From assembly GCF_000016185.1 (NCBI RefSeq), contig NC_011420.2, positions 3,263,001-3,327,000 on the forward strand: DNA of 64,000 nucleotides. Direction: 5' to 3'. Source of the DNA: Rhodospirillum centenum SW. GTDB taxonomy: Bacteria > Pseudomonadota > Alphaproteobacteria > Azospirillales > Azospirillaceae. Below, piece after piece: positions 1 through 64,000 of this stretch. Positions within the stretch are counted from its first letter, which is position 1; every line of letters begins with the position of its first letter. Position numbers and translations under genes: made by a program. The notes beneath the pieces are model-generated. The model did no database searches and had not been told where the DNA came from. It saw only the letters and a program-made list of their open reading frames with translations.

Positions 1-855
<855 letters not shown>

Positions 856-898
856 TGCTGCAAGATATGGGGCCGCTCTGCGGTCAGGAGCCCCAGCC

Positions 899-1555
899 TT
901 AGCCGTTGCCGTCCTGCACCAGGGCGAGGCGGAGTTGCTCCGCCACCGGGGCGAAGCTGCGCCGGTGCTCGGGCGTGGCGCCCAGCCGGCGCAGCGCCTC
1001 GCGGTGGGCGGCGGTGCCGTAGCCGGCGTTGCGTTCCCAGCCGTAGCCGGGATGGCGCTCGGCCAGCTCCGCCATGATGCGGTCGCGCGTGACCTTGGCG
1101 ACGATGCTGGCCGCGGCGATGGACAGGCACAGCGCGTCGCCGTCCACGATGGCCTCCACAATGGCGCAGGGCAGGGGCGGGCGCTGGTTGCCGTCCACCA
1201 GGGCCACGGCGGGCAGGGGGGCGCCCAGCCCCTCCACCGCCCGCCGCATCGCCAGGAAGGTGGCGCGCAGGATGTTCAGCGTGTCGATCTCCGCCACGTC
1301 GGCGATGCCGACTCCGACCCGGGCCTGCGCCCGGATCAGGCCGCAGAGCGCCTCCCGCCGGGCGGCGGAGAGGCGCTTGCTGTCGTCGATGCCGGCGCAC
1401 CAGTCCGGCAGCGGCCCGCCGGGCAGCACCACCGCCGCGGCCACCACCGGCCCCGCCAGCGGGCCGCGCCCGGCCTCGTCCACGCCGCAGACGATCCGGC
1501 CCGCGGCGTGCCCGTGGCGATGCTCCAGCGTCAGGTCCGGCATCGCCGCGCTCAC
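899..1555 (-). CDS. rnhB: Ribonuclease HII
   Basis: Cytosolic endonuclease that cuts RNA in RNA-DNA hybrids and removes misincorporated ribonucleotides. The 218-aa length is normal. The signature [19 protein letters not shown] starts at residue 24, with catalytic D26 and E27; later ALVDGNQ and [10 protein letters not shown] blocks are typical of type 2 RNases H. Its start overlaps the stop of the upstream S9 peptidase by 4 bp (1552-1555), so the two are probably co-transcribed and translationally coupled. ccrM follows 180 bp downstream on the same strand. Confidence 0.95.
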
Positions 1556-3684
1556 TTCCCGTCCGGCTTCGCCGGGTCGGGCTTCGCGGTATCCGGCTTC
1601 GCCGCCTCGGGGCGGTAGCGGTCGAACCAGGCCAGCGTGGTGTTCGCCTTGGCGATCAGGTTCGACGGCCGCCGCGCGATGCCGTGCGGCGCCTCGGGGA
1701 TGCGGACCATGGCGGTGGGGATGCCGCGCAGCTTCAGCGCCTGATAGTACTGCTCCGTTTCCGACATCGGGGTGCGGTAGTCGGCCTCGCCGGTCACCAG
1801 CATTGTCGGGGTCTTCACGTTGCCGACCAGCGACAGGGGCGACCGGCGCCAGTACTCCTCCTGCTTCTCCCAGGGCATGCCGGAGAACCAGTAGCGGGTG
1901 AAGTAGGGCGGCATGTCCGCCGTCAGCGCGAAGCTGGTCCAGTTGATCACCGGCTTCGCCACCACCGCCGCCTTGAAGCGGTCGGTCTTGCCGACGATCC
2001 AGGCGGTCAGCACGCCGCCGCCCGACCCGCCGGTGACGTAGAGCCGGTCGGGATCGACGAAGCCCTTGGCGATCACCGCATCCACGCCGGAGATCAGGTC
2101 GTCATAGTCGGCGCTGGGATAGTTGTGGTGGATCTGGTTGGCGAAGTCGTCGCCGTAGCCGGTGCTGCCGCGCGGGTTGGTATAGAGCACGGCATAGCCC
2201 GCGGCGGCGAACAGTTGCAGTTCCGCACCGAAGACCGGGCCGTAGCTGGCGAAGGGGCCGCCGTGGATCTCCAGGATCAGGGGCAGCCTGCCCTTGGCCG
2301 TGGCGGGGTCGAAGCCCGGCGGCGTGATCAGCCAGCCCTGGATCTCGCGCCCGTCGGCGGAGGATTTCCAGGTCAGCGCCTCGGTCCGGCCCAGGGCGCG
2401 GTTGCCCAGCAGGTCGGCGTTCAGGTCGGTCAGGCGCCGGGCCGCGCCGGCCTTCTCTCCCGCCGCCACGTCGGCCGGGCGGTCCGGGCCGGCGGCGGTG
2501 TAGGCGAAGCGGCCGTTCCGGGAGACGCTGAAGCTGCCCGAGGTGTAGGGCCGGTCCAGTGTCGTGCCGCCCAGATCCTCGGCCAGCACCTCGCGCCGGC
2601 CGTCCAGCCCGATGCGGGCCAGCACCATGTTGCCGCGGTCCTCGTAGCTGACCAGGATGGCCTTGCCCTCGTCCGTCCAGGCCGGGGCGTCCACCGACCG
2701 GTCCAGCCCCTCGGTCAGGGTGCGGATCTCGCCCGTGCGCCGGTCCAGCACGGACAGGCGGGAATTATGGTAGCCGCGGCGCTGGTCCTCGAAGCCGGTG
2801 AAGGCGATGTAGCGCCCGTCGGGGGAGACGGCGGGATCGCTGTCCGGCCCCTTGCGCGTGGTCAGGGTGCGGATCGTGCCGTCCTTCACGCTGACCTCGT
2901 GCAGGTCCTGGTTCAGCGGGTCCGTCTCCCAGTCGGGGTTGCGGTTGGCGGCGATGATGATGGCGCTGCCGTCGGGCAGCCAGGCGGGCTGGCCCCTGTG
3001 GTCGAAGTCGCCGCTGGTGAGCTGGCGGGGGGTGCCGCCCTCGGCCGGCACGACGAACAGGTGGTGACGGCCCTGCTCCAGGAAGCCCGCCCCGTCGGCG
3101 CGGTAGACCATGCTGTCCACCACCTTGACCTTGGGCGCCCACTCGGCCCCGTCCGGCTTCGGCGGCATGGTGCCCAGCGGCTTGCCCTCGGCCTTGACCA
3201 GCATGGTGAAGGCCAGCCAGCGGCCGTCCGGCGACCAGGCCAGATTGTCGGGATCCTCCGTCAGGTGGGTGACGGTGGCGGTCTGGCCCGTGTCCATCCA
3301 GCGCACATGGATCTGGCGCTGGCCACCCTCGGCCTGGACATAGGCGATGCGGCCGCCGTCGGGCGACCAGCGGGCCAGCGAGGCCGGCACCCGGCCGGGC
3401 AGCAGCGGCCGGTGCGAGCGGCCCTCATGGTCCACGACCCAGAGGGTGGGGACGGCGCGGTCCTTCATGATGTCCATGCCGACGCGGGCATAGACGATCT
3501 GCTTTCCGTCGGGGCTGATCTGCGGATCGCGCGCATATTCCAGTTCGAAGACGTCGCGGTCGGTGAAGGGCGGCGGTGTCGCCGCCTCCGCTGCGGCCCC
3601 CTGTGCCGCCCCTTGCGCCGAGGCCGCTGCGGCCAGCAGCAGGGTGGCGCCGAACAGTCCCCGTGCGATCAGGCCCGTACCCAT
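1552..3684 (-). CDS. S9 family (prolyl oligopeptidase-type) peptidase, exported
   Basis: Serine peptidase of the acylaminoacyl-peptidase/dipeptidyl-peptidase group, probably periplasmic. Residues 1-25 form a signal peptide (hydrophobic [16 protein letters not shown]). An N-terminal beta-propeller follows, with repeated SPDG(R/K) strands characteristic of TolB-like WD40-type blades. The C-terminal alpha/beta-hydrolase domain holds the nucleophile in GGSGGG (about S554), an aspartate in TGEADYRTP and a histidine in [10 protein letters not shown]. The tail is a slippage-type AKPD repeat with 15-bp period next to the stop. The 4-bp overlap with rnhB implies one operon. Its substrate is unknown. 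Confidence 0.9.
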
Positions 3685-3827
3685 GAAACTCCCCGTTCTT
3701 TCGGTTGGTGTTCTTCCGGTTGGAGCGCCGACCCTAGACCGCTTCCCGCCGTACGGGAAGCCGGGCGCGCGACCGGACCCAGGGGCGCGCCGCGGGGTGG
3801 TCCGGTGCCCCGCGACAAGCAGCAGGC

Positions 3828-3841
3828 TTGACCCATGTCAA
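3828..3841 (+). promoter_or_regulatory. FNR/FixK-type anaerobox upstream of hemN
   Basis: TTGACCCATGTCAA is a perfect 5-4-5 inverted repeat, close to the FNR/FixK consensus TTGAT-N4-ATCAA (one symmetric change per arm). It ends 59 bp before the chosen hemN start, consistent with activation at low oxygen. An upstream in-frame ATG at 3835 lies inside the box and is therefore rejected as the start. Confidence 0.75.
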
Positions 3842-3900
3842 AGCGGAATGTTCGGTCCCCGACGCACTCTCCGAGCAAATTCAGGAAAGGCCTGACCAGG

Positions 3901-5253
3901 ATGCGTCCCGACCTCGTCGCCAAATATCGCAGCCAGCGGGTGCCGCGCTACACCAGCTATCCCGCTTCCCCCCACTTCTCGTCCGACGTGGATGCGGATA
4001 CCTACAGGCAGTGGCTGTCGGAGATGCCGGCGGACGGCACGTTGTCGCTGTACCTGCACATCCCGTTCTGCCGCAGCATGTGCTGGTACTGCGGCTGCCA
4101 CACCGTCGTCGTGCCGCACGACGATCCGATTCGCACCTATCTCCAGGCGCTGACCCGCGAGATCCGGACGGTCTCGGCCCTGCTGCCGGCGGGGCCGCGG
4201 GTGACGCACCTGCATTTCGGCGGCGGCACGCCGACGCTGATCCCGGCCGACGCCTTCGCCGAGCTGATGGAGGGCATGCGCGAGGCGTTCCGCTTCGACG
4301 CCGATGCCGAGCTGGCGATCGAGGTCGATCCCCGCACCCTGCCGGAAGCGCTGCCGGCGGTGCTGGCCGCGGGCGGCATCAACCGCGCCTCGCTGGGCGT
4401 GCAGAGCTTCGACCCGGTGGTGCAGAAGGCGATCAACCGCTTCCAGTCGCCGGAGATGACGGCCGAGGCGGTGGCGCGGCTGCGCGCCGCGGGCATCGCC
4501 GGCATCAACCTGGACCTGCTCTACGGCCTGCCCCACCAGACGGTGGAGTCCTGCATCGAGACGGTGCGGACCGCGCTGACGATGGACCCCGACCGGCTGT
4601 CGGTGTTCGGCTACGCGCACATGCCGTCCTTCAAGTCGCACCAGTCGCGCATCGGGGAGGACCACCTGCCCGACGCGGAGGAGCGCATCCGTCAGGTGCT
4701 GGCCCTGGAGGCCACCCTGCAGGAAGCCGGCTATGTCCGCATCGGCATGGACCACTTCGCCAAGCCCGACGACCCCATCGCCGTGGCCGCCCGGGACGGG
4801 CGCCTGCGCCGCAACTTCCAGGGCTACACGACGGACAGCGCCGACGCGCTGATCGGCTTCGGCGCCTCGGCCATCGGCCGGATGCCGCAGGGCTTCGTCG
4901 CCAACATCGTCCCCGTGCCGGGCTACCAGAAGGCGGTGGCGGAGTCCGGGCTGGCGGTCGGCCGCGGCTTCCGCGTCAGCGACGACGACCGGCTGCGCGC
5001 CCGCCTGATCGAGCGGGTGATGTGCCAGTTCGAGGTGGACATCGACGCCATCGCCCAGGAGTTCGGCCGCCCCGTCGCCTCCGTCCTGCCGCCGCGGGCC
5101 GATCTGGCGCGGCTGCGCGACGACGGGCTGATCGAGCTTGAGGGCAACCGCCTGCGCGTGGTGGACGAGGCGCGGCCGCTGGTGCGCAGCGTCGCCGCCC
5201 TGTTCGACGCCTACCTCGATCCGGAGGGCGGCCGCCACAGCCGGGCGATCTGA
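3901..5253 (+). CDS. hemN: Oxygen-independent coproporphyrinogen III oxidase
   Basis: Radical SAM enzyme converting coproporphyrinogen III to protoporphyrinogen IX without oxygen, needed for haem and bacteriochlorophyll synthesis under anaerobiosis. The protein is 450 aa. The N-terminal YRSQRVPRYTSYP block is typical of HemN, and the cluster motif CRSMCWYC gives C57, C61 and C64, followed by GC. HFGGGTPTL, GVQSFDP and NLDLLYGLPHQT are the expected SAM-binding and barrel motifs. The start at 3901 is supported by an AGGAAAGG ribosome-binding site just upstream and by the family N-terminus; the longer frame from 3835 would begin inside the anaerobox. The stop codon lies in a 15-bp tandem repeat. 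Confidence 0.95.
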   Translation: MRPDLVAKYRSQRVPRYTSYPASPHFSSDVDADTYRQWLSEMPADGTLSLYLHIPFCRSMCWYCGCHTVVVPHDDPIRTYLQALTREIRTVSALLPAGPRVTHLHFGGGTPTLIPADAFAELMEGMREAFRFDADAELAIEVDPRTLPEALPAVLAAGGINRASLGVQSFDPVVQKAINRFQSPEMTAEAVARLRAAGIAGINLDLLYGLPHQTVESCIETVRTALTMDPDRLSVFGYAHMPSFKSHQSRIGEDHLPDAEERIRQVLALEATLQEAGYVRIGMDHFAKPDDPIAVAARDGRLRRNFQGYTTDSADALIGFGASAIGRMPQGFVANIVPVPGYQKAVAESGLAVGRGFRVSDDDRLRARLIERVMCQFEVDIDAIAQEFGRPVASVLPPRADLARLRDDGLIELEGNRLRVVDEARPLVRSVAALFDAYLDPEGGRHSRAI

Positions 5254-5280
5254 GGCCGGGCAATCTGAGGCCGGGCGATC
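5240..5280 (+). repeat. 15-bp tandem repeat across the hemN stop codon
   Basis: Two full copies and one partial copy of GCCGGGCGATCTGAG (5240-5254, 5255-5269, 5270-5280), with one base change in the second copy. The first copy contains the TGA stop of hemN. It is one of several short tandem duplications at gene boundaries in this window. The rest of the 5254-5452 gap shows nothing else I can support. Confidence 0.85.
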
Positions 5281-5452
5281 CTTGCCGGCAGGCGCCACGG
5301 AGGTGGTGCCCCGGAAGTTCCACGGCGCGGCGTGCCTGTCGCAGGACGGGCACGCCGCCCGTCTGTCCGGGGGGCGGCTGTCCGGAGCGCGGCGGTCGCC
5401 CCCCGCATCATTCCACCTGACAGCAGGTCCATAGACGGTGCGGGAGAAGTCG

Positions 5453-6742
5453 ATGGTTCGGATCGATCGTGTGTTGGCGGGGGCGGCGGTGGTCGTCATC
5501 GCGGCGGCCCTCATCATTCCCCTGGAGCCCATAGGCAAGGCCCCGCCGCCCGCGACCCCGGCCGCCGTCCCGGCGGTGACGGCGCCGGCGCCGGACGTGC
5601 AGGTCGCCGCCCCGACCGCCCCGACCGTCGCGGCTCCCACGCCGGCCCCCGCGCCGCAGGCCGAGGCTCCGGTTCCGGCACCGCAGGCCGAAGAAGCGCC
5701 GGCTTCCGCCGCTCCGGCGCCGCAGGCCGAGGCTCCGGTTCCGGCCCCGCAGGCCGAAGAAGCGCCGGCTTCCGCCGCTCCTGCGCCGCAGGCCGAGGCT
5801 CCGGTTCCGGCCCCGGCACCGCAGGCCGAAGAAGCGCCGGCTTCCGCCGCTCCGGCGCCGCAGGCCGAGGCTCCGGTTCCGGCCCCGCAGGCCGAAGAAG
5901 CGCCGGCTCCCGCCACTCCGGCGCCGCAGGCCGAGGCGCCTGCCCCGGTGTTCGATCCGGAGAAGGATCCGCGGCTGACGGCGACGCTCTGGGCGCAGAC
6001 GGCGTCGGAGCATCGCTATGCCCTGGTCCAGGCCTTCGATCTTGCCGCCCTGCGCCTGCCGGATGCGCTGCGCCTGCCCGGCTCGGCCGCGGTGGAACAG
6101 GAGGACGGGGGCGAGGGCAAGCCGCCCGCCGCCGTGTTCGACGTGGACGAGACGGTGCTGGACAACGGCGTCGCCGAGGCGCTGAGCATCCTGAAGAACG
6201 AGTCCTTCAACACCGCCTCCTGGGATGCCTGGGTTGCCGCCCGTGCCGCCACCGCGCTGCCCGGCGCGGTCGAGTTCGTGGAGCTGCTGCGCCGCAACGG
6301 CGTCCGGCCGATCTTCATCACCAACCGCGAATGCGGCGGCCCGCGCGCCGGGGAGGCCGATGCCTGCCCGCAGAAGACCGATACGCTGGCCAACCTGCGG
6401 GAGAAGGGCTTCGGCGACGTGCAGCCCGACGACCTCTGGCTGGCCGGGGATGCCGTGCCGGCGGACTTCCAGCCGGTCGTCGGTGCCGCCACCTTCCCCA
6501 AGGACAAGACCACCCGCCGCGCCCTGGTGGCGGACCGCTACCGCATCGTCATGATGTTCGGCGACCAGCTCACGGACTTCGTCTCGGTCCGGCGCGGCTC
6601 CACCCCGGCCGACCTGAACGCCCTGGCCGACCGGCATGCCGACCTCTGGCGCAGCCGCTGGATCACCCTGCCGAACCCGATGTACGGCATCTGGCTGAAC
6701 GTGATCCCCGCGCCGAAGTCGGGGGGCCTCGTCACGCAGTGA
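5453..6742 (+). CDS. HAD-superfamily acid phosphatase (class B/e(P4)-like) with an Ala-Pro-Glu repeat linker
   Basis: Predicted exported or membrane-anchored phosphomonoesterase. A hydrophobic segment (about residues 7-21) follows the VRIDR start. Residues about 64-165 are an AP(Q/V)AE-rich linker made of 22-aa repeats. The catalytic domain fills the C-terminal half: FDVDETVLDNG has nucleophile D230 and D232, FITNRE is motif II, KDKTTRR supplies the lysine and FGDQLTDF is motif IV. This order matches HAD class IIIB acid phosphatases. The ATG at 5453 has GGGAGAAG upstream; GTG at 5438 is the longer alternative. The natural substrate is unknown, and the linker is probably a flexible periplasmic spacer. 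Confidence 0.85.
   Translation: MVRIDRVLAGAAVVVIAAALIIPLEPIGKAPPPATPAAVPAVTAPAPDVQVAAPTAPTVAAPTPAPAPQAEAPVPAPQAEEAPASAAPAPQAEAPVPAPQAEEAPASAAPAPQAEAPVPAPAPQAEEAPASAAPAPQAEAPVPAPQAEEAPAPATPAPQAEAPAPVFDPEKDPRLTATLWAQTASEHRYALVQAFDLAALRLPDALRLPGSAAVEQEDGGEGKPPAAVFDVDETVLDNGVAEALSILKNESFNTASWDAWVAARAATALPGAVEFVELLRRNGVRPIFITNRECGGPRAGEADACPQKTDTLANLREKGFGDVQPDDLWLAGDAVPADFQPVVGAATFPKDKTTRRALVADRYRIVMMFGDQLTDFVSVRRGSTPADLNALADRHADLWRSRWITLPNPMYGIWLNVIPAPKSGGLVTQ
5651..5939 (+). repeat. 66-bp coding tandem repeat (four full copies plus a partial)
   Basis: Copies begin at 5651, 5717, 5783, 5855 and 5921. The spacing is 66 bp except for one 72-bp unit that carries an extra Pro-Ala pair. The unit encodes 22 residues rich in Ala, Pro, Gln and Glu. 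The near-identity of copies at DNA level suggests recent expansion. Confidence 0.9.
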
Positions 6743-6817
6743 CGGAAAAGGCTGTCACGCAGTGACGGGAAAGGCTCGTCACGCAGTGACGGGGAAAGCA
6801 CCCACGCCGTGACGGGG
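6731..6817 (+). repeat. 23-24-bp tandem repeat with nested palindrome over the phosphatase stop codon
   Basis: GTCACGCAGTGACGG plus an AAAGGC-type spacer begins at 6731, 6754 and 6778; a degenerate fourth (CCACGCCGTGACGGG) follows. Each unit contains the dyad GTCAC-GCA-GTGAC, so each copy can fold as a small hairpin. The first copy contains the TGA stop at 6740. It may help 3'-end formation between two convergent genes; no T-tract is present. Confidence 0.8.
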
Positions 6818-6834
6818 TGCGGGCGGGGACCGGC

Positions 6835-8001
6835 TCAGAACAGGCCGAGCTGGTCCCCCGGTGCGGGCGGCGGGCGGAAGCGGGTGCAGTCCAGCTCCAG
6901 CCGCCGTTCGTTCAGGCCCAGCCGCACGCAGGCCAGATGGAAGCGGCGGCGCAGCAGCTCCGCATAGGGGCCGGTGCCGCGCATCCGGGTGCCGAAGGCG
7001 GCCTGGTACAGCCCGCCGTCGCGGCACTGGCGCAGCAGGCTCAGCACCCGCGCCGCCCGGTCGGGTGCGTGCTCGTGCAGCCATTCCTGGAACAGGGCGG
7101 CGATCTCCAGCGGCAGCCGCAGCAGGATGTAGCTGGCCCGCTTCGCCCCGGCTGCGGCCGCTTCCTCCAGGATCGCCTCCAGCTCATGGTCGGTCAGGCC
7201 GGGGATCATCGGGCTGGCCAGCACGGCCACGGGAATGCCGGCCGCCGCCAGTTCCCGCACCGTCTCCAGCCGGCGGGCCGGGGTGGCGGCGCGGGGCTCC
7301 ATCCGGCGGGCAAGGTCGCGGTCCAGCGTGGTGACGGAGACGGCGACGGAGACCAGCCCCTCCGCCGCCATCGGTGCGAGGATGTCCAGGTCGCGGGTCA
7401 CCAGCGCCGACTTGGTGATGATGCCGACCGGGTGGCGGAAGTCGCGCAGCACCTCCAGCACGCCGCGGGTGATGCGCTCCTGCCGCTCGACCGGCTGGTA
7501 GGGGTCGGTGTTGGAGCCCAGGGTCAGCGGCTTCGGCACATAGCCCCGGGCCCGCAGCTCCCGCGCCAGCAGCTCCGCCGCGCGCGGCTTGCGGAACAGC
7601 GTCGTCTCGAAATCCAGTCCCGGCGACAGGCCCAGATAGGCGTGCGACGGCCGGGCATAGCAGTAGATGCAGCCATGCTCGCAGCCGCGGTAGGGGTTCA
7701 GCGAGCGGTCGTGGGGGATGTCCGGGCTGTCGTTGCGGGCGATGACGCTGCGGCTGGTATCGTCGTGCAGCACCGTCCGCAGCGGCGGCAGGGCGTCGTC
7801 GTCTGTCGCCTCAGACGGGCTAGAGCCGGGTCCCGTCCGGTCAGGCTGCGTCCGGGCGGGCCGCGACCAGCCGTCGTCGATGGCGACGCGCCGGGTCGGC
7901 TCGAACCGGCCGGAGCGGTTCGACAGGCTGCCACGGCCCTTGACCGCGCGATCGGGCAGTTCGTCCACCATCCCGGCAGGGTGCCATGCCGGACGGAACA
8001 T
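6835..8001 (-). CDS. PA0069-family radical SAM protein (SplB-like)
   Basis: Cytosolic radical SAM protein of unknown reaction. The cluster motif CEHGCIYC gives C107, C111 and C114 in a 388-aa protein, preceded by SLNPYRGCEHG and followed by YARPSHAYLGLSPGLDFET, the hallmark of the PA0069 family related to spore photoproduct lyase. GSNTDPYQPVERQ and ITKSALVTRDLD are further conserved blocks. The start may be the ATG at 8001 or the in-frame ATG at 7971. It is convergent with the phosphatase gene, and ispE lies upstream on the same strand. Confidence 0.9.
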   Translation of the reverse strand: MFRPAWHPAGMVDELPDRAVKGRGSLSNRSGRFEPTRRVAIDDGWSRPARTQPDRTGPGSSPSEATDDDALPPLRTVLHDDTSRSVIARNDSPDIPHDRSLNPYRGCEHGCIYCYARPSHAYLGLSPGLDFETTLFRKPRAAELLARELRARGYVPKPLTLGSNTDPYQPVERQERITRGVLEVLRDFRHPVGIITKSALVTRDLDILAPMAAEGLVSVAVSVTTLDRDLARRMEPRAATPARRLETVRELAAAGIPVAVLASPMIPGLTDHELEAILEEAAAAGAKRASYILLRLPLEIAALFQEWLHEHAPDRAARVLSLLRQCRDGGLYQAAFGTRMRGTGPYAELLRRRFHLACVRLGLNERRLELDCTRFRPPPAPGDQLGLF

Positions 8002-8040
8002 ATCAAGAACATTGCCGGCCGTTCCCCGGCCGGGGACGGG

Positions 8041-8943
8041 TCAGCCCGCGATCTCCACCGCCGGCACCTGGGGCAGCAGCGGGGCGGCTTCCGCCCACCA
8101 GCCCGGCCGGGCCGCGCGCAGCCCCGCCGCGGCCGCCCGCGCATCCGTTTCGCTTCCGAAAAGACCGAAGCAGGTGGCGCCGCTGCCGGACATGCGGGCG
8201 AGCCGGCAGCCGGCCGTGCCGCGCAGGGCGTCCAGCACCTCCGCCACCACCGGGGCCAGGGCGATGGCCGGGGCCATCAGGTCGTTCCCCCGCTCTTCCA
8301 GCATCGTTACGAAGTCGGAAAGATCGGCCGGCGCCCGTTCCAGCCGGCCGGCGGTGCTGAACCCGTCCCGGCGCGCGCCGAACACCTCCTTCGTGCCCAG
8401 GCCGATGCCGGGATTGACCAGCACCAGCCAGACCGGGGGCAGGGCGGGGGCGGGGTCGATCACGTCGCCGATGCCGCCGAAATAGGCGCTGCGCCCGTGC
8501 AGGCAGACCGGCACGTCGGCGCCCAGGCCGGGGGCCACGGCCGCCGGACGGGGATCGTCCGGGTCCAGCCCCCAGAGGGCGGCCAGCGCCCGCAGGGCCG
8601 CCGCCGCGTCGCTGGAGCCGCCGCCGATGCCGCCGGCCACGGGCAGCCGCTTGTGCAGCGTCACCGCCACGTCCGGGGCGCGGCCCACGGCCTCGGCCAG
8701 CCGGCGGCAGGCGCGGGTGACCAGATTGCGTTCCGGGTCCTCCGCCCGCAGGGGGGCCGCGAAGGGGCCGTCGATGCAGAGCCGGAACGTCTCCGCCGGC
8801 GCCACCTCCACCACGTCGCACAGCCCGGCGAAGACGACCAGACTGTCCAGCAGGTGGTAGCCGTCGGGCCGCCTGCCCAGCACATGCAGATAGAGGTTCA
8901 GCTTGGCGGGGGCGGCGGCACGGACGGGCAGGGGCACGGTCAT
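8041..8943 (-). CDS. ispE: 4-diphosphocytidyl-2-C-methyl-D-erythritol kinase
   Basis: GHMP kinase of the non-mevalonate (MEP) isoprenoid pathway, phosphorylating the 2-hydroxyl of CDP-methylerythritol. The 300-aa protein starts MTVPLPVRAAAPAKLNLYLHV, where APAKLNL is the conserved N-terminal motif with the substrate lysine. The GHMP ATP-binding loop PVAGGIGGGSSDAAA is at about residues 104-118, and the third motif MSGSGATCFGLF is near the C-terminus. The open frame continues upstream to 9204, but the family N-terminus fixes the start at 8943. The TPR gene lies 144 bp upstream on the same strand. Confidence 0.95.
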   Translation of the reverse strand: MTVPLPVRAAAPAKLNLYLHVLGRRPDGYHLLDSLVVFAGLCDVVEVAPAETFRLCIDGPFAAPLRAEDPERNLVTRACRRLAEAVGRAPDVAVTLHKRLPVAGGIGGGSSDAAAALRALAALWGLDPDDPRPAAVAPGLGADVPVCLHGRSAYFGGIGDVIDPAPALPPVWLVLVNPGIGLGTKEVFGARRDGFSTAGRLERAPADLSDFVTMLEERGNDLMAPAIALAPVVAEVLDALRGTAGCRLARMSGSGATCFGLFGSETDARAAAAGLRAARPGWWAEAAPLLPQVPAVEIAG

Positions 8944-9086
8944 CGGAGGGGCACAGGGGGCTGGGGTCGGAACGGCCGCCACAGTCCCCGAGGCGGCCGC
9001 CGGAATCAAGCCCGGCGGCACCGGGCGGGCCGGGCTGCGGCGCCCTGCATCAGGCGCACCTGTCCCCCGGCCGGAAGCGCCCGGCG

Positions 9087-10922
9087 TCAGGGCGTCGCCG
9101 GGGCGGTGCCGGCCGTCCGGGGCAGGGGCAGGCCGTCCTTCAGCTTCGCCTCCGCCGTGTGGCGCAGCGTGTCGTCCTCGGCCTGCTGCGCCGCCCGGCG
9201 CCACTGGAACCGCGCCTCGGTACGGCGGCCGGCGACCCAGTAGGCGTCGCCCAGATGGTCGTTGATCTCGGGCTCGAACGGTTGCAGTTCGGCGGCGCGC
9301 TCCAGTGTCTCCACGGCACGGGGGATTTCGCCCTGCCGGAACAGCGCCCAGCCCAGGCTGTCCATGATGTGGCCGTTGTCGGGGTGCAGGGCGACGGCCT
9401 TCTCCAGCAGCGCCCGCGCCTCCTCCAGGTGGATGCCGCGGTCGGCCCAGCCATAGCCCAGGAAGTTCAGGATTGACGGGTGGTCGGGGTTCAGCGCCAG
9501 GGCGCGGCGCAGATCGGCTTCCGCCTCCGGCCAGCGGCCTTCCCCTTCCAGCGACATGCCGCGGGCGAAGTACAGCACCCAGTCGCGTCGGCCGGGCTCC
9601 CCCGCGGGCAGGCGGGCGGCAGCGCGGTCGTAAGCGGCCACCGCCGCCGCGTACCGGCCGGCGATGCGGTGGATGTCGCCCAGCTCCAGCAGGGCATCGG
9701 TCCGCCCCGGCCGCTCGGCGGCCATCGCCTCCAGCATCGGCACGGCCTCGTCGGCGTGCCCGGCCCGGTGCAGCGCGTCCGCTTCGCGCAGGCGTGCCGC
9801 CCAGCCCACGGCCGGATCGCCGGTCACGGCCCGGTATTCCTCCAGCGCGTCCTGCGGCCGCTCGCGGGCCATCAGGATGTCGCCCACCATCATCCGGGCG
9901 AGCGGCTGCTGCGGCTTCAGGTGCAGGGCGATGCGGGCGAAGATCAGCGCCGCGTCCGCCGCGCCCTCCCGGTGCAGGCCCGCCGCCATGTCGAACAACG
10001 CCTCCGCCAGCCCGTCGCGGGCGTCGGCGACAAGGCGCGGGGGCGTGCCGCCGGCCTCCAGCCGGGCCAGGGTCTGCTCCAGGGCGGGGGACTCCGGATT
10101 CTCCGCCAGGAAGGCGGCATAGAGGGCGCGGGCCTGGTCCGGCCGGCCCTGACGTTCGTAGAAGTTGCCGGCCAGCAGCACCGGCCGCAGCGGCATTCCG
10201 TCCGCCAGGGCCTGCACATAGGCCGCGGCCGCGGCATCGGCGTTGCCGCGCAGATCCTCGATCAGCGCCGTCTGGAAATGGCGCAGCGCGGTGAAGCCCG
10301 GCGCCCCGCCCAGCTTGTCCAGCGTCTCCAGCGCGGCCAGGGCCGCGTCGGGATTGCCGGCGGCGACCTCCGTCCAGGCGGTCGCCAGGGGGGCGACGAG
10401 GCGGCCCGGCCCGTCGGCCGGCAGCGCCGCCAGCCGCGCCCGCGCCTCCTTGGTCCGGCCGGCGGCGATGTCGTCGGCCACCAGCAGGGCGTGGGCGGCG
10501 AAGGTACCACGGCCGTCCTCCACGGCGCGGCGGGCCAGGGGCAACGCCCCGGTCATGTTGCCTTCGGACAGGTTCACCAGGAAGGCGCGCCGGCGCAGCT
10601 CCGGGTTGTCGGGGTCATGGGCCAGCGCCTCGCTCAGCAGCCGGGCCGCGGCCTTGCCGTCGCCGGCGTTCTGCGCGACGCGGCCGGACAGATAGCTGGC
10701 CATCGCCTCACCGGACAGCCGGTCGGCCGCCGCATCGGCGCCGGAGGTGGCCTTGTCCGGTTCGGCCCGCGTCCCTCCGGCCAGCACCGGCAGGGCCAGC
10801 GCTGCCAGCAGGGCCAGCACCGCCGCGGACCTGCTGCCGCCCCGGATCCCGTGCCGACCGGAGCGCGTGATACCGGCCTGTCCCATCCCTGCCCGTTCCA
10901 TCCGTCTGCCGTCCGTTCGCAT
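9087..10922 (-). CDS. Exported tetratricopeptide-repeat protein
   Basis: The 611-aa protein has an N-terminal basic stretch and hydrophobic signal segment (about residues 34-50, ending GGTRA), then about a dozen TPR helices-pairs spread over residues 70-600. The C-terminal units are clearest, for example ALALNPDHPSILNFLGYGWADRG and AVALHPDNGHIMDSLGWALFRQG. It is probably a periplasmic or outer-membrane-associated scaffold. Such a protein next to ispE recurs in Rhodospirillales, as I recall. The start could also be one of the ATGs at 10898 or 10886. No enzymatic domain is visible. Confidence 0.85.
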   Translation of the reverse strand: MRTDGRRMERAGMGQAGITRSGRHGIRGGSRSAAVLALLAALALPVLAGGTRAEPDKATSGADAAADRLSGEAMASYLSGRVAQNAGDGKAAARLLSEALAHDPDNPELRRRAFLVNLSEGNMTGALPLARRAVEDGRGTFAAHALLVADDIAAGRTKEARARLAALPADGPGRLVAPLATAWTEVAAGNPDAALAALETLDKLGGAPGFTALRHFQTALIEDLRGNADAAAAAYVQALADGMPLRPVLLAGNFYERQGRPDQARALYAAFLAENPESPALEQTLARLEAGGTPPRLVADARDGLAEALFDMAAGLHREGAADAALIFARIALHLKPQQPLARMMVGDILMARERPQDALEEYRAVTGDPAVGWAARLREADALHRAGHADEAVPMLEAMAAERPGRTDALLELGDIHRIAGRYAAAVAAYDRAAARLPAGEPGRRDWVLYFARGMSLEGEGRWPEAEADLRRALALNPDHPSILNFLGYGWADRGIHLEEARALLEKAVALHPDNGHIMDSLGWALFRQGEIPRAVETLERAAELQPFEPEINDHLGDAYWVAGRRTEARFQWRRAAQQAEDDTLRHTAEAKLKDGLPLPRTAGTAPATP

Positions 10923-11070
10923 GGCCCCGTCGACGGGGGCGCGGCGGGGCTTTCTCCAAATCCGCTGCGCGAAAGGAGCGTATCCAGAAAGGACTTAAGG
11001 GATCAACAAGGTTGCGCACCCGGAAAGGGCATGTTCCGGGACGGCGGCTGTGACCTTTCCCGGACCGGAC

Positions 11071-11124
11071 GCCCGCCGGATGCCGTCCGGCGGGCCTGTC
11101 CCGTCACGACCGCCGTCGGCGGTC
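11071..11124 (-). terminator. Two GC-rich hairpins downstream of the ETF-QO gene
   Basis: A perfect 10-bp stem (GCCCGCCGGA/TCCGGCGGGC, 5-nt loop, 11071-11095) is followed by a 7-bp stem (GACCGCC/GGCGGTC, 11108-11124). Both lie between the ETF-QO stop and the TPR gene start. No T-tract follows on the minus strand, so termination is only inferred. Confidence 0.5.
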
Positions 11125-11176
11125 CGCATCCTGTCAGTATCTTGTGATTCCGCTGCCGGGCCCGTGCGGGGCCGGA

Positions 11177-12838
11177 TCACATGTTCGGATAGTTCGGACC
11201 CCCGCCGCCCTCCGGCACGGTCCAGACGATGTTCTGCTGCGGGTCCTTGATATCGCAGGTCTTGCAGTGGACGCAGTTCTGGAAGTTGATGACGAAGCGC
11301 GGATTGCTGCCGTCGTCGTTGCGCACCACCTCGTAGACCCCGGCCGGGCAGTAGCGCTGCGCCGGCTCGTCGTAGGTGGGCAGGTTGTAGCTGATCGGGA
11401 TCGAGGGATCCTTCAGCTTCAGGTGCGCCGGCTGGTCTTCCTCATGGTTCGTGTTGGAGAGGTAGACCGAGGAGAGGCGGTCGAAGCTGACGACGCCGTC
11501 CGGCTTCGGATACTTGATCTTCGGCGCCTGGTCGGCCGGCACCAGGCTCTCATGGTCGGCCTTCCTGTGGTGCAGCGTGTAGGGCAGCAGCCAGTTCAGC
11601 TTCAGCTCGTGCAGCCACATCTGGAAGCCGGCGTGCAGGGTGCCCAGGGTCATGCCCCAGCGCAGGCCCGGCTTCACGTTGCGGACCTTGTACAGATCCT
11701 CGTAGGCCCAGCTGTCCTTGAAGGACTTCTCGTAGACGTCCAGCGTGTCGCCCGGGCCGACACCCGCCTTCAGCCGGGCGAAGGCCGCGTCGGCGGCCAG
11801 CATGCCCGTCTCCATGGCGTTGTGGGTGCCCTTGATGCGGGGCACGTTCACGAAGCCGGCGGAGCAGCCGATCAGCGCACCGCCGGGGAAGGCCAGCTTC
11901 GGCACCGACTGGAGGCCGCCCTCGTTGATGGCGCGGGCACCGTAGGACAGCCGCTTGCCACCCTCCAGGATGGCCCGGATCGACGCGTGCTGCTTGAAGC
12001 GCTGGAATTCCTCGAAGGGCGACAGGTGGGGGTTCCAGTAGTCCAGGTTCACCACGAAGCCGATGGCGACCAGATTGTCCTCCAGGTGGTACATGAAGGA
12101 CCCGCCGGTGGTCTTCTTGTCCAGGGGCCAGCCCTGGGTGTGGGAGACCCGGCCCGGCCTGTGCTTGGCGGGATCGACCTGCCAGAGTTCCTTGATGCCG
12201 ATGCCGTACTTCTGCACATCGCAGTCGCGGCGCAGGTCGAAGCGCTCCATCAACTGCTTTGACAGGTTCCCGCGCACCCCCTCGGCGAAGAAGGTATAGG
12301 TGCCGTGCAGCTCCATGCCGGGGGTGTAGCGGTCGGTCGGCTCCCCGTCCTTGCCGATGCCCATGTCGCCCGTGGCGACGCCCTTGACCGAGCCGTCCTC
12401 GTTGTACACCACCTCGGCCGCGGCGAAGCCGGGATAGATCTCCACGCCCAGGGCTTCGGCCTGCTGTGCCAGCCAGCGGCAGAGCGAGCCCAGGCTGATG
12501 ATGTAGTTGCCGTCATTGTGCATCAGCGGCGGCAACATGAAGTTCGGGATGCGGAAGCCGCCCTCCTCCTTCAGGATGTAGAAGCGGTCGTCCGTGACGG
12601 GGGTGTGGAGGGGAGCCCCCTTCTCCTTCCAGTCGGGGATCAGTTCCGTGAGAGCCCGCGGGTCCAGGACAGCCCCGGATACGATATGGGCTCCGACTTC
12701 GGAGCCCTTCTCCAGGACGCAGACGCTGACATCGTGTCCCTGTTCCGCGGCGAGCTGTTTGAGCCGGATCGCGGCGGACAGACCGGCTGCGCCGGCGCCC
12801 ACGATCACGACGTCGTACTGCATCGATTCTCGTTCCAT
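11177..12838 (-). CDS. Electron transfer flavoprotein-ubiquinone oxidoreductase
   Basis: Membrane-associated FAD/[4Fe-4S] enzyme passing electrons from ETF (fatty-acid and amino-acid dehydrogenation) to ubiquinone. The 553-aa length matches the family. The FAD dinucleotide fold [17 protein letters not shown] begins at residue 10. The ubiquinone-binding middle region includes [16 protein letters not shown]. The C-terminal cluster ligands are in CPAGVYEV and [19 protein letters not shown] choices exist; 12838 is preferred because GGGGAG sits just upstream, with ATG 12823 (MQYDVV) as the alternative. The 120-bp gap to the divergent UDG gene must hold both promoters. Confidence 0.96.
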
Positions 12839-12958
12839 TTCGCTCCCCAGCGTGGATTTATCGTTGCCCTGGCCCTGTTACCCTGGCCTCCGGCGGGAAA
12901 TGATTCGGTATGGTGAACGGCTGATGTAGAAGCATAGGAGCGATGGCAGGGTCAAACC

Positions 12959-13855
12959 ATGATTGAACTGGGGCAGAGTGTCGCGGCCCTCCGCTTTCTG
13001 GCGGAGATCGGGGCCGACGAGGCGGTGAACGACCGGCCGACGGACTGGACGGCGATCGCCGCCCGCGGGCGTGCCGTCGGGCCGGAGACGGACCGTCCGT
13101 CCGCTGCCGTGCCGCCCCGCGCTCCCGGCCCGGCCCGGCCCGGGGCCGCCCGCCCCGCCGCTTCCGGTCCGGCCACCGCCGGGGCCGTGTCCGCGTCGCC
13201 GCCGCCGCTGGGAGCGGCGGAATCCTCCCAGACCGCCCGTGCCGCGGCCGCCGCGGCCGCCACCCTGCCGGAGCTGAAGGCGGCGCTCGCCGCGTTCGAG
13301 GGCTGCGCGCTCCGCCACACCGCCACCAGTCTTGTCTTCGCCGACGGCGATCCGGCGGCGCGGGTGATGCTGGTGGGGGAGGCGCCGGGCGAGCAGGAGG
13401 ACCGGCAGGGCCGGCCCTTCGTCGGGCCGGCCGGCCTGCTGCTGGACCGGATGCTGGCCGCCATCGGGCTCGACCGCAGGGCGGACACGCCCGACCGGGC
13501 CGTCTACATCACGAACGTGGTAAACTGGCGGCCCCCTGGAAACCGCAGCCCGACGGACGGGGAGATCGCGGCCTGCCTGCCCTTCGTGCAGCGCCATATC
13601 GACCTGGTGAACCCGGCGGTGCTGGTCTTCCTCGGCGGCATCAGCGCCAAGTCCCTGCTGCAGCGGACGGAGGGCATCACCCGCCTGCGCGGGCGCTGGT
13701 TCGACTACGCCAGCCCCGGCCTGTCCCGGCCGCTGCCGGCCCTGCCGATGCTGCATCCCGCCTATCTGCTGCGCAATCCGGCCGCCAAGCGGGAGGCGTG
13801 GAAGGATCTGCTGGCGTTGCAGGAGCGGCTGGAGGCGCTGGACGCCGGCCGCTGA
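12959..13855 (+). CDS. Uracil-DNA glycosylase, family 4-like, with altered Fe-S ligands
   Basis: DNA repair enzyme removing uracil from DNA. The 298-aa protein has an unusual Ala/Pro-rich N-terminal third (residues 40-105) before the catalytic domain. GEAPGEQED (from residue 140) is the family 4 motif [14 protein letters not shown] the second block, and [11 protein letters not shown] the motif B with its histidine. Canonical family 4 enzymes have four cluster cysteines; here only C116 and C206 align, and the third position is W190. An intact [4Fe-4S] cluster is therefore doubtful. It is divergent from ETF-QO and closely followed by moaB. Confidence 0.9.
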
Positions 13856-13903
13856 TCCGTGCCACCCCTGCCGTCCGATCCCCCAGCCCCGGGAGCCGCG
13901 CCC

Positions 13904-14440
13904 ATGGCCCGCATCGACGAAAGCCGTCCCTTCCTGCCGGTCAACATCGCCGTGCTGACCGTCTCCGACAGCCGCGACCTCGCCGACGACCGCTCCGGCG
14001 ACACGCTGGTGGAGCGGCTGACCGGGGCCGGCCACCGGCTGGCCGGCCGTGCGCTGGTGAAGGATGACGTGCGGGCGATCGTGGACGTGCTGCGCGGCTG
14101 GATCGCCGACCCGGCGGTGGATGTCGTGATCTCCACCGGCGGCACCGGGCTGACCGGCCGCGACGTGACGCCGGAGGCGTTCGAGAGCCTGTTCGAGAAG
14201 CGCATCGACGGCTTCGGGGAGCTGTTCCGCCAGCTCAGCTACGACCAGATCGGCACCAGCACGATGCAGAGCCGGGCCGTCGGCGGGGTCGCCGGCGGCA
14301 CCTATCTGTTCGCCCTGCCGGGCAGCCCCGGCGCCTGCCGCGACGGCTGGGACCTGATCCTGAAATGGCAGCTCGACAGCCGCCACCGCCCCTGCAACCT
14401 GGTGGAGCTGATGCCCCGGTTGCAGGAGCATCCGGGCTAG
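13904..14440 (+). CDS. moaB: Molybdenum cofactor biosynthesis protein B
   Basis: MoaB/Mog-type protein of molybdopterin biosynthesis, probably adenylating molybdopterin before metal insertion. The 178-aa length is typical. IAVLTVSDSRD opens the fold, and STGGTGLTGRDVTPEA is the conserved nucleotide/molybdopterin-binding loop; ALPGSPGACRDGWD is the C-terminal signature. The ATG at 13904 has GGGAG 8 bp upstream. A longer frame begins at 13859, only 4 bp after the UDG stop, so the two genes are probably one operon. Its stop overlaps the stop of the convergent gene by 4 bp. Confidence 0.93.
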   Translation: MARIDESRPFLPVNIAVLTVSDSRDLADDRSGDTLVERLTGAGHRLAGRALVKDDVRAIVDVLRGWIADPAVDVVISTGGTGLTGRDVTPEAFESLFEKRIDGFGELFRQLSYDQIGTSTMQSRAVGGVAGGTYLFALPGSPGACRDGWDLILKWQLDSRHRPCNLVELMPRLQEHPG

Positions 14441-15063
14441 GGTCTCGACCGCGCCGTCCGCCGCCAGCGGCGCAGGGACTCCCGGTCGTCCAGGTCGGCC
14501 AGGGGATCGGCCAGTTCCGTGGTCAGGCCCGCCCGTGCCAGCCGTTCCCGGCTGTCGGCCAGGGCCTGCGGGCTCGACCAGCGCACCCCGGCCAGCAGGT
14601 CGGTGCGCCGCGGCGGGCGGCGGAAGCCGATCAGCCAGTAGCCGCCGTCCTCGGACGGGCCGAACACGGCGTCCGCCCGCCGCAGCCGGGCCAGCGCCCC
14701 GGCCACGGCCGCCGCCGTGATCTCCGGGATGTCGCCGCCCACCAGCACCGCCGGCCCCCGCCTGCGTCCGCCGGGACCGCCCGCGAGCCCGCGCAGCATG
14801 CGCTCGCCCAGGTCGCCGTGCCCCTGCGGCCGTGTCTGCCAGGGCCGCGTCTGGCAGGGCCGCGGCCAGCCGGTCAGCGCCCGGTCGGGCGCCACCGCCA
14901 GCACGCAGTCCCAGCGCGGGTCGCGGCCCAGCCGGCGCAGCGTCGCGGCCAGACAGGCGCGGTAGATCCGCAGCGCCTCCGCCTCCCCGACGCCGCGGGC
15001 CAGCCGGCGTTTCACCCGGCCCAGGCGCGGCGCCTTCGCCAGCACGACGACCCGCGGCCTCAT
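14437..15063 (-). CDS. DUF2064/TIGR04282-type glycosyltransferase (arsenosugar-associated)
   Basis: GT-A-fold transferase of about 208 aa. VVVLAKAPRLGRVKRRLA at the N-terminus and GERMLRGL, ILVGGDIPEI-like (VLVGGDIPEITA) and DAVFGPSEDGGYWLIG blocks are the family hallmarks. In other genomes this family pairs with the next gene upstream, and both were named for arsenosugar biosynthesis. No arsenic methyltransferase is present here, so the true product is uncertain. The start at 15063 overlaps the upstream glycosyltransferase by 4 bp. An internal WQTRP duplication comes from a 15-bp tandem repeat near 14833-14862. Confidence 0.85.
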   Translation of the reverse strand: MRPRVVVLAKAPRLGRVKRRLARGVGEAEALRIYRACLAATLRRLGRDPRWDCVLAVAPDRALTGWPRPCQTRPWQTRPQGHGDLGERMLRGLAGGPGGRRRGPAVLVGGDIPEITAAAVAGALARLRRADAVFGPSEDGGYWLIGFRRPPRRTDLLAGVRWSSPQALADSRERLARAGLTTELADPLADLDDRESLRRWRRTARSRP

Positions 15064-15770
15064 CCGTACACCCGCGCGATCAGCCGGGGCGGCACGCCCA
15101 GGTGCCAGAGGGCGAGGCAGCCCAGATTGCGGGCGGAGCGGCGCCACCAGCCGTCGCGCCGCCAGCGCGCGGCCGAGGTGACGGCCGCCGCCCCCAGCGG
15201 CACCAGCCGCCGCCGGCCCAGCCGGCGTACCAGATCCACATCCTCCATCAGCGGCAGCGGCCGGTAGCCGCCGACCGTCCCGTACAGGCGGCGGGACAGC
15301 AGCAGCCCCTGGTCGCCGTAGGGCAGGGCCAGCACCCGGCAGCGCCACGCCACCAGCCGCTCCAGCCGGCGGGCCTGGGGCTCCGCCGCGTCCAGGACGA
15401 AGCGGAACCAGCCGGCGCGGGCGCCGGCGTCCGGCCGGGCCAGGAAGGCCATGACGGCATCGGTCCAGCCGGGGGCGGGCACCGTGTCGGCGTGCAGGAA
15501 CAGCAGCCAGTCGCCTGTCGCCGCCCGCGCCCCGGCCGCAAGCTGGATGCCGCGTCCCCGCGCTGCCGTCAGGACCCGGCACCCGCGGGCGGCGGCCAGC
15601 GCCGCCGTGCCGTCCGCCGAACCGCCGTCCACGACGACGATCTCCGCCCCCGGCCAGCCGGACAGGGCGTCCAGCGTGGCCGGCAGGGCGGCGGCGGCGT
15701 CCAGCGCCGGGATCACCACCGAAAGGGCGGGGGGCGCCGGGGCCGGGGGAAGGGGCGGGGCGGGCGGCAT
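15060..15770 (-). CDS. TIGR04283-type family 2 glycosyltransferase (arsenosugar-associated)
   Basis: GT2 enzyme of 236 aa. The N-terminus is Pro/Ala-rich and is followed by LSVVIPALDAAAALPATL. The nucleotide-sugar site is VVVDGGSADGTA with the DxD-type motif in FLHADT; LMEDVDLVRRL is the acceptor/catalytic ED block. C-terminal residues include a hydrophobic stretch that may associate with the membrane. It overlaps the downstream DUF2064 gene by 4 bp, forming a two-gene operon. The pair is widespread in bacteria and its product is not proven by context here. Confidence 0.88.
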   Translation of the reverse strand: MPPAPPLPPAPAPPALSVVIPALDAAAALPATLDALSGWPGAEIVVVDGGSADGTAALAAARGCRVLTAARGRGIQLAAGARAATGDWLLFLHADTVPAPGWTDAVMAFLARPDAGARAGWFRFVLDAAEPQARRLERLVAWRCRVLALPYGDQGLLLSRRLYGTVGGYRPLPLMEDVDLVRRLGRRRLVPLGAAAVTSAARWRRDGWWRRSARNLGCLALWHLGVPPRLIARVYG

Positions 15771-15800
15771 GGTCCCGCCCTTATGCCGTGGCCCGCCCGG

Positions 15801-16805
15801 TCAGTCCACGGCGCGCCAGTCCGGCGTGCCCAGCTCCTCGCGGAAGGCGAAGCGCCGGAGATGGTCGATCACCACCTCCTGGAGCCGTTCCAGCGTGGCC
15901 GCATCCTGGGCCGTGACCGTGATCCCCAGCCCTTCGGGCGTGGCGGTCAGCGCGCAGCTGTTGCCGTCGCCGAAGGGGATGTCGCCGGTCGTCTCGTCGA
16001 AGCGGACGTCGAAGCGGTGGCTCCAGTGCTTGCAGAGCTGGGTCAGGTAGCGCGCGGCATTGGCCGTCGCGATGGTGGCCGTGGCGCGGACCATGGCGGT
16101 GTCCTCCGGGGCGGTCGTCGGCAGGGCCTCGATCGCCGCGGCGGCGGCGTTCAGGGCGGCGGCGGCGGCGGCGATCTCCTGCGCCGTCAGCGACGGGCGG
16201 GACAGGCGGCCGGCCAGGGCGCGCTTCAGCCCGTCCATGGCCGCCTCCACCTCCGGGATGCCGCGGTGGCGGTCGCGGACGCTGCGGGCACGCTGCAGCG
16301 CCGTTTCCACCAGCGGGCGGTTCTCCTCCAGGAACAGCGCGCCGGCCGGGGTCAGGGTGTAGGGCTTGCGGCCGCCCTCGCTCTCGTCACGGGCGACATA
16401 GCCCAGATCCTCCAGCAGGCTCAGGGTCGGGTACATCATGCCGGGGCTGGGGCTGTAGGCGCCGCCCAGCAGGTCCGACATGGCGCGGATCAGCTCATAG
16501 CCGTGGCGCGGCTTCTCCGACAGCAGGTGCAGCGCCAGCAGGCGCGGGTCGCCCTGGTCCAGCAGCCGGCCGCGCCGGCCGCCGCCATGCCGGCCGCCAC
16601 GGTGCCCGCCCCAGGACCCGCCCCAGGGACCGTCACCGGGTCCGCCCTCGCCATGTCCGCCGCCAGGGCGCCCGCCCCCCCGATGCCCGCCCCCGCGGGG
16701 TCCGTCGCCATCGCCGAAGCCGTGGGCGAAACGGCGGCCGGGCAGGCCGCAGCGACCCGCCCGGCCGCCCATCGCAAAAGCCTTCATCATCATCATCTCC
16801 CTCAT
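15801..16805 (-). CDS. PadR-family regulator fused to DUF2218, with Gly/His-rich N-terminus
   Basis: 334-aa transcription factor. Residues about 15-80 are a low-complexity Gly/His/Arg region (GGGHRGGGRPGGGHGEGG), resembling the metal-binding tail of E. coli YqjI/NfeR. Residues about 85-170 are the PadR winged helix (LLALHLLSEKPRHGYELI, SPSPGMMYPTLSLLEDLGYV, GGRKPYTLTPAG). The C-terminal about 100 residues (FDVRFDETTGDIPFGDGN) look like DUF2218, a domain found with siderophore/iron proteins. I infer a metal-responsive repressor of iron homeostasis. The ATG at 16805 has GAGGATC upstream. A 12-bp palindrome lies about 40 bp upstream. Confidence 0.85.
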   Translation of the reverse strand: MREMMMMKAFAMGGRAGRCGLPGRRFAHGFGDGDGPRGGGHRGGGRPGGGHGEGGPGDGPWGGSWGGHRGGRHGGGRRGRLLDQGDPRLLALHLLSEKPRHGYELIRAMSDLLGGAYSPSPGMMYPTLSLLEDLGYVARDESEGGRKPYTLTPAGALFLEENRPLVETALQRARSVRDRHRGIPEVEAAMDGLKRALAGRLSRPSLTAQEIAAAAAALNAAAAAIEALPTTAPEDTAMVRATATIATANAARYLTQLCKHWSHRFDVRFDETTGDIPFGDGNSCALTATPEGLGITVTAQDAATLERLQEVVIDHLRRFAFREELGTPDWRAVD

Positions 16806-16843
16806 GGGATCCTCGTCGCTTCAGAATTCGATATGACGATGAA

Positions 16844-16855
16844 TAGATATATCTA
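16844..16855. promoter_or_regulatory. Palindromic operator candidate upstream of the PadR-DUF2218 gene
   Basis: TAGATATATCTA is a perfect 12-bp palindrome in an A+T-rich patch (16822-16860) just upstream of the regulator start, with a further GATAT at 16830. PadR proteins usually bind such dyads near their own gene, so autoregulation is plausible. The rest of the gap up to 17133 shows no gene. Confidence 0.5.
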
Positions 16856-17133
16856 AACTCTGCCGGACGCAAGTCCGGATCGGGTACCACCAGGGACCCG
16901 ATGGCTGCGGTGATGCGGCGGTGGTGTGAAATTTGCCGGTCGGCTGTTGCCTGTGGCGACCAGCGGCGTTGATGCAGGGCAGAAATCCGAGTAACGATTC
17001 GCCGCCGACCAGAGGGGGACCTATGCCGACCGGGGTACGCCGAAAATCGGCGCGCGCACCGTCGAAGGGGGCGACGGTCCCGCGGCGGACGAACGACGGA
17101 CAGCCGCCCGCACGCGAGCAGGAGACACAAGGA

Positions 17134-18012
17134 ATGACCCGCACATTCATTTCGATGGCGAAGACGGGTGGACAGGGCAAGACCCTGGTGGCCCAGATGC
17201 TGGCGTTGCAGCACGAGATCAAGGGCGTGCCGGTGAAGCTGGCCGCCGCCGACAGCGACACCCTCAACCAGCGCTCCAAGTTCGGCCGGCTGTTCCCCAA
17301 TGTGAAGGAACTGGGCATCGGCGAGGACCTCACGAAGGTCAAAAGCTCGACCGACCCGAACCTCGCCATCAAGTACTGGGACGAGTTCGGCCGTACCCTG
17401 CTCGACGGCGGTTTCGTCATTGATGTCGGCGCCAACGTGGCGGCCGAGCTGTTCGCCTGGGCCGAGGCGCGCAATGCCGGCGCCCTGCTGCGCCGCCGCA
17501 ACACCGCCCCGCTCGACCTGATCGTCGCCACCAAGGCGGAGTCGCAGGCGATCGAGGATGCCCGCGCGCTGTTGCAGTACAGCTTCGACAAGAACGAGTG
17601 GCTGCCGTTCGCGCGCCGCTTCGTCGTGCTGAACGAGGTCGCCGGCGGTTTCAGCCGCTACGAGAACGATCCCGCCTTCAAGCGTCTCAAGGCGTTCCAG
17701 GGCATGGGCGTCGGCCTGATCCAGATGAAGCGCTGCGAGTCGGACATCTGGGGCCTGCTGGAGAAGGAGTTCATCTCCGTCCGCGACGCACTGAAGCTGA
17801 ACGAGGTCGATCTGGAGAAGCGCTACGGCATCGATGTCTGGACCGGCCATGGCGGCCTGACCGACCTCAAGGCCTGGGCGGCGGAGACCCTGGCCGCGTT
17901 CGAGCGTGCCGGCCTGATGCCCGGCGCCCAGCTCGGCGCCCAGTTCGGCACGCCGCCGGCCGGCATGCCGGCAAACCCCCAGCCGGAGCCCCTGGGCCTC
18001 GGCAGCAACTGA
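17134..18012 (+). CDS. ParA/MinD-like P-loop ATPase, orphan
   Basis: Cytosolic ATPase of the deviant Walker A family: AKTGGQGKT (K10 to T17) after a short first strand, with FVIDVGANVA as a Walker B-like strand. The C-terminal tail is Gly/Pro/Gln-rich. The 292-aa protein resembles ParA-type proteins carried by plasmids and mobilisation regions, but no parB, relaxase or plasmid gene is nearby. Its role (positioning, partition or other) is unknown. AGGAGA lies 8 bp before the ATG at 17134. An in-frame ATG at 17023, itself behind GAGGGGG, would add 37 mostly basic residues. Confidence 0.75.
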   Translation: MTRTFISMAKTGGQGKTLVAQMLALQHEIKGVPVKLAAADSDTLNQRSKFGRLFPNVKELGIGEDLTKVKSSTDPNLAIKYWDEFGRTLLDGGFVIDVGANVAAELFAWAEARNAGALLRRRNTAPLDLIVATKAESQAIEDARALLQYSFDKNEWLPFARRFVVLNEVAGGFSRYENDPAFKRLKAFQGMGVGLIQMKRCESDIWGLLEKEFISVRDALKLNEVDLEKRYGIDVWTGHGGLTDLKAWAAETLAAFERAGLMPGAQLGAQFGTPPAGMPANPQPEPLGLGSN

Positions 18013-18127
18013 CCGGCCGGGCGCGGAACACCCCGCCCGCCGCACCTGTTCCGCCGTTCCCGCTCCCTGACCTGTCCGCCGGCAGGTCCGGGGCGGGGAT
18101 GGCGCGCTTCCGGGGGGATGTGGAACC

Positions 18128-18895
18128 TTGGTCCGGTTCGAGAATGTGGGCCTGCGCTACGGGACGGGGCCCGAGGTGCTGCGCGACATCAGCTTCGAGC
18201 TGGCGGCGGGCTCCTTCCATTTCCTGACCGGCCCCACCGGGGCCGGCAAGTCCAGCCTTCTGAAGCTGCTGACCCTGTCCGAGCGGCCGTCGCGCGGGCT
18301 GGTCAGCCTGTTCGGGCAGCAGCTTTCCACGCTGCCGCGCGGCACCCTGCCGGAGCTGCGCCGGCGCATCGGGGTGGTTTTCCAGGACTTCCGCCTGCTC
18401 GACCACATGACCGTGTTCGACAACGTGGCGCTGCCGCTGCGCATCGCCGGCACCGGCGACCGCCGCATCCAGGAGGCGGTGACGGACCTGCTGGCCTGGG
18501 TCGGGCTGGGCGACCGCATGCACCTGCTGCCGCCGGTGCTGTCGGGCGGCCAGAAGCAGCTTGTCGCCATCGCGCGCGCCGTCGTCACCAGCCCCCAGCT
18601 CATCGTCGCGGACGAGCCGACCGGCAACATCGACCGCGAGATGTCGCACAAGATCATGCGGCTGTTCATCGAGATGAACAAGCTGGGCACCACGGTCGTC
18701 GTCGCCACCCACGACATGTACCTGGTGGACCGCCTGCAGAAGCCGGTGCTGGAACTCTATGAGGGCAAGCTGGCGGAGGCGTCGTGGTGGCTGTCGCCCG
18801 ACCGCGCCGGCCGGCCCGCGCCGGAGGCGGCGCCGTCCGGACCCGCCGTTGCACCGTCCGACCCGCAGGACACCCTGCGGGACCCGTTGTTCTGA
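18128..18895 (+). CDS. ftsE: FtsE-type cell division ABC transporter ATPase, without adjacent ftsX
   Basis: Cytosolic ATPase that with FtsX activates septal peptidoglycan hydrolases. VRFENVGLRYGTGPEVLRD opens the 255-aa protein. GPTGAGKS (35-42) is Walker A, VVFQDFRLLDHMTVFDNV the Q-loop region typical of FtsE, LSGGQKQLVAIARA the signature and LIVADEPTGNID Walker B. The start must be TTG at 18128, since no in-frame ATG or GTG lies upstream and the family N-terminus begins here. The C-terminal about 35 residues are a Pro/Ala-rich extension. ftsX normally follows, but the next gene is on the opposite strand 4 bp away. Confidence 0.88.
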   Translation: MVRFENVGLRYGTGPEVLRDISFELAAGSFHFLTGPTGAGKSSLLKLLTLSERPSRGLVSLFGQQLSTLPRGTLPELRRRIGVVFQDFRLLDHMTVFDNVALPLRIAGTGDRRIQEAVTDLLAWVGLGDRMHLLPPVLSGGQKQLVAIARAVVTSPQLIVADEPTGNIDREMSHKIMRLFIEMNKLGTTVVVATHDMYLVDRLQKPVLELYEGKLAEASWWLSPDRAGRPAPEAAPSGPAVAPSDPQDTLRDPLF

Positions 18896-18899
18896 ACCG

Positions 18900-20057
18900 T
18901 CAGGAGCGGGTACCGTCCGCGGCCCGGATCTGCTCCAGCAGGGCCGCCGTGGCGCGGCCGTCCACCGTCAGCCGGCGGTCCTTCTGGAAGGCCCGGATGG
19001 CCGCTTCGGTGCGCGGTCCGGTCAGCCCGTCCGCCCGGCCCATCGGATAGCCCAGGGCCTTGAGCCGGCGCTGCACCTCCGCCACCCCGGCGCGGTCCAG
19101 GGGCCGCGGGCCGCTGTCGCCCTCATCCCCGGTTCCGGCCGCGGCGGGGGACAGCGCCGGCAGGGCCGCCGCGACCTCGACATTGCGGCCGCCGTCGGCC
19201 AGCCGCTTCAGCGCGGCCATCGCGGTGCTGTCGCCCTCGGCGGCGGCCTGGGCGTACCAGGCGGCGGCCGTCTCCAGGTCGGGGGCGCCGTCCACCCCCT
19301 GTTCGTACAGGATGCCGAGCATGAACCGCGCCCGCTCCACGCCGGCGTCGGCCGCCAGCTCGAACCACTGCGCCGCCAGTGCCGGGTCGCGGTCCACCGC
19401 GGCCCCTTCGGCGAACAGCAGGCCCAGATCGTACATCGCCTCGGCATGGCCCAGCTCGGCCGCCTTCACGTACCAGTCCAGCGCCCCGTCCATGTCCACC
19501 GGCAGGCCCAGCCCGCCGCGGTTCAGCGCCGCCAGCGACCAGCAGGCGTCCGCCTCTCCGGCCGCGGCGGCCTTCTCGTACCAGTAGAGCGCGCGCGGCA
19601 GGTCCGCCTCGCCCTCCAGCGAGCCGGAGGAGAGCCGGTCCGCCAGTTCGAGCTGCGCCGCCGACTCTCCGGCGCTGGCGCGCGCCTCCAGGGTCAGCAG
19701 GGCAGGGTCGGCATTGGCAGGGAGCGGCCGGGCCCCCGCGGCGGCCAGGGCCGCGGCGGTCGCCGCCGCCGCCGGTGCGGCCCGGGCGGTGCGCTTCTTC
19801 GCCAGGGTCTTCGCCGCCGGTTTTCCGGCCGCCTTGGCGGCCGCGGTCCTGTTCGACGCTTTCGCGGCCTGGGGCTTCTGCGGCTTCGCCGGGGCCGGCT
19901 TCGCGGCCTGGGGCTTCTGCGGCTTCGCCGCGGCCGGTCTGGCCGGCGGGACGGGCTTGGCGGGACCGGACGGTTTCGCCACTGTCTCCGCCCGGGCGGG
20001 CAGGGCGGGGGTGGCGGCCAGCAGGGTGCAGATCAGAACGGCCAGACTCCGGCGCAT
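18900..20057 (-). CDS. Exported Sel1-repeat protein with C-terminal peptidoglycan-binding domain
   Basis: 385-aa envelope protein. A signal peptide (RRSLAVLICTLLAATPALPARA) is followed by a Lys/Pro/Ala-rich linker containing an internal repeat of KPQKPQAAK. Then come about five Sel1/TPR-like repeats (ALYWYEKAAAAGEADACWSLA, ALDWYVKAAELGHAEAMYDLG, AAQWFELAADAGVERARFMLG). Residues about 320-380 are a PG_binding_1 domain (EVQRRLKALGYPMGRADGLTGPRTEAAIRAFQ as conserved pattern). Start ATG 20057 is chosen for the signal peptide; the longer frame runs into tRNA-Gln. The gene ends 4 bp from ftsE, convergent, and both concern the cell wall. Confidence 0.88.
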   Translation of the reverse strand: MRRSLAVLICTLLAATPALPARAETVAKPSGPAKPVPPARPAAAKPQKPQAAKPAPAKPQKPQAAKASNRTAAAKAAGKPAAKTLAKKRTARAAPAAAATAAALAAAGARPLPANADPALLTLEARASAGESAAQLELADRLSSGSLEGEADLPRALYWYEKAAAAGEADACWSLAALNRGGLGLPVDMDGALDWYVKAAELGHAEAMYDLGLLFAEGAAVDRDPALAAQWFELAADAGVERARFMLGILYEQGVDGAPDLETAAAWYAQAAAEGDSTAMAALKRLADGGRNVEVAAALPALSPAAAGTGDEGDSGPRPLDRAGVAEVQRRLKALGYPMGRADGLTGPRTEAAIRAFQKDRRLTVDGRATAALLEQIRAADGTRS

Positions 20058-20222
20058 TGCCGGCGTACTCCACGATTGCGGGGGGCAGGACGACCGCACC
20101 CTAGCATGAATGCTTCCGGCGGCCACTCTGCCGATGCCCCGGAAACGGCGGATTTCCGTGACATGCACGGGCCGTTGCGCGGACGGGCGAGTCCGGGTAT
20201 AACCCCCGCCTCCCGCCGCGGA

Positions 20223-20297
20223 TGGGGCGTCGCCAAGCGGTAAGGCAGCGGTTTTTGGTACCGCCATTCCCAGGTTCGAATCCTGGCGCCCCAGCCA
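20223..20297 (+). tRNA. tRNA-Gln (anticodon UUG)
   Basis: 75-nt cloverleaf including an encoded CCA end. The acceptor stem pairs TGGGGCG (20223-20229) with CGCCCCA (20287-20293), the discriminator is G, and the T-loop is GGTTCGAATCC. The anticodon loop within GCGGTTTTTGGTACCGC reads TTG. The D-arm has GCCAAGCGGTAAGGC. Confidence 0.95.
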
Positions 20298-20371
20298 GCC
20301 CGATCATGCCCGGCCCTTGACGCCTGTCGCTCCCCCTTCCGCGTGAGCGTCAAGCGTGTGCGGGGACCTGC

Positions 20372-20413
20372 CACACCTGATCCGTCACACCTGATCCTTC
20401 ACGCCTGACCCGT
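20372..20413 (+). repeat. 14-bp tandem repeat, three copies, downstream of tRNA-Gln
   Basis: CACACCTGATCCGT, CACACCTGATCCTT and CACGCCTGACCCGT are contiguous at 20372-20385, 20386-20399 and 20400-20413, followed by a weaker CACAGCCGGGCCGG. The repeat sits directly upstream of the 667-aa unknown gene, with no obvious promoter element inside. Confidence 0.8.
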
Positions 20414-20449
20414 CACAGCCGGGCCGGGCGCGCGTCTTCCCTGGGGGGT

Positions 20450-22453
20450 GTGCCGCCCCCGGCGGGGACGGAGGGACGGGTGCCGGTCACGGTCGTGGTG
20501 ATGAACGCCGGGGAGGCGGCCGAGATCCGCATCCGGCTGGTGGACGAGTTCAGCGGCGCGCCCCTGCCCGGTGTCGTGCTGACCCTGACCCCAAGCGGGG
20601 TCTCGGTGAAACTTGCGCTGGCGAGTGTCACCACGGACAAGGAGGGAACGGCCGTGCTGGGCCGCGGCAGCTTCGCGGCGGTGCAGTTCAAGCTCTCCTT
20701 CGATCTGCCGGGCTACTACGTCACGGGCGAGAGATTCGTGCCGGGGCCGTACACGTCCAGTGCGGTGGCGGCCCCGCTGGAGAAGAGCATCGCCCTGACC
20801 GTCGGCCTTGCGCCCCTGGTGCCGACGCTGCCGGGCGACGCCGCCACCGTGGCGACCGGCGTGCTGACGACGCAGAAGCTGATCCGGGTCGGCGTCGATG
20901 TCGGCCCCAACCTGGGCAACCAGGCCGCCGCCCTCCTGCTGCTGCGGAACCTGCGCCGGCTGGGCTATGCCGGGCCGATCGAGGTCCTGCTCGACCCGGA
21001 CCCGACCCTGGACCATTTCGAGCTGACCGGGCTGGCGATCCTTGCCACGCCGCGGGGCAACGACGATGCGGGCTGCTGCACCGCGGTCGCCAATGCCTGC
21101 GCCACGGCGGCGGGGCTGGTGCCGACCCGGGTGCAGACGAAGACCGGCACCGACCCGCTGCAGGTGGAGGTCGTCTTCACCGACAACACGAACGGGGAGG
21201 AGCATTACGACAAGCCGTTCCTCCAGGCGATCTTCACCAACCTGCCCGCCTGTTCCAGTTTCGTGGGCACGACCCCGGCCGGACAGAAGTATGGCTGGAA
21301 CCGCCCGCTGGAGAACCCGCCCATGGACCCGGCCCGGGTCTGCTTCACCGTCCGGATCGAGAGCGTGGCGGAGATCAGCGTGCGGGACAAGGTGGCCCTG
21401 CTCGATCCCGGCTACGCCACCAATCCCCTGTACGGGAAGAACACGAGCTTCGTGGCCAAGCCGGCGTTCGATACCGATCCCGGCGCGACGCCCTGCCTGG
21501 GCCTGATCGCGGCGTCGGAACGGTCCTTCCCGGAGACGGACGCCTACCGCCGGGAGATTCTGCGGACCCCCGCCCTGATGCTGTTGCAGCCCTACTGCTG
21601 GTATCCGCACCTGCGCTGCCTCTGCGCCGACGGGCGGCCCCCCTGGCCGCTGCCGCTGCCGCTGGACACGGCCTATCTGATCGACCCCATCGAGCCGCAG
21701 GACTATGGCGCCATCCTGGACGGGCTGGCCGACAAGGGCGTGGCGGCGTTCCTGGACGCCTTCGTGGCGGCAGCACTGAAGGGGAAAGGGAAGGGGGCGA
21801 TCTGCCCCATGACGGTCTACGGCATCCATCAGGCGCCGGACCCGGCCGTCGCCCTGACGAACATCCTGGCCGGGCTGGCGGCGGTCGCGAAGGGGGCCGA
21901 GCTTCCGGCGCCGGCGGTGCCGCTGGTCATCTCCAAGATGGATGTGGCGCCGGTGGTCCAGCAGTGCGGCGGCCGGCCCGTCGCCCTCACGGACCCCCAG
22001 GCCCTGGCCATCCTCACGGAGATCCTGGAGACGGGGCCCGGTGCCTCGCTCGTGGTCTTCCACACGCCCCCGGCCCTGCCGCAGCCCGTCTTCCAGATCC
22101 TTGTCCAGATCAGCCGTTTCCCGGTGATCCTGGAAGGCGCCAACACCGCCAATCTGGTCCAGATGCTGGCGACGCCGTACCTGTCCGTGAAGACCACCTA
22201 CACGCCCTATCCCGTGATCCCCGGCGGGGAGAAGGCGGTCACGGCCCTGAACGCCCTGACGGCGGTCGTCACCGACCCCGGCCTGTCCGACAGGCCGGAG
22301 GATCTGGCGATGCTGGCCGGCTACTTCCGCGACTGCTGCATCTACGGCAGCGCCTTCGGCAACTACTTCGGCACGGTGCGGGACCGCGCCCGCACCGACG
22401 GCCTGGACGAGTTGCTGCTGGCGCTGTTCTGCTTCCACAACGCCATGCAGTGA
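20450..22453 (+). CDS. Unrecognised two-part 667-aa protein
   Basis: I do not recognise this protein. Residues about 18-95 look like a small beta-sandwich (IRIRLVDEFSGAPLPGVVLTL, then VTTDKEGTAVLG), as in carboxypeptidase-regulatory or transthyretin-like domains. From about 140, LIRVGVDVGPNLGNQAAALLLLRNLRRLGY resembles the start of a Rossmann-like domain. Near 557-580, FPVILEGANTANLVQMLATPYLSV followed by PVIPGGEKA recalls the donor-binding region of GT-B glycosyltransferases; this is inference only. It is Cys-rich for this genome (for example DAGCCTA, CSSF, CLCADG, DCCIYG). No signal peptide is seen. The start is uncertain: GTG 20450 behind GGGGGG, GTG 20480 behind GGAGGG, or ATG 20501. It is a single gene, convergent with gltB. 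Confidence 0.75.
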   Translation: MPPPAGTEGRVPVTVVVMNAGEAAEIRIRLVDEFSGAPLPGVVLTLTPSGVSVKLALASVTTDKEGTAVLGRGSFAAVQFKLSFDLPGYYVTGERFVPGPYTSSAVAAPLEKSIALTVGLAPLVPTLPGDAATVATGVLTTQKLIRVGVDVGPNLGNQAAALLLLRNLRRLGYAGPIEVLLDPDPTLDHFELTGLAILATPRGNDDAGCCTAVANACATAAGLVPTRVQTKTGTDPLQVEVVFTDNTNGEEHYDKPFLQAIFTNLPACSSFVGTTPAGQKYGWNRPLENPPMDPARVCFTVRIESVAEISVRDKVALLDPGYATNPLYGKNTSFVAKPAFDTDPGATPCLGLIAASERSFPETDAYRREILRTPALMLLQPYCWYPHLRCLCADGRPPWPLPLPLDTAYLIDPIEPQDYGAILDGLADKGVAAFLDAFVAAALKGKGKGAICPMTVYGIHQAPDPAVALTNILAGLAAVAKGAELPAPAVPLVISKMDVAPVVQQCGGRPVALTDPQALAILTEILETGPGASLVVFHTPPALPQPVFQILVQISRFPVILEGANTANLVQMLATPYLSVKTTYTPYPVIPGGEKAVTALNALTAVVTDPGLSDRPEDLAMLAGYFRDCCIYGSAFGNYFGTVRDRARTDGLDELLLALFCFHNAMQ

Positions 22454-22474
22454 CGGGCCTTGAAGGGAGCGCCG

Positions 22475-22505
22475 CCCGACGGAACCCGGGGCGGGCTCCG
22501 TCGGG
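22475..22505. terminator. Hairpin between the unknown gene and gltB
   Basis: A 9-bp stem CCCGACGGA/TCCGTCGGG (22475-22483 with 22497-22505) has an inner CCC/GGG pairing. It lies between two convergent stop codons and could serve both strands, but neither side has a clear T-tract. Confidence 0.55.
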
Positions 22506-22533
22506 ATGATCCGCGCGCGGGACGGCCCGCCGC

Positions 22534-27090
<4,557 letters not shown>

Positions 27091-27101
27091 GGCGGGCCCC
27101 G

Positions 27102-27749
27102 TCAGGCAAGAAGGTCAGGGTCGAAGGGCACGTCCGTGCCCGTCGGGTCGGTGATGCGGATATGGCCGGGCTGTGCCGCGAAGCGGTCCAGCCAGCGCAG
27201 CACGGCCGGGAAGCGGTCCAGCTCGAACCCGCCTTCCTCGGCCACATGCGTGTAGGCGTAGAGCGCCACGTCGGCGATGGTGCAGCGGTCGCCCACCATC
27301 CAGTCGTGGCGCATCAGGTGCGCCTCCATCTGGCGCAGGGCGGCGTAGCCCTGCTCCCGCTTCAGCACCAGGGCGTGGACGCGCTCCGGCGTCATCTCGA
27401 AGCGGTGGGTGATCCAGAAGCGCGCCGTGGCGACGTTGGGTTCGTGGCTGTACTGCTCCCAGAACAGCCATTGCAGCACGGCCGCCTTCTCGCGCCGCCC
27501 GTCCGGCCAGAAGGGCGTGCCCTCGGCCAGCCAGCGCAGGATGGCGTTGGATTCGGCCAGATGGTCGCCCGGCCCCAGCCGCAGCACCGGGACACGGCCG
27601 TTCGGGTTGACCGCCAGGAACTGGGGCGTGCGGCTGTCGCCGCGGTCGATGTCCAGCTCCACCCGCTCATGCGGCAGGCCGAGCTGCGCCAGCATCCAGC
27701 GCACCTTGTAGCCGTTCCCGGAGGAGAGGTTGTCGTAGAGCCGGAGCAT
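27102..27749 (-). CDS. Glutathione S-transferase family protein, inserted between gltD and gltB
   Basis: Thioredoxin-fold N-terminal domain (MLRLYDNLSSGNGYKVRWMLAQLG; then VNPNGRVPVLRLG and the glutathione-binding ESNAILRWL) and an all-helical C-terminal domain (HDWMVGDRCTIADVALYAY). 215 aa is normal for GSTs. The likely active residue is a serine in LSSGNGYKV. ATG 27749 has GGAAGG 6 bp upstream and gives the family N-terminus; a GTG at 27809 overlapping the gltD stop (GTGA) would add 20 residues and suggests translational coupling. The physiological substrate is unknown. Confidence 0.9.
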   Translation of the reverse strand: MLRLYDNLSSGNGYKVRWMLAQLGLPHERVELDIDRGDSRTPQFLAVNPNGRVPVLRLGPGDHLAESNAILRWLAEGTPFWPDGRREKAAVLQWLFWEQYSHEPNVATARFWITHRFEMTPERVHALVLKREQGYAALRQMEAHLMRHDWMVGDRCTIADVALYAYTHVAEEGGFELDRFPAVLRWLDRFAAQPGHIRITDPTGTDVPFDPDLLA

Positions 27750-27805
27750 CGGGGGCCTTCCGTCGGGCCGCCGGGCGGCGTGGAGACCGTCCGGCAGGAG
27801 GGAAC

Positions 27806-29269
27806 TCACGCGGCGACCGCGGCGGCGGAGGCCGGCTTCCCGCCCGTTGCCGCCTTGGCCTGGATGTAGTGGTGGATGCTCTCCGCCGCGTCGCGGCCGT
27901 CGCGGATGCCCCAGACGACGAGGCTGGCGCCGCGCACGATGTCGCCGGCGGCGAAGACGCCGTCCAGGTTCGTCATCAGGGTGCGGTGGTTGGCCTGCAC
28001 CGTGCCCCAGCGGCTGACCTTCAGGGTCGGGTCACCGAACAGGGTGGGCACGTCCTCCGGGTCGAAGCCCAGGGCCTTGACGACCAGATCGGCCTCCAGC
28101 GTGAAGCCGCTGCCCTCGATCGGGGTCGGCGTCTGCCGGCCGGTGGCGTCGGCCACGCCCATGTGCATGCGGTGGGCGCGGACATGGGTGACATGGGAAT
28201 CGCCCAGGAACGCCTCCGGCGCCGCCTGCCAGACGAACTCCGCCCCCTCCTCCTCGGCGTGCGCCACCTCGCGCTGGGAGCCGGGCATGTTGGCCCGGTT
28301 GCGGCGGTAGAGGCACTTCACCGAGGCGGCGCCCTGGCGGATGGCCGTGCGCACGCAGTCCATGGCGGTGTCGCCGCCGCCGATGACGACGACGTTCTTG
28401 CCGTGGGCGTTCAGCATGCCCGTCTCGAAATCCACCACCGTGTCGCCCAGCCCCTTGCGGTTGCTGGCGGTCAGGTAGTCCAGGGCGGGGATGATGCCGT
28501 CCAGCCCGGCGCCGGGGCCGCCCAGGTCGCGCGCCTTGTAGACGCCGCAGGCGATCAGCACCGCGTCATGGCGCAGGCGCAGATCCGTCAGGCTGGCGTT
28601 GCGGCCGACCTCGAAGCCCAGATGGAAGCGGACGCCGGCCTGCTCCAGCAGGGCGCCGCGGCGCAGCACCACGTCCTTGTCCAGCTTGAAGCTGGGAATG
28701 CCGTAGATCAGCAGGCCGCCGATGCGGTCGTAGCGGTCGTAGACATGCACCTCGTAGCCCTTGCGGCGGAGCTGTTCCGCCGCGGCCAGCCCGGCCGGGC
28801 CGGCGCCGATGATGCCGACGCTGCCGGCGCGCTCGCGCACCGGCTGCACCGGCTTCACCCAGCCGCGTTCCCAGGCCGTGTCGGTGATGTACTTCTCCAC
28901 CGCGCCGATGGTGACGGTGCCGTGGGTGGACTGCTCGATCGTGCAGTTGCCCTCGCACAGCCGGTCCTGCGGGCAGATGCGGCCGCAGATCTCGGGGAAG
29001 TTGTTGGTCGCCTGGGAGACCTCGTAGGCTTCCTCCAGCCGGCCTTCCGCCGTCAGCTTCAGCCAATCGGGGATGTTGTTCTGCACCGGGCAGTGGACCT
29101 GGCAGAAGGGCACGCCGCACTGGGAGCAGCGGCCCGCCTGCTGCTTCGCCGCGGCGTCGCTGAAGCGGGCGTAGATCTCCTGGAAGTCCTGCCGGCGCAG
29201 GGTGGCGTCCCGCTTGTCGGGCATCCGTTGCCCGGTGTGGACGAAGCCCAGCATCTTCTGCGTCGCCAT
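27806..29269 (-). CDS. gltD: Glutamate synthase small subunit
   Basis: NADPH-dehydrogenase subunit of glutamate synthase, feeding electrons to GltB through FAD and two [4Fe-4S] clusters. The 487-aa protein starts MATQKMLGFVHTGQRMPDKR. Cluster cysteines are in CSQCGVPFCQVHCPV and CGRICPQDRLCEGNC, the FAD fold is VGIIGAGPAGLAAAEQLRRKGY, and the NADPH fold is VVVIGGGDTAMDC. ATG 29269 is preferred over the longer frame from 29437 because it fits the family and is preceded by GGGGAAAAG. It is the first gene of a gltD-GST-gltB unit; the promoter should lie in 29270-29755. Confidence 0.97.
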   Translation of the reverse strand: MATQKMLGFVHTGQRMPDKRDATLRRQDFQEIYARFSDAAAKQQAGRCSQCGVPFCQVHCPVQNNIPDWLKLTAEGRLEEAYEVSQATNNFPEICGRICPQDRLCEGNCTIEQSTHGTVTIGAVEKYITDTAWERGWVKPVQPVRERAGSVGIIGAGPAGLAAAEQLRRKGYEVHVYDRYDRIGGLLIYGIPSFKLDKDVVLRRGALLEQAGVRFHLGFEVGRNASLTDLRLRHDAVLIACGVYKARDLGGPGAGLDGIIPALDYLTASNRKGLGDTVVDFETGMLNAHGKNVVVIGGGDTAMDCVRTAIRQGAASVKCLYRRNRANMPGSQREVAHAEEEGAEFVWQAAPEAFLGDSHVTHVRAHRMHMGVADATGRQTPTPIEGSGFTLEADLVVKALGFDPEDVPTLFGDPTLKVSRWGTVQANHRTLMTNLDGVFAAGDIVRGASLVVWGIRDGRDAAESIHHYIQAKAATGGKPASAAAVAA

Positions 29270-29755
29270 GGCGGCTTTTCCCCTTGTCGCGCCGCCGCGG
29301 CGGGCCGCCACGGCGTCCGGTCTGTCGATCCGGCGGTTATCTGATCCGGCGGTTGGTCGATCCGGACGGGGCAACGGCACTGCCCGTTCCCGCCCCTGGG
29401 GGTTCATATAAAACCAACGCCCTGGCCGGGCCAGCACTTTTTCGCCAATACGTCAGCAATACTGACCAAATAGCGGTGCATGTCTGGCCTGCGCGCCTCT
29501 GTTGCAAATGAGTTTCGACTGCAGCGGGCGGCAATGGGTCCGATCCGGACCTATCGTCCTGGGCGCCCGACCGCAGTCTGCGCCCTCCGGGGTGCCTGCG
29601 CCGCGCGCTCCGTTGCCGCGTGCCCCCGGCCCCGCTACCGCTGCACTGCACGCGCCGGCCTCGCCCGGACACGGACCGGCTGCTATAAGCGCGGGGCGTC
29701 GTGCGACGCATCGGCGCGCCGCGCCCTCCCGTTCCGCAAGACACGGACCCCGATC
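29270..29755. other. Intergenic region between divergent gltD and uppP
   Basis: 486 bp that should carry promoters for both genes. A dyad GTCAG-CAATA-CTGAC is at 29452-29466, and the patch 29400-29520 is less GC-rich than its surroundings, containing TTCATATAAAACC. No convincing -35/-10 or sigma-54 element was identified, and no gene is seen. Confidence 0.4.
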
Positions 29756-30571
29756 GTGATCGATACGGTTCCCTATCTCGAAGCCCTCCTGCTCGGCATC
29801 GTGGAGGGGCTGACCGAGTTCCTGCCCGTCTCCTCCACCGGACACCTGATCCTGGTGGCCGAATTCCTGGGGTTCCAGGGGCAGGAACAGGATGTCTTCA
29901 AGGTGGTCATCCAGCTCGGCGCCATCCTCGCCATCCTGGTCGTCTACTTCGCCAAGCTCTGGCGGGTGCTGCTGGGCGTGCTGGCGCGCGATCCCGCCGC
30001 GTGGCGCTTCGCCGGCGCCATCCTGCTGGCCTTCCTGCCCGCCGCCGTGATCGGCGCCGCGGCGCACGGCTTCATCAAGAGCGTGCTGTTCAGCCCGCTG
30101 GTCGTCTCCGTCGCCCTGATCGTCGGCGGCTTCGCCATCATTGCGGTGGAGCGGCTGGTGCCGGCCTCGCGCTGGCATGCGGTGGAGGAGTTCCCGCCGC
30201 TGCTGGCCCTGAAGATCGGACTGGTGCAGTGCCTGGCGCTGGTGCCCGGCGTCTCCCGCTCCGGCGCCACCATCCTGGGCGCGCTGATGATGGGGGTGGA
30301 CCGGCGCACGGCGGCGGAGTTCAGCTTCTTCGTCGCCATCCCGACGATGCTGGGGGCGTCCGTCTATGACGTCTACAAGAACATGGACGTGATGACACTG
30401 GACGGGGTCGGGCTGATCGCCGTCGGCTTCGCCGCCGCCTTCGTCTCGGCGCTGCTGGTGGTGAGGACGCTGGTGGACTTCGTGGCCCGCTACGGCTTCA
30501 CGCCGTTCGCCTGGTACCGGATCGCCGTCGGCTCGGCCATGCTGGTCTGGTTCGGCCTGCTGGCCGGCTGA
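29756..30571 (+). CDS. uppP: Undecaprenyl-diphosphatase (BacA/UppP)
   Basis: Integral membrane enzyme recycling undecaprenyl pyrophosphate to the monophosphate for cell-wall and LPS precursor transport; it also confers bacitracin resistance. The 271-aa protein has the two signatures LGIVEGLTEFLPVSSTGHLIL (split across the first helix) and VPGVSRSGATI, with about eight hydrophobic helices. Start GTG 29756 gives the family N-terminus VIDTVPYLEALLLGI; upstream in-frame codons read through GC-rich non-coding sequence. A terminator hairpin follows at 30589. Confidence 0.95.
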   Translation: MIDTVPYLEALLLGIVEGLTEFLPVSSTGHLILVAEFLGFQGQEQDVFKVVIQLGAILAILVVYFAKLWRVLLGVLARDPAAWRFAGAILLAFLPAAVIGAAAHGFIKSVLFSPLVVSVALIVGGFAIIAVERLVPASRWHAVEEFPPLLALKIGLVQCLALVPGVSRSGATILGALMMGVDRRTAAEFSFFVAIPTMLGASVYDVYKNMDVMTLDGVGLIAVGFAAAFVSALLVVRTLVDFVARYGFTPFAWYRIAVGSAMLVWFGLLAG

Positions 30572-30588
30572 CGGTCCGCACCGGACGG

Positions 30589-30614
30589 CCGGGCGCGCCT
30601 GCGGGAGCGCCCGG
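30589..30614 (+). terminator. Terminator of uppP
   Basis: Perfect 8-bp stem CCGGGCGC/GCGCCCGG with a 10-nt loop, followed by a pyrimidine-rich tract (CGTCTCTCTTCTCTCT). It lies 18 bp after the uppP stop and in front of a convergent gene. Confidence 0.7.
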
Positions 30615-30672
30615 CGTCTCTCTTCTCTCTACGGCTCTCTCCGCTTCTCTGTCGCCGCCCCGGCCGGCCCGT

Positions 30673-31674
30673 TCAGGCCCGCGGCTGCGGGCCGCCGTTG
30701 CCGGGCTGCGGGCCGTCCGCCGCCCCGTGCGCGGCGAAGCGGCCGCCGATGCGGAACTTGTCCATGTAGGTGGGGATGATGACCTCGGCCGCCGTCGGCG
30801 TCACGCCCAGCTCGGCCAGCCCCGGCAGGGTGCCGGAGACGACGTTGTCCTTGCGCAGCAGCCTCACCTGATCGCGGGTCAGCATCTTGCCGGGCAGATG
30901 CTCCAGGACGGCGCCCTGCAGGGTGGCGAGCCACCAGGGGATCTCCAGCAGCCGCTTGTACCGCCCCGTCTCCTTCAGGACGAGCTGCATCAGCTCCTTG
31001 AAGGTATAGACCCGCGGGCCGCCCAGCTCGTAGGTGCGCCCCATCGAATCAGGCGTCGCCAGCGCCTGCATCACCGCGTCGCAGACATCACCGACATAGA
31101 CCGGCTGGAACCGGGTCTTTCCGCCGCCGATCAGGGGCAGGAACGGCGACACCAGGGACATCGCCCCGAATCGGTTGAAGAATCCGTCCTCCGGCCCGAA
31201 CACGATGGAGGGGCGCAGGATGGTGGCCTCGGGGAACGCCTCCAGCACGCGGCGCTCGCCCTCCGCCTTGCTGCTGGCATAGCCGCTGGGAGAGGCCGCG
31301 TCGGCGCCGATGGCGGACATCTGGACCAGGCGGGCGACGCCCTCCTGCTTCGCGATGCGGGCGATGCGGCCGGGCAGCTCGGCCTGGACCGCCTCGAAGC
31401 TGGAGCCGCCCCCCGACGGCGCCAGGATGCCGATCAGGTTGATGACCAGATCGGCGCCGCGGATGGCATAGGCCAGCGACCGGTCGTCCCGGATCGTCAC
31501 CGGCAGGGGCACGATCTGCCCGACCGACCCCAGCGTCCGCAGGAAGGCCGCGTCGGCCGGCTGGCGCGACGGCACCCGGATGACGCACCCGGTGCGGGCC
31601 AGCCGGCGGATCAGATGCCGCCCGATGAAGCCGGACCCGCCGAACACCGTGGCGATTCGGTAGCGATAGACCAT
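30673..31674 (-). CDS. NDUFA9-like NAD(P)-binding SDR (complex I-associated family)
   Basis: Atypical short-chain dehydrogenase of 333 aa. The dinucleotide motif VFGGSGFIGRHLIRRL is at about residue 10, followed by VINLIGIL, the Tyr-Lys-like YASSKAEGE block and ATILRPSIVFGPED. This family is annotated from mitochondrial complex I accessory subunit NDUFA9; in bacteria its function is unproven, with ubiquinone or redox roles suggested. ATG 31674 has GGAGAG 5 bp upstream, and an upstream extension to 32037 reads through repeats and is rejected. The tail is Gly/Pro-rich. Confidence 0.88.
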   Translation of the reverse strand: MVYRYRIATVFGGSGFIGRHLIRRLARTGCVIRVPSRQPADAAFLRTLGSVGQIVPLPVTIRDDRSLAYAIRGADLVINLIGILAPSGGGSSFEAVQAELPGRIARIAKQEGVARLVQMSAIGADAASPSGYASSKAEGERRVLEAFPEATILRPSIVFGPEDGFFNRFGAMSLVSPFLPLIGGGKTRFQPVYVGDVCDAVMQALATPDSMGRTYELGGPRVYTFKELMQLVLKETGRYKRLLEIPWWLATLQGAVLEHLPGKMLTRDQVRLLRKDNVVSGTLPGLAELGVTPTAAEVIIPTYMDKFRIGGRFAAHGAADGPQPGNGGPQPRA

Positions 31675-31675
31675 T

Positions 31676-31711
31676 GATCTCTCCGCCGATCTTTCCGCCG
31701 ATCTTTCTCTG
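31676..31711 (-). repeat. 12-bp tandem repeat in the SDR gene leader
   Basis: GATCTCTCCGCC, GATCTTTCCGCC and GATCTTTCTCTG are contiguous immediately upstream of the start codon. On the coding strand each of the first two supplies a GGCGGA(A/G)AG ribosome-binding-like core, so copy number could affect translation. Confidence 0.75.
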
Positions 31712-31815
31712 AACCGGTCCCCGCCGCCCGCGGCGGCGCGCCGACGCTTATACAAGAGCCTGGAGGGTAGAACCAGACGCATGCCCCCCGGATGCCCTCC
31801 CGCGTTCACCCCCTT

Positions 31816-31841
31816 ACGTGCGTGCGCGCGCACGCACGCAC
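31816..31841. other. 26-bp alternating purine-pyrimidine tract with a 22-bp perfect palindrome
   Basis: From A31816 to C31841 every base alternates purine and pyrimidine, and 31817-31838 (CGTGCGTGCGC and its complement) is a perfect palindrome centred at 31827/31828. Such tracts favour Z-DNA or cruciform under supercoiling. It lies in the non-coding 31675-32086 interval. Confidence 0.8.
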
Positions 31842-31965
31842 CCGGGCGGGCATACATCCGGGTATGTGGATGGCCGGTATGTGGGTGGGGTCCCGGTGTG
31901 CGGGCCGATGATGTACCGGGGCGGCCCTGGCCGTCGGGCGTGCGCCGACCTGCCGGACCCGCGCC

Positions 31966-32010
31966 GGGGGCCAGAGGGGAGGGGCCAGGGGGAGGGGCCA
32001 GGGGGAGGGG
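31966..32010 (+). other. G-tract array (G-quadruplex candidate)
   Basis: Seven runs of four or five G are separated by one to three bases, partly as a 15-bp tandem unit (GAGGGGCCAGGGG core). It lies about 35 bp before the tRNA-Leu -35 element on the same strand. Folding is inferred from base composition only. Confidence 0.65.
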
Positions 32011-32042
32011 CAGAAATTTTTCGCGGGGCCGGAACAAGGGTG

Positions 32043-32069
32043 TTGACAGGGGGGCGGGCGGCCTTTATT
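32043..32069 (+). promoter_or_regulatory. Probable sigma-70 promoter of tRNA-Leu
   Basis: A perfect TTGACA at 32043-32048 is followed after 15 bp by TTTATT (32064-32069) as a -10-like element. The tRNA begins 17 bp further on. The -10 is weak and the spacing short, so it is tentative. Confidence 0.55.
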
Positions 32070-32086
32070 AACCCGCTCCACCGCGT

Positions 32087-32171
32087 GCCCAGGTGGCGGA
32101 ATTGGTAGACGCGCAGGTTTCAGGTACCTGTGCCGCAAGGCGTGGAAGTTCGAGTCTTCTCCTGGGCACCA
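32087..32171 (+). tRNA. tRNA-Leu (anticodon CAG)
   Basis: 85-nt class II tRNA with encoded CCA. The acceptor stem is GCCCAGG with CCTGGGC, the discriminator is A. The anticodon stem CAGGT/ACCTG encloses loop TTCAGGT, giving CAG. The long variable arm is GTGCCGCAAGGCGT and the T-loop region is AGTTCGAGTCTT. Confidence 0.95.
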
Positions 32172-32181
32172 CCGCTTTCTT

Positions 32182-32224
32182 ACGCATCAGGCCGCCGCGA
32201 CATCTCGCCGGCGGCCTGATGCGT
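32182..32224 (+). terminator. Hairpin terminator after tRNA-Leu
   Basis: A perfect 16-bp stem (ACGCATCAGGCCGCCG at 32182-32197 with 32209-32224) has an 11-nt loop and begins 10 bp after the tRNA. Only a short TTT run follows. Confidence 0.7.
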
Positions 32225-32335
32225 TTCCGGGTCCCGGCAGCCCGCAGCAGCCGGCAGCCCCTGGCCACCGGCCGATCATGGTCGTTGGCCGCCCGTGGCC
32301 GTTGGCCGCCGTGACCGCCCTGGAGGACCGCACCC

Positions 32336-32950
32336 ATGCCCATCGACCTGCACGACGGCGATCTGCCCGACGGCCTGGACCTCGGTCCGGTGGTCGCCAT
32401 CGACACCGAGACGATGGGCCTGAACCCGGCGCGGGACCGGCTCTGCCTCGTGCAGCTTTCCGCCGGCGACGGCCGTTGCCATCTGGTGCAGTTCCGCCAG
32501 GGGGCGGGCTACGACGCGCCGAACCTGAAGCGGATGCTGACCGATCCCGGCACGCTGAAGCTGTTCCACTTCGCCCGCTTCGACATCGCCGTGATGCAGG
32601 CCTATCTCGGCGTGCTGACCGGCCCGGTCTACTGCACCAAGGTCGCCTCCAAGCTGACCCGCACCTTCACCGACCGGCACGGCCTGAAGGATCTCTGCCG
32701 CGACCTGCTGGGCGTCGAGCTGAGCAAGCAGCAGCAGTCCTCGGACTGGGGGGCGGACGAGCTGACGGCGGAGCAGCTCAAGTACGCCGCCTCCGACGTG
32801 CTGCACCTGCACGAGATCAAGGCCCGGCTGGACGGGATGCTGGCCCGCGAGGGCCGCACGGCGCTGGCGGAGGACTGCTTCCGCTTCCTGCCGACCCGGG
32901 CGCTGCTGGACCTGGGCGGCTGGGCCGACCCCGACCTGTTCGCCCATTGA
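32336..32950 (+). CDS. rnd: Ribonuclease D-like 3'-5' exonuclease (single domain)
   Basis: DnaQ/DEDD exonuclease likely trimming tRNA or other structured RNA 3' ends. The 204-aa protein has VVAIDTETMGLNPARD (Exo I, DxE), LKLFHFARFDIAVM (Exo II) and YAASDVLHLHEI (Exo III, YxxxD). It lacks the HRDC domains of E. coli RNase D, as is usual for the short alphaproteobacterial form. It precedes the lptC-lptA-lptB-rpoN block on the same strand, a conserved neighbour relation. Confidence 0.92.
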   Translation: MPIDLHDGDLPDGLDLGPVVAIDTETMGLNPARDRLCLVQLSAGDGRCHLVQFRQGAGYDAPNLKRMLTDPGTLKLFHFARFDIAVMQAYLGVLTGPVYCTKVASKLTRTFTDRHGLKDLCRDLLGVELSKQQQSSDWGADELTAEQLKYAASDVLHLHEIKARLDGMLAREGRTALAEDCFRFLPTRALLDLGGWADPDLFAH

Positions 32951-33050
32951 CCCGTCCCCGTTCCGGGTCCCGCGCGGGCGGATAGCCTGTCCAGGCCCGA
33001 TTTGACCCGGGATTCCGCCCTCGGCTAGAGTGGCGGCGGACAGGACCCTG

Positions 33051-33092
33051 CCGAGACAGATCTCCCGAGACAGCCTTTCCGAGACAGCGACG
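33051..33092 (+). repeat. 14-bp tandem repeat just upstream of lptC
   Basis: CCGAGACAGATCTC, CCGAGACAGCCTTT and CCGAGACAGCGACG are contiguous and share CCGAGACAG. They end 9 bp before the proposed lptC start and lie in its untranslated leader or N-terminal coding region, depending on the start used. Confidence 0.75.
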
Positions 33093-33101
33093 CCGCCGAC
33101 C

Positions 33102-33821
33102 ATGACCCTTCCCCCGGTTCCGCCCGACGGTGACAGGCCCGCGCCCCGGCCCGGACGTCCGGCGTCGGTGCATCCGGCATCAGGGCGCCCGGACATGGCC
33201 GCGGCGCTGACCCGGCGCCCGGCCCGCGGCGGCATGGCGGACGCACAGCAGCACACCCGGCTGGTCAATCTGGCGAAGGTGGCGCTACCGGCCCTGGCCG
33301 CGGCCGTGCTGGCCCTGATCGCCGCCTGGCCGCTGTTCTCCGGCCGTCAGGACAGTCAGCGCGCCGGCCCCGATACGGGCCAGCTCGAAATGGTGGAGGC
33401 ACGCTATCTCGGCACCGACAAGGGCGCCCGCCCCTTCGAGGTGCGGGCGGAAAAGGTGGTCCAGGTCGGCGGCGGCAGCGGCCGCGTCGATCTGGTCAAT
33501 CCGCAGGCGGAAATCACGCTGAAGGGCGGCGACTGGCTCACCATGTCGGCCCGGCGCGGCAATTATGACCAGAAGAGCGGACAGCTCGTCCTGGAAGGGG
33601 ACGTTACCCTGTTCCAGGACGGCGGCTACGAGTTCACGACAGAGATGGCGCAGGTCGATACGCAGAAGGGCATCGCCTGGGGCAATGCCCCGGTCCGCGG
33701 CCAGGGACCCGTCGGCGACATCCAGGCCGGCGGCTTCCGCATCCTGGACGACGGCAACACCATCGTCTTCACCGGCCGGGCGCGGCTGCTGCTGGCGGAC
33801 GGCACGGGGGGACGCGGATGA
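33102..33821 (+). CDS. lptC: LPS export periplasmic/inner-membrane protein LptC
   Basis: Bitopic protein that passes lipopolysaccharide from the LptBFG transporter to LptA. The 239-aa form has a Pro-rich cytosolic N-terminus, one transmembrane helix (VALPALAAAVLALIAAWPLF) and a beta-jellyroll region (residues about 95-235) with KGGDWLTMSARRGNYDQKSGQLVLEGDVTLFQDGGYEFTT-type OstA strands. The start is uncertain: ATG 33102, ATG 33195 or ATG 33234, the last beginning just before the helix. Its stop overlaps the lptA start by 4 bp. Confidence 0.88.
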   Translation: MTLPPVPPDGDRPAPRPGRPASVHPASGRPDMAAALTRRPARGGMADAQQHTRLVNLAKVALPALAAAVLALIAAWPLFSGRQDSQRAGPDTGQLEMVEARYLGTDKGARPFEVRAEKVVQVGGGSGRVDLVNPQAEITLKGGDWLTMSARRGNYDQKSGQLVLEGDVTLFQDGGYEFTTEMAQVDTQKGIAWGNAPVRGQGPVGDIQAGGFRILDDGNTIVFTGRARLLLADGTGGRG

Positions 33822-34657
33822 CCGGCATGCAGCACACCCGACTCGCCGCGCTCCTGCTGGCCGGCGCCCTGATCCTGCCGGCCGCCGCCGTGCCGGCGCG
33901 GGCGCAGACCGCCCGGCTGGACGAGGGCAAGGCGCCCGTCGCCATCGACGCCGACCAGGCGCTGGAATGGCACAAGGAACAGCAGGCCTATGTCGCCCGC
34001 GGCAACGCCGTGGCCACCCGCGGCGACCTGTCCGTCAGGGCCGACACGCTGACCGCGTATTACCGGGAGCTGCCCGCCGGCGGCACCGAGATCTACCGTC
34101 TGGCCGCAGAGGGCGGCGTCGTCATAAAGGCGCCACGACAGACCGCCTATGGTGACCGCGGTGTCTACGAGGTGGACAGGCAGGTCGCCGTGCTGACCGG
34201 GCAGGGCCTGAAGCTGGAGACGGAACAGGACGTGGTGACCGCCAGGGACAGCCTGGAATACTGGCGCGAGCAGAACCTTGCCGTGGCGCGGGGCGATGCC
34301 GTCGCCGTGCGCGGCGACAACCGCGTGCGCGCCGACCGGCTGGTCGGGCTGTTGCAGGAGAACGACCAGGGCGACCTGGACCTGACCCGGATCGACGCGG
34401 AGGGCAGCGTGGTCATCACCACCCCGACCGACGTGGCCCGGGGCGACCAGGGCACCTATGACATGACAGAGCGCGTCGCCGTGCTGACCGGCAACGTGAA
34501 GATCACCCGTGGCCGCAACCAGTTGAACGGCAATGCGGCGGAAGTGGACCTGGAGACCGGCATCAGCCGCATCCTGTCCGGGCCTGAGGGCGGGAAGGGC
34601 CGCGTCCGCGGTCTCTTCGTGCCCGGCCAGGAGGCGGGTCAGGGAGTGAAGAAATGA
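33818..34657 (+). CDS. lptA: LPS transport periplasmic bridge protein LptA
   Basis: Periplasmic OstA-domain protein forming the bridge that carries LPS to the outer membrane. A signal peptide ([22 protein letters not shown]) is followed by two stretches of OstA-like strands: [33 protein letters not shown]-type and a second one around [25 protein letters not shown]. At 279 aa it is longer than E. coli LptA (185 aa), consistent with two tandem units. ATGA overlaps with both lptC and lptB indicate a coupled operon. Confidence 0.9.
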
Positions 34658-35472
34658 GCCGAACGGATACCGCCCCCCCGCCCGCGCAGGGCCGCCCCGG
34701 CGCGGCAGCCGACGACCAGGGCCGCACGGGACCCCGGCTGGTCGCCAGCAATCCCGGGCTGATCGCCTCGAAGCTGGGCAAGTCCTACAAGGGCCGCCCG
34801 GTGCTGCGCGACGTCAGCCTGTCGGTCAACCGCGGCGAGGCGGTCGGCCTGCTGGGTCCCAACGGGGCCGGCAAGACGACCTGCTTCTACATCATCACCG
34901 GCCTGATCCTGCCCGACTACGGCAGCATCACCCTGGACGGGACGGAGATCACCGAACTGCCCATGTACCGCCGGGCGCGGCTGGGCATCGGCTATCTGCC
35001 GCAGGAGGCCAGCATCTTCCGCGGCCTGTCGGTGGAGAACAACATCCGCGCCGTGCTGGAGGTGGTGGAGCCCGACCGCGACACCCGCGAGCACATGCTG
35101 GACGAGCTGCTGGCCGAGTTCTCCATCTCGCACCTGCGCCGCACCCCGGCGCTGGCGCTCTCCGGCGGTGAGCGGCGGCGGGTGGAGATCGCCCGCGCCC
35201 TGGCCAGCCAGCCGCACTTCATCCTGCTGGACGAGCCCTTCGCCGGCATCGACCCGATCGCGGTGAACGACATCCGCGAGCTGGTCAGCCATCTGCGCGA
35301 ACGGGGCATCGGCGTGCTGATCACCGACCACAATGTCCGCGAGACGCTGGACATCGTGGACCGCGCCTACATCCTGCACGACGGCATGGTGCTGATGGAG
35401 GGTGCGCCGTCGGAGATCGTGGCGCACAAGGATGTCCGCCGCGTCTATCTGGGCGAACGCTTCAGCCTCTGA
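34654..35472 (+). CDS. lptB: LPS export ABC transporter ATPase LptB
   Basis: Cytosolic ATPase energising LPS extraction with LptF/LptG, which are not in this window. GPNGAGKTT at 68-76 is Walker [18 protein letters not shown] the Q-loop region, [15 protein letters not shown] the signature and [16 protein letters not shown] Walker [13 protein letters not shown] is the H-loop. An extra N-terminal 35 residues rich in Pro/Gly/Arg precede the conserved core. It starts within the lptA stop (ATGA) and is followed by rpoN. Confidence 0.96.
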
Positions 35473-35543
35473 TCCCGGCGTCCTTTCCCGCATCGCAGGT
35501 CCCGCACCGCAGACCGCGTGGACCCTGGCGGCGTGCGGCCGAT

Positions 35544-35559
35544 CGGCACACTTCTTGCG
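35544..35559 (+). promoter_or_regulatory. Sigma-54 promoter candidate upstream of rpoN
   Basis: CGGCACACTTCTTGCG fits the TGGCAC-N5-TTGC consensus with the obligatory GG (35545-35546) and GC (35557-35558) exactly 10 bp apart. It lies 90 bp before the rpoN ATG, suggesting that sigma-54 may transcribe its own gene. No enhancer-binding site was identified. Confidence 0.6.
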
Positions 35560-35648
35560 AGCGTGTCACGGCGCGGGGGTTGCAGACGCCCCGGACCGGC
35601 CCTTAGAATACCCCCGGCAGGCAACCCCAGAGGTGGAAGCGGTCGGGA

Positions 35649-37178
35649 ATGGCGCTCCAACAACGGCTCGACCTACGGCAGACCCAGGCGCTGGTGATGA
35701 CGCCGCAGTTGCAGCAGGCGATCAAGCTGCTGCAACTGTCGAACCTGGAACTGTCCGAATTCGTCGAGCGCGAGATCGAGCAGAACCCCCTGCTGGAGCG
35801 CGACGACGGCGAACGCTGGCGCGATGCCCCGCCCGACGGGGTGGACCGGCCCGAGCCGGAGGCGCCGGTGCCCGAGGGGCGCACCCGCGACACGGTGGAA
35901 CTGGCCGCCAGCGACCGCATCGCCCCGGCGGCCGACGCGCCGCTGGATACCGACTACGAGAATGTCTGGACCAACTCCAGCCAGGCCGACATCCGCGAGG
36001 CCGGCGACGGTGGCGAGGCCTTCGGCTCCTGGTCCGCGCGCGGCGGCAGCTTCGAGGACGACGAGGGCTCGCTGGAGCAGACGCTCACCGGCCGGATCAC
36101 CCTGCGCGACCATCTGGAGCAGCAGATCGTCATGGACATGCCCGACCCGCTGGACCGGCTGGTCGCCCGCGCCCTGACGGACCAGCTCGACGAGGCCGGC
36201 TATCTCACGGCCGACCTCGCGGCCGTGGCGGAGCAGCTCGGCTGCCCCGCGGTGCGGGTGGAGGCGGTGCTGGCGCGGCTCCAGAAGCTGGACCCGCCGG
36301 GCATCTTCGCCCGCTCCCTGAAGGAGTGCCTGGCGCTCCAGCTCCGCGAGCTGGACCGGCTGGATCCCTGCATGCAGGCCCTGTTGGACAATCTGCCGCT
36401 GCTGGCCGGCCGCAACATCCCGGCCCTGCTGAAGGCCTGCCAGGTGGACGCCGAGGATCTGGCCGACATGGTGGCCGAGATCAAGGCGCTGAACCCCAAG
36501 CCGGCGCTCGCCTTCGACCACGCTCCGGTGCAGACGGTGGTGCCCGACATCCTGATGCGCCCCGCCCCCGGCGGCGGCTGGATCGTGGAACTGAACACCG
36601 ACACCCTGCCCAAGGTGCTGGTCAATCAGCGCTATTACGCCCGCGTCTCCGGCGCCGCCCGGAACAGGACGGAGAAGGAGTACATCTCCGAACGGTTCCA
36701 GCAGGCGAGCTGGCTGGTGAAGTCGCTGCACCAGCGGGCCAACACCATCCTGAAGGTGGCGACGGAGATCGTGCGCCAGCAGGACGCTTTCTTCCTGCAC
36801 GGGTTGCAGTTCCTGAAGCCGCTGATCCTGCGCGACATCGCCGATGCCATCGGCATGCACGAAAGCACCGTCAGCCGCGTCACGACCAACAAGTTCATCG
36901 CCACGCCGCGCGGCGTGTTCGAGCTGAAGTACTTCTTCACCTCCGCCATCGCCGGCGCGGACGGGCAGGCCGCGCACTCCGCCGAGGCCGTGCGCTACCG
37001 CATCAAGTCCTTGATCGACGCGGAAAAACCCGATGACGTCCTGTCCGACGACAAGCTGGTGGAGATCCTCCGTGCGGAAGGGATCGACATTGCACGCCGG
37101 ACCGTCGCGAAGTATCGTGAGGGCATGAAAATCCCATCCTCCGTGCAGCGCCGCCGGGAGAAGGTTCTTGGTCTCTGA
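35649..37178 (+). CDS. rpoN: RNA polymerase sigma-54 factor
   Basis: Alternative sigma factor for nitrogen, motility and other enhancer-dependent promoters. The 509-aa protein has the Gln/Leu-rich region I (LQQRLDLRQTQALVMTPQL) responding to activator ATPases, an acidic region II, the core-binding domain, the helix-turn-helix IADAIGMHESTVSRVT and the RpoN box ARRTVAKYRE at 482-491. The ATG at 35649 matches family starts. The order lptC-lptA-lptB-rpoN-hpf-ptsN is conserved across Proteobacteria. Confidence 0.97.
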   Translation: MALQQRLDLRQTQALVMTPQLQQAIKLLQLSNLELSEFVEREIEQNPLLERDDGERWRDAPPDGVDRPEPEAPVPEGRTRDTVELAASDRIAPAADAPLDTDYENVWTNSSQADIREAGDGGEAFGSWSARGGSFEDDEGSLEQTLTGRITLRDHLEQQIVMDMPDPLDRLVARALTDQLDEAGYLTADLAAVAEQLGCPAVRVEAVLARLQKLDPPGIFARSLKECLALQLRELDRLDPCMQALLDNLPLLAGRNIPALLKACQVDAEDLADMVAEIKALNPKPALAFDHAPVQTVVPDILMRPAPGGGWIVELNTDTLPKVLVNQRYYARVSGAARNRTEKEYISERFQQASWLVKSLHQRANTILKVATEIVRQQDAFFLHGLQFLKPLILRDIADAIGMHESTVSRVTTNKFIATPRGVFELKYFFTSAIAGADGQAAHSAEAVRYRIKSLIDAEKPDDVLSDDKLVEILRAEGIDIARRTVAKYREGMKIPSSVQRRREKVLGL

Positions 37179-37373
37179 ATGCCGCGCTGATCACGGTCGG
37201 GGCGCCCCGGTATCCGTTCCGGCCTGCTGCCGGACGTCGTTCTCCGGGCCCTCCGGGTGCAGCCGGGCCCAGGGGCGGAAAGGCCCCCAGGCGTAGCACG
37301 GGTCCGGCAGAAGGCCGCCCCGATACCACCTTCCCGCATTTCTCTTCGTAAGTGCCGATTGGAACGGACTGCC

Positions 37374-38009
37374 ATGCAGGTAACAGTTAAAGGCAAGCAG
37401 TTGGACGTGGGCGATGCCCTGCGTTCGCACGTCACCGACACGATCTCGGCCCTGGTCGCCAAGTATTTTGGCAACCCGCTGGACGCGACGGTCGTGATCT
37501 CCCGCGATGCCCACCTTTTCAAGGCGGACATCCAGGTCCACGTCGGACGCGGAATCCTGTTGCAGTCGTACGGTGAGGCGACGGAACCCTATCCCGCCTT
37601 CGACGACGCCGCGGAAAAGGTCGCCAAGCGGATGCGGCGCTACAAGCGCCGGATGCGCGACCACCACGGCCGCGCCGCCGAGGAAGCGCCCCTGCTGGCG
37701 CGGAAGTATATCCTGGAGGCCCCGCCCCTGGACGACGGCGATGCCGACGACCAAGTGGACAGCCTTGATGCCGGGACCGACGCCGCCCAGGCGGGCGACG
37801 AGGGTCACCAGCCCATGATCATCGCCGAGATGGAAACCTCCATCCAGACGTTGACCGTGGGCGAGGCCGTGATGCGGATGGATCTGACGGACATTCCCGC
37901 CCTGATGTTCCGCAACCGTGCCCATGGCGGCCTGAACATGGTATACCGCAGACCCGACGGGAACATCGGGTGGGTGGACCCGGCCGGGACCGGGGTCCAG
38001 GGAGCTTGA
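37374..38009 (+). CDS. hpf: Ribosome hibernation promoting factor, long form
   Basis: Binds the 30S subunit in stationary phase and dimerises 70S ribosomes. The 211-aa length marks the long form: an N-terminal S30AE/RaiA domain (MQVTVKGKQLDVGDALRSHV to AEKVAKRMRRYKRRMRDHH) and a C-terminal dimerisation domain (about 145-205, TVGEAVMRMDLTDIPALMFRNRAHGGLNMVYRR as a conserved stretch). A longer frame opens at 37257, but ATG 37374 gives the family N-terminus. Between rpoN and this gene (37179-37373) no promoter was identified. Confidence 0.95.
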   Translation: MQVTVKGKQLDVGDALRSHVTDTISALVAKYFGNPLDATVVISRDAHLFKADIQVHVGRGILLQSYGEATEPYPAFDDAAEKVAKRMRRYKRRMRDHHGRAAEEAPLLARKYILEAPPLDDGDADDQVDSLDAGTDAAQAGDEGHQPMIIAEMETSIQTLTVGEAVMRMDLTDIPALMFRNRAHGGLNMVYRRPDGNIGWVDPAGTGVQGA

Positions 38010-38018
38010 GCGTGATCC

Positions 38019-38528
38019 ATGCAGCTTCGTCGGCAAGCCGCCACCGCCGTTCCTGCGGCCGCGTCCGCCATGAATGATCTGATCATTTCGGAGGCCGTCC
38101 TCCCCAACCTCAAGGCCGGCTCGAAAAAGCAGGCCTTGCAGGAGCTGGCGCGCAAGGCCGCCGAACTGACGGGTCAGAACGAACGGGCCATCTTCGACGT
38201 GCTGGTGGAGCGCGAACGCCTCGGGACCACGGGTGTGGGCCGCGGCATCGCCATCCCCCACGGCAAGCTGGCAGGCATCGCCGGTGTCATGGCGATCTTC
38301 GCCCGGTTGGAGCGTCCGGTGGATTTCGAAGCCATCGACGAACAGCCGGTCGATCTGATGTGCCTGCTGCTGGCGCCGGAGACGGCGGGGGCCGACCATC
38401 TGAAGGCCCTGGCCCGGGTCTCCCGCCTGCTGCGGGACCCGGTCCTGTGCGACAAGCTGCGCGGCGCGGCCAGCGCCGATGCGATCTACGCCCTGCTGAC
38501 CCACGCCGAGCAGAGCAACGCCGCCTGA
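38019..38528 (+). CDS. ptsN: Nitrogen PTS enzyme IIA (PtsN)
   Basis: Phospho-acceptor of the regulatory PTS-Ntr chain, linking nitrogen and carbon status to K+ transport and other targets. The phosphorylated histidine is H81 in GRGIAIPHGK. The EIIA fold runs from AVLPNLKAGSKKQALQELA to YALLTHAEQ. The start is ambiguous: ATG 38019 gives 169 aa, while ATG 38070 (MNDLIISEAVL) gives 152 aa, nearer to family length; neither has a strong ribosome-binding site. It is last in the lpt-rpoN-hpf block and followed by a strong terminator. Confidence 0.95.
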   Translation: MQLRRQAATAVPAAASAMNDLIISEAVLPNLKAGSKKQALQELARKAAELTGQNERAIFDVLVERERLGTTGVGRGIAIPHGKLAGIAGVMAIFARLERPVDFEAIDEQPVDLMCLLLAPETAGADHLKALARVSRLLRDPVLCDKLRGAASADAIYALLTHAEQSNAA

Positions 38529-38560
38529 CGGCGGAGGTGCGGGTTCGTGCCGTGGATGAA

Positions 38561-38596
38561 AAAAGGCGCCGGGAGGGGGACCTCCCGGCGCCTTTT
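38561..38596. terminator. Bidirectional intrinsic terminator between ptsN and the DUF1150 gene
   Basis: A perfect 16-bp stem (AAAAGGCGCCGGGAGG with its complement) has a GGGA tetraloop. The stem begins with four A and ends with four T, giving U-tracts on both strands, and sits between convergent genes. Confidence 0.93.
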
Positions 38597-38660
38597 CGAT
38601 TCCGGACCGGTCCCGTGCCGGAGCGTTCCGCCAGCGGAACGGCCCTGGCCCGGGGAGCGG

Positions 38661-38879
38661 TCAGTGCAGGCTCACCGCCTCCATGTCGTTCTGGCGGACG
38701 GTGACGACCGCCAGCGCGCGGTCCTGCACGACCGTCAGTTCGGTACCGTCGGCGGCATGGATGGCGATGCCTGTCCGGCCTTCTGCCGTGACGGGCTTCA
38801 GATAGGCCAGATCGTTCAGGCCGAAGGTGGCGAAGTCCTGCGCTGAGAGCGTGCGCAGGGACTGGCTGGTCGGGTTCAT
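38661..38879 (-). CDS. DUF1150 family small protein
   Basis: 72-aa cytosolic protein of unknown function. The pattern LSAQDFATFGLNDLAYLKPV followed by IHAADGTELTVVQDRALAVVTVRQND is the DUF1150 family as I know it, found in Alphaproteobacteria next to a small heat-shock protein gene. It lies 98 bp downstream of hsp20 on the same strand and probably shares its heat-inducible transcript. The intervening 38880-38977 holds G-rich GGCAGGCAG-type repeats. Confidence 0.85.
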   Translation of the reverse strand: MNPTSQSLRTLSAQDFATFGLNDLAYLKPVTAEGRTGIAIHAADGTELTVVQDRALAVVTVRQNDMEAVSLH

Positions 38880-38977
38880 GGGAGGACTCGCGTCGGTCGG
38901 GCGGTCCCGTTCAGGGACAGCCGCAGGCAGGGGCAGGCAGGAGGGGCAGGCAGGGGGCAGGGACAGGGAAGGGCGGC

Positions 38978-39469
38978 TCAGCCGATCCGCGCGTCGGGCA
39001 CGCGGGCGTCGGGCGACACGTCGATCGTCTGCGGCCCGTCGGCATCCACGCCGTTCTGCGGTGTGCCGATCTTGATGGTGCGGACCTTCGGTTCCGGGAC
39101 AGGGCGGCGCAGGTCGATATGCAGCAGCCCGTTGTCCAGGGTGGCGCCGATCACCTCGATCCCGTCGGCCAGCACGAAGCTGCGCTGGAACTGCCGGGCG
39201 GCGATGCCGCGGTGCAGATAGAGACGGTTGCGGTCGTCGCTCTGCTTGCCGCGGATGACAAGCTGGTTGTCCTCGGTCTGGACCTGGAGATCGTCCGAGG
39301 TGAAGCCGGCCACGGCAAGCGTGATGCGCAGGCCATCCTCGCCGATCTGCTCGATATTGTAAGGCGGATAGCCCTCATTGGCGCTTTTGGCGATCCGGTC
39401 GAGCGTCCGCTCGAACTGGTCGAAGCCCAACAGGAACGGGCTGTTGAACAGGGACAGGCGCGTCGTCAC
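38978..39469 (-). CDS. Hsp20/IbpA-type small heat-shock protein
   Basis: ATP-independent holdase chaperone. The 163-aa protein begins TTRLSLFNSPFLLGFDQFERTLDRI, typical of alphaproteobacterial IbpA/HspA, and has the alpha-crystallin domain from YNIEQIGEDGLRITLAVAGF to LDNGLLHIDLRRPVPE. The start is GTG 39469, behind GAGGAGG with 5-bp spacing; longer ATG/GTG frames read through the GC-rich leader. A heat-shock-type promoter candidate gives a leader of about 135 nt. Confidence 0.92.
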   Translation of the reverse strand: MTTRLSLFNSPFLLGFDQFERTLDRIAKSANEGYPPYNIEQIGEDGLRITLAVAGFTSDDLQVQTEDNQLVIRGKQSDDRNRLYLHRGIAARQFQRSFVLADGIEVIGATLDNGLLHIDLRRPVPEPKVRTIKIGTPQNGVDADGPQTIDVSPDARVPDARIG

Positions 39470-39930
39470 AGCGTCCTCCTCAGGCGAGCGAGCTGCGGGA
39501 GTCGCCGGCCCCGGGCGGCCCCTTCGGCGAGCGGCCCAGCCACCCCGCTCCAGCCGGCCCCCGGTCCCTGCGGCACCCGGGTGGGCGGCCCGGTGTGGCA
39601 CCGCCCGATCGCTTACATGGTTATTTCCCCTTTCCGGTCAAGGCAAGCGTCGCCGTCCGCTGTGTCCACGGGGTCGCTTTCCGGCGCCCGGGCGCGGGCC
39701 TGATGCTCCGTTCGCGCAGGCGCGACGGGGGGAACGGGCTTGACCCGCGGTTTCCCCAGAATCTGTGGAGAACTCTGTGGGTGGCAGCGAGTCGGGCCGG
39801 ATGGACCAAGGTACCTCCACCGTTGCCTAAAAAAAAGGCAGTATTGCGACTCCGGCGCGGAGCACATTCCCCATTCGGGGGGGACATGATAGCGTTGCCG
39901 AAATGGCCTGCCGAAGGATCGGGGAACAGC
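39470..39930. other. Intergenic region between divergent hsp20 and the solute-binding protein gene
   Basis: 461 bp. The left part is the long hsp20 leader and promoter candidate. Further right are an imperfect CTGTGG direct repeat (39763-39784) and TGCCT-A8-GGCA (39824-39841), an A-tract within a small dyad. No additional gene is supported. Confidence 0.4.
39613..39642 (-). promoter_or_regulatory. Heat-shock sigma (RpoH)-like promoter for hsp20
   Basis: On the minus strand CTTGAC (39642-39637) is followed after 17 bp by CATGTA (39619-39614). This resembles the alphaproteobacterial RpoH pattern CTTG-N17/18-CNTATNT, though the -10 match is partial. Confidence 0.45.
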
Positions 39931-40773
39931 ATGGCGGGACCGCGCCTTCCGACAGTTCCGGCCCGGGTCCGCCGACGGCGGCGCGGGGTGGTGTCCGTCG
40001 GCCCTGCGGTTGCCGTCCTGGTCGCTGGCATCCTCACCGCCCTGCTGGCCGGCGCCGGTCTGGCGGGCGAACGGCTGCTGATCACCTTCTTCGAGCGGCC
40101 GCCCTACTACTACACCCGCCCCGACGGGGTGCCGGCCGGCAGCATGCTGGAGGAGACGCGGCGCATCCTGGAGCATGCCGGCCTGACCTATGAGCTGCGG
40201 TCCGTGCCCGCCAGCCGCATCCTGGCCGAGATGGAGATGGGCGCCGAGCCGCAATGCTCGATCGGCTGGTTCGTGACGCAGGAGCGGCGGCGCTTTGCCG
40301 TCTTCAGCCTGCCGTTCCACCGCAGCGAGGCGCAGGTCGCCGTCGGCCTGCCGGAGGTGGCGGGGATGCTGCGCCGGGTGGAGAGCGCGCAGCGGCTGCT
40401 GGAGCGGCCCGACCTGCGGCTGGGCGTCGTCCACGGCTTCTCCTACGGGACCGCCCTGGACCGGCTGCTGGCGGCCAGCGTGCAGCCGGTGGAACGGGTG
40501 CGGGGGACGCCGGCACAGGTGCTGCGCATGGTGGCGTCGCGGCGCTTCGACTACACCTTCGCCGATCCGGAGGAGCTGCCGATGCTGGAGCGCGCGGCCG
40601 GGCTGCGTCCCGGCACGCTGGTTCCGGTGGCGCTGCCGGATATTCCGGTGGGCAATCTGCGCCATCTCATGTGCAGCTGGAGCGTGCCGGCCGCCACCCT
40701 GGACCGGCTGGATGCGGCCATCCGCGCCCTGTTCCCGGCGCTCCAGGAAAGCGCCGCCGGGCCGGAGCCCTGA
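39931..40773 (+). CDS. Periplasmic solute-binding (SBP family 3-like) protein
   Basis: 280-aa protein with a basic N-terminus, one hydrophobic signal/anchor segment (VSVGPAVAVLVAGILTALLAGAGLAG) and a family 3 periplasmic-binding fold: LLITFFERPPYYYTRPDGVPAGSMLEE, LTYELRSVPASRILAEME and the hinge ADPEELPMLER. No transporter permease or ATPase is adjacent, so it may be a stand-alone sensor or an orphan binding protein rather than part of an ABC importer. ATG 39931 has GGGGAAC upstream; ATG 39886 is an alternative. Confidence 0.75.
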   Translation: MAGPRLPTVPARVRRRRRGVVSVGPAVAVLVAGILTALLAGAGLAGERLLITFFERPPYYYTRPDGVPAGSMLEETRRILEHAGLTYELRSVPASRILAEMEMGAEPQCSIGWFVTQERRRFAVFSLPFHRSEAQVAVGLPEVAGMLRRVESAQRLLERPDLRLGVVHGFSYGTALDRLLAASVQPVERVRGTPAQVLRMVASRRFDYTFADPEELPMLERAAGLRPGTLVPVALPDIPVGNLRHLMCSWSVPAATLDRLDAAIRALFPALQESAAGPEP

Positions 40774-40803
40774 CGCGCTCTCCTGACGGGCAGGACCCGG
40801 GGC

Positions 40804-41121
40804 CTACTCGCCGGGGCCGGGGCCCAGCGGTTCGCGCCCGCGGGATGCCTGGGGCATCAGTTCCACGATGGTCAGGCCCAGCCGGCCGTCCACCACCACC
40901 AGCTCGCCGCGGGCGACCAGCCGGTCGTTGACGAACAGGTCCACCGGCTCGCCCACCATGCGCTCCAGGTCCACCACGTCGCTGGGGCCCAGCCGCAGCA
41001 ACTGGCTGATGCGCATGCGCCGTCGGCCCAGGCGGACGGACACCTGCACCGGCACCGACAGGATGCTGTTGCGTTCCGGGGTTTCGCCGCTCTCGGCGGC
41101 ATCGCTGTTCGTCGCGGCCAT
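40804..41121 (-). CDS. fliN: Flagellar motor switch protein FliN, stand-alone
   Basis: C-ring component controlling switching and export. The 105-aa protein is essentially one SpoA domain: ILSVPVQVSVRLGRRRMRISQLLRLGPSDVVDLERMVGEPVDLFVNDRLVARGELVVVDGRLGLTI-type, with the VDLFVN and ARGE(L/V) hallmarks. No fliM, fliF or other flagellar genes are next to it in the window. The upstream small gene on the same strand may be co-transcribed. Confidence 0.9.
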   Translation of the reverse strand: MAATNSDAAESGETPERNSILSVPVQVSVRLGRRRMRISQLLRLGPSDVVDLERMVGEPVDLFVNDRLVARGELVVVDGRLGLTIVELMPQASRGREPLGPGPGE

Positions 41122-41198
41122 GCGCAGACTATAGGCGAAAGCGGGCGCCCTGGGGAGGTGTGGCTTTCAGGGGATCGTTCCAGCCGGGACCGGCCCCG

Positions 41199-41522
41199 TC
41201 AGGCCCCGCTGCCGGCCAGCAGCCGTGGCGCCGGGCGCGGCGGATCGCGCCAGAACAGGTCCGGCTCGCAGGCGATCAGGCGCAGCATGGCGTCGGACAG
41301 GGCGGCCAGCAGCTCTGGCTGCGGGCAGACGGGGGAGGATGCGGCCGTGCGGGCCAGGGCGGCCTGAACCGAGGCGCGGTCGATGCCGCCGGCGGCCCGC
41401 AACTCACGGTAGAGGGAATGCGCCAGGCGCCGCCGGGTGAACGGCACGGGCGTGTCGGCCGCCGTGCTGTCGGGTATCGTGGCCTCGGGCATGGTGGACC
41501 CGGGCATGGTGAACTCGGGCAT
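41199..41522 (-). CDS. Small unrecognised protein with 5-residue repeats, upstream of fliN
   Basis: I do not recognise it. The 107-aa form begins with degenerate STMPE/ATIPD-type repeats encoded by a 15-bp tandem unit. The remainder is mainly helical (TRRRLAHSLYRELRAAGGIDRASVQAALART, then ELLAALSDAMLRLIACEPDLFW). ATG 41522 has GGAG 6 bp upstream. A GTG at 41636 would extend it, but that start lies just behind an inverted repeat that looks regulatory. It lies 77 bp before fliN on the same strand, so a motility link is possible but unproven. Confidence 0.55.
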   Translation of the reverse strand: MPEFTMPGSTMPEATIPDSTAADTPVPFTRRRLAHSLYRELRAAGGIDRASVQAALARTAASSPVCPQPELLAALSDAMLRLIACEPDLFWRDPPRPAPRLLAGSGA

Positions 41523-41529
41523 GGTGGAC
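41470..41529 (-). repeat. 15-bp tandem repeat, four copies, at the start of the small gene
   Basis: TCGGGTATCGTGGCC, TCGGGCATGGTGGAC, CCGGGCATGGTGAAC and TCGGGCATGGTGGAC are contiguous. On the minus strand each of the last three contains an ATG preceded by a GAG-like core, so each copy is a potential translation start. Confidence 0.85.
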
Positions 41530-41608
41530 TCCAAGCCTCCCGGCCCTGTCGGCCGCCGGGATCGGCCCCGCGCCCCTGCGTTCGGGAAGTCAGACTGCGG
41601 GTCGTCCG

Positions 41609-41627
41609 GATCGCTTGTCAAGCGATC
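41609..41627. promoter_or_regulatory. 9-bp perfect inverted repeat in the region upstream of the AraC gene
   Basis: GATCGCTTG-T-CAAGCGATC is an operator-like dyad in the 41523-41855 interval between the small gene (minus) and the AraC regulator (plus). Which gene it serves is unclear. Apart from this and the Fur-like site, the interval shows nothing else. Confidence 0.5.
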
Positions 41628-41801
41628 GCTGTACACAATCGCAGGTCAAGTTAAGGATGTCGCAACCATCCGGAGTCGGGTGCGCGCGCAAACGCGGAGT
41701 CGTCCGCAACACTGCGGCGGACGCAGCGTCGGGCACACCGGGCCGGGCAGGGGCGGAGCATCAGGGTTGCCCCCGGCGCCTTTGACAATTCCGCCTCCCC
41801 G

Positions 41802-41818
41802 TTGAGAATGATTATCAC
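41802..41818 (+). promoter_or_regulatory. Fur-box-like site upstream of the AraC regulator
   Basis: TTGAGAATGATTATCAC contains the core GAGAATGATTATCA, matching 12 of 19 positions of the consensus GATAATGATAATCATTATC, best in the left two hexamers. A TTG at 41802 is in frame with the regulator but overlaps this site and is rejected as the start. Confidence 0.6.
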
Positions 41819-41855
41819 GGGGTCGGGGGACGGCAGGGAAGCGGATGGAACCGGC

Positions 41856-42857
41856 ATGGCGATACGCTCGCGTCTGATGGAAGGCGAATTCGCCGTGGCG
41901 GACATCGTCCGCGAGGCCGCGGCGCTGGTGCTCCGCACCCCGCCGGCGGAGCCGCCGCCCCTGCCCGACGACCGCCGCCGCATCCTGACCGGCCAGTTCC
42001 GCGGCTGGCTCTGGATGGACGAGGTGCAGCCGGGTCTCGTCGGCTCGGCCAGCGACATGGAATCCGTCTCCGACGCCACCATCGCCCAGACGATCGACCG
42101 CTCCGTCATGGTGGCGGTGCTGCTCCAGGGCCGCACCGGCAGCTTCCGCCCCGAGGCCGGAGAGGAACTGCCCGCCGAACAGGGCCGCGCCCGGGTCACC
42201 GGCTTCGGGGAGGCGCGGCGCTGCGTCCGCCGGCTGCATGCGGGCGAGCGCGGCGTGCGCACCGGCATCACCGTCAGCCCCTGCTTCCTGGAGCAGTTCG
42301 CCGACGTGCTGCCGGGGCGCGAGCTGGACGTGCTGGAGCGCCTGCTGGCGCCGGGCTTCCGCAGCGTCGGGCTGCGCCGCTGCGAGCTGCTGAGCGGGCT
42401 GTCGCGCGGGCTGGTGGCGATGCCCTACGGCGGCTCGCTGGGCCGTCTCTACCGGGAGAGCGCGGTCACCCAGATCCTGTTCCGCACCCTGGAGCTGCTG
42501 CGGGAGGAATGGCCGCTCGTCCGCGCCCTGGGGCGGCGGCAGCACGATGCCGTGCTGCGGGCGCAGGCCGTGCTGGACGCCTCCCTCGTCTCGCCGCCGG
42601 GTACGCTCGACCTCGCCCGTCAGGTCGGGCTGAACCGCAACACGCTCCAGGCCGGGTTCCGGGCCGTGTTCGGCACCACCGTCTTCGGCTATGTCCGCGC
42701 CCGCCGGCTGGCCATGGCGCGGCTGCTGATGGAGGAACAGGGCCTGGGCGCGGCCGAGGCCGGCTACCGCGTCGGCTTCGCCAGCCCCTCCGCCTTCTCC
42801 GCCGCCTACCGCCGCCATTTCGGCGAAACCCCCACGGCAAGGGGCGTGCGGCATTAG
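41856..42857 (+). CDS. AraC-family transcriptional regulator (PchR-like) of the siderophore locus
   Basis: 333-aa regulator. A long N-terminal sensor domain (MEGEFAVADIVREAAALVL to SRGLVAMPYGGSLGRLY) is followed by a C-terminal AraC double helix-turn-helix (about 250-330) with PGTLDLARQVGLNRNTLQAGFRAVFGTTVFGYVRARRL and GYRVGFASPSAFSAAYRRHFGETP. Such proteins activate outer-membrane siderophore receptor genes when bound to the ferric siderophore. The receptor here is 2 kb downstream, beyond a two-gene unit. The ATG at 41856 is chosen with GGAA upstream; ATG 41877 is possible. Confidence 0.88.
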   Translation: MAIRSRLMEGEFAVADIVREAAALVLRTPPAEPPPLPDDRRRILTGQFRGWLWMDEVQPGLVGSASDMESVSDATIAQTIDRSVMVAVLLQGRTGSFRPEAGEELPAEQGRARVTGFGEARRCVRRLHAGERGVRTGITVSPCFLEQFADVLPGRELDVLERLLAPGFRSVGLRRCELLSGLSRGLVAMPYGGSLGRLYRESAVTQILFRTLELLREEWPLVRALGRRQHDAVLRAQAVLDASLVSPPGTLDLARQVGLNRNTLQAGFRAVFGTTVFGYVRARRLAMARLLMEEQGLGAAEAGYRVGFASPSAFSAAYRRHFGETPTARGVRH

Positions 42858-42985
42858 GGGCGGGCCGGCTCCGGACCTGCGGTCTGACCACCTTCGGGTT
42901 TTCGGACCATCTTCAAAATCCCGCATGAAGGTGTCAGACTCCGGGCGAAACAGCCGGGGCGGACAGCCATGCGGATCGACACACC

Positions 42986-43480
42986 ATGATGAATGTCACG
43001 CAACGCATGGAATGCCTCTCGACCGCTTATGTCCAGGCGGTCGCCGCCCAGGCCGGCTTCCAGGTGTCGCGCCCGCCTGTGGATGACGACAGCGTGGACG
43101 GCCAGTTCATGGGGCGGGCGGGCCGACGTCCTCGGCTCGACTTCCAGATCAAGGCCACGGCGCAGCAGGCGTTCATCGGCGCCGACAGGATCACCTTCCC
43201 GCTCTCCCTCAAGAACTATGAGGACCTGCGGGCTGACTGTGTCGTGCCCCGCATCCTGATCGTTCTGGCAATGCCCGAGAACGAAGCGGAGTGGCTGGCA
43301 CAGAGCGAGGCGGAACTGATCCTGCGCCGGTGCGCATACTGGCGTTCGCTCGCCGGGGAACCCGCGACCGGGAACACCACGTCCGTGACGGTGCATATTC
43401 CCCGCGATCGGTTGTTTACTCCCGAATCCCTCACGGACATGATGCGCCGGGTGGAGGCGGAGGAGCCGTTATGGCCGTGA
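42986..43480 (+). CDS. DUF4365-like protein (PD-(D/E)XK nuclease-type fold candidate)
   Basis: 164-aa cytosolic protein. TQRMECLSTAYVQAVAAQAGFQVSRP is the conserved start of DUF4365, and DDDSVDGQ with LDFQIKAT supplies D38 and D52-x-Q54-x-K56, the arrangement expected of a degenerate nuclease active site. FPLSLKNYEDLRADCVVPRILIVLAMPEN is also typical. The DUF4365 family occurs in accessory and defence-type contexts. The stop overlaps the start of the next gene, so the two are translationally coupled. No strong ribosome-binding site is seen; ATG 42986 or 42989 are both possible. Confidence 0.75.
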   Translation: MMNVTQRMECLSTAYVQAVAAQAGFQVSRPPVDDDSVDGQFMGRAGRRPRLDFQIKATAQQAFIGADRITFPLSLKNYEDLRADCVVPRILIVLAMPENEAEWLAQSEAELILRRCAYWRSLAGEPATGNTTSVTVHIPRDRLFTPESLTDMMRRVEAEEPLWP

Positions 43481-44661
43481 TGATCACGGACAGGGAGGTC
43501 TTCGCCGCGCTGTCCCATGTGGACGCGCGGGCCTATCTGCTCGCCCGCGGCTGGCGGGAGGAGGAGCGGATCGGCAACAAGGCCGCCGTCCTTGTCCCGG
43601 ACGGCGCCGATGCGCCGGAGATCCTTCTTCCGCTGCGGGAGGATCTTGGCGACTACGCCCTGCGCCTTGCCGATGCGGTCCGAGTGGTCGCCGCGGTCGA
43701 GGGGCGCGCGGAGACCTCCGTCCTGACCGACTTCAGGATGGCCGGGACGGACGTCATCCGCGTCCGCGCCGGGGAGGCCGCCGCCGACGGCACGCTCTCC
43801 TTCCAGGCGGGCATCGCTGTCCATGAACTCGCCCGCGAGGTGCTGCTCTCGGCCGCGTGCGCAGCACATGCCCCGCGCGCCCTCTACGGCAACCGGAAGC
43901 CCCAGAGCGCCCTCGATTATCTCGAAACGGTGCGCCTCGGGCAGTCGGAGCGGGGGAGCTACGTCGTCACGCTCCTGTCTCCCGTCGATCCCGCGCTGGG
44001 GGGCGGCCAGCCCCGCCTCGGGCCTGAGTTCGAGGACGACCCGTTCGCCCGCATCGTCACCCGCACGCTCCTCCGGGCTCTGCGGGCGACGCGCGACGCC
44101 GTCACGGAGGCGGCTGCCAGCGAGGATTTCGCGGCATTCGAGCGCCGCGTCCGGCACGGGGTCTCCGCCAATCTCTGCGAGGCGCTGGCGAAACTGGTGG
44201 GCGTGGGGGGAACGGTGGAGCTGGGGCTCACCTGGGCCAAGGTCCGGCCCCCCCGTCCCGACGATGCGAAGGGCCCCCTCAAGCTGGACTTCGGTCGCTC
44301 CGCGGCCGGGCTTCTCCAGGAGGCGGCCCGCCAGTTCCGTGTCCGTGAACCCCTTCCGGACCAGGAACTCTCCGGCTGGGTCGTCCGCCTGATGCGACGG
44401 CCTGCGCGGGATGCGCTCGGCTCCGTGCTCGTCAGGGTGATGATCGACGGCAGGCCGCGCTCCATCCGGATCGAGGGGCTGTCCGACAGCGACTACGCCT
44501 TCGTCGCGGCCGCCCATGCCGACCGCAAGGCGATCTCGTTCGAGGGCGATCTGCACAGGCGGGACCGGGCGCAGGAGGTCCGGAACGCCCGGAACTTCGC
44601 CATCGTCGAGGGGGCAGAGGACGAAGAGGCGCCGCCGGCCGACACCGCCGCAGGGGTCTGA
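43471..44661 (+). CDS. Unrecognised 396-aa partner of the DUF4365 protein
   Basis: I do not recognise a domain. It starts MAVMITDREVFAALSHVDARAYLLARGWREEERIGNKAAVLV (a mixed alpha/beta opening), has no signal peptide, no Walker motifs and no transmembrane segment. An arginine-rich, helical middle (residues 180-300) leads to VLVRVMIDGRPRSIRIEGLSDSDYAFVAAAHADRKAISFEGDL, a predicted beta-rich unit, and an acidic tail. ATG 43471 has GGAGG upstream and overlaps the preceding stop by 10 bp; ATG 43480 overlaps it as TGATG. The pair is flanked by iron genes to which it has no evident relation. Confidence 0.75.
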   Translation: MAVMITDREVFAALSHVDARAYLLARGWREEERIGNKAAVLVPDGADAPEILLPLREDLGDYALRLADAVRVVAAVEGRAETSVLTDFRMAGTDVIRVRAGEAAADGTLSFQAGIAVHELAREVLLSAACAAHAPRALYGNRKPQSALDYLETVRLGQSERGSYVVTLLSPVDPALGGGQPRLGPEFEDDPFARIVTRTLLRALRATRDAVTEAAASEDFAAFERRVRHGVSANLCEALAKLVGVGGTVELGLTWAKVRPPRPDDAKGPLKLDFGRSAAGLLQEAARQFRVREPLPDQELSGWVVRLMRRPARDALGSVLVRVMIDGRPRSIRIEGLSDSDYAFVAAAHADRKAISFEGDLHRRDRAQEVRNARNFAIVEGAEDEEAPPADTAAGV

Positions 44662-44798
44662 CCGGAGCCCCAGGGTCCCGCCCGCCTCCATCTCTCCACC
44701 CCATCTCCGCTTGCCCCCCCGGTTCCGCCGTCGTGCCTGCCGCGACAGAGTCCGGGACGGGCGCGACAGCCGTGGGCTTTGCCTACGCTGGTATGGCT

Positions 44799-44817
44799 CC
44801 GCTAATGATAACCATTC
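44799..44817 (+). promoter_or_regulatory. Fur box upstream of the TonB-dependent receptor
   Basis: GCTAATGATAACCATTCTC matches 16 of 19 positions of the Fur consensus GATAATGATAATCATTATC. It lies about 100 bp before the receptor start, in the gap after the DUF4365 pair, so the receptor probably has its own iron-repressed promoter. Confidence 0.8.
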
Positions 44818-44919
44818 TCATGCCAGGGGCCCGGGCCCGTGGACGGGGGTGGACGGCCGGCGGTGACCGGGGGGCCGGCGCCCCCGGGCGGTACCGGGCC
44901 GGACAACCAGGGGGTCACG

Positions 44920-47268
44920 GTGTTCAAGATGTGCAGGATTCATGGCGTGCGGGCTTCCGCCGCCGCCATGGCCCTTCTCTGCCTCGCCACGCCGGCGGGG
45001 GCGGCAGGCGCGGCAGGTCCGGCGGGGACGGGCGGCGACCGCGCGGCGGGTGACCGGGCCGCGCGCGACCGGGCCGCCGACGCCCGGGCCGCCGATGCCC
45101 GGGCTGCCGGCGCCCGGACTGCCGATGACGGGATCGAGGAGATCATCGTGGTGGCGACCGGCCGGTCCCGTGCCAGCGCCACCACCAAGACCGACACGCC
45201 GATCATCGAATCGCCGCAGCAGATCTCCATCATCAGCCGCGAGGAGATCGACCGGCGCGCCGCGGCCACGCTGGCCGAGGCGCTGTCCTACACCGCCGGC
45301 GTGCAGGCCTCGCCTTCGGGCGTGGACAGCCGCGTGGACGAGGTGAGCGTGCGCGGCTTCGGCGCCGCCGGCTTCTCCTCCAACAACAACTTCGTGGACG
45401 GGCTGCGCATGGCCGCGGGCGGCGAGGGCACCTGGATCCGGCCCGCCTTCGACACCTTCGCCCTGGACCGGGTCGAGGTGCTGAAGGGACCGTCGGGGGC
45501 CCTCTACGGCCAGTCGGCGCCCGGCGGCGTCGTCAACGTGGTGACCAAGCGCCCGACCTTCTCGCCGCACGGCGAGATCCTGCTCCAGGGCGTGGGCTAC
45601 ACCGATCTCGGCCAGTGGAGCGCCCAGGCCGGCGCCGACACCGGCGGCGCGCTCACGGCGGACGGCAGCGTGGCCGGGCGCTTCGTCGCCCTGGCCCGGC
45701 AGGGCAAGACGCAGATCGACGGGGTCGGGACCGACCGCTACTACGCCTCCCCCAGCGTCACCTGGCAGCCCACCGCGCGCACGAGCTGGACCGTGATCGG
45801 CCAGTACCAGCGCGACGAGGGCGGCTCCAGCTTCCAGTTCCTGCCGGCGCTCGGCACGCTCTACCGCAGCAACGGGCGCCTGCTGGACAAGGAGACCTAT
45901 CTGGGCGAGCCGGACTGGAACCGCTACGACCGCAACCAGTACATGCTGGGCTCGCTGTTCGAGCACGCCCTGACCGACACGGTCACGCTGCGGAACAACG
46001 CCCGCTACATGCATGTGGACATCGTCTACCGCGGCGTCGTCCCGTCGGGTAACACCCTGGCCACCTGCCCGCCCACCCTCGCCGGCTGCCTTCCCGGCCG
46101 GACGCTGAACCGCCGCGCCGTGCAGGGCGACGGCGACACGGACGGCGTGGCCGTGGACACCCAGCTCGAAGCGCGGGTCACGACCGGGCCGGTCGCGCAC
46201 ACGCTGCTGGCCGGCGTCGATCACTTCCACACCGAATGGGAGCACACCTACGCCCTGGTGCGGTCCACGCTGGTGCTGCCGGTCCTGGACATCTTCGATC
46301 CGGTCCCGCGCGGGGCGGCCGGCTTCGCCGGCGCGCTGACGCCGCTGATCCCGACCGAGACGACCAGCCGGCAGACCGGCCTCTACGCCCAGGACCAGAT
46401 CAGCATCGGCAATCTGCGCGTGACCCTCGGCGGCCGGAAGGACTGGGCCGAGGACGAGAGCCACAACCCCGTCACCGGCGGAAAGCTGGACACGAAGAAC
46501 GACGCCTTCACCTGGCGGGCCGGTGCCGTCTGGCTGTTCGACAACGGGCTGGCGCCCTATGTCAGCTATTCGGAGAGCTTCCAGCCGCTGCTGTCCAACC
46601 GCGATCCGGCGACCAGCCAGCTCGACGGCGGCAAGCCCTACGAGCCCACCACCGGCCAGCAGGTCGAGGCCGGCCTGCGCTACCAGCGCGGCAACAACAT
46701 CTATGTCACGCTGGGCGCCTATCAGGTGAAGCAGCAGAACATCCTGACCGCCGACCCGGAGGGCAGGCTCTGCGGCGTCTCCGTCTGCCAGGTGCAGACG
46801 GGCGAGGGCCGCGTGCGCGGGCTGGAGCTGGAGGGCAAGGCGACCCTGCCCTGGGGCATGGCGGTGATCGGCACCCTGACCCGCAGCGACGGCGAGATCA
46901 CGAAGACCACCATCGCCAGCCAGCGCGGCAACACCCTGCCGCAGCTTCCGGAGTGGATGGCGTCGCTGTTCGTGGACCAGCATTTCCAGACCGGCCCGCT
47001 CCAGGGCGTCGGCCTGGGCGGCGGCGTGCGCTACACCGGCGAGAGCGTGGGCGACACGGCGAACACGCTGGAGATCCCCGACTACACGCTGTTCGACCTG
47101 TTCCTGCGCTACGATTTCGGCGCCGCCGACCCGGGGCTGGACGGGCTCTCCGTCGCCGTCAACGCCCACAACGTCGCCGACAGGCGCTATGTGGCGAGCT
47201 GCATCGCGGCCGGCTGCTACATCGGGCAGGGCCGGACCCTGACCGCCCGCGTGCAGTACAAGTGGTGA
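44920..47268 (+). CDS. TonB-dependent siderophore receptor
   Basis: Outer-membrane ferric-siderophore receptor of about 782 aa. A signal peptide (ASAAAMALLCLATPAGAAG) and an Arg/Ala/Asp repeat linker precede the TonB-box-like IEEIIVVATG. The plug domain has TDTPIIESPQQISIISREEI, VSVRGFGAAGFSSNNNFVDGL and GPSGALYGQSAPGGVVNVVTKRP. The 22-strand barrel ends in aromatic VQYKW. GTG 44920 is chosen with GGGGG upstream; ATG 44929 is possible. The ligand cannot be told. The AraC gene upstream and PepSY genes downstream support siderophore uptake and iron release. Confidence 0.93.
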   Translation: MFKMCRIHGVRASAAAMALLCLATPAGAAGAAGPAGTGGDRAAGDRAARDRAADARAADARAAGARTADDGIEEIIVVATGRSRASATTKTDTPIIESPQQISIISREEIDRRAAATLAEALSYTAGVQASPSGVDSRVDEVSVRGFGAAGFSSNNNFVDGLRMAAGGEGTWIRPAFDTFALDRVEVLKGPSGALYGQSAPGGVVNVVTKRPTFSPHGEILLQGVGYTDLGQWSAQAGADTGGALTADGSVAGRFVALARQGKTQIDGVGTDRYYASPSVTWQPTARTSWTVIGQYQRDEGGSSFQFLPALGTLYRSNGRLLDKETYLGEPDWNRYDRNQYMLGSLFEHALTDTVTLRNNARYMHVDIVYRGVVPSGNTLATCPPTLAGCLPGRTLNRRAVQGDGDTDGVAVDTQLEARVTTGPVAHTLLAGVDHFHTEWEHTYALVRSTLVLPVLDIFDPVPRGAAGFAGALTPLIPTETTSRQTGLYAQDQISIGNLRVTLGGRKDWAEDESHNPVTGGKLDTKNDAFTWRAGAVWLFDNGLAPYVSYSESFQPLLSNRDPATSQLDGGKPYEPTTGQQVEAGLRYQRGNNIYVTLGAYQVKQQNILTADPEGRLCGVSVCQVQTGEGRVRGLELEGKATLPWGMAVIGTLTRSDGEITKTTIASQRGNTLPQLPEWMASLFVDQHFQTGPLQGVGLGGGVRYTGESVGDTANTLEIPDYTLFDLFLRYDFGAADPGLDGLSVAVNAHNVADRRYVASCIAAGCYIGQGRTLTARVQYKW
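45040..45129 (+). repeat. 15-bp degenerate tandem repeat in the receptor N-terminus
   Basis: Six units with period 15 (for example CGGGCCGCCGACGCC at 45070, CGGGCCGCCGATGCC at 45085) encode a five-residue RAADA-type motif between the signal peptide and the TonB box. Confidence 0.75.
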
Positions 47269-47278
47269 GGGGGCGGGG

Positions 47279-47581
47279 ATGACGGACATGGAAATCCCCG
47301 CAGCACTCCTGCGGGCGGGCGGCGACGGCGCCGTCCTGGCCGGGGCGCTGCTGCTCTACCTCGCCTCGCCCAACCGGCCGCGCCCGGCGGGTCCCGCCGG
47401 CCGGCGCCGGCTGGGCCGGGCGGGGGCGCTTGGGCTGGTCGCCGGACAGGGGCTGCTGCTGGCCGCCCTGGGTCCGGCGGCGGCGGTCTTCACCGCCGTG
47501 ACGCTGGCCATGCTGGTCTGGTCCGTCGCCCCGCTGCTGCTGGCCTGGTGGACCCGGCCGCAGGGGGAGGGCGCCCGATGA
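47279..47581 (+). CDS. Small membrane protein, DUF3325-like, of iron-uptake operon
   Basis: 100-aa protein with two or three hydrophobic helices (AVLAGALLLYLAS; ALGLVAGQGLLLAALGPAAAVFTAVTLAMLVWSVAPLLLAWW). Small DUF3325 proteins accompany siderophore receptors and PepSY reductases elsewhere (compare the fpvGHJK set of Pseudomonas), but family assignment from sequence alone is uncertain. It starts 10 bp after the receptor stop, and its end overlaps the next gene by 4 bp. Confidence 0.65.
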   Translation: MTDMEIPAALLRAGGDGAVLAGALLLYLASPNRPRPAGPAGRRRLGRAGALGLVAGQGLLLAALGPAAAVFTAVTLAMLVWSVAPLLLAWWTRPQGEGAR

Positions 47582-47889
47582 CCGGCGGTCGGACGGGCGT
47601 GCCCGCCCTCACGGCCCGCGACTGGGCCGGCAAGGCCGCGGCCGGGCTGGTCCTGGGCTTCCTGCTGGCGCTCGGCGCCTCGGGCCTGCTGCGGACCCTG
47701 CTCAACGCCGGGGAGCCGTTCTTCTCCGCCAAGGGCCAGTTCTCCATGTGGATGATGGCGCCCGTCTGGGCGCTGGTCCTGTCCTTCTGTTTCCTCTTCC
47801 GCTCGGGCCTGCGCGCCTGGATGTGGCTGCTGGCGGCCAACATCCCGGTCTGGGGCCTGACCGCCTGGCTGGGGGGCCTGCGCCTGTGA
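47578..47889 (+). CDS. Small membrane protein, DUF3649-like, of iron-uptake operon
   Basis: 103-aa protein with three predicted helices (AAAGLVLGFLLALGASGLL; MWMMAPVWALVLSFCFLF; AWMWLLAANIPVWGL). The WALVLSFCFLFRSGLRAWMWLL block resembles DUF3649 iron-transport-associated proteins. Start ATG 47578 overlaps the previous stop (ATGA), and its stop overlaps the PepSY gene start (GTGA). It is likely part of a membrane complex releasing iron from the siderophore. Confidence 0.7.
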   Translation: MTGGRTGVPALTARDWAGKAAAGLVLGFLLALGASGLLRTLLNAGEPFFSAKGQFSMWMMAPVWALVLSFCFLFRSGLRAWMWLLAANIPVWGLTAWLGGLRL

Positions 47890-49580
47890 AAGTGCGGACC
47901 GACATCCTCCGGATGTACAAGGAGATCCACGGCTGGGTCGGCATCGTCTCCGGCCTCGCCCTGTTCATCGGCTTCTATGCCGGTGCGCTGACCATGTTCG
48001 AGGGGCCGGTGCAGCAATGGGCCTCCGCGCCGCCGCAACTGGCCCCGTCCCCGTCCCTGGAGCGGACGCCCGAGCTGGTGGAGAAGGTGCTGGCCGCCCA
48101 TCCGGAGGCGGCGGCGGGTTACACGGTCAACCTGCACATCGACGCCACCCACCCGGCCCGCGTCACCTGGACCGTGGCCGAGGACGAGCACGCGGCCGAG
48201 CACGGCCACGGCACCGTCCATTACGCCAGCCTGACGCCCGACGGCGCGCTCCAGGTGGAGACGCGCGGCCCGTCCCCCGTGGCCCAGTTCATCGACGAGC
48301 TGCACCGGCAGGTCGGGCTGCCGCTGGATCATGAGATCGCCATGCCGCTGATGGGGGCGGTGGCGCTGCTCTATGTCATCGCCCTGGTCTCCGGCGTGAT
48401 CGTCCTGCTGCCGTCGCTGGTGAAGGACCTGTTCGCCCTGCGCGTGGGCCGCAACGTCAAGCGGATGTGGCTGGACGCGCACAATGTGCTGGGCCTGTTC
48501 AGCCTGCCCTTCCATCTGGTCATGGCGCTGACGGCGGTGGTCTTCGCCTTCCACGACCAGTTCTACACGGCGCAGGGGCTGGCCTTCGGCCGCGGCGGGC
48601 CGCCGCCGCGGGCGGCCGTGGCGCCGGCCGGGGACGGGGCGTCGCTGCCCGCACTGCTCTCTCCCGCTGCCCTGGCCGGGCAGGTCAGGGCGGCGGTGCC
48701 GGGCTTCGAGCCCCTCCAGCTCGCCTTCTCGCCCCGGGCCGGGGCTCCCGGGGGCGCTTCCGGGGGCGATGCTGCCGGGGCGGGCTGGGTGGTGCGGGCG
48801 ACCGGGGGCGACCCGGCCTACGGCATCCGCACCCCGCTCTACGGCATGGTGACGGCCGACGCGGCCACCGGGCGGGTGGTGGCGGTGGACTACATGCCCG
48901 GCCGGCAGGACGGCTGGTCGGCGACCGTGACCAGCTTCTTCGCCCTGCACTACGGCAATTTCGGCGGCACGCCGGTGCGCTGGGCCTATTTCCTGCTGGG
49001 GCTGGCCGGCGCCTTCCTCTTCTACACGGGCAACCTGCTCTGGGTGGAGACGCGCCGCCGGCGGGAGCGCCGGGCCGCGGCGGAGGCAGCCGCAGCGGGG
49101 GCGGCGGCAGGGGCGGCGGCGGGGGCCGTGGGCGCGCCGGACCAGACCCGCGCGACCCGGATCCTGGGGGCGCTGACGGTGGGGGTGCCGCTGGGCTGCG
49201 TCGCCGGAACGGCGGTGACGCTGGCGGCCGCCCGCTGGCTGGGCGACGGGGCGACGGAGACGCTGCACAGCCTGATCTACCACGCCGTCTTCCTGGCCGG
49301 CACCGGCTGGGCGCTCTGGCGCGGCGCTGCCCGCGCCGGCTGGGAACTGGCGCTGGCCGCGGCGCTCTGCCTGCTCGCCGTTCCAGCCACCGGCCTGGTG
49401 ACGGTCGCGGGCTCGCCGGGAGCGGCGGGGCCGGTCCTGGTGGAGCTGACGGCCGTGGCGCTGGCCGTCCTGCTGGCCGGTTCCGCCCGCGCGGCCCGGC
49501 GCCGCGCCACCGCCGGCCCGCGCGACAGCGTCTGGGCCGCCGACGCCCGCCCCGCCCCTCTCCGGCCGTCTGGGGCCTGA
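47886..49580 (+). CDS. PepSY-associated transmembrane protein (ferri-siderophore reductase-like)
   Basis: 564-aa inner-membrane protein. The N-terminal block YKEIHGWVGIVSGLALFIGFYAGALTMFEGPVQQW is the PepSY_TM hallmark. Later helices include LLYVIALVSGVIVLLPSLV and MWLDAHNVLGLFSLPFHLVMALTAVVFAFHDQFY with conserved histidines that may bind haem. Another PepSY unit and YFLLGLAGAFLFYTGNLLWVETRRRRER follow. An Ala/Gly-rich insert (about 395-420) precedes four more helices. FpvG-like members reduce ferri-siderophore in the periplasm, a likely role here. GTG 47886 overlaps the preceding stop. Confidence 0.88.
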   Translation: MKVRTDILRMYKEIHGWVGIVSGLALFIGFYAGALTMFEGPVQQWASAPPQLAPSPSLERTPELVEKVLAAHPEAAAGYTVNLHIDATHPARVTWTVAEDEHAAEHGHGTVHYASLTPDGALQVETRGPSPVAQFIDELHRQVGLPLDHEIAMPLMGAVALLYVIALVSGVIVLLPSLVKDLFALRVGRNVKRMWLDAHNVLGLFSLPFHLVMALTAVVFAFHDQFYTAQGLAFGRGGPPPRAAVAPAGDGASLPALLSPAALAGQVRAAVPGFEPLQLAFSPRAGAPGGASGGDAAGAGWVVRATGGDPAYGIRTPLYGMVTADAATGRVVAVDYMPGRQDGWSATVTSFFALHYGNFGGTPVRWAYFLLGLAGAFLFYTGNLLWVETRRRRERRAAAEAAAAGAAAGAAAGAVGAPDQTRATRILGALTVGVPLGCVAGTAVTLAAARWLGDGATETLHSLIYHAVFLAGTGWALWRGAARAGWELALAAALCLLAVPATGLVTVAGSPGAAGPVLVELTAVALAVLLAGSARAARRRATAGPRDSVWAADARPAPLRPSGA

Positions 49581-49763
49581 GAGGGGGCCGGAGGGGCCGC
49601 CCCCGGACGGACCCTGCCGTCCGGGGTACGCCGCACGGTTTCCGATCGCCAGCCCGCCCTACCTCCTCTTCCGGTGCGCCTCTGCACGCCCGCGCCGCCG
49701 CGTCGTTGCGCGGCGGCGCGTATTCATTGTACGCTTGCAGAAAACAACTGCAGGGAGGCCCCC

Positions 49764-50033
49764 ATGGAGGGCGCAGATACCGAAGCCAGGTCACGGGCTT
49801 ACTGGCGTGCCAACGTCCGCACCGTTCTTTTCTGTCTCGCCATCTGGTTCGTCGCGTCCTACGGGGCCGGCATCCTTCTCGTCGAGCCGCTGAACGCGAT
49901 CCAGATCGGCGGCTTCCCGCTCGGTTTCTGGTTCGCCCAGCAGGGGTCGATCCTCGTCTTCCTGGTCCTGATCGCCTTCTACGCCTGGCGCATGAACAGG
50001 CTGGACCGCGAATACGACGTCCACGAACCCTGA
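49764..50033 (+). CDS. DUF4212 small subunit of sodium:solute symporter
   Basis: 89-aa membrane protein with two helices (TVLFCLAIWFVASYGAGILLV and FWFAQQGSILVFLVLIAFYAWRM) and the DUF4212 pattern RAYWRANVRTVLFCLAIWF with LDREYDV at the end. DUF4212 proteins precede ActP-type symporters and probably form a complex with them. The ATG at 49764 has GGGAGG upstream. The symporter gene follows 22 bp later. Confidence 0.92.
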   Translation: MEGADTEARSRAYWRANVRTVLFCLAIWFVASYGAGILLVEPLNAIQIGGFPLGFWFAQQGSILVFLVLIAFYAWRMNRLDREYDVHEP

Positions 50034-50055
50034 GCCGACGCCGGGAGGCACGACC

Positions 50056-51819
50056 ATGGACCTGAAGACCCTGACCTATCTCGTCGTCGGCGCCACCTTC
50101 GCGCTCTATATCGGCATCGCCATCTGGTCGCGCGCCGCGACCACGGGCGAGTTCTACGTGGCCGGCAAGGGCGTGCATCCGATCGCCAACGGCATGGCCA
50201 CGGGGGCCGACTGGATGTCGGCCGCCTCCTTCCTCTCCATGGCCGGGCTGATCGCCTTCCTCGGCTATGGCGGCTCCGTCTACCTGATGGGATGGACGGG
50301 CGGCTATGTGCTGCTGGCGATGCTGCTCGCCCCCTATCTGCGCAAGTACGGCAAGTTCACGGTGCCGGAATTCATCGGTGACCGCTACTACAGCAGCGCC
50401 GCGCGCGTCGTCGCGGTCGTCTGCCTGATCTTCATCTCCTTCGTCTATGTGGCGGGGCAGATGCGCGGCGTCGGCATCGTCTTCTCCCGCTTCATGGAGG
50501 TGAGCATCGAAACCGGCCTCGTGGTCGGCATGGGGATCGTCTTCATCTATGCGGTGCTGGGCGGGATGAAGGGCATCACTTACACGCAGGTGGCGCAGTA
50601 CGTGGTGCTGATCACGGCCTACATCGTGCCGGCGGTGTTCATCTCCTTCCAGCTCACCGGCAACCCGATCCCGCCGCTGGGCCTGGGCAGCACGGTGGCG
50701 GGCACCGACCAGTACCTGCTGGAACGGCTGAACCAGATCGTCACCGACCTGGGATTCGCGGCCTATACGGAGGGAGGCAAGAGTACCATCGACATCTTCG
50801 CCATCACCGCGGCGCTGATGGTGGGGACGGCGGGGCTGCCGCATGTGATCGTGCGCTTCTTCACCGTGCCCAGCGTGCGCGACGCCCGCTCCTCCGCCGG
50901 CTGGGCGCTGCTGTTCATCGCCCTGCTCTATCTCTGCGCCCCGGCGGTGGGCGCCATGGCCCGCTACAACCTGACCTCCACCGTGCAGACCGGCCCGGTC
51001 GGGGCGGCGGAATCGAACCTTGTCTATGCCGACCGGCCGGAGTGGATGCAGCGCTGGGAGCAGACCGGCCTGCTGAAGTTCCAGGACAAGAACGGCGACG
51101 GCCGCATCCAGTACTACAACGATGCCCGCATGGACCCGGCGCGGGCGCAGCAGCTCGGCTGGCAGGGCAACGAGCTGACCGTGGACCGCGACATCCTGGT
51201 GCTGGCCAACCCCGAGATCGCGCGCCTGCCCAACTGGGTGATCGCGCTGGTGGCGGCCGGCGGCATCGCGGCGGCGCTGTCCACCGCGGCGGGGCTGCTG
51301 CTGGTGATCTCCTCGGCCATCTCGCACGACCTGATGAAGAGCACCTTCGCCCGCGGCATCACCGAACGGCAGGAACTGCTGGCCGGACGCATCGCCGCGG
51401 GGGTGGCGATCCTGATCGCGGGTTATCTCGGCTACAACCCGCCGGGCTTCGTCGCCGAGGTGGTGGCCTTCGCCTTCGGTCTGGCGGCCAGCTCGCTGTT
51501 CCCGGCCATCATGATGGGCATCTTCTCCGTCCGGGTGAACCGGGAGGGGGCGATCGCCGGCATGCTCAGCGGCCTTATCTTCACGCTGGGCTATATCATC
51601 TACTTCAAGGGCATCTTCATCGAGCCCCTGGCGAAGAACGTGGCCGAGAACTGGCTGTTCGGCATCTCGCCCGAAGGCATCGGCTTCGTCGGCATGATCC
51701 TGAACTTCGTGGTGGCGATCGCGGTCAGCCGCGCCACGGCCGCCCCGCCGCAGGAAGTGCAGGATCTGGTGGCCTTCATCCGCTCCCCGCGCGGGGCGCA
51801 GGCCGCGATGGAGCATTGA
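50056..51819 (+). CDS. Sodium:solute symporter (acetate/monocarboxylate type)
   Basis: 587-aa transporter of the SSS family with about 13 helices. FYVAGKGVHPIANGMATGADWMSAASFLSMAG and LVGMGIVFIYAVLGGMKGITYTQV-like (VVGMGIVFIYAVLGGMKGITYTQVAQY) are signature regions. A non-membrane loop at about 325-370 (LKFQDKNGDGRIQYYNDARMD) contains an EF-hand-like DKNGDGRIQ motif. Closest by memory to VC_2705/ActP-type acetate or propionate permeases paired with DUF4212. The DUF294 sensor gene downstream is the common regulatory neighbour. Confidence 0.9.
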   Translation: MDLKTLTYLVVGATFALYIGIAIWSRAATTGEFYVAGKGVHPIANGMATGADWMSAASFLSMAGLIAFLGYGGSVYLMGWTGGYVLLAMLLAPYLRKYGKFTVPEFIGDRYYSSAARVVAVVCLIFISFVYVAGQMRGVGIVFSRFMEVSIETGLVVGMGIVFIYAVLGGMKGITYTQVAQYVVLITAYIVPAVFISFQLTGNPIPPLGLGSTVAGTDQYLLERLNQIVTDLGFAAYTEGGKSTIDIFAITAALMVGTAGLPHVIVRFFTVPSVRDARSSAGWALLFIALLYLCAPAVGAMARYNLTSTVQTGPVGAAESNLVYADRPEWMQRWEQTGLLKFQDKNGDGRIQYYNDARMDPARAQQLGWQGNELTVDRDILVLANPEIARLPNWVIALVAAGGIAAALSTAAGLLLVISSAISHDLMKSTFARGITERQELLAGRIAAGVAILIAGYLGYNPPGFVAEVVAFAFGLAASSLFPAIMMGIFSVRVNREGAIAGMLSGLIFTLGYIIYFKGIFIEPLAKNVAENWLFGISPEGIGFVGMILNFVVAIAVSRATAAPPQEVQDLVAFIRSPRGAQAAMEH

Positions 51820-51876
51820 CGTCCGGCCCGGGGTGGCGGGCAGCCGCCGCCCCGTCCCGGTTCCGGGATTCCCGAC

Positions 51877-53802
51877 ATGGGCGCCGACAAGACCCCGTCC
51901 GACCTTCCCGATCCCCTCCTGCCCGGCGCCGGAGCCCGCCTGCCGGGCGGGCAGGCGGTGCGGGGCCTGCTGCTGTCCCGCCCGCCCTTCGATGGTCTGC
52001 CGTCGGCCGAGCTGGACGGGCTGGCTGCCGCCGTCGCGGTGCGCCGGCTGCCGGCGGGGGCTGTGCTGGCGGAGCCCGGCGGCGTGGTCGCCGCCGTCAG
52101 CCTTGTCGCCGCCGGGGCGCTGGAGGTCCGGGCCCCGTCCGGCGAGCTGCTGTCCCGCCGGGGGGAGGGGGAGGCGGCCGGCGTCCAGGCCGTGCTGGAG
52201 AACGCCCCCGCCGGCAACCGCATCACGGCGCTGGAGGACACGCTCCTCTACGACATCCCGGCGGCGGAGTTCCGCCGCCTCTGTGCGGCGCATCCCGCGG
52301 TCGGGCGCTTCTTCGCGCCGCCGGGCAGCGAGCGCCGGCGCGACACCCCCGCCGCCCCGCGGGCCGGCTGGGACGGACCCGCCGGGCTGCTGGGCCGCCG
52401 TCTGGCCGACCTGATCCGGCGGGAGCCGGTGGTGGTCGCGCCCGAGGCCAGCATCGCCGAGGCGGCCCGCCGGATGCGGCAGGCCGACATCTCCTGCCTG
52501 CCGGTGGTGGCGGCGGACCGGCTGGTCGGAATCGTCACCGACCGCGACCTGCGCAACCGGGTGCTGGCGGCGGGGCTCGATCCGTCGCTGCCGGTCTCCG
52601 CCGTGATGACGCCGGAACCGACGCGGGTGGAGGACACGGCCCTGCTGTTCGAGGCGCAGATCCTGCTCGCCCGCCACCGCATCCACCATCTGCCGGTGCT
52701 GCGCGGCGGGCGGCTGGTCGGCGTCGTCACCGGCACCGACCTGCTGCGGGCGCAGGGCCGTTCCTTCGCCTTCCTGGCGACCGACGTGGGCACCCGCGAG
52801 GATGCCGCCGGCATCGCCGACGCGCTGCGGCCGCTGCCGCATCTCGTCCACGATCTGGTGCAGACGGGGGCCAGCGCCTACGGCATCGGCCATGCCGTCA
52901 GCGCGCTGGCCGATGCCGCCACCCTGCGGCTGGTCGAGCTGGCGGAGCGGCGGCTGGGTCCGCCGCCCGTGCCCTATGCCTGGATGGCGCTGGGCTCGCA
53001 GGCGCGGCAGGAGCAGACCGTGCGCTCCGACCAGGACAACGCCCTGGTGATCGACGACGCCTACGATCCCGTCGCCCATGGCGACTGGTTCGCGCGCTTC
53101 GCCGCGCTGGTCTGCGAAGGGCTGGCGGACGCCGGCTACGAGCTGTGTCCCGGCGACATGATGGCCCGCAACCCGGCATGGCGGATGCCGCTCGCCGCCT
53201 GGAAGGAGACGTTCGGCCGCTGGATCCGCACGCCGGAGCCGGAGGCGCTGATGAAGGCCAGCGTCTTCTTCGACATGCGGGCCGTGGCCGGGCATGCGCC
53301 CCTGGTGGCGGAGCTGCAACGGACGGTCCTGGCCGTCGCCCGCGGCAACCGCCTGTTCCTGGGCCACATGACCGGGGCGGCGATGACGCACCGGCCGCCG
53401 CTGGGTTTCTTCCGCAACCTCGTCCTGATCCCGGGCGGGGAGCACCGCCACAGCCTGGACATGAAGCATGCCGGCCTCGTCCCTATCGTCGATCTGGCCC
53501 GGCTCTACGCCCTGGATGCCGGGCTGCCGCCGGTGAACAGCCGTGACCGGCTGGTCGCGGCGGGGGAGGCGGGGGCGGTCAGCGCCAGCGGGGCGCACGA
53601 CCTGATCGACGCGCTGGACTTTCTGGGGCTGGTGCGGCTGCGCCATCAGGCCCGCCTGCTGGCGGCCGACCGGCCGCCGGACAACTATGTGCTGCCGGAG
53701 GAGCTGTCGCCCTTCGACCGCGGCCATCTCAAGGACGCCTTCGCCGTGGTGAAATCCATGCAGGCGGCGGCCCTCGCCGCCTACCGCGGCGGCCGGGCCT
53801 GA
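51877..53802 (+). CDS. cNMP-binding/CBS/DUF294 nucleotidyltransferase-like signalling protein
   Basis: 641-aa cytosolic regulator. Domains in order: cyclic-nucleotide-binding-like (about 25-145, LLLSRPPFDGLPSAELDGLAAAVAV), a CBS pair (about 175-290, VAPEASIAEAARRMRQADISCLPVV and VVTGTDLLRA), DUF294 nucleotidyltransferase-like (about 305-445, WMALGSQARQEQTVRSDQDNALVI) and DUF294_C (about 475-620). The GS...SDQDN motif matches GlnD-like transferases. Position downstream of a symporter suggests it tunes uptake to nucleotide levels. Confidence 0.9.
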   Translation: MGADKTPSDLPDPLLPGAGARLPGGQAVRGLLLSRPPFDGLPSAELDGLAAAVAVRRLPAGAVLAEPGGVVAAVSLVAAGALEVRAPSGELLSRRGEGEAAGVQAVLENAPAGNRITALEDTLLYDIPAAEFRRLCAAHPAVGRFFAPPGSERRRDTPAAPRAGWDGPAGLLGRRLADLIRREPVVVAPEASIAEAARRMRQADISCLPVVAADRLVGIVTDRDLRNRVLAAGLDPSLPVSAVMTPEPTRVEDTALLFEAQILLARHRIHHLPVLRGGRLVGVVTGTDLLRAQGRSFAFLATDVGTREDAAGIADALRPLPHLVHDLVQTGASAYGIGHAVSALADAATLRLVELAERRLGPPPVPYAWMALGSQARQEQTVRSDQDNALVIDDAYDPVAHGDWFARFAALVCEGLADAGYELCPGDMMARNPAWRMPLAAWKETFGRWIRTPEPEALMKASVFFDMRAVAGHAPLVAELQRTVLAVARGNRLFLGHMTGAAMTHRPPLGFFRNLVLIPGGEHRHSLDMKHAGLVPIVDLARLYALDAGLPPVNSRDRLVAAGEAGAVSASGAHDLIDALDFLGLVRLRHQARLLAADRPPDNYVLPEELSPFDRGHLKDAFAVVKSMQAAALAAYRGGRA

Positions 53803-53816
53803 ACGGACACCCGCAT

Positions 53817-54389
53817 ATGCTGCTCGACCTTCTCGCCGCCGCCTCCGCCGCGCTCGCCGCCGCGGGCCTGCTGCTCCTGGGGTTCCGTCTGGCGGGGCGA
53901 CGGGCGCCGCGCTGGCTCGCCCCCGTGGCGGCGGCGCTGGGCGTCATCGCCGTCACCGCGGCGCTGCGCTACCAGTGGGCGCCGCGGATGGAGGGGCTGC
54001 TGCCGCCGGACATGGTGGTGCTGGACCGGGTGCAGGGGCACAGCCCGTTCGACCCGCTGTCCTATGTCTGGCCGGTGACCGACGCGCTGCTGCTGGCGGA
54101 CACGGCCAGCCGGCGCCACCACCCCGGCCATCCGGGGCTGGTGCTGCTGGATCTGGTGCTGCTGCGCCGGGGGGAGGAGACGCTGCTGGCCCGGCATCTG
54201 GTGGACTGCGGCGGGACCCGCGACGCCGTGGTGCCGCCGGGCTGGGACGGCGGCGACCCCGCCGCCCTGTCCTGGGCGACGACGACGATCCCCGGGCTTC
54301 AGGCTGCCGCCTGCGTTTCCGGAGAGACGCCGGCCCGGGACGCGCCGGCCCGGGCACCGGCCGCCGCTGCATCGGGGCCGGCGCTGTAG
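53817..54389 (+). CDS. Hypothetical membrane-anchored protein
   Basis: 190-aa protein I do not recognise. Two hydrophobic segments open it (LLAAASAALAAAGLLLLGFRL and WLAPVAAALGVIAVTAALRY), followed by a soluble region with MVVLDRVQGHSPFDPLSYVWPVTDALLLAD and a Pro/Ala-rich tail. It begins 14 bp after the DUF294 gene, so it is probably the last gene of the symporter operon, before a hairpin at 54418. Confidence 0.65.
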   Translation: MLLDLLAAASAALAAAGLLLLGFRLAGRRAPRWLAPVAAALGVIAVTAALRYQWAPRMEGLLPPDMVVLDRVQGHSPFDPLSYVWPVTDALLLADTASRRHHPGHPGLVLLDLVLLRRGEETLLARHLVDCGGTRDAVVPPGWDGGDPAALSWATTTIPGLQAAACVSGETPARDAPARAPAAAASGPAL

Positions 54390-54417
54390 TCGGGGGGCCG
54401 TCCGCGCCCGGCAGGAA

Positions 54418-54444
54418 GACCCGCCCCGGCGGTCGGGGCGGGTC
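54418..54444. terminator. Hairpin between convergent genes
   Basis: Perfect 11-bp stem GACCCGCCCCG/CGGGGCGGGTC with a 5-nt loop lies between the hypothetical membrane gene and the CsgG-like gene. The plus-strand flank is GTCTGTCC, only modestly T-rich. Confidence 0.65.
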
Positions 54445-54459
54445 GTCTGTCCGTGTGGA

Positions 54460-55500
54460 TCAGCTCCCGGCCTGCAGGGTGCGGGCGGCGACCCAGCCGG
54501 TCTGGCCGGTGGCGGTGCGCACCCGGAACCAGCCGTTCTCGTGCTCGCCGGTGGCCTGGACCGCGGCGCCCTGGGCGATCTGGCCGATCACCTCGGCGCT
54601 GGTCCCCGGGCCGCCGCGCAGGTTCACCCCTTCGGTGGCGCGGTAGGTGGTCCCCGGCTGCGGCACCGCCGCCGGAACGCCGCCCACCGAGGACACCGCC
54701 GCCATCGGGGTGGCCTGCGGGGCCTTCAGCGCCGCCGCGACCTGCGGCATGGCGCGGAACTGCGGCACCAGCTTGTTCACGGCGTCCATGATCGCCGCGA
54801 TCATGGTCTTGCCCATCTCCGTGTTCTCGTAGCCGCCGAGACCGCCCGCGATCGGCAGGGCGCCGAAGCCGCCGGCGCCGAACGCCCAGCCGATGTCCCG
54901 GGACTCGGCCGAGCCGGTGGCGACGGCCTCCTGCACGCCCGTGCGCACATCCGTGACGGTCAGCATGACGTTCGCCGTGCTCTCCTTCGTGCGCAGGCCG
55001 CCCAGCACCGCGCCGGCGATGCCCGGCACGAACGCGCCCAGCCCGGCGGCGTTCCCGCCGGAATTCTCGTTCTGCGAGAGGACGTGGACATCCACGATGA
55101 AATCGGCCGCCGCGAGCTGCCCGCCCCCGAGGTTGGACCCGGCCTGCAAGGAGCCGCCGGCCGCGAGCGCGCGTTCCTGCTGGATGCGCTCGAAGTCGTC
55201 GCCGCGGGCGACGACGCGGAAGCAGCCGGTCTGCTGCATGACCAGACGGACGGCGGGAATCGGGCTGGTGAGCCCCATCATGACCAGGATCGGGGACTTC
55301 GGCTGATTCTCCACCAGGGCGATGGTGCCCAGGGGACGGTCGCAGCGTGCGAGCTGCTCGTTGGCATTCTGCGTGCCGGCGGCCCCGGCCGACCCCGTCG
55401 CGATCGACGAGCCGCCCCCCATGGTGGTGCCGGTGGAAACGCAGGCAGAGAGCATCGAGCCGGCAAGGGCCAGCGCGACGACACTTTTCACTTTCATCAT
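54460..55500 (-). CDS. CsgG-like lipoprotein with C-terminal SH3 domain
   Basis: 346-aa outer-membrane-type lipoprotein. The signal has lipobox LSAC with C20. The CsgG-like region (about 55-265) includes TSPIPAVRLVMQQTGCFRVVARGDDFERIQQERALAAGG, AADFIVDVHVL and VMLTVTDVRTGVQEAVATGSAESRD. The SH3b domain (about 285-345) has VNLRGGPGTSAEVIGQI and GWFRVRTATGQTGWVAARTL. CsgG forms the curli secretion pore, but no curli genes are nearby, so this may be another pore or envelope-stress protein. ATG 55500 has GAGGACC upstream. The AT-rich island upstream likely holds its promoter. Confidence 0.85.
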   Translation of the reverse strand: MMKVKSVVALALAGSMLSACVSTGTTMGGGSSIATGSAGAAGTQNANEQLARCDRPLGTIALVENQPKSPILVMMGLTSPIPAVRLVMQQTGCFRVVARGDDFERIQQERALAAGGSLQAGSNLGGGQLAAADFIVDVHVLSQNENSGGNAAGLGAFVPGIAGAVLGGLRTKESTANVMLTVTDVRTGVQEAVATGSAESRDIGWAFGAGGFGALPIAGGLGGYENTEMGKTMIAAIMDAVNKLVPQFRAMPQVAAALKAPQATPMAAVSSVGGVPAAVPQPGTTYRATEGVNLRGGPGTSAEVIGQIAQGAAVQATGEHENGWFRVRTATGQTGWVAARTLQAGS

Positions 55501-55723
55501 GGTCCTCGCTGTGATGGATGCTCGCCCTTTGCCGGGCGAATTAATTCTTTTCCGCACATTTTATCGAGGTATATCCGCAAAAAAGTGTCGGTCAAGGCGT
55601 GTATACAAACGTATGCGCGCCGTCGATGACTGCCGATCCTGTCGAAGCCGGTACGTTTGTCTGTGGTGAATTTCAAACTATCGGTCGAATTAATAATTTT
55701 TATCATAAAAGGAGAAGCAGAAT
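55501..55723. other. A+T-rich intergenic island
   Basis: Bases 55681-55740 are only about 27% G+C and 55541-55600 about 40%, against roughly 70% for the window. It contains the palindrome GAATTAATTC (55538-55547) and a second GAATTAAT at 55687. It must carry the CsgG-like gene promoter and possibly a rightward one. It could be a silencer-bound regulatory region or a recent insertion remnant. Confidence 0.6.
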
Positions 55724-55777
55724 ATGAATATCAATCTGAAGGATTCGTCGGGTGGCGAGGCAGAGATGGCCGGCTGA
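55724..55777 (+). CDS. Candidate 17-aa small ORF in the AT-rich island
   Basis: ATG at 55724 is preceded by AAAGGAGAAGCAGAAT, a strong ribosome-binding site (GGAG 9 bp away). It encodes MNINLKDSSGGEAEMAG and a TGA stop. The small size means coding status rests only on the ribosome-binding site and the sharp end of the AT-rich stretch. It may be a regulatory leader, a small protein, or the 5' remnant of a deleted gene whose downstream part is gone. No homologue is known to me. Confidence 0.4.
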   Translation: MNINLKDSSGGEAEMAG

Positions 55778-55890
55778 AGATCAGGCTTCCTCCATGGGGA
55801 GCGGTGTCTGTCCCTTGCCGTTCCGGAGACGGGCGTGACCCTGCAGGGTGCTCGCCTGCCGCTCGCCTTGCGGGCGGCGGGGCGGCGGGA

Positions 55891-58611
55891 TCAGGCCCCG
55901 ATCTCGATGGTGACGGTGGTGCCCAGGCCGGGGGCGGTCTCGATGGCCAGGTTGCCGGCGTGCAGGTCCACCAGGGACTTGGCGATGGGCAGGCCCAGCC
56001 CCGTGCCCTCGACCGCCGCACGGGTCTGCGCCACCTGCCGGAACGGCTCCATGGCGGTCAGCACCTCTTCCGGCGTCATGCCGGGGCCGGTGTCGCGCAC
56101 GGTGAAGACGGCCCCGCCGCCGGCCAGCGCCCGTGCCCGCACATCGACCCGGCCGCCGGGCGGGGTGAACTTCACGGCGTTGCCGATGATGTTCAGCAGG
56201 ATCTGGCGCAGCCGCAGCGCGTCCGCCGTCAGCGGCAGGGGCGACTCCGCCTGCACCTCCAGCAGCACCTCGCCGCGCACCGCCCGCGGCAGCAGCATGC
56301 CGACGCATTCCGCCGCCAGGATGCCGGCGTCCAGCGACTCCGGCGACAGCTCCATCCGCCCGGCCTCGATGCGCGACAGGTCCAGCACGTCGTTGACCAT
56401 GCGCAGCAGGTGCTCGCCCGAGGCGTGGATGCTCTGCACATAGTCCTGGATGCGCGGCGGCAGCGTCCCCGCCATGCCGGACATCATCAGGTCGGAGAAG
56501 CCGATGATGGCGTTCAGCGGAGTCCGCAGCTCGTGGCTCATGTTCGCCAGGAAGCGGGACTTCGCCTCGTTGCTGGCGGCGAGCTGGTCGCTCAGCTCCT
56601 TCACATGGCGCAGGTGGCGCAGCATCATGTCGCTGATGGCATGGCGCAGCGAGGTGGCGATCTCGTCCGCCCAGGTCGGCCAGGGGGCGGCATGGCCGCG
56701 CCGTTCCTCCACCCAGCGGTCGAAGGAGATGCGCGGCATCGGCCGCTGCCCGGCCGCGCCCAGCGGCTTCGCCGGGTCGCCGCCCCAGGTGATCTGCCGC
56801 GGCTCCTCCGGCCGGGTCCACATCACGAAGTCGCCGCCCGACAGGCGCAGCGCCAGCAGGCCGCTGGCCTTCTGGCGGTAGGCGGTGGCGTCGGGAAAGA
56901 CCGAGGACAGGCTGCTGGTGCGGAACAGGCCGGCGCTGCCCCAGCGCGGCTCCAGCCAGGCCCGCAGTGCCGCCACCTCCGCCGGCGGCGGGCAGTCGCC
57001 CACCGTCAGCAGATGACCGTCGATGGAGAGCGCTGCCCCGGTGGCGCCGAACAGGTCGGTCAGCCGCGTCGCCTGCTGCGTCAGCGCCGGCTCCACCGCG
57101 TCGGAGGAGGCCATCTGGACCATCAGCGCCGTCAGGACGGCGTGGTCCACCTGCCGGCCGCGCATCGCCTCCGCCCGCTCCACCGCGGCGATGCTGAGCG
57201 CCACCGCCTCCACCACCGTCATGGCGGCGGAGCGGCGGGGGATGGCGACATGGTGCGGCTGCCGGTGGTGCGCCGCCACCATGCCCCAGAGCCGCCCTTC
57301 CACCAGGATGGAGAAGGACATGGACGCGGTCACGCCCATGTTGCGCAGATACTGGAGGTGGACGGGGCTCAGGCTGCGGTGGCGGGAGAAGGACAGGTCC
57401 AGCGGCTCCGTCCCCTCGATCCGGTGGACCGGCACCGGCACGTAGTCGCGGTCGGGGACATGGCGCGACAGCGACTGGCTGTACAGTTCGCGCGCCTGCC
57501 GCGGGATGTCCGAGGCGGGGAAGTGCAGTCCGGCGAAGGACTGCGGCCAGTCCTCCACCTTGTCCTCGGCGATCACCTCGCCGTGCCAGTCGGCATCGAA
57601 GCGGTAGACGATGGCGCGCTCGAACCCGGTCAGGACCCGCACCGAGCGGGCGCAGGCCTGCGCCAGCCCGGTCAGGGAGGACGCCTGCCGGATCACGGCC
57701 ACGTCCGCCTCCACCGCCGCCAGCAGGGAGCACACCGGCGCCTCGCCCGGACGGGCGGTCAGGGGCTCCAGGTCCAGCACCACGCAGCCGCCGCTGCGGT
57801 GGGCGCGGATGTCGATGCGCCGCCCCCGGGCCATCTCCCCCCGCCAGGACCGGGAGGTCCGGTCCGGCAGCCAGTCCCGCAGCGCCGCCAGGGGACCGGC
57901 GTCCAGCACCTCCCCCAGCGGCCGGCCCAGCGGCGGGCGGGCGCAGTCCAGGAGTGCCTGGGCGTTGTCGCTGGCGGCGCAGACCGTCCAGTCCCGCGGA
58001 TCGACGGCCAGGACCGCGCCCCAGGGCTGGATGGCGCCGACCCGGCGGATGTCCTCCTGCTCGCAGACGGAGAAGTCCACCACCTCGCCGGTGACCGACG
58101 CGGTGTGTGCGGCCGGCGCCTCGGGCGCCGGTCCCGGCGGGCGCAGGTCCTCCAGCTTGCGCACGAAGATCCAGTAGCGGTCGGGCACGCCCGCGTTCTG
58201 CATGCGGATCTGCACCCGCACCGGCGCCATCTGGAAATCGAAGACGAAGTCGAAGCGGGCATCCAGCGTGCCGGAGGTCACACCGTCCATGAAGCGGCCG
58301 CTGAAGGCCGGGATGTTCGTGCAGGGCGCCACCTCGGTGAAGAAGTTGCGCCCGATGACCCGTTCGGGGATGCGGCCGCTGAGCCGGCTTTCCGTCCTGT
58401 TGTAACGGTGGATGACCCCGCTGCCGTCCACCTGGATGGCGCCGACCGGCAAGGCATCGAACTCGGCCGTCCCCATCCCGTCGATGGTGCCGCGGATCTG
58501 CTCGGTGAAGGGGCCGAAATCGTCGGTGGTCCGGTCCGGCACGACGGGCTCGTCTCTGGGGTTTCCGCCGATAGTAGCGCCGGCACCCCCCTGACGAGAA
58601 GGAGGTAACAC
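55891..58611 (-). CDS. ppr: PYP-bacteriophytochrome hybrid histidine kinase (Ppr-type photoreceptor)
   Basis: 906-aa sensor kinase. Residues about 46-155 are photoactive yellow protein: Y70, E74, R80 and C97 align, with constant offset 28, to Y42, E46, R52 and C69 of Halorhodospira PYP, so a p-coumaroyl chromophore is expected. C183 in FSVCEQEDI is the candidate biliverdin cysteine before the PAS domain (GAIQPWGAVLAV). The GAF domain has FPASDIPRQARELY and the PHY tongue is SFDRWVEERRGHAAPW. HisKA has H693 in MSHELRTPLN, and HATPase_c ends in DTGPGMTPEE and GTGLGLPIAKSLV. The start is uncertain (GTG 58611, GTG 58542 or ATG 58476). The first-described Ppr is from R. centenum and affects blue-light-dependent chalcone synthase expression. 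Confidence 0.95.
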   Translation of the reverse strand: MLPPSRQGGAGATIGGNPRDEPVVPDRTTDDFGPFTEQIRGTIDGMGTAEFDALPVGAIQVDGSGVIHRYNRTESRLSGRIPERVIGRNFFTEVAPCTNIPAFSGRFMDGVTSGTLDARFDFVFDFQMAPVRVQIRMQNAGVPDRYWIFVRKLEDLRPPGPAPEAPAAHTASVTGEVVDFSVCEQEDIRRVGAIQPWGAVLAVDPRDWTVCAASDNAQALLDCARPPLGRPLGEVLDAGPLAALRDWLPDRTSRSWRGEMARGRRIDIRAHRSGGCVVLDLEPLTARPGEAPVCSLLAAVEADVAVIRQASSLTGLAQACARSVRVLTGFERAIVYRFDADWHGEVIAEDKVEDWPQSFAGLHFPASDIPRQARELYSQSLSRHVPDRDYVPVPVHRIEGTEPLDLSFSRHRSLSPVHLQYLRNMGVTASMSFSILVEGRLWGMVAAHHRQPHHVAIPRRSAAMTVVEAVALSIAAVERAEAMRGRQVDHAVLTALMVQMASSDAVEPALTQQATRLTDLFGATGAALSIDGHLLTVGDCPPPAEVAALRAWLEPRWGSAGLFRTSSLSSVFPDATAYRQKASGLLALRLSGGDFVMWTRPEEPRQITWGGDPAKPLGAAGQRPMPRISFDRWVEERRGHAAPWPTWADEIATSLRHAISDMMLRHLRHVKELSDQLAASNEAKSRFLANMSHELRTPLNAIIGFSDLMMSGMAGTLPPRIQDYVQSIHASGEHLLRMVNDVLDLSRIEAGRMELSPESLDAGILAAECVGMLLPRAVRGEVLLEVQAESPLPLTADALRLRQILLNIIGNAVKFTPPGGRVDVRARALAGGGAVFTVRDTGPGMTPEEVLTAMEPFRQVAQTRAAVEGTGLGLPIAKSLVDLHAGNLAIETAPGLGTTVTIEIGA

Positions 58612-58735
58612 TCCCCGGGTATCCTTCCGGTCGCGGAAATGCCACGGCCTTCCGCCGTTCCACGGCCTTTCCGACGGTGGCCGCGCGGACCGGGCGACTA
58701 TGCCGCGGGGCTCCGCCGCGTCGCGGGCGCCCGCC

Positions 58736-58945
58736 TCAGCCGGTGCCCGGTTCGGCCGGGCGGTCTGTGTCCTCTGCGCGTCGGCGCAGCTCCTCCGCCG
58801 TGAGACCGGCCGGGGTGGCGCCCTGCAGGGTACCGTCCCCGGGCGTCCGCTCCGGCGCCTGCGTCTCTTCGCCCGGCCCGGGCCGGCCGTCCTGGCCGAC
58901 AGGCCGGGGGGCCGGGGCGCGGTCGGGTCGTCTGTCCTGGGTCAT
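58736..58945 (-). CDS. Small hypothetical Arg/Pro-rich protein
   Basis: 69-aa polar protein (MTQDRRPDRAPAPRPVGQDG, ending AEELRRRAEDTDRPAEPGTG). ATG 58945 has AGGAG 6 bp upstream. It is disordered in composition, with no recognised domain. It lies 125 bp upstream of ppr on the same strand. The interval 58946-59276 upstream of it holds nothing I can support apart from the ribosome-binding site of the RND adaptor. Confidence 0.5.
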   Translation of the reverse strand: MTQDRRPDRAPAPRPVGQDGRPGPGEETQAPERTPGDGTLQGATPAGLTAEELRRRAEDTDRPAEPGTG

Positions 58946-59276
58946 GGGGGGCTCCTGGCCGGTCGGGGAGGCGGGGATCGCCACACCCGGTCGACGCTCA
59001 ACAGCCGGGAGGTCGGCCTGCTCCCGCCCCCTGGCGCTGCTGCCGGCCCGGTGGCGAGGATCGCCACGGAATGGCGGTATCCGCCACCGCTTCCGACGTC
59101 TCCGACCGCCCTCCTGGGATGCCGGCCCCGGAAATCAAGGCTGTCCGGGCGGTGCCCCGAGGCTGGCACGCATTCTGCTTAAGGCTGCCCAGGAATGGTC
59201 ACAGGCTCCGGCGATCCCTCAAGGATCGGGCCGCGGGCCGGGACCGCACGACAGACTACGCGCAGCAGGAGGGGGG

Positions 59277-60632
59277 ATGGATTCGCTCGACAGCTTTGCC
59301 CGGCGGGAGGCCTATGCCCAGGCCGCACCCGTACCGGCGGACCCGGTGGAGTTTCCGGCGCCGAAGACGCGCCCGCGCCGGGACCGTGCCGGGGCGCCCG
59401 GGCTGTTCCGGCGCTGGCGCCGCGGCCTGACCGCCGTCGGCATCCTGGCGGTCGGGGTCGCCGGCCTTGTCACCTTCATCGCCACCAAGCCCGAACCGGC
59501 GCGCGAGACGAAGCCCGAACGCGAGTGGGCGGTGGATACCGTCACCGTGGCGCGCGGCGACCACCGGCCGGAGGTGGTCGCCCTGGGCACCGTGCTGGCC
59601 GGCCGCACCTCGGAGCTGCGGCCGCTCGTCAGCGGGGCGGTGCTCTCCATCTCCCCCGCGCTGCGCGACGGCGGTGTCGTGAAGGAGGGGGAGACGCTGC
59701 TCTCGCTCGACCCGGTGGACCACGAACTGATCCTGGCCCAGCGCCGCGCCGACCTGGACGAGGCCCGCGCCCGGCTGGACGAGCTGCGCGCCAACCTCAA
59801 GGCCCAGCAGCGCGAGGCGGAACGGGCGGAGACCCTGTTCCAGCGCGGCATCGTCGCCGCCCCCCGCTATGAGGAGACACAGAACGCCTATGCCGCCGAA
59901 CAGGCCCGCGTGCGGGCGCAGCAGGCGGTCATCGCCCGGCTCCAGGCTGCCGTGAAGGCGGCCGAGACCGACCTCGCACGGACGACCCTGGTGGCCCCGT
60001 TCGACGGTTTCGTCGGCGATGCGCGGGCCGAGGCCGGCATGTACCTGACCCCGGCCGACCGCGTCGCCGTGATCTCCGGCGCCGAGCGTCTGGAGGCCAA
60101 GGTGACGGTGCCGACCGACACCTACGGCCGGCTGGTCGCCAGCGGCGAGAGCCTGATCGGGCGTGAGGCCAAGGTGGTCTGGTCGCTGGGCCAGAACCGG
60201 CTGGAATTCCCGGCCCGCGTGGTCCGCGTCGATGACCGGATCAACACCGCGGCGGGCGGCGTCGCGCTGTTCGTGCAGCTCGACGGCACGCTGACCGGCC
60301 AGCCGATCCGGCCGGGCGCCTTCGTCAGCGTCACCATCCCCGACCGCCTCTATGCCGACGTGATCCGGCTGCCCGCTCCCGCCCTGCATGACGGCGGAAC
60401 CGTCTATGTGATCGAGGACGGCCGGCTGGCCGCCCGCCCGGTGGAGGTGGTCGCCGTCAAGGCGGATGCCGTCTACCTGTCCGGTGGTCTGCAACCGGGC
60501 GACCGCGCCGTCGTCACCCGCTTCCAGGAGATCGGACCCGGCCTGAAGGTCACCACCCGCAGCGCCCCCGCCGCCGAAGCCCAGCCCGCGCCGAAGGCTC
60601 CGGACGCGCCCAAGGCGGAGGACGCACCATGA
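59277..60632 (+). CDS. RND efflux periplasmic adaptor subunit
   Basis: 451-aa membrane fusion protein. A cytosolic N-terminus leads to one transmembrane anchor (LTAVGILAVGVAGLVTFIA). The barrel-sandwich and alpha-helical hairpin (about 110-210, EVVALGTVLAGRTSELRPLVSG and long coiled-coil VDHELILAQRRADLDEARARLDELRANLKAQQREAERAE-type) is followed by DLARTTLVAPFDGFVGD and beta-barrel domains. The Pro/Ala-rich tail is variable. ATG 59277 has AGGAGGGGGG just upstream. Its stop overlaps the permease start by 4 bp. Substrate is unknown. Confidence 0.93.
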   Translation: MDSLDSFARREAYAQAAPVPADPVEFPAPKTRPRRDRAGAPGLFRRWRRGLTAVGILAVGVAGLVTFIATKPEPARETKPEREWAVDTVTVARGDHRPEVVALGTVLAGRTSELRPLVSGAVLSISPALRDGGVVKEGETLLSLDPVDHELILAQRRADLDEARARLDELRANLKAQQREAERAETLFQRGIVAAPRYEETQNAYAAEQARVRAQQAVIARLQAAVKAAETDLARTTLVAPFDGFVGDARAEAGMYLTPADRVAVISGAERLEAKVTVPTDTYGRLVASGESLIGREAKVVWSLGQNRLEFPARVVRVDDRINTAAGGVALFVQLDGTLTGQPIRPGAFVSVTIPDRLYADVIRLPAPALHDGGTVYVIEDGRLAARPVEVVAVKADAVYLSGGLQPGDRAVVTRFQEIGPGLKVTTRSAPAAEAQPAPKAPDAPKAEDAP

Positions 60633-63600
60633 ACCCCAATGCCCTGATCCGCTCCTTCACCCGCCACAAGGTGGCGGCCAACATCCTGATGCTGCTGATG
60701 CTGCTGAGCGGCGTCTGGGGGATGCAGCGGCTGGAAGTCCAGATGGAGCCGGACTTCGACATTCCCCAGATCTCCGTCGCCGTCGTCTGGCCCGGTGCTT
60801 CGGCCGACGACGTGGACCGCGGCATCGTCGAGGCGCTGGAGCGCGAGGTCCGCTACCTGGACGGGGTGGATGACGTGGTCGGCCGCTCCCGCGAGGGCAT
60901 CGGCGAGCTGTTCATCGAGTACAAGTCCGGCACCGACATGACCCGGGCCATGACCGAGGTGGAACAGGCGGTCGCCAGCGTCACCACCCTGCCGCAGGGG
61001 TCGGAACGGCCGGTCATCCAGCAGTTCCTGGTCTATGACGACATCATGAACCTGGTGCTGTCGGGGCCGCTGCCCGAACCGGCCCTGCGCGCCTGGGCGA
61101 AGCAGATCCGGGACGGGCTGATGGCCCGCGGCGTGGACCGCATCAATGTCGAGGGCCTGCGCGACACCGAGATCTGGGTGGAGATCCCCGCCGCCGAGCT
61201 GGACCGGCTGGACGCCACCCTGGGCGATGTCGCCCAGCGCATCGGCGACATCTCCAGCGACGTACCCTCGGGCTCGCTCACCGGCGGGGTGGAGAAGCAG
61301 ATCCGCACCCTGGGCCGGCAGGAGCAGGCGTCGGGGATCGCCGGGCTGACCCTGCGCGGCGATGCCCAGGGGCGCCTGCTGACGCTGGGCGACATCGCCA
61401 CGGTGCGCGAGACCTACGAGGACGGCGCCGTCAGCGGCCGCCGCAGCGGCAACCCGGCGATCCGCCTGGAACTCCAGAAGGCGAAGAACGGCGACCTGCT
61501 GGCCATCACCGCGGTGGTGGACCGCTATCTGGAGCAGATCCGCCCGACCCTGCCGCCGACCCTGAAGCTGGAAATCTACGACCGCGAGACCGATGCCCTG
61601 GAACAGCGCATCGACATGCTGGTCGACAACGCCGTCGGCGGCATGATCCTGGTCTTCGCGGTGCTCTACATCTTCCTGCGCCCGCGGGTGACCTGGTGGA
61701 TCGTCGTCGATGTGCTGATGTCGCTCTCGGTCACCTTCGCCATCATGATGTGGCTCGGCCAGAGCATCAACATGATGAGCCTGTTCGCGCTGATCATGAT
61801 GGTGGGCATCATCTGCGACGACAGCATCGTCGTGGCCGAGCATGCCCAGACGCTCCAGGAGCGCGGCTGGGACCCGACCCGCGCGGTGGAGACGGCGGCC
61901 CGGCGCATGTTCTGGCCCATCGTCGCCGCCTCGGTGACGACGGTGGCGGCGTTCGCGCCCATGCTGATGATGCAGGGTCCCAACGGGGACTATGTCGAAC
62001 CGCTGCCCATGGTCGCCATCGCGGTGATCCTGGCCAGTCTGGTCGGCTGCTTCCTGACCCTGCCCAGCCACATCCGCCACGCGCTGGAGCACGACAAGGG
62101 CCACTCCTCCCGCGCCCGCCTCTGGTTCGACCGCTCCTTCCTGCGGTTCCGCGACGGCCGCTTCAAGCGCATCGTGCAGTGGTCGGTGGACAACCGCTAC
62201 GCCACGGTGGCGGCCGCCGTCACGGCCATGTGCCTTGCCATCGGATTGCAGGCCGGCGGCCGGGTCAACTTCGCCTTCTCGCCGCAGCCGGAAGGCCAGT
62301 CGCTGACGCTGAACCTGCTGTTCTCCCCCGGCACCCCGCGCGAGGTGGTGGCGCAGCAGCTCGACGAGGCGGAAGCCGCGCTCTACCGGGTGGAAGCGAA
62401 ACTGGGCTATGAGCGCGGCGCCCTGGTCAGCATGACCTTCGGCCAGGTCGGTGCGACCGTGAACGGCCGTGTCGTGCCCCAGGTCGGCGACTACATGGGC
62501 GGCATGGAGGCCGAGGTGATCTCCGCCGACCTGCGCGACGACCGACTGACCGACATCATGAAGATGTGGGAGGCCGAGACGCGCCTGCTGCCGGGCATCG
62601 ACGAGGCGGTGTTCGAGGAGGACAGCGCCGGCTTCGGCGGCAGCAACATCGGCTGGCGGCTCCAGCACGACGACCCCTATGTGCTGAAGCAGGCGTCGCT
62701 GGAACTGCGCGAGGTGCTGCGCGGCTTCGCCGGGGTCAGCGGCATCCGCGACAACCTGCCGGCCGGCAAGCCGGAACTGGTGGCCGCCGTCACCCCGCGC
62801 GGCGAGGCCCTGGGCTTCACGACGGAGATCGTCGGCCGCCAGCTCCGCGACGCCCTGGACGGCGCCATCGCCAAGCGCTTCCCCCGCGGCGACGAGGAGG
62901 TGACGGTGCGCGTCCGCCTGCCCGCCGCCGACCAGTCGGAGCAGGCGCTGCGCAACCTGCGGCTCCGCTCCCCCACGGGGGAGGAGGTGCCGCTGGGCGA
63001 CGTGGTCACCCTGAAGGAGCGGCCGGGTCTGGCCCGCATCCTGCGCAGCAAGGGGCTGCGCACCGTCTCCGTCTTCGCCGACGTGGACATCCACAAGTCC
63101 AACCCGGGCGAAATCCGCGATGCCATCGAGAAGGAGCATCTGCCCCGCATCATGGAGAAGTACGGCGTCGCCCGGAACATGGGCGACGGCGCCGAGCAGG
63201 AGGCCGAGTTCTGGGCCGACTTCTACGCCGGCATCCTGGTGGCGCTGGTCGGCATCTATCTGGTCCTGGCCTGGATCATGGGCAGCTTCACCCGCCCCGC
63301 GGCGGTGATGGCGGTGATCCCCTTCTCCGTGGCGGGGGCGGTGTACGGCCACTGGATCATGGGCGCCGACATGACCATGTTCAGCTACATCAGCATCATG
63401 GGCATGGCCGGCATCCTGGTGAACGACAGCATCCAGGTCGTCACCAGCATCGACGAGCGCCACGCGGCGGGCGAGCCGCTGCACCTCGCCGTCGTGGACG
63501 GGGCGGTGGAGCGCCTGCGCCAGGTCGCCCTGACCTCGCTCACCACCATCTTCGGCCTGCTGCCGCTGATGCTGGAGACGCAGCTCCAGGCGCAGTTCAT

Positions 63601-63811
63601 GATCCCGATGGCGATCACCTTCGTGTTCGGCATCGGCACCGCCACGCTGCTGGTCCTGCTGCTGATGCCGGCCATGCTGATGGTGGTGGAGGACGCGAAG
63701 TCCGGCGCCGGCCGGGTCTGGCGGGGACTGAAGCGGGGCGGCCGCTGGCTGGCCCGCGACCCCGACGCCCCCCGCCCGGCCCGACCGCCGGTCCGCACGC
63801 CGGCCGAGTGA
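60629..63811 (+). CDS. RND efflux transporter permease
   Basis: 1060-aa inner-membrane proton-driven exporter of the AcrB/MexB superfamily. Twelve helices are expected, with two large periplasmic loops. The TM1 start FTRHKVAANILMLLMLLSGVWGMQRLEVQMEPDFD and the TM4 proton-relay pair in MMVGIICDDSIVVAEHAQ are clear, followed by TTVAAFAPMLMM; the second half has VALVGIYLVLAWIMGSF and MGMAGILVNDSIQVV. The adaptor is encoded upstream and no outer-membrane factor is in the window. It resembles the hydrophobic-substrate (HAE) group more than heavy-metal exporters. Confidence 0.94.
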   Translation: MNPNALIRSFTRHKVAANILMLLMLLSGVWGMQRLEVQMEPDFDIPQISVAVVWPGASADDVDRGIVEALEREVRYLDGVDDVVGRSREGIGELFIEYKSGTDMTRAMTEVEQAVASVTTLPQGSERPVIQQFLVYDDIMNLVLSGPLPEPALRAWAKQIRDGLMARGVDRINVEGLRDTEIWVEIPAAELDRLDATLGDVAQRIGDISSDVPSGSLTGGVEKQIRTLGRQEQASGIAGLTLRGDAQGRLLTLGDIATVRETYEDGAVSGRRSGNPAIRLELQKAKNGDLLAITAVVDRYLEQIRPTLPPTLKLEIYDRETDALEQRIDMLVDNAVGGMILVFAVLYIFLRPRVTWWIVVDVLMSLSVTFAIMMWLGQSINMMSLFALIMMVGIICDDSIVVAEHAQTLQERGWDPTRAVETAARRMFWPIVAASVTTVAAFAPMLMMQGPNGDYVEPLPMVAIAVILASLVGCFLTLPSHIRHALEHDKGHSSRARLWFDRSFLRFRDGRFKRIVQWSVDNRYATVAAAVTAMCLAIGLQAGGRVNFAFSPQPEGQSLTLNLLFSPGTPREVVAQQLDEAEAALYRVEAKLGYERGALVSMTFGQVGATVNGRVVPQVGDYMGGMEAEVISADLRDDRLTDIMKMWEAETRLLPGIDEAVFEEDSAGFGGSNIGWRLQHDDPYVLKQASLELREVLRGFAGVSGIRDNLPAGKPELVAAVTPRGEALGFTTEIVGRQLRDALDGAIAKRFPRGDEEVTVRVRLPAADQSEQALRNLRLRSPTGEEVPLGDVVTLKERPGLARILRSKGLRTVSVFADVDIHKSNPGEIRDAIEKEHLPRIMEKYGVARNMGDGAEQEAEFWADFYAGILVALVGIYLVLAWIMGSFTRPAAVMAVIPFSVAGAVYGHWIMGADMTMFSYISIMGMAGILVNDSIQVVTSIDERHAAGEPLHLAVVDGAVERLRQVALTSLTTIFGLLPLMLETQLQAQFMIPMAITFVFGIGTATLLVLLLMPAMLMVVEDAKSGAGRVWRGLKRGGRWLARDPDAPRPARPPVRTPAE

Positions 63812-63845
63812 GCCCGCCCCTGTGCCTGCCCTGCCGTCGATCCTG

Positions 63846-63876
63846 CCGCCCCGTCCGGTTCCTCCGGGCGGGGCGG
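63846..63876 (+). terminator. Hairpin after the RND permease gene
   Basis: An 8-bp stem CCGCCCCG/CGGGGCGG (63846-63853 with 63869-63876), with an inner CCGG/CCGG, begins 34 bp after the stop. It is followed by TTGG only, so termination strength is uncertain. Confidence 0.55.
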
Positions 63877-63923
63877 TTGGCGTTGCGGGCAAGCGCCTTG
63901 TGCGGCCGGACCGGGGCGTGCCA

Positions 63924-64000
63924 ATGAAGGGGGCCCCGCAGCCCATCGGTCGCCGCCATGTCCTCCGCCCCGCCCCGCGCCCCCCGGCCCTTCCAGTCCC
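63924..64000 (+). other. Open frame running off the window edge
   Basis: An ATG at 63924 and another at 63958 (different frame) open into sequence that continues beyond the window. Both are too short to judge and have Pro/Arg-rich GC-typical translations, so no gene is claimed. Confidence 0.2.

What the first reader, a model, noticed from the sequence alone, without database searches (positions are those of the whole stretch)
42986..44661. Coupled DUF4365 plus unknown 396-aa gene pair wedged into a siderophore locus: candidate new two-gene system
Seen: two overlapping genes (10-bp overlap, or TGATG coupling) sit between an AraC regulator and its likely receptor, each of which has its own Fur-like site. 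Known: DUF4365 proteins carry a PD-(D/E)XK-type core (here D38, D52, Q54, K56) and often occur in accessory or defence neighbourhoods. Inference: the pair could be a nuclease-effector plus sensor or inhibitor module, unrelated to iron. The second protein has no domain I recognise. There are no transposase, integrase or repeat boundaries, so how it arrived is unclear.
Basis: partly seen in the sequence, partly recalled or inferred. Interest (0 to 1): 0.75.

Follow-up and report, generated by a model that had tools for sequence, protein, structure and literature searches.

The report
Mobile two-gene nuclease defence candidate (PDC-M02)
Two tightly linked genes inserted in an iron-uptake locus belong to a widespread mobile pair that PADLOC already lists as an untested anti-phage candidate: one encodes a DNA-cutting enzyme related to the Argonaute-linked SPARDA nuclease, the other a partner that ends in a single-stranded-DNA-binding type domain and is probably its sensor or switch.

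Summary
Gene A (42986-43480, 164 aa) is DUF4365 and gene B (43471-44661, 396 aa) overlaps it by 10 bp. They lie between an AraC regulator and a TonB receptor, each with a Fur-like site. The pair is not new: both proteins match PADLOC's unvalidated "phage defence candidate" PDC-M02 (A E=1.6e-58, B E=6.9e-125). B has no Pfam domain, but its predicted model ends in an OB fold (residues 295-380). B is found with A, or a visible A remnant, in all 26 loci located through B. The pair is rare, moves on plasmids and temperate phages, and often neighbours R-M or Septu genes (71 PADLOC families against 2 in control loci). Two relatives show the empty AraC-receptor site, so it is an insertion unrelated to iron. 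New here: cyanobacterial plasmids carry a mini-B with only the N-terminal domain and the OB fold. I read this as a guide-free DREN nuclease controlled by a nucleic-acid-binding partner. Nuclease fold and pairing are shown or predicted; sensing and defence are inferred.

The parts
42986..43480 (+). Gene A: DUF4365 / DREN-type PD-(D/E)XK nuclease, 164 aa (PDC-M02A)
   Evidence: Pfam PF14280 E=3.7e-26; PADLOC PDC-M02A E=1.6e-58; model pLDDT 85.3, pTM 0.83; SPARDA DREN fold Z 13.6, 138 aligned, rmsd 3.5
43097..43099 (+). Codon of D38, catalytic aspartate (= D41 of NbaSPARDA DREN, by order in the D...QxK motif)
   Evidence: Invariant in 19 of 19 and in a second set of 18; Mg-binding D41 in PMC12205087
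43145..43153 (+). Codons of Q54-I-K56, QxK catalytic motif (= Q60/K62 of NbaSPARDA, Q62/K64 of TmuRE)
   Evidence: Invariant in both alignments; catalytic roles in PMC12205087 and PMC10810196
43471..44661 (+). Gene B: 396-aa partner (PDC-M02B)
   Evidence: PADLOC PDC-M02B E=6.9e-125 over residues 1-382; no Pfam, no NCBIfam match; model pLDDT 82.9, pTM 0.70
43471..43746 (+). B N-terminal domain, residues 1-92 (helix-3 strands-helix), the part kept in every version of B seen
   Evidence: Profile of full-length B residues 1-92 hits all 7 short partners, E 1e-21 to 1e-26; secondary structure
43747..44346 (+). B middle region, residues 93-292; absent from cyanobacterial mini-B
   Evidence: No significant hit of the middle profile in short partners, best E 0.08; alignment
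44347..44616 (+). B C-terminal OB-fold domain, residues about 293-382
   Evidence: VIA matches at residues 293-391 to SSB, PriB, RecG wedge and RecO OB domains, Z about 8-10; OB profile hits the six mini-B at E 1e-16 to 1e-19
43471..43480 (+). 10-bp overlap of A and B reading frames (translational coupling)
   Evidence: Direct sequence; 22 of 32 homologous pairs overlap by 4 bp, range -5 to +11
41802..42857 (+). Flanking AraC-family regulator (host locus, not part of the module); true start probably downstream of 41802
   Evidence: HTH_18 E=2.8e-20; orthologue directly before the receptor in two relatives
44839..47268 (+). Flanking TonB-dependent receptor (host locus, not part of the module)
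   Evidence: TonB_dep_Rec and Plug; 77% identical orthologues without the pair upstream
44801..44819 (+). Fur-like site of the receptor
   Evidence: 16 of 19 to the Fur consensus
41804..41822 (-). Fur-like site of the AraC gene
   Evidence: 13 of 19 to the Fur consensus

Best explanation
A mobile anti-phage or anti-mobile-element module of the PADLOC candidate kind PDC-M02. A is a small metal-dependent nuclease of the DREN/DUF4365 class. B is its obligate partner: the N-terminal domain, constant in every version, probably docks to or holds A, and the C-terminal OB fold, helped in most members by the middle domain, probably binds single-stranded or otherwise unusual nucleic acid made during phage replication or DNA entry. 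Binding would cluster or release A, which then cuts DNA and clears the invader or stops the infected cell. Shown by sequence or prediction: the nuclease fold and invariant catalytic residues, the OB fold (predicted), the obligate coupled pairing, mobility, the defence neighbourhood. Inferred: that A cuts DNA, that B contacts A, what B senses, and the outcome. The siderophore locus is only the landing site.
For: PADLOC PDC-M02A/B matches over nearly full length. A model: best structural matches are SPARDA nuclease subunits (Foldseek E 6e-7; VIA Z 13.6), then Hjc resolvases (Z 9.8). D38, Q54, K56 invariant in two alignments, matching D41/Q60/K62 whose mutation abolishes or impairs SPARDA nuclease activity, D41A also defence (PMC12205087). 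The SPARDA DREN domain alone is monomeric and inactive and needs a partner-driven tetramer, which suits a separate control protein. B ends in an OB fold. All 26 loci found through B carry A or a visible remnant. Rare and scattered: 6 of 82 in the order, 5 of 385 in the class, 10 of 398 in the phylum. On plasmids, Leptospira phage LE1 and M. abscessus prophages. Neighbours: type I R-M operon with an AbiJ-type gene, type IIG MmeI, Septu ptuAB, a SIR2-like gene, cas3, DUF262 genes; 71 PADLOC families in 94 neighbour proteins against 2 in 92 control proteins. Empty AraC-receptor site in two relatives.
Against: No phage assay exists; PADLOC lists it as a candidate and the searched literature does not mention it. 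Several copies, this one included, sit alone among housekeeping genes. An OB fold can also bind protein or RNA. The N-terminal and middle domains of B have no identified fold. Nuclease activity of this A, and any A-B contact, are untested. The 71-to-2 comparison counts families, not independent loci: at least 4 of 15 loci carry the strong hits.
Confidence: 0.66

Rival explanations
1. Toxin-antitoxin pair: A is a toxic nuclease, B only its antitoxin, and the module serves to keep plasmids and prophages in place rather than to sense phages.
For: Two small coupled genes on many plasmids and prophages, always together; in two loci A is truncated while B is kept, as when a toxin is lost first.
Against: The nuclease gene comes first and the partner is a large protein with an OB fold, unlike most antitoxins (established knowledge); defence neighbours are over-represented; the SPARDA DREN domain alone shows no detectable activity. 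TA and defence are not exclusive.
Confidence: 0.17
2. Modification-dependent or structure-dependent restriction: B binds the target DNA directly and brings A to it, with no activation step or cell death.
For: A also resembles Hjc resolvases and, weakly, DpnI; B has a DNA-binding type fold related to the RecG wedge; pairs lie inside or beside R-M operons.
Against: A has no recognition domain; B has no known modified-base-binding domain by Pfam.
Confidence: 0.1
3. A DNA repair or recombination accessory (Hjc-like nuclease plus SSB/RecO-like protein), not defence.
For: Both folds occur in recombination proteins.
Against: Very patchy distribution, presence on phages and plasmids, and position among defence genes.
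Confidence: 0.04
4. A component of the siderophore locus.
For: Same strand, between the regulator and the receptor.
Against: The two closest orthologous loci lack it; homologous pairs lie in unrelated places such as ffh-rpsP, cytochrome oxidase genes and phages.
Confidence: 0.01

Closest known systems
PADLOC candidate system PDC-M02 (PDC-M02A + PDC-M02B)
   Same: Both proteins match near full length with strong scores; same gene order and coupling.
   Different: Nothing essential; this is an ordinary full-length member. PADLOC's entry gives no mechanism; the OB fold and mini-B are described here.
SPARDA (short Argonaute + DREN-APAZ; NbaSPARDA, XauSPARDA, TmuRE-Ago)
   Same: Same nuclease fold and D...QxK catalytic residues; two-gene module; suggests a nuclease held idle until a partner assembles it.
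   Different: No APAZ domain on A, no Argonaute gene next to it; partner B carries an OB fold and, as far as seen, no guide-loading part.
Archaeal Holliday junction resolvase Hjc
   Same: Related PD-(D/E)XK fold (VIA Z 9.8).
   Different: No partner gene, housekeeping recombination role, and lower similarity than SPARDA.
SSB / PriB / RecO / RecG-wedge OB domains
   Same: Fold of the last 85 residues or so of B.
   Different: Sequence identity about 9-18%; B is a three-part protein dedicated to a nuclease gene.

Membership tests
PDC-M02 (PADLOC-DB 2.0.0) | A matches a PDC-M02A model | tested here: met
   PDLC04278 E=1.6e-58, residues 2-160
PDC-M02 (PADLOC-DB 2.0.0) | B matches a PDC-M02B model | tested here: met
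   PDLC04298 E=6.9e-125, residues 1-382 of 396
PDC-M02 (PADLOC-DB 2.0.0) | Genes adjacent, same strand | tested here: met
   10-bp overlap; constant in homologues
PDC-M02 (PADLOC-DB 2.0.0) | Protects against phage | not testable with these tools
   Candidate only; no paper found naming it
DUF4365 / DREN nuclease | Domain above Pfam cut-off | tested here: met
   92.3 bits, cut-off 24.3
DUF4365 / DREN nuclease | Fold and D...QxK active site | tested here: met
   Predicted model matches SPARDA nuclease Z 13.6; D38, Q54, K56 invariant
DUF4365 / DREN nuclease | Metal-dependent nucleic-acid cleavage | not testable with these tools
   Needs purified protein
SPARDA | Nuclease domain fused to APAZ | tested here: not met
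   A is 164 aa and the DREN fold covers residues 3-160
SPARDA | Adjacent short Argonaute gene | tested here: not met
   Neighbours are AraC regulator, B and TonB receptor; B has no Argonaute match in Pfam at E<=1
SPARDA | B has an APAZ- or MID/PIWI-like fold | tested here: inconclusive
   Structure search was filled by OB-fold hits; residues 1-290 barely tested
Toxin-antitoxin system | A toxic alone, B neutralises it | not testable with these tools
   Needs expression experiment
Iron-regulated siderophore locus | Pair conserved with the AraC-receptor locus | tested here: not met
   Two relatives with AraC (59%) and receptor (77-78%) orthologues lack the pair; about 190-bp gap

The most novel reading that the evidence does not exclude
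PDC-M02 is an Argonaute-free, guide-free cousin of SPARDA: the same DREN nuclease is switched on by an OB-fold nucleic-acid sensor instead of a guided Argonaute. B is modular, with a constant N-terminal adaptor and exchangeable sensor ends (full-length, mini-B with only the OB fold, and a version with a helical end in Azospirillum lipoferum). The mini version would be one of the smallest sensor-nuclease defence modules, about 1 kb.
Probability: 0.4. Interest if true: 0.6.

Novelty: new member of a known kind. Interest (0 to 1): 0.42.

Why it matters
In the papers found here, DREN nucleases have been studied only as part of Argonaute systems. A widespread family that pairs the same nuclease with a non-Argonaute, OB-fold partner would show how one effector is wired to different sensors. 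The compact cyanobacterial mini version makes the question easy to test by reconstitution. It also shows that a candidate defence module can land alone between core genes, away from defence islands.

Tried and rejected
Iron role: rejected by the empty site. New unlisted system: rejected by PADLOC. D52 as catalytic: rejected by the alignment. NCBIfam: no match. Pfam on B and on 23 homologues: nothing above chance, and on other homologues and short partners likewise. PDB sequence profile with B: nothing. Pattern scans of genome contigs and viral contigs with B found nothing; whole-genome and tblastn searches worked. B residues 1-290: the Foldseek/VIA rows are filled by the OB domain, so absence of matches there means little; the helix-3 strands-helix order of residues 16-77 recalls dsRBD/HicA arrangements, an untested impression. 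Foldseek against viral models gives a whole-length match to a Leptospira phage LE1 protein, which is simply the homologous B. Target-site duplications or integrase at the window's insertion: the empty sites are too diverged to place the borders.

Full report
OBSERVATION. A runs 42986-43480 (164 aa), B 43471-44661 (396 aa), overlapping by 10 bp. A carries DUF4365 (PF14280, E=3.7e-26); B has no Pfam family; the flanks are an AraC-family regulator and a TonB-dependent receptor, each with a Fur-like site. The window lies in a 4.36-Mb single-contig genome with no second copy of B or of DUF4365.

IDENTITY. Both proteins match PADLOC-DB models of the candidate system PDC-M02: A with PDC-M02A (E=1.6e-58) and B with PDC-M02B (E=6.9e-125 over residues 1-382). 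PADLOC's PDCs are unvalidated candidates found by a guilt-by-embedding approach (PMC12988326; called unpublished candidates in PMC11811056). No open-access paper in the library names PDC-M02. The pair is therefore a member of a listed but uncharacterised kind.

THE NUCLEASE. A model built from 13 homologues has pLDDT 85.3 and pTM 0.83. Its best structural matches are the nuclease subunits of SPARDA (Foldseek E=6e-7; VIA Z 13.6, rmsd 3.5, 138 residues), followed by Hjc resolvases (Z 9.8). D38, Q54 and K56 are invariant in 19 homologues and in a second set of 18 that adds 13 further loci, phage and mini-pair members included. They correspond to D41, Q60 and K62 of NbaSPARDA; D41A and Q60A abolish and K62A impairs the nuclease there, and D41A abolishes defence in vivo (PMC12205087). 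TmuRE uses Q62 and K64 (PMC10810196).

THE PARTNER. The B model (16 homologues, pLDDT 82.9, pTM 0.70) ends in an OB fold at residues about 295-380, matching SSB, PriB, RecO and RecG-wedge domains with VIA Z about 8-10 and Foldseek E around 0.01. This is a fold match at about 9-18% identity; it shows a shape, not a function. Residues 1-290 are essentially untested by these searches.

A MINI VERSION. Searching with A instead of B turned up plasmids of Nostoc, Tolypothrix and Calothrix where A is followed, with a 4-bp overlap, by a 175-181-aa protein. Profiles cut from full-length B show that these consist of the N-terminal domain (E 1e-22 to 1e-26) joined directly to the OB fold (E 1e-16 to 1e-19), without the middle 200 residues (alignment). 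In Azospirillum lipoferum the partner keeps the N-terminal domain but has a different end. The N-terminal domain is thus the constant companion of the nuclease; the rest varies. That it docks A is my inference.

PAIRING AND SPREAD. Of 26 loci found through B, all carry A or a visible remnant: intact in most, cut by a contig end in two (L039, L043), interrupted next to an IS6 transposase in Pigmentibacter (L007), truncated in G546 (L045), degenerate in G600. In 32 measured pairs 22 overlap by 4 bp and the range is -5 to +11. The pair is rare and scattered: 6 of 82 genomes of the order, 5 of 385 of the class, 10 of 398 of the phylum, with identities to the window's B of 18-41%. It occurs on plasmids, on Leptospira phage LE1 and on M. 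abscessus prophages.

NEIGHBOURHOOD. In G618 the pair lies inside a type I R-M operon with an AbiJ-type gene; in G358 beside an MmeI-like type IIG enzyme; in G116 beside Septu ptuAB; in G501 beside a SIR2-like gene; in LE1 beside a type IIG enzyme; in Streptomyces aurantiacus beside cas3; in Entomospira beside three DUF262 genes. As a control, 94 proteins within 5 kb of 15 pairs and 92 proteins from other places in the same genomes were scanned against PADLOC at E<=1e-20: 71 families against 2. Families overlap, so this is a contrast, not a rate; at least four of 15 loci carry the strong hits. Other copies, like the window's, stand alone among core genes, for example between ffh and rpsP in G546 (gene names from sequence recognition).

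THE LANDING SITE. Two relatives (G069, G076) have the AraC orthologue (59%) followed directly by the receptor orthologue (77-78%) and the same downstream genes, with a gap of about 190 bp instead of 1,981 bp. The pair is an insertion, and an iron role is not supported. A is poorer in G+C (65%) than its flanks (72-74%); B is not (72%).

MECHANISM. Most likely B keeps A idle and, on binding nucleic acid peculiar to infection or DNA entry, assembles or releases it to cut DNA. [quoted passage not shown] the separate B may play that part here. Toxin-antitoxin action is the strongest rival. Catalysis, contact between A and B, ligand and outcome are all untested.

VERDICT. A real, mobile, probably defensive nuclease module, already catalogued as PDC-M02. 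What is added here is the link to the SPARDA nuclease, the OB fold, the mini version and the evidence of insertion.

Noticed in passing
L066:4349-4903 (Azospirillum lipoferum 4B plasmid AZO_p3): Partner of DUF4365 keeps the B N-terminal domain but its helical end gives a sub-threshold match (E 0.016) to the Acb2/Tad1 hairpin domain; probably chance, but Acb2/Tad1 bind immune signalling nucleotides.
   Followed up: partly
L007:5300-6010 (Pigmentibacter ruber plasmid): A appears disrupted by transposase-like sequence (an IS6 transposase is annotated nearby) while B is intact.
   Followed up: partly
L045:6152-9782 (G546): The pair, with A reduced to a C-terminal remnant, sits between ffh and rpsP-rimM-trmD, normally a tight core gene order.
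   Followed up: partly
L038:4162-5361 (G116): B closest to the window's (41% overall, 51% over residues 4-297) loses similarity after about residue 297, as if the OB domain were frameshifted or replaced; Septu ptuAB lie next to it.
   Followed up: no
L061:2807-5590 (Leptospira phage LE1, LE1-0039): Gene annotated as hypothetical next to the pair is a type IIG restriction enzyme-methyltransferase by PADLOC (E about 0), so this temperate phage carries two neighbouring defence-type modules.
   Followed up: partly
L046:5972-6346 (G501): Short integrase fragment resembling the N-terminus of integron integrases upstream of the pair, and a SIR2_2 protein directly downstream of B.
   Followed up: no
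window 55891-58611, minus strand: 906-aa protein that looks like a bacteriophytochrome histidine kinase, not tested.
   Followed up: no
window 41802-41860: The TTG start listed for the AraC gene lies on its Fur-like site; homology to relatives starts at residue 12, so the real start is probably about 30-60 bp downstream.
   Followed up: partly
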